A stretch of 35,647 bases of DNA from Mycoplasmatota bacterium (GTDB lineage Bacteria; Bacillota_I; Bacilli_A; Izemoplasmatales; Hujiaoplasmataceae), in contig JAEIOE010000020.1 of the NCBI GenBank assembly GCA_016342455.1, positions 1 to 35,647 on the forward strand, in the 5' to 3' direction. Of this stretch, positions 1 through 35,647 are shown in pieces. The notes below the pieces were generated by a model. That model was given only the letters and a program-made list of their open reading frames with translations. It searched no databases and was not told the origin of the DNA. Each line of letters opens with the position of its first letter. Within the stretch, counting starts at the first letter, position 1. Made by a program: the position numbers and the translations under genes.

Positions 1-51
1 TTGGAACACGCCAAAGAGAACTTACTTGTTTTCAAGTTAAGTATCTTTTAA
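1..51 (+). other. Possible 3' end of an upstream plus-strand gene
   Basis: Two frames stay open from the window edge: one stops at 49-51 (TAA) and one at 38-40 (TAA). Either could be the C-terminus of a gene that begins outside the window. Too little is present to choose a frame or family. Confidence 0.25.
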
Positions 52-73
52 AGAGTAACGTCAGTTACTTTTG
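50..73. terminator. Putative bidirectional terminator at the apbE 3' end
   Basis: The arms AAGAGTAAC and GTTACTTTT surround a GTCA loop, giving about nine pairs with one G-U, followed by a short T run. The apbE stop codon (65-67, minus strand) lies inside the hairpin. The T-tract is weak, so this is a modest call. Confidence 0.4.
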
Positions 74-1222
74 TTCTGAGATAACGTAGTTGTAAGTTTG
101 GAAGCCATCAGAGTATGTAATAGTCCCATCATAGCTGTACCATACCGCTTCAAGGTTTTCAGTTTCATTAACGAAACTTATTGCATCTTCTAAATCTAAT
201 AAATAGATCGCTGTAGATAATACATCAGCTATTGCTGAATCTGGATAGATAATAGAAACACTCATAACATCTCCACCAGGATAATTTGTACGAGGATCAA
301 TAATGTGATGATATACTTCTGAAGTATCAATATCCTTAAAGAATCTTTGATAATTGCCGCTGGTAACTAAAGCCATATCTTCTGGAAGTTGAACGTATTG
401 ATAATAGGTATTGACTATTTTAAAATCTGTACTTGGTTCAATAAGCGCAATTAAAAAGTCAGAAGTATCATTTGTCGGATTTTGGCCATTTCCAATTACA
501 TTCGAGTTTCCTAAATTAAGGATATATGTGATATCTAAACTATTTAAATGATCAGTTACTATATTCGCAACGTAGCCTTTTGCATAGCCACCTAGATCAA
601 TTGACATATCACTTTCTAAAAAGCTAATTGAATTCGTTTCAGCATCTAAAACAACATTATCTGGATTTGTATGAAAAGTGATTCCATCTATTTCCTTATT
701 AGGAACAGGACAATATAAAATTCCTAGTTCTATCGAATCATTACAGTTTGAATTATCTCTAGCATTATGCCAAACATCTAAAACTTGACCTAGAGCAATA
801 TTAAATAGATAGGTGTCATCTCTAACGACTAAAGTTTTATTATCCATCGCAAATACCAAAGCTTGAAATAATTTATCATCTAACACCAAAGTTTCAGTTG
901 ATTCGTTTATGTTATACACATTGGTAATTCCGCTGTATTCATGATATTTATCGAAATATTGATGATATGTCTCTAAGGTATTTTCAAAGTATTCAAATAC
1001 TTCTAAAATATCATAGCTATCACTTGCTTGATAATATAACTTTAAAGAGACAGTTGTATCAAAATACGAAGTAGTTGTTTTTTCACATAGAAAAACACCC
1101 GCTGTGTTTGACGCTACACAGAGTTCAGTGTTTGGGTTCTCAAAAGCTTGTGTAGAACTATTACAAGCAATGAATAGAGGCATTATTAGAAGTAATAATA
1201 ACACTAAAATTGTTTTTTTCAT
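65..1222 (-). CDS. apbE: ApbE-family FAD:protein FMN transferase, lipoprotein
   Basis: The family transfers FMN from FAD onto a Thr in target flavoproteins such as Rnf/Nqr subunits or FMN-binding-domain proteins, outside the membrane. The 385-residue product starts with a lipoprotein signal peptide whose lipobox ends LFIAC (Cys20). Family motifs are visible: SIDLGGYAKGY at about 207-217, TSGNYQRFF at 287-295, HHIIDPRTNYP at 305-315, and a metal-site segment around Asp333 and Thr337 (ADVLSTA). The usual DPRTG reads DPRTN here, a mild divergence. The gene is divergent from a NusG-domain-II protein, a pairing consistent with a flavin-based electron-transfer function. The target flavoprotein is not in the window. 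Family assignment is firm; the target is unknown. Confidence 0.93.
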   Translation of the reverse strand: MKKTILVLLLLLIMPLFIACNSSTQAFENPNTELCVASNTAGVFLCEKTTTSYFDTTVSLKLYYQASDSYDILEVFEYFENTLETYHQYFDKYHEYSGITNVYNINESTETLVLDDKLFQALVFAMDNKTLVVRDDTYLFNIALGQVLDVWHNARDNSNCNDSIELGILYCPVPNKEIDGITFHTNPDNVVLDAETNSISFLESDMSIDLGGYAKGYVANIVTDHLNSLDITYILNLGNSNVIGNGQNPTNDTSDFLIALIEPSTDFKIVNTYYQYVQLPEDMALVTSGNYQRFFKDIDTSEVYHHIIDPRTNYPGGDVMSVSIIYPDSAIADVLSTAIYLLDLEDAISFVNETENLEAVWYSYDGTITYSDGFQTYNYVISEQK

Positions 1223-1234
1223 AAAAACTCCTTT

Positions 1235-1258
1235 TATATCTAATGAATTTTAGATATA
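1235..1258. promoter_or_regulatory. Inverted repeat between divergent apbE and NusG-II genes
   Basis: A perfect 9-bp inverted repeat, TATATCTAA-N6-TTAGATATA, lies in the short divergent intergenic region. It covers the place where a -35 would sit for the plus-strand -10 candidate TATAAT at 1266-1271. It could be an operator for both genes. No regulator is identified. Confidence 0.4.
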
Positions 1259-1265
1259 GATAATG

Positions 1266-1271
1266 TATAAT
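1266..1271 (+). promoter_or_regulatory. -10 element candidate for the NusG-II/DUF1146 pair
   Basis: TATAAT lies 10 bases upstream of the AGGTGA ribosome-binding site at 1282-1287. No good -35 is visible at 17 bp spacing; an inverted repeat occupies that position. Confidence 0.4.
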
Positions 1272-1288
1272 AATAGTAAGTAGGTGAT

Positions 1289-1792
1289 ATTATCAAAAAA
1301 CTAGATATTATCATTATTGTTTCTATATTACTATTAGGTCTTGGATTGTTGTTTGGATTCAAAATCTATGAGAGTAATAATCAGAGCGGTAATGCATACG
1401 CCAGAATTACATATGAGAACGAGTTAATTCTTATGATTGATCTAGAAACACTAGAGTATCAAGTTTTTAATACGGTGTACAAAGACTTAATCACTACAGA
1501 CTTGGCTGATGAAGGAATATTCTATGTACCTGGTAAAGTCACAACTGATATGGAAGCATTATATCAAGTTGATGAATTTGCTAGAGACAATCAAATAGTT
1601 GGAATCAAGCTTTTAGTTAAAGATTCTAAGATATCTGTTGAATATCAAGAAAGTCCTAGAGATATCTGCGAATTTCAAGCGCCTACTAATTCACATTTAC
1701 AACCGATTGTATGTTTACCTAATGAATTAATTATTAATGTTTATACAAATCTATCAAGTGAACAATTTGTTCCTGATGCTATATTGGAGTGA
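1289..1792 (+). CDS. Membrane-anchored NusG domain II protein, apparent non-canonical start
   Basis: The C-terminal half has the NusG domain II pattern: a beta-rich domain with a Cys in PRDIC and a terminal IVCLPNELIINVY block. Proteins of this type in Bacillota are small exported proteins often encoded with ApbE, FMN-binding or prenyl-diphosphate-transporter genes; their exact role is unclear. The first standard start in frame is TTG at 1346, but it would cut a transmembrane helix in half. The frame is open back to a stop at 1277-1279. A ribosome-binding site AGGTGA (1282-1287) is followed by ATT (1289) and ATC (1292), then codons for KKLDIIIIVSILLLGLGLL, a convincing membrane anchor. I therefore place the start at ATT 1289 or ATC 1292. 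A substitution or error that removed an ATG is the alternative. Confidence 0.7.
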   Translation: MIKKLDIIIIVSILLLGLGLLFGFKIYESNNQSGNAYARITYENELILMIDLETLEYQVFNTVYKDLITTDLADEGIFYVPGKVTTDMEALYQVDEFARDNQIVGIKLLVKDSKISVEYQESPRDICEFQAPTNSHLQPIVCLPNELIINVYTNLSSEQFVPDAILE

Positions 1793-1796
1793 TCTT

Positions 1797-2030
1797 ATGT
1801 TTTTATCTGTTTTTGACCCTAGAATCTTTGTGATATCTAGAATAATACTATTTTTTGTAGCTGTTGTCTTTATCTTTAGAGCAATGCAAGCAATTGATTT
1901 TTCTAAAATTTTTAGAAAAAACTCTGGAGAGCAGATAAGATTTTTATATATGGTGATTGCAATTATTCTTGGATACCTTTTTGTTGATGCAATTGTTTCT
2001 ATATTGGTATATGTAGATAGCTTACTTTAA
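1797..2030 (+). CDS. DUF1146 small integral membrane protein
   Basis: This 77-residue protein has two hydrophobic helices and the DUF1146 (YwzB-like) pattern: a first helix, then RAMQAIDFSKIFRKN, then RFLYMVIAIILGYLF. The family is common in Bacillota, is of unknown function and is about this length. An upstream ATG at 1737 is in frame but lies inside the previous gene. The ATG at 1797 is preferred because GGAGTGAT, which includes the stop of the previous gene, precedes it at a good distance. The gene is therefore closely coupled to the NusG-II gene. Its stop (2028-2030) overlaps the stop of the convergent YigZ gene (2027-2029). Confidence 0.8.
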   Translation: MFLSVFDPRIFVISRIILFFVAVVFIFRAMQAIDFSKIFRKNSGEQIRFLYMVIAIILGYLFVDAIVSILVYVDSLL

Positions 2031-2638
2031 GCGTATTCTGAATACGTTGAATGGACAATTAATTTATCTTCGAAATTATTCTTGCTAAATAATGTTTCTT
2101 TTACTGTATCAAAATTATCGGAATTTATCTTAAAAGAGAATGTGATATCTTTGTCATATAAAACATCTAATAACTCAGTGTTTTCTCTAAGGTATTTATC
2201 AATACTACCTATAAAATCATAGCTACATTTCACTGAACAAGTGAATGTAGTTTGTTTTTTTGTTAGACAAACTTTCTTTATTACTTCAACGGCTGAAGAA
2301 GAATAGGCTCTAATTAAACCGCCAGCACCTAATAAGGTTCCACCAAAATAGCGTACTACAATTACAATGATATTTGTTAACTCGTTTTTATGTAGTACTT
2401 CTAAAATTGGAAAACCAGCAGTTCTGGTAGGTTCTCCGTCGTCTGATGCTTTTTGGATTATCCCACTATCCCCAATAACATATGCATAGCAGTGATGATT
2501 TGCAGAATAGTGTTCTTTTCGAACTGCTTTCAAAATCTCGTTTGCTTCGTCATCTGAATTAACAGGGTAAGCTAAAGCAATAAATTTTGATTTTTTAATG
2601 ACTAATTCATTTGAAGTTTTTTCTTTAATTGAATTCAT
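2027..2638 (-). CDS. yigZ: YigZ/IMPACT family protein (UPF0029)
   Basis: The 203-residue protein carries the conserved IMPACT N-terminal motifs: SKFIA at 17-21, DDGEPTRTAG at 66-75 and VVRYFGGTLLGAGGLIRAY at about 94-112. A smaller C-terminal domain follows, as in bacterial YigZ/YvyE. The eukaryotic relative modulates the GCN1/GCN2 stress pathway; the bacterial role is poorly defined. The start at 2638 is chosen because GGTGAT sits just upstream of it. An in-frame upstream start at 2677 has no such site and would add a hydrophobic stretch foreign to the family. The gene is divergent from cca. Confidence 0.88.
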   Translation of the reverse strand: MNSIKEKTSNELVIKKSKFIALAYPVNSDDEANEILKAVRKEHYSANHHCYAYVIGDSGIIQKASDDGEPTRTAGFPILEVLHKNELTNIIVIVVRYFGGTLLGAGGLIRAYSSSAVEVIKKVCLTKKQTTFTCSVKCSYDFIGSIDKYLRENTELLDVLYDKDITFSFKINSDNFDTVKETLFSKNNFEDKLIVHSTYSEYA

Positions 2639-2654
2639 AATATCACCATAAAAT

Positions 2655-2660
2655 ATTATA
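2655..2660 (-). promoter_or_regulatory. Extended -10 promoter candidate for yigZ
   Basis: On the minus strand the sequence reads TGTTATAAT, an extended -10 (TGnTATAAT). It lies about 10 bases upstream of the GGTGAT ribosome-binding site, so the leader would be very short. No clear -35 is seen. Confidence 0.45.
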
Positions 2661-2726
2661 ACATAGATAGCGCTCATAGACCGGTAATATTATGTTATTT
2701 AGTTAGGAATAAATTTCTTAATATGT

Positions 2727-2732
2727 TATAAT
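2727..2732 (+). promoter_or_regulatory. Extended -10 promoter candidate for cca-pulA-yhaM
   Basis: The sequence reads TGTTATAAT, again an extended -10, just upstream of AGGTGA (2738-2743) and the cca ATG. It is the same nine-base arrangement as the divergent yigZ promoter. The predicted leader is only about 10 bases. Confidence 0.45.
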
Positions 2733-2748
2733 AATTTAGGTGATTTAG

Positions 2749-3930
2749 ATGGATTTAAGTTTTGAAAAGGGAAGAATTATACTAAAGGAATTACTTGATT
2801 TAAACTATCAAGCTTTTTTTGTTGGTGGATTTGTAAGAGATCACCTTCTCAATATGAAAGCGAATGATATTGATATTACTACAAATGCCCTACCAAAAGA
2901 AGTCCAAAAAATATTTCCTAAAACAAAAGCTACCGGAATTAGATATGGAACGATATCAGTTTTTAAAGGTAAGGATAGTTTTGAAGTAACTACATTTAGA
3001 TCAGATAAGAATTACGTGAATCATAGAAAGCCTGAATCTGTAGTCTTTTCAAAAGATATTTTAGAAGACTTAAAGAGAAGAGATTTTACTATCAATGCTT
3101 TCGCAATGGATTATGACGGTGAAATACTTGACTTATTTGAAGGAAAAACAGATTTAAAAAATAAATTGATACGAGCAATAGGAGAAGCGGATCTTCGTTT
3201 TAATGAAGATGCTTTAAGAATGTTAAGAGCTTTTCGCTTTGTTGCGAAATTAGATTTTGATATTGAAGAAAAAACCTTTTTAAGTATTCAAAGAAATATT
3301 GAACTTCTTAAAGAAATCTCCAATGAAAGAATCCTTATGGAACTTAAAAAGATCTGTGCATATCCATATAGTCAAAAAGCGTTAAAATTACTTGAAGAAG
3401 GAAATATGCAAAAAGCTTTTCCGGAATTTTCTAAAGCGTTAAAATTACTAAAAAACACAGAAGAATTCAATTTGAATTATATTGAATTTCTTGCATTAAG
3501 CTTTTATCTAGAAGAAATAGATATTCCTTCATATTGGCGATTTTCTAACAAAGAAACCGCAATTATTAATAAGGTAATTGAACTAGTTACTGTTACGGAA
3601 AAAGACAAATTTAATGAAATGATTATTTATCGTTTAGGGAAAGACATACCTTTAATGGCAAACAGTGTAAACAAGGTAATAAATCCTAAGAATGATCAAG
3701 AAGATTTAATACTAAAAATATATGAAGAATTACCAATATATAAAACATGTGACTTAGCGTTTAAGGGTCAAGATATTCTAGAATTAACCTCAGAAAGAAA
3801 TGCTGAAATAATAGGCGATATTATAGATGATATTACTTATCAAGTGATTACAAAACAACTAGCTAATAATTATGAAGATATAAAAAATTTCACAATGAAA
3901 TTAATGGAGAATAAATATGGAAAAAGATAA
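2749..3930 (+). CDS. cca: CCA-adding enzyme / tRNA nucleotidyltransferase
   Basis: This 393-residue class II nucleotidyltransferase should add or repair the 3' CCA end of tRNA. The catalytic head shows VGGFVRD at 25-31 and the metal-binding DID at 40-42. The nucleotide-selecting region with RRDFTINAFAMD lies at 110-121, and the neck begins with RFNEDALRMLRAFRF at about 150-164. Length matches Bacillus-type enzymes and no HD domain is present. A poly(A) polymerase is hard to exclude by sequence in this family, but a single gene of this length next to housekeeping genes is most likely cca. AGGTGA precedes the ATG. The 3' end overlaps pulA by 14 bases. Confidence 0.88.
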   Translation: MDLSFEKGRIILKELLDLNYQAFFVGGFVRDHLLNMKANDIDITTNALPKEVQKIFPKTKATGIRYGTISVFKGKDSFEVTTFRSDKNYVNHRKPESVVFSKDILEDLKRRDFTINAFAMDYDGEILDLFEGKTDLKNKLIRAIGEADLRFNEDALRMLRAFRFVAKLDFDIEEKTFLSIQRNIELLKEISNERILMELKKICAYPYSQKALKLLEEGNMQKAFPEFSKALKLLKNTEEFNLNYIEFLALSFYLEEIDIPSYWRFSNKETAIINKVIELVTVTEKDKFNEMIIYRLGKDIPLMANSVNKVINPKNDQEDLILKIYEELPIYKTCDLAFKGQDILELTSERNAEIIGDIIDDITYQVITKQLANNYEDIKNFTMKLMENKYGKR

Positions 3931-6010
3931 TCGTCCTTTCTATTGTTACCTCGATGACTTCGATGAAGTAACAATAATCATTCCAATTAAAAACTATCAA
4001 GATAGTAATAAGTACTTTTTGGTTGGAAACGATGAAATTATAAATTTGAATATTTCTCGAAAAATTAACCTAGGACTAGAAATCAAACTGATTACTCACT
4101 TTGATGCATATATAGATTTAGGTAAAACTTATTTCGTAGAAAATCAACAAAAAGAAATGTCAGAATTACATACAGGAAAAATTGTCAGAACAGAGTTATT
4201 TGATAATATTTATAGTTATAAGAAAAATGATTTAGGGGTTACTTATAGTGTTGAAAGTTCAAAATTTAAAATTTGGACGCCAATAGCGAAATATGTAAAA
4301 CTTGAATTAATATCTCCAGAAGAAGTATTAGAAGTTCATGATTTAAAATACAAGAGTTCCGGTGTTTGGAGAGTTGCTGTTGACGGAGATTTAGAAGGAT
4401 ATAAATATCGTTACAGAGTATATGTTAACGGTAAAGAGAGTATTGTACAAGATCCATATGCAATCGCTTCTAATGCAAATGGAGAATACGGATTTGTAGT
4501 TGATAAAAGCAAGTTCTATCAAATGAAAAGCGAATCTCATTTCTCTGGAAATATTCTTGACGCAGTTTTATACGAAGCGAACGTAAGAGACTTTACAATT
4601 GATAGTTCAATGGATTTTAAAAACAAAGGCAAGTTTTTAGGTTTTGTTGAAAGCGGAATTAAGACGAAATCAGGTTTAAGCGCTGGAATAGATTATCTGA
4701 AAGAACTAGGAATTACACACGTTCAGTTAATGCCAATCTTTGATTTTGATGGTGTTGATGAAAACCTAAGAGATTCACAATATAACTGGGGTTATAATCC
4801 TCATCAATTCTTTGTTCCAGAGGGTTGGTATTCCAAAAACCCAAATGACCCGTATTCTCGAATTAATGAATTAAAAGAAATGATTGATGTCTTACATGAA
4901 AACGGAATATCTGTTGTGATGGATGTTGTATTCAATCATGTTTTTAATGAAAAAACATTCCCTATGGAAAAATTAGTTCCTGGTTATAGTTATCGAATGG
5001 ATAGACAAGGACATTTAACAAACGTTTCGGGTTGTAATAACGATATTGCTAGCCATAGAAAAATGATGAGAAAACTAATTGTTGATAATGTATTGTTTTG
5101 GGTGAATGAATATATGATAGATGGATTCAGATTCGATTTAATGGGCTTAATTGATTACGAAACGATGAATGAATTGAGACAAGAACTTCACGATACAAGT
5201 GAACATATCATTGTTTATGGTGAAGGCTGGAATATGTATTCATCTAATCTAACAGATCGCATGGCACATATGTCGAATAAGAATGTAATCTATACAATAG
5301 GGTTCTTCAATGATAAATTTAGAGAGACAATCAAAGGTGCTACTTTTGATCCCTTATCTAAAGGATACTCAATGGGGAATACTCAAGAAATTAATACCGT
5401 TCAAGAAATGTTGCTTGGTAGTGCTAGAAATAGATTTATGTTTAAATATACTACTCAAAGCATTAATTATGTTGAGTGTCATGATAATCTAACTTATTAT
5501 GATAAATCCTTACATATAACAGATGATGAAGAATTGATTAAGAAACAAGCAAAGCTAGCATTGTCTATGGTATTACTATCTCAAGGAGTACCATTTATAC
5601 ATTCTGGTCAAGAGTTTTTAAGAACAAAGAAGTTAGTGGAAAACTCATATATTTCCGGTGATGAAGTTAATTTAATTGACTGGAAGCGTAGAGAAGAATA
5701 TAATGATGTTGTTGAATATGTAAAAAAACTAATTGAAATTAGGAAACAAACAAGCTGTTTAAAAATCAAATCAAGCTATGATTTAATTCAGGAAACAGAA
5801 GTAATTGCCCTAAATTCAAAATCAATAATGCTACATTTAAATACAAGTTGTAATATGCTTATTATTTTTAAACCAACGACGCAAGAAGAAACAATTATAA
5901 TTCCTGATGAGTATGAATTATTACTATCATCTACTGAAAGTTATGAAGTGGAAGATAAGAATACCTACGCATTAAGTGAAATTGGAACATATATATTTAA
6001 GAAGAGGTGA
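3917..6010 (+). CDS. pulA: Type I pullulanase (GH13), cytoplasmic
   Basis: The 697-residue enzyme should cleave alpha-1,6 branches in glycogen or pullulan-type glucans. There is no signal peptide, so it probably acts on imported or internal glucans. An N-terminal beta region (to about 95) is followed by a CBM48-like domain at about 105-190 and the GH13 barrel. The type I signature YNWGYNP is at 289-295. The four conserved regions are visible: DVVFNHVF at 336-343, GFRFDLMG with nucleophile Asp407, VYGEGW with acid/base Glu436, and CHDN with His522-Asp523. The start overlaps the end of cca by 14 bases, suggesting coupled translation. Length matches Bacillus AmyX/PulA. Confidence 0.93.
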   Translation: MEKDNRPFYCYLDDFDEVTIIIPIKNYQDSNKYFLVGNDEIINLNISRKINLGLEIKLITHFDAYIDLGKTYFVENQQKEMSELHTGKIVRTELFDNIYSYKKNDLGVTYSVESSKFKIWTPIAKYVKLELISPEEVLEVHDLKYKSSGVWRVAVDGDLEGYKYRYRVYVNGKESIVQDPYAIASNANGEYGFVVDKSKFYQMKSESHFSGNILDAVLYEANVRDFTIDSSMDFKNKGKFLGFVESGIKTKSGLSAGIDYLKELGITHVQLMPIFDFDGVDENLRDSQYNWGYNPHQFFVPEGWYSKNPNDPYSRINELKEMIDVLHENGISVVMDVVFNHVFNEKTFPMEKLVPGYSYRMDRQGHLTNVSGCNNDIASHRKMMRKLIVDNVLFWVNEYMIDGFRFDLMGLIDYETMNELRQELHDTSEHIIVYGEGWNMYSSNLTDRMAHMSNKNVIYTIGFFNDKFRETIKGATFDPLSKGYSMGNTQEINTVQEMLLGSARNRFMFKYTTQSINYVECHDNLTYYDKSLHITDDEELIKKQAKLALSMVLLSQGVPFIHSGQEFLRTKKLVENSYISGDEVNLIDWKRREEYNDVVEYVKKLIEIRKQTSCLKIKSSYDLIQETEVIALNSKSIMLHLNTSCNMLIIFKPTTQEETIIIPDEYELLLSSTESYEVEDKNTYALSEIGTYIFKKR

Positions 6011-6014
6011 TTTG

Positions 6015-6941
6015 ATGGTAGAAGTCGGACAAGAATTTAATTTCTTTGGTAAAGTTCTCCAAAAAAATGATTCAACATACGAAACATATCCAGTAAATGT
6101 ATTAACAGAAGATTTAGAAAATGTAATAGTAAGAATTAACAGAGATGAAGATGTTTCTTTAAACAAAATATATTATTTTGAAACAATAGCCACACAGTTT
6201 AAAGAAAAAGTTCATTTTGAAGTCTCAAAATTTGAAATCTTAACTGAAACTGATGCATTGGAAGCTAAAAAAGAAGAACTATTAAAGTTGTTTTATAATT
6301 ATGCCCCAATCATCACAGAAGAGATTAGAAATGATATTGAGGCAGTTATCAAGAAACTAGAGAATAAAGTCATTAGAGATATCACAGAAGCGATTTACAA
6401 GCGTTTCAGAGATAATTTCTATTTATATCCAGCAGCTACTAAATTTCATCACGCATATATATCAGGTTTAGCCTATCATACGCATTCAATGCTTAAACTA
6501 GCTGAAGGATTTTTAAAAGTATATCCTTTCTTAAATGAAGATTTAGTAAATGCAGGGATCATCTTACATGACATGTGTAAAATATTTGAATTTGATACCT
6601 ATGAAGGATCAGAATATACTATTAGAGGTAAATTGCTAGGCCATATTGCAATGGGTGCTAATTTAGTTGACGAGGTTGCTAGAGATTTAGGTTATAGTAA
6701 TGAAGAAGAAACAATGTTGTTAGAACATATCATTATCAGTCATCATTATTATGGTAACTTTGGTTCACCAAGAAAACCAAATATTGCAGAAGCATTGATT
6801 ATTCATTTCATAGATAACATCGATTCAAAAACTACAGTATTAGGTGAAGAACTTGATCTTGTAGGAAAAGGTGATTTAACAAGTAGTATTGGCGTTTTAG
6901 AACGCGAGAGATATTACAAACATAAACTTTCAAAAGAATAG
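6015..6941 (+). CDS. yhaM: 3'-5' exoribonuclease YhaM
   Basis: The 308-residue protein has an N-terminal OB-fold-like segment (about 1-80) and an HD phosphohydrolase domain (about 140-300), the layout of YhaM (314 residues in Bacillus). HD-domain residues are visible: HH at 145-146, HTH at 155-157, LHDMCK with His185-Asp186, EH at 237-238, HH at 243-244 and Asp267. The family degrades RNA and some DNA from the 3' end. An in-frame ATG at 5976 lies inside pulA. The start at 6015 follows GAGGTGAT directly and gives the family's normal length. It is the last gene of the cca-pulA-yhaM run. Confidence 0.9.
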   Translation: MVEVGQEFNFFGKVLQKNDSTYETYPVNVLTEDLENVIVRINRDEDVSLNKIYYFETIATQFKEKVHFEVSKFEILTETDALEAKKEELLKLFYNYAPIITEEIRNDIEAVIKKLENKVIRDITEAIYKRFRDNFYLYPAATKFHHAYISGLAYHTHSMLKLAEGFLKVYPFLNEDLVNAGIILHDMCKIFEFDTYEGSEYTIRGKLLGHIAMGANLVDEVARDLGYSNEEETMLLEHIIISHHYYGNFGSPRKPNIAEALIIHFIDNIDSKTTVLGEELDLVGKGDLTSSIGVLERERYYKHKLSKE

Positions 6942-6943
6942 AA

Positions 6944-6976
6944 AAAGAAGCTGAAAACTCAGCTTCTTTCTTTTTA
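6944..6976. terminator. Strong intrinsic terminator, probably bidirectional
   Basis: A perfect 11-bp stem, AAAGAAGCTGA/TCAGCTTCTTT, closes an AAAC loop and is followed by CTTTTT. The A run on the left gives a U-tract on the minus strand, so it can also serve the convergent foldase gene ending at 6990. Confidence 0.9.
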
Positions 6977-6989
6977 TCTAGTTGTTTAA

Positions 6990-9900
6990 TTATTCTGTAA
7001 TATAATCTCCTAAGATTGCTTCAAAGTATACATCTCTAACTTCAGTTAACATTGCCATTAAAGCAGTATTATCTAAATTACCATATGATACTGGTAAGAA
7101 TTCTCCGTCAACAATTCTATCAGCGATATTTATGTTAATTGTTCCTAAAACATAAGTACTTGATAATAAGTTATCGAAGTATATTAGTAAAGCTGAGTTA
7201 ACACTAGTAGGTATATTAGGAATTTCAATATCGTATCTACTTTCAATATCAGCATCAGTTAAATCATAAACCATTGCATAATATTTGTATAGTGCATAAA
7301 GTTGCAATTGCTCTAATGATGGAGCTTCTTCATCGTTTTCAGAACCTACTGTGTATTCAGGGTTAGCAGAATCTGCTTCTGTGAAATCGGCAGTTGGTTG
7401 TTCGAAATCGTCACCTTGTTCAACTTTGATTAAGTGAAGTCCAAACTCTGTTGTTATTAAAGAAGAGTATAGAGAATCTTTATCTAAGTTTTGAGGTAAT
7501 TGGTATGTATCATACAAATCAATTAAAGCATCTACGAATTCTGTTACAAATGTATCTTTTACTCCGTATGTACCGCTGTATGTCAATGAATGAGAAACAC
7601 CATCGTCATCAGTTCCATTTAAACTTTCAGTCATAATTAAGAATCCGTTTTGTTTGAATGCTCCCCAAGTTTCGTCTTCTCTAGAAGCGTTATTAAATTC
7701 AACAACTAATTCTGCGAATGTTCCATCAAACTCATCAATAGCGATTTCAAGTTGACCTAGTAACGCGTTAAACGCTGTTGTTTCATCAACTGTTAAAGAT
7801 GCTTGATAAGCATCAAAGTCATCAGGACTTCCATCTTCATCAAAATCAAGATGGATTAATACTTGGTTTACATCTAAACTGAAGTAGTTATCATAGTAAT
7901 CTAGAACTTCAGGATATAAAGCTTCAACTACATCATATAATTCAGTAGTTTCTTGGATTAAATGTGGTTGTAATTCGCTAGTTACAAAGTATTGTAATAA
8001 AGCCATTTCTGATTTTACACCATATCTTGCATAAGCATATTCTATGTATGAAGAATAACCGAATGTAGAACCCATACTTGCATATAATGATTCATAGTAA
8101 ACATATTCGCTCTTAGAATTATCGATAGCAGTATACATATCGTCCATTCTAGCAGATTTGTTTTTCATTAGGTTTGTTTGTTCTCCGAAGATTTCTTCGA
8201 AGTAAACAGAGTATAATAATTCTTTGTCTTGTGCAGCATATAATGTGTACAATGCAGCGTTTCTAGTTAATGCGTATGTAAATAGTTGGTCTGCAGTAAC
8301 TTCGTATGCTTCATCAGATGTTAATGTTTTTTCAAATGAGCAAATTAATTCATTGTCACCTTTTTCATTTAGTACATAACCAGTATCTAGAGATTGATAA
8401 TCTATCCCTAAGTAATGATCATAGATAACAAATCCTAAATCAGATCTTGTTTCCAATAACGTTGTTTCAACATTGCTGTCTCCACTAGTACCATAAACAT
8501 AATCATCTAATAATCTATTATATAGAAAATCATAGACCGTATCATTGTTTAAAACAGTTTTTAAAGAAACTTCAGTCCATTCAACTTCGGTAACTTCTTC
8601 TGTATCACCTTGAGCTAAAACAGTTACTGTTCTTGTATAGCTTTTTGTAGCGCCTAACACACTGATTGTAAATGTTAATTCCACTTCAGTATCTACTTCA
8701 GGATTTACAACAACGCCAGCACTTGATATCACATCTGAATCAGATGATGACCAAGCAATAGTTCCGCTGTAATAAGTAGTTTTAGGTAACGTAATAGTAG
8801 CCCCTATTGTAGAAGGAATTACTACAGTTGGTTCAAGATATTCAAAGATAGGTGTTGTAACATCAATCTTAGTATTATCATCTAATTTATAAGTCATATA
8901 ATAATAACCAGCAGTTCCAGTTGATAACAATGTCGGAGTATTGCTGTATCGATCATCGTCTTCACCGATTGCTAATTGATTAAACATATAATCAGAAAGT
9001 GATCCATTGATTTCTGTTAAATCATCATAATTGAAATGAATGAAATCATCGTCTAAAGCAATTAAATCTTCGACAGTAGCATCTTCAGCTAATACAGGTC
9101 TGTATAAACCATATACATAGTTATACATTTGAATATATTTTGCTAAAACTTCTTCATCAGTTAATTCAGTTGAATTGTTTGATGATACGATTACTACATC
9201 TTCAATTGCAGTATAAACTTTATTAACTACTAAATCAGTAGTATGAGTAACGTCATTATTTAATTCGTCCCAGATATGTCCATCTGAATCGATTGTAAAT
9301 TTCACTTCTAAAGCGTCATTCACAACATTAATTGTTTCGTCCATGTCATAAGCATCTGTTCTAGTTACAGTGTAATAAACAGTATTAGCTTCTTCATAAA
9401 CTTCAGCAGCTGCTAAGTCAGCGAAAATTTTGTCAGACTCAAGAACAACTTCTAGTAATCCATCTACTAAGTCAGCATTTTCATCTATTCTGTATTCTAA
9501 ATCAGAACTATCAGTATAAATTCCATTTACTCCCAAAGTATAAACGATATCATCGTCCATGTTTAAAATATTTTCTTCTTCATCGAAGTAGTAGATATCG
9601 ACTGGTAAGTAGGCTTCAATAATTTCATCGTCTTCATCTAACAATGTTTCGTTTGCAAACACATAACCGTTATAAAGTCTTAATTCAATTCCAGCTAAAG
9701 AAATTAAATTGAATTTTTCCATAACGAATTCTGCATCAGCTTTACTTGTAAAACGAATGTTAACCGCAGAGATATCATCAAAGTATGAATAAAGGTATTC
9801 AGTAATTACGCTTTTTTCAGTAACTACACCATTTTCATCAGCATTATCAAGAACGAATGCTTCTCTGGCGATGAGTAATTTTGCGTATTCTTCTTCAACT

Positions 9901-10322
9901 CCCGTAAAACCAGCTAAAGACATAGTTTGAGCGAATGCTTGACTATAACTGTCTCTTTGTTCATCTGTTAAATCAGCAATATCATCTGTATCGCTAGTTC
10001 CATAAGTTAATTCTAAGATCTTATCAGCAACTTCATCATCAGTTACATTTGAAATGTAATCAGCTAAGATAAATGAATCTGTTAAGAATAATAATTGGTC
10101 TATTCCATCATTCCCTTTGATTTGTTCGAACAATTCTTCGTTAGTAATTGAATACAAAACGTTGCCCTCTTCATCAAGTCTTTGGTAGAATATTTCATCC
10201 GGATTAGATAAGCCTGGATAGTTAATATTTCCTGTAGTGAAAGCAACCACAATTGCTGCAATAGCAACAAAAGCAACTATCGATACAATTACAAGAACTT
10301 TCTTTGTAAATATGCTTTTCAT
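6990..10322 (-). CDS. Large membrane-anchored PrsA/parvulin-like foldase with Ig-like insertion
   Basis: The 1110-residue protein has a Lys-rich N-terminus and one membrane helix (about 8-30) with no lipobox Cys, so it should face outward as a type II anchored protein. The region after the helix, with helices and TNEELFEQIKG, resembles the N-terminal chaperone part of SurA/PrsA proteins. An atypical bacterial Ig-like domain lies at about 495-567 (IAWSSSDSDVISSAGVVVNP). A degenerate parvulin domain lies at about 815-965: it begins VNQVLIHLDFD, has the DETWGAFKQNGFL segment and ends TTEFGLHLIKV, matching the parvulin pattern tTeFGyHiIkV. It is about four times longer than PrsA. The start at 10322 follows AAGGAG; an in-frame GTG at 10331 overlaps that site. 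A role in folding secreted proteins is inferred. Confidence 0.7.
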   Translation of the reverse strand: MKSIFTKKVLVIVSIVAFVAIAAIVVAFTTGNINYPGLSNPDEIFYQRLDEEGNVLYSITNEELFEQIKGNDGIDQLLFLTDSFILADYISNVTDDEVADKILELTYGTSDTDDIADLTDEQRDSYSQAFAQTMSLAGFTGVEEEYAKLLIAREAFVLDNADENGVVTEKSVITEYLYSYFDDISAVNIRFTSKADAEFVMEKFNLISLAGIELRLYNGYVFANETLLDEDDEIIEAYLPVDIYYFDEEENILNMDDDIVYTLGVNGIYTDSSDLEYRIDENADLVDGLLEVVLESDKIFADLAAAEVYEEANTVYYTVTRTDAYDMDETINVVNDALEVKFTIDSDGHIWDELNNDVTHTTDLVVNKVYTAIEDVVIVSSNNSTELTDEEVLAKYIQMYNYVYGLYRPVLAEDATVEDLIALDDDFIHFNYDDLTEINGSLSDYMFNQLAIGEDDDRYSNTPTLLSTGTAGYYYMTYKLDDNTKIDVTTPIFEYLEPTVVIPSTIGATITLPKTTYYSGTIAWSSSDSDVISSAGVVVNPEVDTEVELTFTISVLGATKSYTRTVTVLAQGDTEEVTEVEWTEVSLKTVLNNDTVYDFLYNRLLDDYVYGTSGDSNVETTLLETRSDLGFVIYDHYLGIDYQSLDTGYVLNEKGDNELICSFEKTLTSDEAYEVTADQLFTYALTRNAALYTLYAAQDKELLYSVYFEEIFGEQTNLMKNKSARMDDMYTAIDNSKSEYVYYESLYASMGSTFGYSSYIEYAYARYGVKSEMALLQYFVTSELQPHLIQETTELYDVVEALYPEVLDYYDNYFSLDVNQVLIHLDFDEDGSPDDFDAYQASLTVDETTAFNALLGQLEIAIDEFDGTFAELVVEFNNASREDETWGAFKQNGFLIMTESLNGTDDDGVSHSLTYSGTYGVKDTFVTEFVDALIDLYDTYQLPQNLDKDSLYSSLITTEFGLHLIKVEQGDDFEQPTADFTEADSANPEYTVGSENDEEAPSLEQLQLYALYKYYAMVYDLTDADIESRYDIEIPNIPTSVNSALLIYFDNLLSSTYVLGTININIADRIVDGEFLPVSYGNLDNTALMAMLTEVRDVYFEAILGDYITE

Positions 10323-10355
10323 ATATAACACTCCTTACTAATTTTCGCAATATCT

Positions 10356-10384
10356 ATCATATCATTATTCGAGATTAAAAACAA
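10356..10384 (-). promoter_or_regulatory. Sigma-A-like promoter of the foldase gene
   Basis: On the minus strand TTGTTT (10379-10384) and TATGAT (10356-10361) are spaced by 17 bp, about 35 bases upstream of the foldase start. Confidence 0.5.
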
Positions 10385-10497
10385 TAAAAATCGTGTGATA
10401 CTTTTATGAATAATATTGATTATATTAGTGCTATCATATAGTTTTTATATATAATATAATTATATTATTCAAAAAAGGACAAAAATCATCTATATTA

Positions 10498-10526
10498 TTG
10501 ACTTTTTTTGTAGATAATTATATAAT
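10498..10526 (+). promoter_or_regulatory. Sigma-A promoter of the c-di-GMP matrix operon
   Basis: TTGACT (10498-10503) and TATAAT (10521-10526) are separated by exactly 17 bp. The predicted start at about 10532 coincides with the 5' edge of the riboswitch. The region between the foldase promoter and this element (10385-10497) is very AT-rich and shows no other clear feature. Confidence 0.8.
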
Positions 10527-10527
10527 G

Positions 10528-10633
10528 ATGATAGTTAATAGCAAAACTAGTGAAAACTAGTGACGCAAAGCTATAGGGCCTTCGTAAGATGGTAGCCAGT
10601 TGCCGTTGTCTTTAAGGACGAGGGCGTTTTTTT
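10528..10633 (+). ncRNA. Cyclic-di-GMP-I (GEMM-I) riboswitch with overlapping terminator
   Basis: The sequence has the GEMM-I core. A GCAAA joint is followed by stem P2 with a GAAA tetraloop (ACTAGT-GAAA-ACTAGT, 10546-10561), the hallmark GACGCAAAGC (10562-10570), a P3 stem, then GGTAGCCAGTTGCCG (10591-10605). P1 can form between about 10528-10544 and TTGCCGTTGTCT (10600-10611). The same 3' strand also forms the left arm of a terminator: GCCGTTGTCT (10602-10611), loop TTAA, GGACGAGGGC (10616-10625), then G and seven T. P1 and terminator exclude each other, so ligand binding should prevent termination (an ON switch). Aptamer identity follows the known consensus; switching direction is inferred from base pairing. 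Confidence 0.9.
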
Positions 10634-10651
10634 ATTCTAAAGGGTGAAAAA

Positions 10652-10717
10652 ATGTTCAAGTTCAGTGATAATGGCATTTTTTATGCAATAATTTCGAGAA
10701 AGGAGAAACGACTATGA
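10652..10717 (+). CDS. Possible 21-aa leader peptide coupled to the next gene
   Basis: ATG at 10652 has AGGGTG five bases upstream. The frame encodes MFKFSDNGIFYAIISRKEKRL (21 residues by count) and its TGA overlaps the next ATG as ATGA (10714-10717). It lies between the riboswitch terminator and the first large gene. A coupled leader ORF is plausible, but so short a frame could be chance. No family is recognisable. Confidence 0.35.
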   Translation: MFKFSDNGIFYAIISRKEKRL

Positions 10718-11862
10718 GTGTAAACACAATGCGTAGAAAAGTGACGTATTCTCTCGTTTTACTCATTTTTTCGCTTGCTCTTTTTGTGTTTTCTTCTTAC
10801 GCTTATTTTACAAATATGTATGAAGATGCCTTTATGGGTGAAATGGGAATTGTTGATGTAAGTTTGGAAGCCTATTTTGAAACAGTGACACAATCAAGCA
10901 ATCTAGCATCAGCTAGTGATGTGACCTTTGATACACATACAATTACATCAGTTGTAATAGATTTATCTGTTTATACGGATGGGTCAACGATAAGAATTGA
11001 TAATTCTAATAGTAATGAAGGGTATTTAACAGTATCAGGTACTCCTACGGCTAATTCTTTGGTTGTTTTGGAAGACTTAACTTATGAAGCTCCGGGACAG
11101 ACTATAACTATTGATCAAGTTGTTTTAGAAAATATTCCTGCTAATGAAGTTGTAATTTCATCATCAAACAAGTACACTGCAACTGATTTAGGATTTGTTG
11201 CTTCAACACATACCATAACTTCATCTACAACGAATTTATCTGTATACGCTGATGGAGATACCATTAGAATTTTTAACTCAAATAGCAATGATAGGCATTA
11301 TACCGTATCTGGAACACCTACCTCAACAGCTTTAGTGGTAGTAGAGGATTTAACAAATGAAACGGCGGGAACTTCAATTTCAATTGATAAAGTTGTTACA
11401 AAACCTGGTGTATATCATATAAATATTGTTTCTTCCGGTAACGAGAGTTATTTTGAAGATTTTAGATTGATAGTATATGTTTACAGCAGTTTAGGAACTT
11501 ATTTAAGAGTAAAAATGCATGAACAATTAACACTTACATATACTGATTATCAAGGAGATATTACTGAGTTATCAATTCTTTTTGATGGTTATATGCCTTT
11601 TAAATATAATACAACGAACTGGTATGATAATCGTATTAATGATAATTATTTGTATTATAAATCACCAGTGGAACGAATCGATGAATTTACACCAACAGAA
11701 TTACCGTTGATATCCGAATATTTTTCAACTCAAGATTACGCAACAAGTCCTCCGGGATATTCTCTTCAAATTGCCTTTTCAATAGAAGCCGTGCAGTTTA
11801 TTGGGGGACCGGAAGAAGTTTGGGACTTAACTACTAAGCCTTGGGATGGATTAACGTGGTAG
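10714..11862 (+). CDS. TasA/camelysin-like secreted protein with two inserted beta modules
   Basis: The 382-residue product has a SipW/TasA-type signal region (about 10-34, ending SSYAYFTN), a GIVDVSL strand just after it, and a C-terminal IEAVQF...VWDL segment like the TasA/camelysin family (A-x-Q...aW). Members form extracellular fibres or are surface proteins processed by a SipW-type signal peptidase. No SipW gene is in the window. Two related modules of about 68 residues (70-137 and 159-228) interrupt the expected fold. Without them the mature N-terminal strand would lead straight into PGVYHINIVSSG. AAGGAG lies upstream of the ATG, which overlaps a 21-codon leader ORF. It is the first large gene of the riboswitch operon, 12 bases before the giant gene. 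The family call is from pattern only and is moderately sure. Confidence 0.65.
   Translation: MSVNTMRRKVTYSLVLLIFSLALFVFSSYAYFTNMYEDAFMGEMGIVDVSLEAYFETVTQSSNLASASDVTFDTHTITSVVIDLSVYTDGSTIRIDNSNSNEGYLTVSGTPTANSLVVLEDLTYEAPGQTITIDQVVLENIPANEVVISSSNKYTATDLGFVASTHTITSSTTNLSVYADGDTIRIFNSNSNDRHYTVSGTPTSTALVVVEDLTNETAGTSISIDKVVTKPGVYHINIVSSGNESYFEDFRLIVYVYSSLGTYLRVKMHEQLTLTYTDYQGDITELSILFDGYMPFKYNTTNWYDNRINDNYLYYKSPVERIDEFTPTELPLISEYFSTQDYATSPPGYSLQIAFSIEAVQFIGGPEEVWDLTTKPWDGLTW
10921..11124 (+). repeat. Beta module copy A
   Basis: It encodes residues 70-137 of the TasA-like protein. Shared pattern with copies B and C: HTIT, then LSVY, G-T-IRI, NSNSN, TVSGTPT, VVLEDLT, E-G-TI-ID. Similarity is clear in protein but low in DNA, so the duplication is old. 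Confidence 0.75.
11188..11397 (+). repeat. Beta module copy B
   Basis: It encodes residues 159-228 of the TasA-like protein. It contains THTITS, GDTIRI, SNSND, YTVSGTPT, EDLTNETAGTSISID. It is followed by KPGV, as is copy C. Confidence 0.75.
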
Positions 11863-11874
11863 GAGGAAAGTACT

Positions 11875-14800
11875 ATGTCTATTATTAGAAGAAGAACTAG
11901 AAAAAATAAAATAAAGCACATAATTGTGCTGTTTTTAGTCTTTGTCTTTTCTCTTACAACATCTATATTTTTCTTAGAAGCAAATCCTGTCATTAACGCA
12001 CAGGGACAAATTGATACAGTCGATATTCTAAAATTTGACGGAGTTTTTGATTGGGAAGAAACGTTAGATGTACAAACATCAAGTACAGATTATATGACAT
12101 ATAGTGTTTTTAGAGATACTTACTGTAAATGGGATGATAACACTTATAGCCCTTCTGCATGTGCATCAGCTGCTAATGGTAAAAAAATTAGATTTGATAC
12201 CGCAGAAGAATTATTTAGATTTTCAAAAGACGTTTCATTTGATGAAATATATTTAACAGGAACACCTTCTGAAAACTATAAATTATCTGATGCTAAAATT
12301 GCAGTATTGTTATCTCTAAATTATGTTTTAGGAAATAACATAGATTATTCAGTTATGGCATCAAAAGCTTTTATTCCTATTGGTTATGCTTTTAGTGATA
12401 TTGCATTAAATGTTTATGAAAGATCTTTTACAGGTACTTTTGATGGCCAAGGTTTTGTCATTTCAAATTTATATTTAGCTGGCTATGATTACTTAGTTTA
12501 CGTGGATACATCTGAACCAACAACCCCTATTGATATTGCAATGTCGGAACATTATTCTATGTTTAATTACAACGAAGGTTCTATTAGAAATTTAGGGCTT
12601 GTAAATCCAAACTTAGAAATTCTAGAATTAAATACAGATATTACTAAATTATCGAATTTAGTTGGTTTTAATATGACCAATATTTATACACAGAGTGATA
12701 TATCATTTACAAGTTCAACAAAAACAATAGCTTCAACATTAATTGATTTATCAATGTTTGAAGCAGGAGATTTGGTTCAAATAGATGGTTCTACTAGCAA
12801 TGATGGTATTTACACCGTAACAGGAACACCTACAGCAAATTCAATTACAGTTTTAGAATCCTTAACAGATGAATCAGCCGGAACTAGCATCGATTTAGCA
12901 AAACCAGGTGTTGTTGAAAATGTTTATGTTCAAGATACAAGAACTTCTGTTACTAGTGCTGGGATGAGATATTCCGTAGGTACTGCTTCAGAGGACTTCC
13001 AAGCGGCTGGTATTTTACATACCAACCAAGGAATTTTTAGATCTGCTTATTATATGTCAAAAGTAGTAATGAATGGTTACTATATTAATAAGTTTAGTGT
13101 TCAACCGGTTATTTATACGAATAACGGAACAGTTAGTAATTTGGTTTATGACTCAGAAGTTTATCTTCTATACGTAACAGTAAACTCACAAACTTTCACG
13201 ATTGATACACCAAATGGGATAGCTACAGGTGAAACAACAGCTACCCTTAAATCACATAGTTCATCACTAAATGCTTTAACTCATGAAGAAAATGGTCAAA
13301 CGAAACATATATGGTATTTTTATAATACGGATGGTTATCCATTATTAAATGGTTTTGAATATGATGCGGTGAATGAAGTGTATTGGATTGACGATGAAAT
13401 TGATTTTGCTTTCTTCGCTAAAGTGATTCAATTCTTAACAGTTAATTATGATACAAATGGTCTAAAATACTCAGCTTCAAAATTTTTACTTAAGAATAAC
13501 ATAGACATGTTGGTGCTAGCCCCTGAGGCTTATGAAATACCTTCTTCTACATTTGCAGGTGAACTATCAGGATTAAATCCTGCGGCAGGAGACTTAAGTG
13601 AAAATCATTATATTTACAATTTGACCATTTCGGATGGAATTGTTAAAGGAGAAGAAATTTATGCTGGTTTATTCAGTACTTTAGGTGCGGGGTCAGTAGT
13701 AAGTGATTTGAATTTTTCACAATCTACAGTTAGCTTTAATGATACTGAAGATCATTATTCTAAAGATTTCTTCATTGGTGCGCTTGCCGGTAAAATGACA
13801 GGTGGTACTATTGAAAATGTCTTAATAGACGTTGATGTTTCTTTGGGAACACAGGCACTTGGGAAAACCTATGCAGGAACCGTTGTTGGAAAAGCTTCTG
13901 GTCATATTAAAAACTTATCAAATTACGGTAGCTTATCTGGAAACAATCACGTTTATATTTCTCCTTACAACATTGAACCTACATTTTATATGGGAGGTAT
14001 TGTTGGAGCTGCAGAAACTTCTCAATTAATTCTTGAAGAAGTTATTAATAATGGGGATATAAACGGTTTACAAACAGCTTCAGTCTTTACCTTAGAACCA
14101 GGCTCAACAGAAGCTTCCATATTTATTGGAGGAATTATTGGGTATTTAAATAATACCTTAGGTTCTGAACATCAGTTAATTGATGTTGCTAATAAAGCAG
14201 ATATATATATTAAGAGTTTCTTGAGCTCAGTATCTCTTCCATCTTATCAATATGTTGGTGGAGTATTTGGACGTCTTGATGGCGTTGCTCCAATATTAGA
14301 AGAAGATTCAAGTTATCAATTTGCGAATTTATATAATAGTGGAATAATTTATCATACCTACTCCTCTACAGGAGCTGATATTACATCAGCTGGTATTGGA
14401 GTCAATAACGCAAGTGAAGCAATTGAGTATGCTTTACTCTTTAACCATGCGGCTTATGATTTTACTGAGGGAGCAGCGGATCATACACAAACTCAATTTA
14501 AATACGCGGCGTTAATTTATGATATTTCAAGTAGTGATGTAACAATATCAAGAGCTTATAATTATGCGGATTTTAGTTTTGATAAAAACATTTACGACGA
14601 AATCGGACTATTATATTCTTCAAAAAATGATAATACGACCTTGCTAAGGTTTGTAGCTAATTATGGAGATATTAACTATATGAACAATTCAGGGATTACT
14701 CAAATTACTTTAGCGTCGGATTTAAATATTGGAGGTATTACTTTAGAATCAAGTGTTAATTATGCAAATGTGTATAATTATGGAGAAATAAATGTAGTAA

Positions 14801-17800
14801 ATTTAAATATAGGAACATACAGCTTACATGTTGCTGGTTTTGCAACGGACTTAGCAACGGATCACTATATTAAAAGATCGTTAAGTGATAGTGATATAAC
14901 AGTAGCTGAAATTACTGGATCAGGCAATATTTATATTGGCGGAATTGTTAACATTAATTACGCTGGTGATTTACAAGATGCAGGCCAATCGACAACACAA
15001 CCGGTAGCTACAGAAGGTATCATTGATACCATGAATTCAGGTACAATATCAACATCTTACGGAGTTGTAGGAGATGGGTTATATGGGATTCTTTCAACAA
15101 GTAATACCTTTATTGGTGGTGTTGCAACACTTAATAAGGGGTCTATACAAGATGCTGGTAATTTAGGTGATATATCTGCGGCAAACTTGAACTCATCAAG
15201 CGCATTTACTTATGAAACAGATTCTTCTTATGCGGGTCTAGTAAAAACATATAATTCAGGAATAGTTGCAGGAGGTATTTCTGCAATGGTTATTGGTGGG
15301 ACATCTAGAATTTATGACTCAGCGAATAATGGTAATGTTCTTGTTACAGCTTATAAATATGTGAGAGCAGGAGGAATTCTTGGAGTATCACTTTATAGAG
15401 AGTCAAGTGTAGGTGGAATTACTTCAGGAATGGGCTTATCTAATGATATTCAAAATTCAATTTTATCAAATGGTGTAAATCTTGGTAATATATCGGCTAT
15501 CTCAAATACAATAGGAAGCTATAGCACATCTTCTACAACAACAGGTAGTTATTATATGTCTATTAGTGAAAATTCACCTTACATATCAAGTTTAACAATA
15601 CCAAAAGTAACTACAACAGTTGGGTCTGGACAAAGACCAGAAATTTATTCTTCAGCTGGTGGAGTTATTGGGTATGGATTAAGTTATATGCAACGAATGT
15701 TAAACCACGGTACTATTTCAGCGACTGACGTTGCTGGTGGTGTTGTAGGTGCTACTTATGTTTTAGGAGACAGTACAACAACCGTTAATATAACAACAGC
15801 GATTAATTATGGAACGATAGCGGCTATAGATAACTCAGATGTAGCGGCGGGTATAGATAAATTTGAAATGTCGTATTCTAACATTTCAAGTAATTATATG
15901 AGTGAGTCAGAATTTAATGACTTTGTTTTCCCATCTGGCTATTCTAGAGAATACCCTGAGGGAAAAAGAGGATTCGGTGGAATTTTTGGTAGACTTCAAA
16001 GAGGAACAAATGGAGTCATGACTAACTCTGGAGGAGCTTTTGACTTTATTGTTAATGCTAATGAAGACGTAGACTTAATTGGTCGTCTTGATCAAGTTTC
16101 TAACTTTTCTATTTCAGGTCGTTATTTTAGATTCAGTGGAGCGATTTATTACTCAGCTAAATACGATGATACAACTCAAAATGTATTCACAGGATTTAGG
16201 ATGGGTTACTACAACTCAGGTACGGTAACTAGTTATAATACTGTTACTGATATTGTTTATGCGGATTATAACGGCTATATTATGTATCAAGTCGGAATTA
16301 CAAACAACTATTTGTATGAATCGCCTACTGTTTATGAGGGATATTATTATGATACAACTCCGGCTTCTGTGGGGAGTACGGGAAATGCTGGGTATATAGG
16401 TGGTATTCCTGTGCCTTGGATTACAGAAGATCCTAACGATGTTAGAATAACTGATAGCGATACGGAGTACATGTATGATCCAGATTTCGCAATGAGAACA
16501 GATTCAGATTTAACAGAATATATTTATTTTATGACAAATGACTTACTAGCTACTAGATTTACCTCTACAAGACCTAATGGTATGTATGTTTTATCAACAA
16601 CAGCTGGTCAATCATTTGGATTGGTTTTACCAAGAAATATTGATATAGATTATATGAGACCTATTGATGAAGACTATTCAGGCTTTATCTCTTTGTTGAT
16701 GGATTATGATGTGGTATCTCCGCTTATTAAAGAAAACTTCTCAACAGAAATCGAGACTGGTTTTGATAATTTAAAACAAACAAACTTTAATGATAAAGCT
16801 GAAGTAGTTGCTTCAGAAACCACTAATGTTATTTTAACTGAAAGTGGCGGTAGTTCAAACGTACTTAATAATCCAGATGTAGATTATGTAAATATGGAAT
16901 TAACCTATACAATCAGTATTGAAGCCTTCAATCCAGCACAAACAACAGCTTCCTTTGCTGTTACAAGCGCCTTGACTTCGTCAGGATCGCTAATTGCGAG
17001 AAGAGCTTATGATCAATATAGTGGAGTCCCTACTAATTCTCAATTAGAAGCATATAGACTTTTACTTTATCCAGAAAGAGCACTAGGGATATCTACGAGT
17101 TATGCTGCTGATTTGGATATAACCTTGCCTAGTCAATCAATAACCTCTAATACAAGTCCTCAATCCGTTGGATTTTTCTCTGTCTATTCTGAGGCATTTT
17201 TAGGAGATGATTTATATGCAAAAACCGCATATTATAATGATTATGAAGTATTCATCATTTTTACACCCGGTTCTGCATATTTAACTGGTACAACTGAAAT
17301 TGAAGATGTTGCTTTTAATGGTGGTTCTCAAGTAACAGTAACTGACCCAACCGACCTGAGATTATTAGGAAATGTGAACAGTTTAGGTAGTATTACCTTG
17401 TATTTTGAAGATAACAAAGGTATTTTAGCCCAAGACTATGATTTTAAGAGCAATTTTGTGATATATTATAGTGGAACAGTTTTGAGCAGTAGTTATTATA
17501 CTGTGAGTTCTAATCCAGTAGATATTAGTGGTGGAATTGGCTATTATAATATAACATTTACATTTACGAACACTTCAAAAGCTGGGGATTACTATTTTGA
17601 ATATAGTTACTTCCCGACTTCAACCACATTTACGACTTATTTTGATAAGGCAGCTTCAACAGGGTCAAGTATTACTTCATTTAATTATTATTCCAATCAA
17701 TCTTCGGTTTCCATTGTTAGTAGTACTATTACCTCTTATGTAAATGTAGGCTATCCACTTGAAGATTATATGGATACTTCAACAACGAACTTTACAGAAA

Positions 17801-19422
17801 CGATTAATGGTTCATTACCAAATTATCAATCAAATTATACCTATAATATTGACTTCATGACATCAGGCACTTTAGTCATAAGTGAATTCGCATCAGTAAT
17901 AAGTGCTAAATTAGTTTCAGTGTCGATTACAAATGGATATAAAACATATCAAATGGAATATATTGTTGAGGCAGAAAATGGGTCTCAAACAATTTATACT
18001 CATAATTTGATTGAGAGATCTGTGGATTTAGTTTCAGTTTTAAAAAATGGAAACAACGTTTTACTTTCAAACATCCACACATCAAGAGAAGCTGAATCAA
18101 CTGAATTTACAGTAGATTTAGGCTTTGATCAAACATTAAATCTTACAGAGAATTTATACGAAATAGACCCTGGTGCGTATTCATATTTGGATATAGATGT
18201 AACAGGAACTACGAATGATGGTTTAACAACTTATACACCGGTGGAAATCATAGGGATGACCTATGATGCCACTGATTACTTATATATTTATTTTAGTTAT
18301 GAAACCTTACCAGGAATTTATACCTTTAGTTTCACCTATTATCGAGATGGTTCATTAACAGATTTTATAACCTTTGCATCTGATTTAGTTATCGTTAAAG
18401 ATTTAGGAACGGATGCTTATTTATCTGATTTAAAGTTTTCAGACATTGCGACAGAAACCACTTATCCGGATATTTATGTAGCAAACTCGGATGGAACACA
18501 TAAATCATCTGCTTATAATCCACTAATTTATTTTGGTGGTATAGATTATGATGAAGCAGATGAATTTGGAGAAAGTTATTTTCATGTAGATGGTAAAGTA
18601 AATAATGTCCCACTGGATTATTATTTACCATATATGCTTGATTACTTGCCTTATGGGGCAACGATATCCAGACATGCTTACGATTGGAATACATCATCTT
18701 GGTATTGGACAGATGAAGCAGATTCTAATTCAACAGGAACTGAAATTGATCAGTTATATACAAACTTTACTTTATATCCTGATACTGGTACAGAGCCAAA
18801 TGAAGGTGATTTTGTTAAAATTGAATATAGAGTAACAGCCGAAGATGGCTTAACAAATGTTTATTACTTTGTTTCTGTTACGGATATTACGTTTAACTTA
18901 ACTGTTATATTTGACATATATTATTGTACTGGTGCTGACGAAGGAACATGTTCATTGGCTAAAGACTCCGTAGATTTCAATAATGAGTTAGTTATTATAA
19001 CAGTGAAGAACTTAGATACTAATGGAGACGCTGACACACTAAGTAGTGATGATCCAGATGATTTCCCAAGTTTCACAACTGTAAATGCTTTGAATAATAG
19101 AATGACACAATTCTTCTATACATCATTAGCAGATTACGAATATAAATTCGGTAGAAATATGTCAGGCTTTTATGCTTTTGATGTTGAATTACAATTAGAT
19201 CAATACTTAAATGATTTATATACTTATGAAATTAAGTTTGGCGAGTTTTATCTAGCTGACTTTGATGTTGGGTTAGGATTAAATGGTAAATATTATTATA
19301 TTGGACCATCGGTAACGATGAGGACGAGACGTTTTAATGTTTATATTAGAGAAGTAGCGATACCAGAAACAGATGCTCCATTTGGATTATTTGATTTCTT
19401 TAAATCATGGTTCTATGAATAA
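11875..19422 (+). CDS. Giant secreted beta-rich surface protein with GLUG-like repeats
   Basis: The 2515-residue protein starts after AGGAGG with a basic N-terminus and a signal helix (about 14-36). A first GLUG-like unit is GTFDGQGFVISNLYLAG (187-203), followed by MFNYNEGSIRNLGLV. A shared beta module lies at 275-343. From about 570 to 1450 many irregular units follow the pattern GGI-G...I..a.N.G.I (for example GALAGKMTGGTIENV, YMGGIVGA, VGGVFGRLDG, AGGVIGYG, GFGGIFGRLQRG), suggesting a long beta-helix or solenoid. The last ~1000 residues are beta-sandwich-like and rich in Tyr, Thr, Asp and Ser. There is no LPXTG and no clear C-terminal membrane helix; the end is FGLFDFFKSWFYE. It is probably a matrix or adhesion protein controlled by c-di-GMP. 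The exact function is unknown. Confidence 0.8.
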   Translation: MSIIRRRTRKNKIKHIIVLFLVFVFSLTTSIFFLEANPVINAQGQIDTVDILKFDGVFDWEETLDVQTSSTDYMTYSVFRDTYCKWDDNTYSPSACASAANGKKIRFDTAEELFRFSKDVSFDEIYLTGTPSENYKLSDAKIAVLLSLNYVLGNNIDYSVMASKAFIPIGYAFSDIALNVYERSFTGTFDGQGFVISNLYLAGYDYLVYVDTSEPTTPIDIAMSEHYSMFNYNEGSIRNLGLVNPNLEILELNTDITKLSNLVGFNMTNIYTQSDISFTSSTKTIASTLIDLSMFEAGDLVQIDGSTSNDGIYTVTGTPTANSITVLESLTDESAGTSIDLAKPGVVENVYVQDTRTSVTSAGMRYSVGTASEDFQAAGILHTNQGIFRSAYYMSKVVMNGYYINKFSVQPVIYTNNGTVSNLVYDSEVYLLYVTVNSQTFTIDTPNGIATGETTATLKSHSSSLNALTHEENGQTKHIWYFYNTDGYPLLNGFEYDAVNEVYWIDDEIDFAFFAKVIQFLTVNYDTNGLKYSASKFLLKNNIDMLVLAPEAYEIPSSTFAGELSGLNPAAGDLSENHYIYNLTISDGIVKGEEIYAGLFSTLGAGSVVSDLNFSQSTVSFNDTEDHYSKDFFIGALAGKMTGGTIENVLIDVDVSLGTQALGKTYAGTVVGKASGHIKNLSNYGSLSGNNHVYISPYNIEPTFYMGGIVGAAETSQLILEEVINNGDINGLQTASVFTLEPGSTEASIFIGGIIGYLNNTLGSEHQLIDVANKADIYIKSFLSSVSLPSYQYVGGVFGRLDGVAPILEEDSSYQFANLYNSGIIYHTYSSTGADITSAGIGVNNASEAIEYALLFNHAAYDFTEGAADHTQTQFKYAALIYDISSSDVTISRAYNYADFSFDKNIYDEIGLLYSSKNDNTTLLRFVANYGDINYMNNSGITQITLASDLNIGGITLESSVNYANVYNYGEINVVNLNIGTYSLHVAGFATDLATDHYIKRSLSDSDITVAEITGSGNIYIGGIVNINYAGDLQDAGQSTTQPVATEGIIDTMNSGTISTSYGVVGDGLYGILSTSNTFIGGVATLNKGSIQDAGNLGDISAANLNSSSAFTYETDSSYAGLVKTYNSGIVAGGISAMVIGGTSRIYDSANNGNVLVTAYKYVRAGGILGVSLYRESSVGGITSGMGLSNDIQNSILSNGVNLGNISAISNTIGSYSTSSTTTGSYYMSISENSPYISSLTIPKVTTTVGSGQRPEIYSSAGGVIGYGLSYMQRMLNHGTISATDVAGGVVGATYVLGDSTTTVNITTAINYGTIAAIDNSDVAAGIDKFEMSYSNISSNYMSESEFNDFVFPSGYSREYPEGKRGFGGIFGRLQRGTNGVMTNSGGAFDFIVNANEDVDLIGRLDQVSNFSISGRYFRFSGAIYYSAKYDDTTQNVFTGFRMGYYNSGTVTSYNTVTDIVYADYNGYIMYQVGITNNYLYESPTVYEGYYYDTTPASVGSTGNAGYIGGIPVPWITEDPNDVRITDSDTEYMYDPDFAMRTDSDLTEYIYFMTNDLLATRFTSTRPNGMYVLSTTAGQSFGLVLPRNIDIDYMRPIDEDYSGFISLLMDYDVVSPLIKENFSTEIETGFDNLKQTNFNDKAEVVASETTNVILTESGGSSNVLNNPDVDYVNMELTYTISIEAFNPAQTTASFAVTSALTSSGSLIARRAYDQYSGVPTNSQLEAYRLLLYPERALGISTSYAADLDITLPSQSITSNTSPQSVGFFSVYSEAFLGDDLYAKTAYYNDYEVFIIFTPGSAYLTGTTEIEDVAFNGGSQVTVTDPTDLRLLGNVNSLGSITLYFEDNKGILAQDYDFKSNFVIYYSGTVLSSSYYTVSSNPVDISGGIGYYNITFTFTNTSKAGDYYFEYSYFPTSTTFTTYFDKAASTGSSITSFNYYSNQSSVSIVSSTITSYVNVGYPLEDYMDTSTTNFTETINGSLPNYQSNYTYNIDFMTSGTLVISEFASVISAKLVSVSITNGYKTYQMEYIVEAENGSQTIYTHNLIERSVDLVSVLKNGNNVLLSNIHTSREAESTEFTVDLGFDQTLNLTENLYEIDPGAYSYLDIDVTGTTNDGLTTYTPVEIIGMTYDATDYLYIYFSYETLPGIYTFSFTYYRDGSLTDFITFASDLVIVKDLGTDAYLSDLKFSDIATETTYPDIYVANSDGTHKSSAYNPLIYFGGIDYDEADEFGESYFHVDGKVNNVPLDYYLPYMLDYLPYGATISRHAYDWNTSSWYWTDEADSNSTGTEIDQLYTNFTLYPDTGTEPNEGDFVKIEYRVTAEDGLTNVYYFVSVTDITFNLTVIFDIYYCTGADEGTCSLAKDSVDFNNELVIITVKNLDTNGDADTLSSDDPDDFPSFTTVNALNNRMTQFFYTSLADYEYKFGRNMSGFYAFDVELQLDQYLNDLYTYEIKFGEFYLADFDVGLGLNGKYYYIGPSVTMRTRRFNVYIREVAIPETDAPFGLFDFFKSWFYE
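12697..12903 (+). repeat. Beta module copy C
   Basis: It encodes residues 275-343 of the giant protein. Pattern: TKTIAS, IDLSMFEAGD, VQIDGSTSNDGIYTVTGTPT, ITVLESLTDESAGTSID, then KPGV. It sits between a GLUG-like unit and the resumed sequence VVENVYVQDTR. Confidence 0.75.
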
Positions 19423-19435
19423 TACGAGGTGAGTT

Positions 19436-21994
19436 ATGGCGAAGAATAAAGAAAAAAATAATTTAAAGAGAAACAGTCTGACAAACAAAATTGTAAGTTT
19501 GACCGTTTTTCTTGATGCTTTGTTTTTGGTCCTAATACTCTCCTTATCTATTTTATTGTATATGGTTAACCAAAACCAAACGAGAGATACCAATGCGTCT
19601 TATCAAAACGAGATACTGGTAGCTGCTTTTGAAGATGTGTTTGATAAAGTTGAAACTGATGTTCACAATTTAGCAACTGATTCTGATATCATTGCTTACA
19701 TTAACTATGTCAACACAGGGGCAGATGCAATATTAGCTCCAGGAGATGCAAATTATAACTTATATTCTAGTTACTTAGTGCAATCTGCAGCAGTAGTTGA
19801 TTATCAATCTGAAGAATTATACGGCTTAGTATATATTGCTTCAGGCTCTAATTGCTCAACAGGAACAGATGGCTGCGCTATTTCACATGAAGGAGTATTA
19901 TCAGGTGATGACTGGAAATTATCAGAAAGAGCTTGGTATTTGGAATTGTTAGGTATAACAAAAATATTAACAAACCCATATGAAGATGCTTTATCTGGTG
20001 ATTATACAATTACTTATGTTGAAAGAGTATTCGATGGAACAGATATGATAGGTTATGTTGGAATTGATATCTATTTAGATACTTTAGCAGAAGTATTTCA
20101 TTCTATAACACTAGAAAAACTTCCTGAAAACAACGAAGTAATCATTTTTACTGACCTTGAAGAAAATCCTAGATTAATCTATTTTTCCGGAGAAACCTAT
20201 TCAGATTACTTTATGCAAAGTTCACTAAATTATGCTCAAATAGATAATCTAAATGATTATGGTGACAGAGGAATTTCATATATTTTAGAAAACTTTGATA
20301 CGAACAATCAACTTAAAGGAAATTTCTTAGAAGGGGAAAATTATGTTATACTTTCCTCAGAAGTTGAAAATACAAATATAAGTGTTGTGACAATGTTTTA
20401 TGTTAATCAATTAATCGAAATAGAAGTAATGTTTATTATTTTGGTAGCGATAGCTGCCATTATGGTATTTATTATTGCTATTATTACAACCAAACAAGTG
20501 AGAAAAGCACTGAGCCCAATTGATACGATTTTAGAATCAATTGAAAAAATTAAAAATGGAAATTACGATGTTAATGTAGATATTAAAGGCGCCTTAGAAC
20601 TGAGACATATTGGCGATGCCATAAATATCATGTCAAAAGAGATAAATAAGCAAGTTAAAATTACATACGAAAGTTTAGCATATGATGTCTTAACTGGACT
20701 TAAAAATAGAGCATCTTCTGCAGCAGAAGTAGATGCAACAATCTTTAAGTTAGATAATAGATCAGCTGTTTGTTTGATTCAAGTTGACAACTTAAAAAAT
20801 ATTAATGTTACAAAAGCTCAAATGATGGGTGATAACTTGATTAAAGCAATTGCTGATGAATTGAAACATGTATTTAGAAGTGATGAAACATTATTCTCTA
20901 ATGGTGGGAATGAATTTGTTTATATTAAAGAAGATATTAAATCATTGGAAGATGTTGAATATTCATTAAATAGATTATTAATGCACTTTAAAGAACCAAT
21001 AGTGTTAAAAAATGTAAGAGCTGAAATTAAGTTTAACGTTGGGGTTTCAATTTATCCAACAGATGGACAAACTTTAGATGAATTAATTAAAAAATGTGAT
21101 ACTGCCTTATTCAAAGCAGCGGAAGCTAGTTATAAAAAAATCATTTTTTATAATGAAAAAATCGCTAGATCAGTGAATTATCAATCAGAAATATCTGAAC
21201 AACTTGCTCAAGCGATTAAGAACGAACAAATCTATTTAAAATATCAGCCTTTGATTACAAATTCTAATGAAATATATGGATTTGAAGCTTTAGCAAGATG
21301 GACATCTCCAACACTTGGTGAAATTGGTCCTCAAATATTTATTGCTAATGCCGAAGAATCATATCTAATTATCCCAATTGGAACTTGGATTTTAAGAAAA
21401 GCTTGTTTTACTCAAGTAGAATTGAAAGAAAAATATGGTATAAATTATATTATGAGTGTCAATGTGTCTCCGGTTCAGATACTTCAAAGAGATTTCGTAG
21501 ATATTGTGAAGAAGATAATTAGAGAAACAGATATCAACCCTGAATTCTTGACTTTAGAGATTACCGAGTCATTATTCTTAGAAGCCACTGTTTTATTGGA
21601 AGATACCATTGAACAATTACACAAATTAGGTATTAAATTATCATTAGATGATTTTGGTACTGGTTATGCATCATTGACTTACTTAAGACAAATCAACTTT
21701 GACAATCTAAAAATAGATAAAACCTTCGTTGATGGAATCTTTGCAAATATTAAAGATCATAGAATTATTGGTACCATCGTTTCCTTAGTTCATAACCTAG
21801 ATATGAAAGTGATTGCCGAAGGTGTTGAAACAAGGAAACAATATGAATATTTAAAAGAAATATCTACAGATGTTTTCCAAGGTTATATTTTCTCAAAGCC
21901 ATTGGCTATTGATGATTTGAATAAATATATTACTAAATTTAATTCAATTCCACTTCACAAACGTCAAGATATATTCAAGGCTTTAAAGGAATAG
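19436..21994 (+). CDS. dCache-HAMP-GGDEF-EAL protein, probable c-di-GMP phosphodiesterase
   Basis: The 852-residue protein has a membrane helix at about 18-44, an extracellular dCache-like sensor (about 48-325), a second helix (330-352), a HAMP-like segment (353-405), a GGDEF domain (about 410-575) and an EAL domain (about 585-835). The cyclase signature is GGNEF (490-494), with Asn in place of the essential Asp/Glu, and the inhibitory site reads RSDE rather than RxxD, so cyclase activity is unlikely. EAL catalytic residues all appear present: Glu617 (EAL), Asn676, Glu708, Asp738-Asp739 in DDFGTGYASL, Lys759, Glu795 and Gln815. It should hydrolyse c-di-GMP in response to an external ligand. 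GAGGTGA precedes the start, 13 bases after the giant gene. Activity is inferred from residues only. Confidence 0.9.
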   Translation: MAKNKEKNNLKRNSLTNKIVSLTVFLDALFLVLILSLSILLYMVNQNQTRDTNASYQNEILVAAFEDVFDKVETDVHNLATDSDIIAYINYVNTGADAILAPGDANYNLYSSYLVQSAAVVDYQSEELYGLVYIASGSNCSTGTDGCAISHEGVLSGDDWKLSERAWYLELLGITKILTNPYEDALSGDYTITYVERVFDGTDMIGYVGIDIYLDTLAEVFHSITLEKLPENNEVIIFTDLEENPRLIYFSGETYSDYFMQSSLNYAQIDNLNDYGDRGISYILENFDTNNQLKGNFLEGENYVILSSEVENTNISVVTMFYVNQLIEIEVMFIILVAIAAIMVFIIAIITTKQVRKALSPIDTILESIEKIKNGNYDVNVDIKGALELRHIGDAINIMSKEINKQVKITYESLAYDVLTGLKNRASSAAEVDATIFKLDNRSAVCLIQVDNLKNINVTKAQMMGDNLIKAIADELKHVFRSDETLFSNGGNEFVYIKEDIKSLEDVEYSLNRLLMHFKEPIVLKNVRAEIKFNVGVSIYPTDGQTLDELIKKCDTALFKAAEASYKKIIFYNEKIARSVNYQSEISEQLAQAIKNEQIYLKYQPLITNSNEIYGFEALARWTSPTLGEIGPQIFIANAEESYLIIPIGTWILRKACFTQVELKEKYGINYIMSVNVSPVQILQRDFVDIVKKIIRETDINPEFLTLEITESLFLEATVLLEDTIEQLHKLGIKLSLDDFGTGYASLTYLRQINFDNLKIDKTFVDGIFANIKDHRIIGTIVSLVHNLDMKVIAEGVETRKQYEYLKEISTDVFQGYIFSKPLAIDDLNKYITKFNSIPLHKRQDIFKALKE

Positions 21995-22003
21995 GGGGCT
22001 AGT

Positions 22004-23515
22004 ATGAATCTAATTAAATTATTCGCTGCTGCAAATGCTGCTGAAGCATTTGAACTTGTAACTGCGGCTGTCTTGGTTATCATTACTATTGTTGCTCTAT
22101 TTTTCTTATATCGAAATTTATCTAAAGAAATCTCTGAATACAGAAGAAATCGCGATGCGATGAGAAAACGCGATGAAGATTCTGAAAATTCAGATTCTGA
22201 GGAAGATGAGTTAGACTTAGACAGCAAAGAATTCAAAGATATGCATTTATTCAATCAAATAAATGCTTCGATTGAAAGATCACCAGAGGGAAGTTTATCT
22301 GCGCTTTATAGTATTGACCTGGATGATTTTAAAAATGTATGTGAAGACAAATCTGAAAAAGATATCGCTAAAATCAAAAACGAACTTACAAAGAGACTTA
22401 AAAAATTCGGTGGAAAGCACTCTATTTCTGGTCTTTTAGATGATGATTCATTCTTGTTCTATTATTTTGGACAAATAGATGCAGAAAGCTTAAGCGAAAT
22501 GGGTGAAGGATTATTAAAAATAATCCGTGAACCAATTAAAACCGGAAATGTTAATTTGACAGCTTCTGTTGGTGTTTGTATTTTTCCATATGATGGAATT
22601 AATGCAGAACGTTTATTTAAAAACGCTCAAATAGCCGTTTATGTAGCTAAAAAAACTGGTAAAAACCAATTACATATGTACTCTGAAGATTTAATAGACT
22701 CTGAACAGTATAATACAAAATATTATCAAGAAATTAAAAAATCAATATCTAAAGATGAGTTCTTGTTATACTATCAAACGATAGTAGATGTAAAAACAGG
22801 TAAAATTATAGGTTTAGAATCTCTTTTGAGATGGAATCACCCTGACAAAGGAATATTACCTCCTTCTAAATTCATCAATGTGATGGAATTAACAGGTGAT
22901 ATTACTTGGTTTGGTACATGGGGATTTGAAAAAACAGTTAAGCAATATAAAGACTGGGTTACTAAAACAAGGATTGGTGATTTATTTATTTCAACCAATT
23001 TAAGTCCGAAACAATTAGAAGTTGAAAACCTAGCAAAACAATTTTTTGATATTACGAAAAAGTTTGGCTTAAGTCCGGAAATGTTTTGTTTAGAAATAAA
23101 CGACTATTATGCTATGGAAAGTTCGAAGAAAGCAGTTCAAAACCTAGTTAATTTCCGTAAATATGGCTTTAGAATCTCTATCGATGATTTAGGGCCTAAT
23201 TTCGAGATAGTAGCTGATATGGGAAGAATACCTGCCGGTATCGTGAAGATTAGCAGAAACAACGTTTTACACATTATGGATGACGGTGCAAACACCGGAT
23301 TCATGAAAAGAGTTATTAAAGAAGCTAAAGACAAGTCAAAAATAATTGTAGCTGAAGGGCTAGAAAATGAAGAAATGATTAAAAAGATTTATGACTTAGG
23401 AATAAGATTTATGCAAGGATACTATTTCAATCAACCTAAATCGGTTATTGAAATTGAAAAGATGATTATGAAATCACCTTGGAATATGAGTAGTTTCCAA
23501 AACATTATTGAATAA
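22004..23515 (+). CDS. Degenerate GGDEF-EAL membrane protein, possible c-di-GMP receptor
   Basis: The 503-residue protein has one N-terminal membrane helix (about 15-36), a charged linker with an acidic run (57-75), a degenerate GGDEF domain (about 80-230) and an EAL-like domain (about 240-500). The cyclase signature is replaced by LLDDDSF (144-150). In the EAL domain the motif is ESL (Glu272), and Asn332, Glu364, Asp394-Asp395, Lys415, Glu451 and Gln471 are kept. The loop-6 signature DDFGTG is changed to DDLGPN, and this loop matters for metal coordination and dimer activation. It may be a weak phosphodiesterase or a binding-only receptor. It is the last gene of the riboswitch operon, nine bases after the previous one. 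Confidence 0.85.
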   Translation: MNLIKLFAAANAAEAFELVTAAVLVIITIVALFFLYRNLSKEISEYRRNRDAMRKRDEDSENSDSEEDELDLDSKEFKDMHLFNQINASIERSPEGSLSALYSIDLDDFKNVCEDKSEKDIAKIKNELTKRLKKFGGKHSISGLLDDDSFLFYYFGQIDAESLSEMGEGLLKIIREPIKTGNVNLTASVGVCIFPYDGINAERLFKNAQIAVYVAKKTGKNQLHMYSEDLIDSEQYNTKYYQEIKKSISKDEFLLYYQTIVDVKTGKIIGLESLLRWNHPDKGILPPSKFINVMELTGDITWFGTWGFEKTVKQYKDWVTKTRIGDLFISTNLSPKQLEVENLAKQFFDITKKFGLSPEMFCLEINDYYAMESSKKAVQNLVNFRKYGFRISIDDLGPNFEIVADMGRIPAGIVKISRNNVLHIMDDGANTGFMKRVIKEAKDKSKIIVAEGLENEEMIKKIYDLGIRFMQGYYFNQPKSVIEIEKMIMKSPWNMSSFQNIIE

Positions 23516-23531
23516 TAAATAACAAAATAAA

Positions 23532-23562
23532 AAAGGAGCAAAAATTTGCTCCTTTAATTTTT
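23532..23562. terminator. Bidirectional terminator between the matrix operon and tetR
   Basis: The arms AAAGGAGCAA and TTGCTCCTTT form a 10-bp stem followed by AATTTTT. On the minus strand the T run after the stem is TTTTTTATTTTG. It overlaps the tetR stop codon (23554-23556). Confidence 0.85.
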
Positions 23563-24162
23563 AAACATTCCGTTTTGTAACAATTTCATTGTTTCATTAA
23601 CAACAAAGTCAATATCTACATCGTCCGCATCTTTTTTAAAGATAATTTGTAACCCAACAAAGTTAGAAATTCCCATTAATACATAAGCTATCGTTTCTAA
23701 ATCGAGATCATCTCTGATTTCTCCTGATTCAACATGATGTTTTAAATGATGAATATAGGATTGTGCAAAAGAAGAGTAGTAGTCTTTAAATATCTCATAG
23801 TCAACAAATAAAGATTCCCATATGATTTTATATGAAAGGGGATCTTTTTTTGCATATTGAATAAATGCTTTTAATCCTTCTCTTTCAATTTCAATTCTCG
23901 TATTATAGTTTTTTGTTGCTTCTACAGCAGATTTTCGAATGTTAATTCGATATTCTTCTAGTAGAAAAAGATACAAAGCAAGTTTGTTGTCAAAGTAGAT
24001 ATAGAAAGTTCCTGCAGCTACTTTAGCTTTCGCGATTATATCATTAATAGAGGTGGATTGATAGCCATCTTTAGCAAAAAGAACTTTACCTGCTTTAATG
24101 ATCTTTTTAAAAGATCTTTCGCCCACTTTTGTCTTTGGTGGTCGACAATTCAAATTTTCCAT
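23554..24162 (-). CDS. TetR-family transcriptional regulator
   Basis: The 202-residue protein has a typical N-terminal helix-turn-helix (about 18-62) with the TetR signature AAGTFYIYF (49-57) and an all-helical ligand domain after it. Members next to thiolase and acyl-CoA genes usually respond to acyl-CoA (FadR/FabR/PaaR-like). It is divergent from the thiolase-Liv operon and is the natural candidate regulator of it. GGTGAT lies directly upstream of the start. A palindrome fills the spacer of its own promoter, suggesting autorepression. The ligand is not known. Confidence 0.9.
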   Translation of the reverse strand: MENLNCRPPKTKVGERSFKKIIKAGKVLFAKDGYQSTSINDIIAKAKVAAGTFYIYFDNKLALYLFLLEEYRINIRKSAVEATKNYNTRIEIEREGLKAFIQYAKKDPLSYKIIWESLFVDYEIFKDYYSSFAQSYIHHLKHHVESGEIRDDLDLETIAYVLMGISNFVGLQIIFKKDADDVDIDFVVNETMKLLQNGMFKN

Positions 24163-24177
24163 ATTATCACCAATAAC

Positions 24178-24206
24178 ATTGTATATTACACCGTGAAATA
24201 ATACAA
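24178..24206 (-). promoter_or_regulatory. tetR promoter with operator palindrome in the spacer
   Basis: On the minus strand TTGTAT (24201-24206) and TACAAT (24178-24183) are 17 bp apart. The 17-bp spacer, 24184-24200 (plus strand TATTACACCGTGAAATA), is an imperfect palindrome with seven of eight arm pairs matching. A repressor bound there would block the promoter. This is the best candidate TetR operator in the window. Confidence 0.65.
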
Positions 24207-24213
24207 GTGGATT

Positions 24214-24367
24214 ATGAAAATTTTTTCATGTGAATTGAATTTCATATTTACATCACAAATGAAAACTTTCATTGCTTTGTCAAAAAAAACGCTATTTTTA
24301 GAGGAAAACAAAATAAAACACTGTATACGGGTGTATTCATTAAACTATGAAAATATTTTTATTTCAT
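24214..24367. promoter_or_regulatory. Cluster of ATGAAA/TTTCAT inverted repeats
   Basis: Three inverted repeats with the same half-site occur in the tetR-thiolase intergenic region: ATGAAAATTTTTTCAT (24214-24229), AATGAAAACTTTCATT (24258-24273) and ATGAAAATA-N4-TATTTCAT (24347-24367). Arm spacing differs between them. They may be regulator sites, but the AT-rich background weakens the case. Confidence 0.35.
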
Positions 24368-24375
24368 GAAAGCGC

Positions 24376-24404
24376 TTGACATTTTGACCAAAAATGGCTA
24401 AAAT
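24376..24404 (+). promoter_or_regulatory. Sigma-A promoter of the thiolase-Liv operon
   Basis: TTGACA (24376-24381) and TAAAAT (24399-24404) are 17 bp apart, predicting a start near 24411. TGAAAGCGCTTGAC (24367-24380), overlapping the -35, matches 11 of 14 positions of the catabolite-response (cre) consensus, which is suggestive only. Confidence 0.75.
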
Positions 24405-24467
24405 GTAATTAGCAATATGAATAAAAATTCATATATTATAAAACAAATAAATATCAGGAGGATAGAA

Positions 24468-25676
24468 GTGAAAGAAAAAGTATTTATTGTTGGCGCTAAA
24501 AGAAGCCCTATCGGCTCTTTTTTAGGTACGTTAAAGGATGTGCATCCAAAAGATATGGGTGTTCAAGTGTTATCAAAATTGTTAGAGGAAACTAGAGTTC
24601 CTAAAGAAGAAATTTCTGAAGTCATCGTTGGTAATATTTTACCAGCTGGAATTGGACAAGGAATTGCAAGACAAATTTCAATAGGCGCTGGTATTCCAGA
24701 TGCAGTACCTGCTTATTCATTAAATATGGCATGTGGTAGTGGTATGAAATCTATTATGAATGGATATATGGGAATTCAAACAGGTTTTTCGAAAATAGTA
24801 GTAGCTGGTGGTGTGGAGTCAATGTCATTCGCTCCATATTTAATACCTGGAAAAGCAAGATCTGGTATGAAGTTTGGTAATTTTGAAGTGCAAGATCATA
24901 TGATACTAGACGCTTTGACAGACGCTTTTGGAGATATGCATATGGGAGTTACTGCCGAAAATATCGTAGCGAAACACAGTATATCAAGAGAAGCACAAGA
25001 TGATTTTGCTTATAAATCTCAACAAAAAGCTTTAAAGTCTATTGAAGAAGGTAGATTTAAAGATGAAATTACACCAATAGAAATTAAAACGAGAAAAGGT
25101 GTTGTTGTTTTTGATACAGATGAGTATCCAAATACAAAGACAACTCCAGAAATCTTAGCTAAATTAAGAGCTGCATTCGTAAAAGATGGATCAGTAACAG
25201 CTGGAAACTCATCAGGAATCAATGATGGGACTTCATTTACAATTATAGCTAATGAAGAAATGGTGAAAAAATACGACCTTGAAGTTTTAGCAGAAGTAAT
25301 AGCAATCGGACAAGGTGGAGTTGACCCAAGTGTTATGGGACTTGGTCCTGTTCCTGCTATAAGAGATGTTTTGAAAAAAGCCAAAATGAATTTATCACAA
25401 ATAGAACTAATTGAATTGAATGAAGCATTTGCTGCACAATCAATTGGCGTGATTACAGAATTAGCAGAAGAACATGATTTAACAATGGACGAAATATTCG
25501 AAAGAACTAACGTGAATGGTGGAGCAATCGCTCTTGGTCATCCAGTTGGAGCTTCAGGTAATAGAATCGTTGTTACGTTATTACATGAAATGATTAAAAG
25601 AGATAATAAATTAGGTTTAGCTAGTTTATGTATCGGTGGCGGTATGGGTACTGCTGTAATTATAAAAAGAAAGTAG
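24468..25676 (+). CDS. Thiolase (acetyl-CoA C-acetyltransferase family)
   Basis: The 402-residue enzyme should join two acetyl-CoA or cleave 3-ketoacyl-CoA. The thiolase catalytic set is visible: Cys89 in NMACGSG, ELNEAFAAQS, His358 in NGGAIALGHPVGASG and Cys388 in CIGGGMGTA. The start is GTG at 24468, six bases after AGGAGG (24457-24462). An in-frame ATG at 24417 lies only about six bases after the predicted transcription start and has no ribosome-binding site. It is the first gene of the operon, eight bases before the reductase. Chain-length preference cannot be read from sequence. Confidence 0.93.
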   Translation: MKEKVFIVGAKRSPIGSFLGTLKDVHPKDMGVQVLSKLLEETRVPKEEISEVIVGNILPAGIGQGIARQISIGAGIPDAVPAYSLNMACGSGMKSIMNGYMGIQTGFSKIVVAGGVESMSFAPYLIPGKARSGMKFGNFEVQDHMILDALTDAFGDMHMGVTAENIVAKHSISREAQDDFAYKSQQKALKSIEEGRFKDEITPIEIKTRKGVVVFDTDEYPNTKTTPEILAKLRAAFVKDGSVTAGNSSGINDGTSFTIIANEEMVKKYDLEVLAEVIAIGQGGVDPSVMGLGPVPAIRDVLKKAKMNLSQIELIELNEAFAAQSIGVITELAEEHDLTMDEIFERTNVNGGAIALGHPVGASGNRIVVTLLHEMIKRDNKLGLASLCIGGGMGTAVIIKRK

Positions 25677-25684
25677 GAAAAACT

Positions 25685-26404
25685 ATGAAATTAGATGGTA
25701 AAGTTGCTGTTGTAACTGGCGGAGCTAAAGGAATAGGGATGGAAATCTGTAAACAATTGGCTCAAGAAGGCGCAAAGGTAATCGCTTGTGATATGGGCGA
25801 AATGACATATGAAATGAAAAACGTAGATTACTATAAATTAAATGTAGCTGACGCAGAAGGTTGTAAGACGTTCTATGATGAAGCTGTTGAGAAGTATGGT
25901 AAGATTGATATATTGGTAAATAACGCTGGTATAACAAGAGATTCAATGACAAGAAAAATGACAGATGATCAATGGAATCTTGTATTAGACGTTAACTTAA
26001 AAGGTGTGTTTAACCTAGTAAGATATATCGGACCACAAATGGAAACAATTGGCGGAGGATCTATCATTAATATTTCTTCTGTAGTAGGTATATTTGGTAA
26101 CATTGGTCAAGCAAATTATTCAGCTACAAAAGCTGGTATGATTGGTTTAACAAAAACATGGGCTAAAGAATTCGCTCGTAAAGGTGTTCCTGTAAGAGTA
26201 AACGCAATTGCACCTGGATACACGATGACAGATATTTTAAAAACTGTTCCTCAAGATTTATTAGACAAGTTTGCAAGCTTAACGATGCTTAAAAGACTAG
26301 GTCAACCTGAAGAAATAGCTAAAGTTGTATTATTCTTAGCTGGTAGTGATTCATCATACATTACAGGACAAACTCTTCAAGTTGATGGGGGAATGAGACT
26401 TTAA
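25685..26404 (+). CDS. SDR reductase, FabG/PhaB-like (3-oxoacyl-CoA or -ACP reductase)
   Basis: The 239-residue short-chain dehydrogenase shows TGGAKGIG (11-18) for NAD(P) binding, NNAG (79-82), Asn104, Ser131/132 and the YSATK motif with Tyr145 and Lys149. It ends TGQTLQVDGGMRL as FabG does. Next to a thiolase, acetoacetyl-CoA or another 3-ketoacyl-CoA is the likely substrate, as for PhaB, but FabG activity on acyl-ACP cannot be excluded. The ATG at 25685 has a weak site (TAGGAAAA) and gives the family's normal N-terminus. Length is normal. Confidence 0.9.
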   Translation: MKLDGKVAVVTGGAKGIGMEICKQLAQEGAKVIACDMGEMTYEMKNVDYYKLNVADAEGCKTFYDEAVEKYGKIDILVNNAGITRDSMTRKMTDDQWNLVLDVNLKGVFNLVRYIGPQMETIGGGSIINISSVVGIFGNIGQANYSATKAGMIGLTKTWAKEFARKGVPVRVNAIAPGYTMTDILKTVPQDLLDKFASLTMLKRLGQPEEIAKVVLFLAGSDSSYITGQTLQVDGGMRL

Positions 26405-26431
26405 TAAATATTTACGAAAAGAGTGATTTAT

Positions 26432-27457
26432 ATGAACAAAACAAATGTAGGAATTGTTGGTACGGGTATTTATATACCCAAAAACCAAGTTACCGCTAAA
26501 GAAATCAGCGAAGGCACTAATGGTGTTTGGGCTGAAGAAGCAGTGTATCAAAAATTAGGTATCAAAACTAAAGCAGTTCCCGGAGAAAATGATGGAACAC
26601 AAGAAATGGGAGTTTTAGCCGGGCTTGATGCGATAAAGAATACTGGGATTAACCCAGAAGACATCGATGTTATCATCTGTGTTGGTGAAGAATGGAAAGA
26701 ATATCCTTTGACTACTTCAGCTTTATATATCCAAGATAAAATTGGAGCTGTAAATGCTTGGGGTATCGATGTTGCAAATCGTTGTTGTACAACAGTTTCA
26801 GCAATGAAGATGGCAAAAGATATGTTAATCGCTGACGATGATATTCACATGATTATGGTGGTAGGCGGATACAGAAATTGTGATTTTGTAGATTACGCTG
26901 ATAAGAATATGTCAATGATGTATAACTTAGGTGCTGGAGCCGGCGCTATAATATTAAAGAAGAATCACAATAGAAACTTATTGTTAGGTTCTCATATCAT
27001 CGCCGATGGCTCTTTATCTAGAACTGCCGGTGTTGAAATTGGTGGTACAGCAAATCCAATTACTCATGAAAATCTAGAAGAGTCTAGAAAATCATTAAGA
27101 TTAATGGACCCTGTTAAAATGAAAAACAGATTGAATCAAGTTTCTATGCCGAACTGGTTTAAATGTATCGACAAATCATTAGAAAAATCAAATCTTGAAA
27201 GAAAAGATATTGATTATCTAGCAATATTACATATGAAAAGATCTGGTCATGATGGAATGCTAGAAACTTTAGGATTAAAACAAGATCAAGCAATATATTT
27301 AGAAGATTACGGACACATTGGTCAAGTAGACCAAATCTTATCACTGCACCTTGCTCTGGAACAAAAGAAGGTGAAAGAAGGATCAGTGATTTGTATGATA
27401 GCAGCTGGAATAGGTTATGTTTGGGCAGCTAACAATATCAAGTGGGGTGAAGCTTAA
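26432..27457 (+). CDS. KAS III-like (FabH-family) ketoacyl synthase with altered triad
   Basis: The 341-residue protein has the FabH/thiolase fold pattern from VGIVGTGIYIPKNQV on. The catalytic Cys aligns with Cys118 in VANRCCTTVSAM (Cys119 is adjacent) and the His with His267 in AILHMKRSG. The segment that normally reads YGNTSAAS reads YGHIGQVD, so the usual Asn is His295. The HQAN tetrad is HMKR. A Cys-His-His set recalls KAS I/II rather than KAS III, so this is probably not housekeeping FabH. It more likely makes a C-C, ester or amide bond, or transfers an acyl group, for the operon's pathway. AGAGTGAT precedes the ATG; the gene overlaps livH by one base. Confidence 0.82.
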   Translation: MNKTNVGIVGTGIYIPKNQVTAKEISEGTNGVWAEEAVYQKLGIKTKAVPGENDGTQEMGVLAGLDAIKNTGINPEDIDVIICVGEEWKEYPLTTSALYIQDKIGAVNAWGIDVANRCCTTVSAMKMAKDMLIADDDIHMIMVVGGYRNCDFVDYADKNMSMMYNLGAGAGAIILKKNHNRNLLLGSHIIADGSLSRTAGVEIGGTANPITHENLEESRKSLRLMDPVKMKNRLNQVSMPNWFKCIDKSLEKSNLERKDIDYLAILHMKRSGHDGMLETLGLKQDQAIYLEDYGHIGQVDQILSLHLALEQKKVKEGSVICMIAAGIGYVWAANNIKWGEA

Positions 27458-28578
27458 TGTTTATAACCGAGGGATTTTGGAGAAGTATCATCCTATTTAT
27501 ATTAGGATTGGTAGTTGTTTATTTCATTCTCAATGTAACGGTATTTAAAAAACTTCAAAACAAGAGTAAAGCACAGAATATTCTGTTGAATGTATTTGTT
27601 TTCTTAGGGGTATTATTCTTGTTTTATAAGTTATACTCAGTAATACCGGAAATAATCAATCCGCCACAATTTTACGCACAAAATATTCTTAACAGAACAT
27701 TATACGTTTGTGTATTAGCCTTAGCAACAACAGGAATTGTTTTAATTTTTAAAACATCCAATACAACAAACTTTGCACAAGGTATGATTGGTGCAGTAGG
27801 AGCTTTTGTGGCTGCTAAACTCGTTATATATTTTACAGCTACTTATACAACGATGGGTAATACACCAATGATATTATTAGCATTAGTTGGCGGAGCACTA
27901 GTGGCTTTCTTGCTTGGAGTTTTTGTTGACGTAGTTATTATTAGAAATTCAAAAATGCCTACAGTTGTAGGAAAACAAATGATTACAATGGGGCTTGTAT
28001 TAATTTTTACTGGTGTCATTCCGCTAATTTTTGGAACAATACCTATGAGTGTTCCAAAATTAGTATATGGAGATAATATTGCATTTACATTATTAGGATT
28101 AGAATTAGTGATTACACCAAACGCATTAGCGGCTTTAGTAATAACTATTGTTGTATTAGGTATTCTATTTATAATGCTTAGAGTAACTAAGTGGGGATTA
28201 GGAGTAAGAGCGACAGCATCTAACGAAGTAGTTGCTTCTATGATGGGTGTAAATACAAAAATGATTACTGCTATGAGTTGGGGTATTGCTGGATTATTGG
28301 GTGGTATTGCAGCTACGATGTGGGCACCTAACACATCAAGTGTTGGAGTTGACTTAATGATTCCAACCCAAGTAAATGGGTTTATGGCAGCTATCTTAGG
28401 TGGTTTTGGTTCTTTTGTAGGACCACTTATCTCAAGTATGCTAATTCCTGTATTAACAGGTTTATTATCTTTTGTGGCTCTAGGTTGGGAAAATGCAGTA
28501 GTATATGCTGTTATCCTTGCAATTGTTTTATTTAAGCCTTTAGGTTTATTTGGAAAACAAGTAGCGAAGAAGGTGTAA
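27457..28578 (+). CDS. livH: Liv-type ABC transporter permease (LivH-like)
   Basis: The 373-residue integral membrane protein has about nine or ten hydrophobic helices. The LivH core is visible: TTNFAQGMIGAVGAF near residue 105, VGKQMITMGLVLIF, and the GLGVRATASNEVVASMMGV cytoplasmic loop that contacts the ATPase. About 80 residues with two extra N-terminal helices precede the core, making it longer than typical LivH (about 290-300). Its start overlaps the stop of the preceding gene (TAATG). The substrate class for such systems is branched-chain amino acids, but relatives import amides, urea or other carboxylic acids. Confidence 0.9.
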   Translation: MFITEGFWRSIILFILGLVVVYFILNVTVFKKLQNKSKAQNILLNVFVFLGVLFLFYKLYSVIPEIINPPQFYAQNILNRTLYVCVLALATTGIVLIFKTSNTTNFAQGMIGAVGAFVAAKLVIYFTATYTTMGNTPMILLALVGGALVAFLLGVFVDVVIIRNSKMPTVVGKQMITMGLVLIFTGVIPLIFGTIPMSVPKLVYGDNIAFTLLGLELVITPNALAALVITIVVLGILFIMLRVTKWGLGVRATASNEVVASMMGVNTKMITAMSWGIAGLLGGIAATMWAPNTSSVGVDLMIPTQVNGFMAAILGGFGSFVGPLISSMLIPVLTGLLSFVALGWENAVVYAVILAIVLFKPLGLFGKQVAKKV

Positions 28579-28580
28579 AT

Positions 28581-29663
28581 ATGATATTACAAAATAAAAT
28601 GTGCGCTGAAAGAAAAGCGAAATTAAATGCAATTAAAAATCATCCATACTTTGGCTTTGTAGTCATTACATTCTTAATGCTAATTGTTCAATTGCTTAGA
28701 GTATCTGGTTTAGATATTCCAGTAGTGTTACTAAGAGCATTTGGATTTACAATGATTTATATTATTATTGCCTTAGGATTTAGTATTTTACTAGGGTATG
28801 GTGGATTAGCATCATTAGGAACAGCAGGATTTGTTGGAGTAGGAACTTATGTCGTTGGGTATTTGACAAATCAATTTGAAATGTCAATTTTCCTAATTGT
28901 TCTAATCACAATAGTGGGAGCTGTAGTTATTGGTACAATTGTTGGTTTTATCTCTTTAAGAATTGAAGGGATGTATCTAGCAATCATCACCTTAGGCTTA
29001 TCAGAAATATTAAAAGAAGTATTTAAGAATGCTACCACAATTACGAATGGAACAAATGGATTAAGTCTTGGTACGATTGTAATATTTAAACAAGCTATTG
29101 AGCTTAATCATAATGCTATATTCATTGTGATAGCTTTGATTATGTTATTTATAATGATTATTACCTTAAACCTAATGAAGAGTCCGACTGGGAGAGCGCT
29201 TCTCGCTATGAGAAACTCGCAATCAGCCGCTCAAGCAATGGGAGTAAGTATATTCAAATATAGATTATTAGCATTTATTACATCAACTGTTTATGCACTC
29301 CTTGGTGGGGTGTTATATATGACTTATATTGGATTCTCAATCCCGTCTACATGGAGCTTAGGATTCTCATTGAATATTCTAGCTGCAGTTATTGTTGGTG
29401 GATCACAATCAATATACGGAATTGTATTAGGAACATTTATGATTTTCGGATTAAATCTAGCTGTATTGCAACAAATTCCGCTTTTCGTGGAAAACCCAGC
29501 AATTTCAGTAGTGTTTAATGGGTTTTTGATTATCGCAGTTATTATGTTCTATCCTGGTGGTCTTATTAGGTTAATCAATTCCATGAACTACAAAATAAAG
29601 ACAAATTATCAGTTGTGGAAGAAGAAAAGGAGGGCGTATATTTATGGCGACGATCCTGAGTAG
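28581..29663 (+). CDS. livM: Liv-type ABC transporter permease (LivM-like)
   Basis: The 360-residue membrane protein has a hydrophobic core of about eight to ten helices. It shows LivM signatures: ALGFSILLGYGGLASLGTAG, the GMYLAIITLGLSEILKEV segment, and the GRALLAMRNSQSAAQAMGV loop for ATPase contact. It follows livH by two bases. The last 20 bases overlap the start of livG, suggesting translational coupling. It is the partner permease of LivH. Confidence 0.92.
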   Translation: MILQNKMCAERKAKLNAIKNHPYFGFVVITFLMLIVQLLRVSGLDIPVVLLRAFGFTMIYIIIALGFSILLGYGGLASLGTAGFVGVGTYVVGYLTNQFEMSIFLIVLITIVGAVVIGTIVGFISLRIEGMYLAIITLGLSEILKEVFKNATTITNGTNGLSLGTIVIFKQAIELNHNAIFIVIALIMLFIMIITLNLMKSPTGRALLAMRNSQSAAQAMGVSIFKYRLLAFITSTVYALLGGVLYMTYIGFSIPSTWSLGFSLNILAAVIVGGSQSIYGIVLGTFMIFGLNLAVLQQIPLFVENPAISVVFNGFLIIAVIMFYPGGLIRLINSMNYKIKTNYQLWKKKRRAYIYGDDPE

Positions 29664-31032
29664 CGTTAAAGTTTGGTATTTAAGTAAAAGGCTTATAAGT
29701 CACGAAACAAAACGAAACTTCAATAAGAACTTCCTTCCAATTAAAAAAACGGAATTAATAGAAAACTTCAATAAAAAGATAGAACTTTTAGAGTTAAAGA
29801 AGAAAAATGAATTATTACCTAATGAAATATCAGCAGGTATTCAATCAGACTTCTTAAAAAGAGAATTCGAAACAGCAATTCAAGAACTTGAAGAAAAATA
29901 TTACTGGAAGAACAGAGCTTTAGTTCAAACACTTAAAAGAAAAAATATTCAAAGCGATGAAGAACTAAAGAAATTAGTTGAAGAAAAACAAGTGTTACTA
30001 GATGAAATCAAAAACAAATATTATCCAGAAGAGATAAATAAAGATCAAAAAGAAGAGTTTGTTGCAAAATGTGTAGCGATTGAAGAATCTTACGCTAAGA
30101 AAGCGGAGGAGTTAACTTTAAAACACAATGCAAAACTTGAGGAAATCGAAGCGAAAACAAATCATGCAATTGAAATGCGTGATGCAAAGATTTCAGAGAT
30201 AAAAAAACAACTTGCAGCTTTAGATGTAAAGGTAGATAAAGGTATCCTTGCAGAGGGTGAATTACTTAAATTAGAGGACTTATCAATGCACTTCGGTGGG
30301 TTGAAAGCAGTTGATAAATTAAGTTTTACAGTTAAAGAGGGTGAAATATTTGGTCTTATTGGTCCAAATGGAGCGGGTAAAACAACAGTTTTTAACTGTA
30401 TTACACGTTTCTATAAACCGACATCAGGGAAAATGCATTTTAAAAACAAGATTAATAACACAGTCGATTTAAATGAATTGGTTGTTCACAACATTATTAG
30501 AGAAGGTATCACAAGAACTTTCCAAAATGTAGAAATGATATGGGAACTTAATATACTTGAAAATCTTTTAGTTGCTGCTCACACTGAATATCGTTCAGGA
30601 TTCTTTGGACACTTATTCAATTCAAGACTTCTAAGACATGAGGAAGTTGTAATAAAATCAAAAGCCTATAAGATATTAACGGATTTAGATTTATTGCAAT
30701 ATGCTTATCAATATCCAATGGGATTGCCTTATGGAATTCTAAAGAAGATTGAGTTAGCGAGAACATTAATGGTAAATCCAAAATTAATTATTCTAGATGA
30801 ACCAGCAGCAGGGCTAAACGACGTTGAAACAGATGCCTTAGCTAAAACAATACATAAAATTAGGGAAGAATATAATACAACTATTTTCTTAGTTGAACAT
30901 GATATGGGTCTCGTAATGGAAATATGTGATACTGTTTGTGCTATTTCATTTGGAAAGAAATTAGCTATTGGTACTCCAAAAGAAATTCAAAACTCTAAAG
31001 TAGTACGAGAAGCCTATTTGGGTGGTGAGTAA
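29644..31032 (+). CDS. livG: LivG-like ABC ATPase with ~205-aa N-terminal coiled-coil extension
   Basis: The 462-residue protein contains a complete LivG-type ATPase from about residue 208: Walker A GPNGAGKT (240-247), Q-loop Gln294, signature LPYGILKK (361-368), Walker B LIILDEP (381-387), DEPAAGLN and switch His419. Residues about 1-205 are an extension not usual in LivG (about 250 residues). It is rich in Lys, Glu and Leu, with long predicted helical stretches (40-125 and 135-195) suitable for a coiled coil. AGGAGG (29629-29634) supports the start at 29644 and thus translation of the extension. The extension might tether or regulate the ATPase; its function is unknown. Confidence 0.9.
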   Translation: MATILSSVKVWYLSKRLISHETKRNFNKNFLPIKKTELIENFNKKIELLELKKKNELLPNEISAGIQSDFLKREFETAIQELEEKYYWKNRALVQTLKRKNIQSDEELKKLVEEKQVLLDEIKNKYYPEEINKDQKEEFVAKCVAIEESYAKKAEELTLKHNAKLEEIEAKTNHAIEMRDAKISEIKKQLAALDVKVDKGILAEGELLKLEDLSMHFGGLKAVDKLSFTVKEGEIFGLIGPNGAGKTTVFNCITRFYKPTSGKMHFKNKINNTVDLNELVVHNIIREGITRTFQNVEMIWELNILENLLVAAHTEYRSGFFGHLFNSRLLRHEEVVIKSKAYKILTDLDLLQYAYQYPMGLPYGILKKIELARTLMVNPKLIILDEPAAGLNDVETDALAKTIHKIREEYNTTIFLVEHDMGLVMEICDTVCAISFGKKLAIGTPKEIQNSKVVREAYLGGE

Positions 31033-31033
31033 A

Positions 31034-31804
31034 ATGGCTAAAATATTAGAAGTGAAAAACTTAATTGTTGATTACGGAGTAATAAGAGCAATTAAGGGAA
31101 TCAATTTAAATGTTGAAGAAGGAACTATTGTAGCTATCTTAGGTGCAAATGGTGCCGGAAAGACATCAACAATTCGATCAATTAATGGTATTGTAAAAGC
31201 AGCTGAGGGTGACGTATTGTTCAAAGGAGATAAGATTACAAACCTTGAACCTTATAAATTAGCAGCTAAAGGCATTATTCAATCACCGGAAGGAAGATTA
31301 ATTCTTCGAGGCTTAACGGTAGAAGAAAATTTATTCGTTGGAGCTTATTCGATTAAAAAAGAAGTGATTGAAACAATGGATGAACAAGGCAATATTACTA
31401 AAACAAAAAGAAGTGCGTCTCAGTTAAAGAAGGAAACCTTAAAAGAAATATATGAATTATTCCCAGTATTAAAAGAAAGAAGAAAACAACAAGCTTCTAC
31501 TTTATCCGGTGGAGAACAACAAATGTTAGCTATCGGTAGAGCGTTAATGGGAAGACCTAAGTTATTACTTTTAGATGAACCATCACTTGGATTAGCACCG
31601 CTGATTGTTAAGGAAATATTTGATAAGATTCAACAAATTAAAGCAAAAGGAACAACAATTTTGATTGTAGAACAAAATGCATATCAAACACTGAAAATAG
31701 CTGATTATGTTTATGTGCTTGAATTAGGAAAAGTAAAATCAGAAGGTACATCAGAAGAATTATTAAAAGATGATCAGTTAGTAAAAGCCTATTTAGGTGG
31801 TTAA
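31034..31804 (+). CDS. livF: LivF-like ABC ATPase
   Basis: The 256-residue ATPase has Walker A GANGAGKT (37-44), signature LSGGEQQ (157-163), Walker B LLLLDEP (177-183) and the LivF-typical SLGLAPLIV. A segment at about 107-135 (after VGAYSIKKE, rich in Lys, Thr and Ser) is an insertion of about 20 residues compared with usual LivF (about 235). The start at 31034 follows GGTGAG, one base after the livG stop. It pairs with LivG in the transporter. Confidence 0.93.
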   Translation: MAKILEVKNLIVDYGVIRAIKGINLNVEEGTIVAILGANGAGKTSTIRSINGIVKAAEGDVLFKGDKITNLEPYKLAAKGIIQSPEGRLILRGLTVEENLFVGAYSIKKEVIETMDEQGNITKTKRSASQLKKETLKEIYELFPVLKERRKQQASTLSGGEQQMLAIGRALMGRPKLLLLDEPSLGLAPLIVKEIFDKIQQIKAKGTTILIVEQNAYQTLKIADYVYVLELGKVKSEGTSEELLKDDQLVKAYLGG

Positions 31805-31879
31805 TTATTGATAATAACCAGATTAGGAAGAAAATGGTTAATTATAGATACAAAAAAAATAAAAGGAGAGATAATTTTT

Positions 31880-33226
31880 ATGAAGAAATTTGCATTATTA
31901 TTTACATTAGCAGTATTCTCTGTAGCATTCATTGGATGTGGATCAGAAACTACTACTACTGAAGCTGCTACAACAGCAGCTCAAACAACTGCTGTGCAAT
32001 TAGCACAAGGTGTTACAGACACAACTATTAAAGTTGGTAACACTGCAGCTACAACTGGATTTTTAGCTTTTGTTGGCTTACCTTTCAACGCAGCAATCGA
32101 AGCAGTGTTCAAAGAAGTAAATGACGCTGGTGGTATTGATGGTAGAATGATTGAATTCGTACATTATGACGATGAATTTGATCCTGCTAAAGGTGTTACT
32201 TTCACTGAAACATTAGTTGAAGATGACGAAGTGTTCGCATTAGTTGGACATTTTGGAACTGGTACTGTTGGAGCAACGCTTGATTATATTCAAGCTCAAG
32301 GTGTTCCTATGGTATATGCAGCAACAGGTATTAACTCATTATACTTTGAAGAATCTGTAGGTAATCCTGTTATGGCAGTTCAACCTATTTATTTAACAGA
32401 TGGTAGAATTATGACTGCTCGTGCATTAACACAACCAATTTATGGTGCTACTAAAGATGCAGCATTTGCAGATACTGAAAAAATTGGTGTTCTTTATACA
32501 AATGATGACGCTGGTAATTCAATTAAAGCTGGTGTTTACGCTGAATTAGATGCATTAGGAATCGCAGACAACAGAGTATTTGATATCGCCGTTGATGCTG
32601 GTACTGTTGATGGTGCTGTTCAATTATTGAAAGCTTATGGAGTTTCAACTGTAATTTTAGCGATGAGCCAAGTAGCTTTCGCTTATACACTAACTTCAAT
32701 GGATAACCAAGACTTAGAAGTTCCTGTATTCTCATCTTACGTTAACGCTGATATCGCAGCTGTTGACCATACACAATATTCTGTAAATCGTCCTATCTAT
32801 ACAAATGCATGGGTTGACGTATTCTCTACAGAAGGTCAAGCAGCAGTAGCTGATTATGTAGCTTGTATTCAAAATGCTGACTTAAGTGATGAATTAAAAG
32901 CAGCTTATATGACTGATGCTTATGCAACAGCTGGTTACATTGCAGCTAGAGTTTTTGTTGAAGGGTTAGAAAGAGTAGCAGCTAATGGTGATCCATTAAC
33001 ATGGGAAAACTATATTGCAGCTATGGAAGAAGGACCAATTGACATCCCAATGGGTGGAACAGTAGACTTCTCTGATGGAATGCGTTGGGGTATTGCTTCA
33101 ATGTCATTACTTCAATATTCAGTTGGGGACAATCCTGCTACAGAAGACGTAACAGAAACAGATTTCGAAGTGTTTACAATGGTTCAACCTATCCAAACAC
33201 TAGAAGAAATCGAAGCAACAGAATAA
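31880..33226 (+). CDS. Liv-type substrate-binding lipoprotein
   Basis: The 448-residue protein has a lipoprotein signal ending AFIGC (Cys20), a Thr/Ala-rich linker (22-40) and a two-lobed type I binding domain (Peripla_BP_6/LivJ-like) with IKVGNTAATTGFLAF, NDAGGIDGRMIEF and EVFALVGHFGTGT. It should capture the substrate outside the membrane for LivHMGF. AAGGAG lies upstream of the ATG at 31880, after a 75-base gap following livF. In-frame codons upstream from 31808 have no ribosome-binding site and would disrupt the signal peptide. The fold does not reveal whether the ligand is an amino acid, an amide or another carboxylate. Confidence 0.92.
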   Translation: MKKFALLFTLAVFSVAFIGCGSETTTTEAATTAAQTTAVQLAQGVTDTTIKVGNTAATTGFLAFVGLPFNAAIEAVFKEVNDAGGIDGRMIEFVHYDDEFDPAKGVTFTETLVEDDEVFALVGHFGTGTVGATLDYIQAQGVPMVYAATGINSLYFEESVGNPVMAVQPIYLTDGRIMTARALTQPIYGATKDAAFADTEKIGVLYTNDDAGNSIKAGVYAELDALGIADNRVFDIAVDAGTVDGAVQLLKAYGVSTVILAMSQVAFAYTLTSMDNQDLEVPVFSSYVNADIAAVDHTQYSVNRPIYTNAWVDVFSTEGQAAVADYVACIQNADLSDELKAAYMTDAYATAGYIAARVFVEGLERVAANGDPLTWENYIAAMEEGPIDIPMGGTVDFSDGMRWGIASMSLLQYSVGDNPATEDVTETDFEVFTMVQPIQTLEEIEATE

Positions 33227-33252
33227 TATTACATAATTAATTGACATAATTT

Positions 33253-33290
33253 GGCAAGATTGGGAGGGTATATCCCTCCCATGTATTGCC
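33253..33290 (+). promoter_or_regulatory. GC-rich intercistronic hairpin after the binding-protein gene
   Basis: The stem TGGGAGGG-TATAT-CCCTCCCA (33261-33281) is extended by GGCAA/TTGCC (33253-33257 and 33286-33290) across a small internal loop. No T-run follows, so it is not a standard terminator. It may protect the upstream mRNA from 3' exonucleases or partly attenuate transcription, favouring more binding protein than downstream enzymes. Confidence 0.6.
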
Positions 33291-33309
33291 ATAAATTAGG
33301 AGGCTACAA

Positions 33310-34626
33310 ATGAAAAATCATGAATATGTAACAATCGATAAGATTATAGATTTAGTAAAGAGCGATATGCATATTGTAGTTGGTTCTGCGGCAGCTGAAC
33401 CACAAGAATTTATGACTCATCTACACAAAGCGGCACACCGCGTGAACAATGTAACAATTGACAATTGTTTGCCTTTTGCGAATGCTGAATTTTTTATAGA
33501 TGAGCAGTATAGAGACTCATTCTTTTTAGATGGATGGTTTTATACACCTGTTTTAAGAAAAGCCCACAAACATGGAAATATATCGTTTATTCCGAACAAT
33601 TTACATTTTGCCGGAAAGAAACGCTTAGATTATAAAAAAGTTGACATCTTTATCACGGCGGCTACACCGCCTGATAAGCATGGCTTTATTTCACTGTCAC
33701 TATCTAACATATATGAAAAAGAAATCCTTGAGCAAGCGGATATCGTTGTGATAGAAGTAAATGAAAACTTCCCAACTACTTATGGAGATATGGAAGTTAG
33801 TGTGAATGATATTGACTACTTAGTAAAAACAAATTATGAACCACCAACAATTCCAAATCTAGAACCAAATGAAAAAGATATAAAAATCGGTAGTTTCATC
33901 GCTGAAAAAATCAACGATGGTGATTGTATTCAATTAGGTATTGGTGGAGTTCCAAATGCAGTTGCGAAAGCTTTATTCAATAAGAAGGACTTAGGTATCC
34001 ATACAGAAATGTTTACGAGTGGTATGGTTGACTTAATGAAAGCTGGCGTAATTAATGGCAAAAAGAAGACACTTCATAAAGGTAAGGTAGTTTGCTGCTT
34101 TGCTTTAGGAACAAAAGAAATGTACGAATATATTGATCAAAATCCTGCTGTATCATTACTGAGAGGAAATTATGTTAATGACCCTTATGTAATTGGTCAA
34201 AATGATAACCAAGTTTCTATTAATGCAACCATTGAAGTAGATTTAACAGGACAATGCTGCTCTGAGTCTATTGGAACGAAACATATATCTGGTACTGGCG
34301 GACAAAGTGATACTGCAATTGGTGCATTAAATGCTAAAAATGGTAGATCATTTATCAGTCTATATTCAACTGCTATGGTTAGAAATCCAGAAACAGGAGA
34401 AAAAGAGGAAGTTTCAAAGATTGTTTCAACATTGAAAAGAGGAGCTGCAGTATCCCTATCTAGAAATGATGTGGATTATGTAGTGACTGAATACGGTATT
34501 GTCAATTTAAGAGGAACAAACATTAGAGAAAGAGTTAAATTATTAATATCGATTGCTCATCCTAATTTTAGAAAACAATTAATGGAAGAAGCAGTGAAAG
34601 AAGGCTTTATTAATGAGCATTTTTAA
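33310..34626 (+). CDS. Acetyl-CoA hydrolase/CoA-transferase family enzyme
   Basis: The 438-residue enzyme matches the acetyl-CoA hydrolase/transferase family, such as 4-hydroxybutyrate or butyrate:acetate CoA-transferases. The catalytic Glu is Glu233 in GIHTEMFTSGMVDL. Other marks are IQLGIGGVPNAVA, ISGTGGQSDTAIGALNA and a C-terminal VVTEYGIVNLRG. It should move CoA between acetyl-CoA or a similar donor and a carboxylic acid, either activating the imported acid or releasing an end product. AGGAGG precedes the ATG. The 3' end overlaps the hydrolase gene by 14 bases. Substrate is not determinable here. Confidence 0.9.
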   Translation: MKNHEYVTIDKIIDLVKSDMHIVVGSAAAEPQEFMTHLHKAAHRVNNVTIDNCLPFANAEFFIDEQYRDSFFLDGWFYTPVLRKAHKHGNISFIPNNLHFAGKKRLDYKKVDIFITAATPPDKHGFISLSLSNIYEKEILEQADIVVIEVNENFPTTYGDMEVSVNDIDYLVKTNYEPPTIPNLEPNEKDIKIGSFIAEKINDGDCIQLGIGGVPNAVAKALFNKKDLGIHTEMFTSGMVDLMKAGVINGKKKTLHKGKVVCCFALGTKEMYEYIDQNPAVSLLRGNYVNDPYVIGQNDNQVSINATIEVDLTGQCCSESIGTKHISGTGGQSDTAIGALNAKNGRSFISLYSTAMVRNPETGEKEEVSKIVSTLKRGAAVSLSRNDVDYVVTEYGIVNLRGTNIRERVKLLISIAHPNFRKQLMEEAVKEGFINEHF

Positions 34627-35440
34627 GATTAATGGTAAAGAAATATTCTATGAATTAGATGGTGATGCTTCTAAACCGAAATTGGCTATTTTAAATGGAA
34701 TAATGATGTCTACAAGATCTTGGGTTCCTTTTATGAATACCTTGAAAGAAAACTTTCAAGTATTGAGAATGGATTTCTTTGATCAAGGTCAATCAACAAA
34801 ACTACCAGGTGAGACTTATACACATGATTTACAAATAGATACTTTAAAAGCTTTATTTGATTATTTAAAGATAGATAAGATTAATATAGTGGGTATATCT
34901 TACGGTGGAAATGCAGCACTTGCATTTGCTTGTAAGTATCAAAACTATGTTAACAGGTTAATGTTATTTAATTCTACAGCTTATACAACCGCTTGGTTAA
35001 AAGATATTGGAGATGGCTGGAATTTAGCAGGTAGAACAAGAAACGGATCCCTATATTATAAAATAGCGATTCCAGTAATCTATTCAGAAACGTATTATCA
35101 AGAAAAGATTGAATGGATGAGAGCGAGAGAAAAGGTATTAACGCCAATCTTCTCTAATCCTACATTCTTAGATGCGATGGAAAGATTAACTGTTTCAGCT
35201 GAAGCATATGATGTAAGAGCATTGTTAAAAGACTTAACATTACCTGTTATGATCATTTCAGCGGAACAAGACACCTTAACTCCAGTAATGGACCAAAAGT
35301 ATTTAAGTGAAAATATAAAAAATGCTCATTGGATCAAACTTCCAGGAGTAGGTCATGCATCTATGTATGAAAATCCACTGATATTTACAAGTTTAATTAC
35401 AGGGTTCTTTTTAGTAAAGGATACAGACTATATAATATAG
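34613..35440 (+). CDS. Alpha/beta hydrolase
   Basis: The 275-residue protein has the alpha/beta-hydrolase triad: Ser96 in the GISYGG elbow, Asp220 in AEQDTLTP and His248 in GVGHASM. The oxyanion-hole region is LNGIMMS, with Asn where His-Gly is usual. There is no signal peptide, so it is cytoplasmic. It starts inside the CoA-transferase gene, 14 bases before its stop, and should be co-translated. It could be a thioesterase, ester hydrolase or C-C hydrolase of the same pathway. It is the last gene before a terminator. Confidence 0.88.
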   Translation: MSIFKINGKEIFYELDGDASKPKLAILNGIMMSTRSWVPFMNTLKENFQVLRMDFFDQGQSTKLPGETYTHDLQIDTLKALFDYLKIDKINIVGISYGGNAALAFACKYQNYVNRLMLFNSTAYTTAWLKDIGDGWNLAGRTRNGSLYYKIAIPVIYSETYYQEKIEWMRAREKVLTPIFSNPTFLDAMERLTVSAEAYDVRALLKDLTLPVMIISAEQDTLTPVMDQKYLSENIKNAHWIKLPGVGHASMYENPLIFTSLITGFFLVKDTDYII

Positions 35441-35531
35441 ATAAATAAAGATAGAGACAAAACATAAGATAAAAGGCAATACATCAATCTTCCTAGTTTT
35501 TATAAAATCCTATTGTTTAAGAATGTAAAAG

Positions 35532-35563
35532 AGGAGCGTTTTGCGATAAACGCCTCCTTTTTT
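35532..35563. terminator. Terminator of the thiolase-Liv operon
   Basis: The arms AGGAGCGTTT and AAACGCCTCCT form about ten pairs with one bulged C around the loop TGCGAT, followed by six T. An A run on the left side could make it act in both directions. Confidence 0.75.
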
Positions 35564-35584
35564 ATAAAAAAAATAGCTGTGTTC

Positions 35585-35647
35585 AAGCAAAGTACTGATT
35601 TAATGTAGGATACGGTTTATAAATATCAACCGGAAATGGTTTTTTGG
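35585..35647 (-). CDS. Possible C-terminus of a minus-strand gene, cut by the window edge
   Basis: On the minus strand a frame open from the window edge encodes KKPFPVDIYKPYPTLNQYFA, then TGA at 35585-35587, just ahead of the terminator hairpin. Composition and position are gene-like but only 20 codons are visible; no family is recognised. Confidence 0.35.

Follow-up and report, generated by a model that had tools for sequence, protein, structure and literature searches.

The window, by which we mean the whole 35,647-nucleotide stretch of DNA analysed here, comes from an uncultured bacterium related to Izemoplasma and carries a predicted c-di-GMP riboswitch that probably turns on an operon for matrix or surface proteins together with a c-di-GMP phosphodiesterase. 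Such an arrangement would give delayed negative feedback, open to a signal from outside. It is notable because riboswitches of this kind have been described as rarely controlling c-di-GMP metabolism (PMC6366702). In the literature searched, no paper dealt with Izemoplasma and c-di-GMP together. If the circuit works as read, biofilm commitment here would be under a simple RNA-based homeostat with an external gate, which is testable with three parts only. The features of the locus are the following.

10498-10526, plus strand: sigma-70-type promoter, TTGACT-N17-TATAAT, with 11 of 12 consensus letters
10530-10607, plus strand: GEMM-I (c-di-GMP-I) aptamer of the A20 subtype, from RF01051 with the register of the Rfam alignment
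10602-10632, plus strand: intrinsic terminator, from the leader fold, sister aptamers and a covarying pair
10714-11862, plus strand: P1, secreted or surface protein of 382 aa, from translation, 16 aligned orthologs and Pfam
11875-19422, plus strand: P2, giant secreted protein of 2515 aa, from translation
19436-21994, plus strand: P3, 852 aa, TM-dCache-TM-HAMP-GGDEF(GGNEF)-EAL, from Pfam, residues and a domain model
22004-23515, plus strand: P4, 503 aa, TM-degenerate GGDEF-EAL, from Pfam and residues
23532-23555, plus strand: terminator-like hairpin at the operon end, which also fits the opposite strand

The four genes behind the leader are separated by just 12, 13 and 9 nt, the unit is about 13 kb long and a hairpin closes it. 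An earlier note on this DNA had described an operon ending in two GGDEF-EAL genes, and this layout agrees with it. The aptamer is the sole Rfam gathering match within the window (64.6 bits, E 1.3e-10, against a gathering score of 35), so that the GEMM-I assignment and coordinates of that note stand. Its register is also fixed by the numbering of Bc1 and Bc2 (PMC11218506, PMC4933901), where G11, A38 and C81 of Bc1 are G20, A47 and C92 of Vc2 (PMC11218506). In Vc2 numbering, A20 lies at 10540, A47 at 10567 and C92 at 10603. The ligand contacts A47 and C92 are present, but position 20, which is position 11 of the Rfam model, holds an A where a G is expected as ligand contact. The promoter, a strong one, ends at 10526 and transcription is expected to start near 10533, therefore the RNA begins at or just inside the aptamer. 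TTGACA-TATAAT is found at the same distance from the aptamer in the nine sister loci printed.

When the flanks of the aptamer are folded no stable P1 helix is predicted. Pairing between the 5′ and 3′ flanks is poor and the 5′ side shows no conservation among sister aptamers, for which reasons we rejected the proposal that helix P1 is shared with the terminator. The supposed P1 strand is better named the aptamer 3′ strand carrying C92, and in this form the overlap that had been claimed does hold. The co-folding of P1 against the terminator, which had been suggested as a check, gives the same mixed outcome: the terminator folds and takes C92, while P1 is not stable.

The terminator reads GCCGUUGUC-UUUAAG-GACGAGGGC-GUUUUUUU (10602-10632), and in the leader fold it forms the hairpin GCC.GUUGUC/GACGAG.GGC followed by U7. 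Its 5′ arm holds G10602-C10603-C10604 and overlaps the aptamer 3′ strand, with C10603 (that is, C92) paired to G10624. The terminator is kept in 53 of the 55 A20-type sister aptamers of the family, and one of the two that lack it runs off its contig. Furthermore, one stem pair covaries, being G-C in 19 sequences and A-U in 37 with 0 mismatched sequences, which is strong evidence that the terminator is under selection. The capacity to fold, the covariation and the conservation are direct observations; the direction of switching follows by argument. As C92 is both the ligand-pairing base and part of the terminator arm, the terminator and the liganded aptamer are mutually exclusive, and an ON switch is predicted, as the earlier note had it. 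Without ligand, the nascent RNA would form the terminator by capturing G91-C92-C93 of the aptamer, and transcription would stop. With ligand, most likely c-di-GMP, C92 would pair with the ligand, the terminator could not close and the operon would be read. In the cGAMP-responsive ON switch of pilM the equivalent C75 is sequestered in a terminator (PMC9262584). The c-di-GMP riboswitches of Clostridioides difficile also precede surface and adhesion genes (PMC6366702, PMC6200980), but those of class I are OFF switches, unlike the one predicted here.

The A at position 20 means that the ligand is not certain, as A20 is the determinant of cGAMP selectivity in the Geobacter GEMM-Ib riboswitches, where an A20G change in Gmet_0970 swaps cGAMP for c-di-GMP (PMC6456294). 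These RNAs, e.g. that of pilM, resemble ours in having A20, ON logic and a terminator that takes the ligand-pairing C (PMC9262584, PMC6456294). The A20 aptamers could likewise sense 3′,3′-cGAMP, in which case cGAMP would induce the surface proteins and a c-di-GMP phosphodiesterase, a cross-talk by which one messenger lowers the other. We regard this as unlikely, although it comes first among the alternatives. The distribution of the letter at position 20 speaks for it. Among 114 aptamers from 34 genomes there are 59 A, 52 G and 3 C, and A20 is concentrated in the family of the window (55 A to 16 G, against 4 to 36 elsewhere). The window's own genome (G000) has five GEMM-I aptamers, of which three are A20 and two keep G20, and four relatives have A20 and G20 in tandem. 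G000 also has two genes for DncV-like proteins (L175 and L176, on contigs C77 and C35).

Several observations stand against the cGAMP reading. The Bc2 RNA of Bacillus thuringiensis, which has an A (A11) at the equivalent position, stands upstream of a surface-adhesin gene and is a proven ON switch in which c-di-GMP relieves termination; c-di-AMP, GTP and cGMP do not relieve it, and the text makes no mention of cGAMP (PMC4933901). Bc2, before cap, is thus similar to the present leader in its A at the G-alpha-contacting position, its terminator and its surface-protein target; it differs in controlling one adhesin gene, with no phosphodiesterase described in that transcript. In Geobacter, cGAMP is made by Hypr GGDEF cyclases and the targets are pili and cytochromes. 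A Ser or Thr of the Hypr type at the GHxxG[D] position occurs in none of the intact GGDEF matches of G000 or of G021, a complete single-contig genome in which all aptamers are A20. The DncV-like genes are absent from the other 40 of the 41 genomes searched, and one of the pair adjoins a ThiF-like gene, as in CBASS; they are probably a CBASS defence. Finally, in a tree of first genes, G20-led surface-protein operons (G014, G363 and G141) nest within the A20 operons of their genus. The response of Bc2, with its A, to c-di-GMP and the lack of a Hypr-type cyclase among the matches lead us to favour c-di-GMP as the most likely ligand of the A20 aptamers.

That said, the two types of aptamer might serve two messengers side by side, with A20 for cGAMP and G20 for c-di-GMP, and cGAMP supplied by an unrecognised cyclase. 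Such a two-messenger circuit, in a lineage with no known Hypr cyclase, is improbable. The source of the cGAMP might be, for example, a GGDEF-HD-GYP protein whose selectivity position holds Asn. One intact GGDEF domain with this Asn is found in each of G000 and G021 (L020, G000:C37:13342-14313, and L167, G021:C1:1730109), with the motif GxxxGN and an HD-GYP domain sharing its open frame, and it is possible that this protein is an unusual cyclase.

Related operons offer a natural set of A20, C20 and G20 aptamers, which would reveal the role of position 20 outside Geobacter. In four genomes the same surface-protein/SipW-type operon follows an A20-then-G20 tandem, with 65-97 nt between the two aptamers (L069, G003:C87:3543-3792; L072, G004:C215:10890-11107; L085, G010:C15:6101-6340; L097, G013:C6:74018-74237), each aptamer being followed by a terminator-like sequence. 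C20 is seen in three otherwise normal GEMM-I aptamers (at L081, G007:C46:14850-14924, and L102, G017:C10:77844-78133), two of which belong to a tandem array of three in G017. Where a G20 aptamer precedes a small secreted protein (L005, 1501-1605; also L067, L069 and L072), there is no terminator that takes C92 and the start codon follows after about 30-40 nt, which hints at a different mode of control.

We return to c-di-GMP as the favoured ligand, and to the proteins that would act on it. The motifs of P3 are GGNEF, FEALARW and DDFGTGYASL. Its cyclase signature is degenerate, the catalytic Asp having been lost, and no P3 ortholog of the family has an intact GG[DE]EF: most have Asn or Ser for the catalytic Asp, and those of G009 and G017 have GHEEF and GHDEF, which keep [DE]EF and lose GG. 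The EAL residues E617, N676, E708, D738, D739, K759, E795 and Q815 are invariant in 10 of 10 orthologs, loop 6 (DDFGTGY) is intact in P3 and its orthologs, and the modelled EAL domain lies about 2 Å from PdeA, MorA, MucR and BifA, although the whole-chain model is poor (pTM 0.41). A disabled cyclase beside an intact EAL site had been proposed for P3 and these residues bear that out; on them, P3 is a predicted c-di-GMP phosphodiesterase. The dCache domain, which had also been proposed, is confirmed by dCache_1 matches in 8 of 10 orthologs (best E 2.6e-09), while the P3 of the window itself gives a weak PDC match. The domain sits between two TM helices, and the activity of the enzyme would depend on its ligand. 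P4 keeps the metal ligands of an EAL domain, but its loop 6 reads DDLGPNF, against DDFG[TA]GYSS, and is degraded in 12 of 12 family orthologs. As loop 6 has been described as essential for activity (PMC12943098), P4 may be inactive, or a weak or regulated enzyme, or a receptor. Close homologs of P4 come from Candidatus Izemoplasmatales, Acholeplasmataceae and Bacilli/Bacillota metagenome assemblies.

These features raise a second alternative, that P3 and P4 control the secreted surface proteins locally, as c-di-GMP receptors or trigger proteins, rather than setting the level of the messenger as enzymes. The model here would be LapD (PMC3032553), one of the fold matches; in the Lap system, too, a HAMP-GGDEF-EAL protein of the membrane goes together with a giant surface protein. 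In favour of this, both GGDEF sites of our pair are degenerate and so is loop 6 of P4. LapD, however, is a degenerate receptor, whereas in P3 and its orthologs loop 6 and every catalytic residue of the EAL domain are intact. In two genomes (G001 and G009), moreover, the aptamer precedes the pair with no giant protein directly downstream. We hold a receptor role to be unlikely, second among the alternatives, and continue with P3 as a phosphodiesterase.

From the gene order we infer a negative-feedback circuit. High c-di-GMP would lead to secreted surface proteins and, last, to P3, a predicted membrane phosphodiesterase of the GGDEF-EAL type that an extracytoplasmic dCache domain would gate, that is, to part of the cell's capacity to degrade c-di-GMP. 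P4 would add a weak or regulated phosphodiesterase, or a partner or receptor. The result would be negative feedback with a delay, which a signal from outside would tune. A cotranscribed phosphodiesterase is not proof of feedback, and genes 9-11 kb from the promoter may be expressed at a low level. Nor is this enzyme the sole c-di-GMP sink, since HD-GYP proteins, which are further candidates for c-di-GMP degradation, are more numerous (9 in G000 and 7 in G021). GGDEF matches number 25 in G000 and 22 in G021. Clear EAL domains are few, with 4 in G000, 4 in G021, 3 in G017 and 4 in G006, two of which lie in this operon in each genome. Through a deeply conserved, family-wide and predicted ON switch, the messenger itself would control half of the clear EAL domains of G000 along with surface proteins. 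G000 also has a broken-looking GGDEF-EAL gene (L011, G000:C100:22690-23900), with a GGDEF domain, an in-frame TAA and then a separate EAL frame, which would leave even fewer intact EAL genes.

A search for the same order of riboswitch and genes in relatives had been suggested, and it finds the order of aptamer, surface protein, giant protein and GGDEF-EAL in G000 and 11 other genomes of the family (G000, G004, G006, G010, G011, G013, G015, G017, G020, G021, G022 and G141 (A20)); the G004 contig breaks off within P3. Directly behind the aptamer of G001 and G009 come P3 and P4 alone. Of the 34 family genomes 31 have a P4 ortholog, among them all 11 of good quality. Other families, too, combine a GEMM-I switch with matrix-type secretion and an EAL gene. 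In f2 (G027 and G029), related proteins end a surface-protein/SipW-type operon behind a G20 aptamer, and in f9, of the same class (G304, G213 and G324), an A20 aptamer leads to a surface-protein/SipW-type operon and an EAL gene with loop 6 intact. The GGDEF-EAL genes do come last in a 13-kb unit, and orthologs of the neighbouring A20 operon have no EAL gene in the stretch read, but given the family-wide conservation, the two genomes with the pair alone, the recurrence in f2 and f9 with other EAL genes and a chance of about 0.0004-0.001 per genome that two of 3-4 EAL genes fall behind an aptamer (a rough figure that assumes random gene placement), it is very improbable that the aptamer sets surface-protein expression only and that these genes are passengers without regulatory meaning. 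The circuit proposed in the earlier note therefore keeps its ON logic and its coupling to a phosphodiesterase, which the family-wide conservation supports, including the two genomes with the pair alone; its "TasA-like" label finds no confirmation, the ligand is probably c-di-GMP and P4 may be inactive. In a further family, f3, a G20 aptamer precedes another conserved gene set (L122, L129, L136, L141 and L149, in G026, G028, G030, G032 and G036), for proteins of about 343, 337, 348, 480 (divergent EAL-like) and usually 882 aa.

The label "TasA-like" for P1 has a basis in its N-terminus only. P1 has a SipW-type-looking N-terminus and two DUF3244-like repeats, with DUF3244 as its only Pfam match. 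The TasA/camelysin profile PF12389 does not match it, and 1 of 17 orthologs gives a match (E 0.039). A fold search with a model of pLDDT 75 returned no PDB match below E 0.001, so that Pfam, NCBIfam, PDB sequence and fold searches alike leave the TasA identity unsupported. The 16 aligned orthologs (225-521 aa) share the SipW-type-looking N-terminus and a conserved C-terminal region, GYSLQ...EAVQ..GP..W. P2 has no match in Pfam or NCBIfam; its orthologs, of about 2100-2900 aa, lie downstream of the aptamer in relatives. A matrix role for these proteins is a reasonable inference. Like the tapA-sipW-tasA matrix operon of Bacillus subtilis, the locus encodes secreted proteins with a SipW-type-looking signal region, and SipW-type signal peptidases are encoded in the sister A20 operon, on contig C84, and among the genes of a surface-protein cluster on C21. 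It differs from that operon in that P1 fits neither the TasA/camelysin profile nor any solved fold.

Some smaller observations concern the secreted proteins and their surroundings. The DUF3244-like repeat is about 65 aa long and occurs twice in P1 (10912-11121 and 11200-11394), once in P2 (12697-12894) and nowhere else in the genome; the P1 orthologs of two genomes from the same genus have one copy each, and those aligned from other genera have none. Genes for a SipW-type peptidase, an AAA protein and a DUF2357 protein come in this order in the sister A20 operon (L007, 10622-14608), and the trio is kept in many relatives and in other families. Divergent from the riboswitch operon, the window encodes a large secreted protein on the minus strand (6990-10331) with a PpiC-like C-terminal motif, recognised by eye, and a second large secreted protein with such a motif, again by eye, lies near the sister A20 operon (L007, 1454-4060, minus strand).
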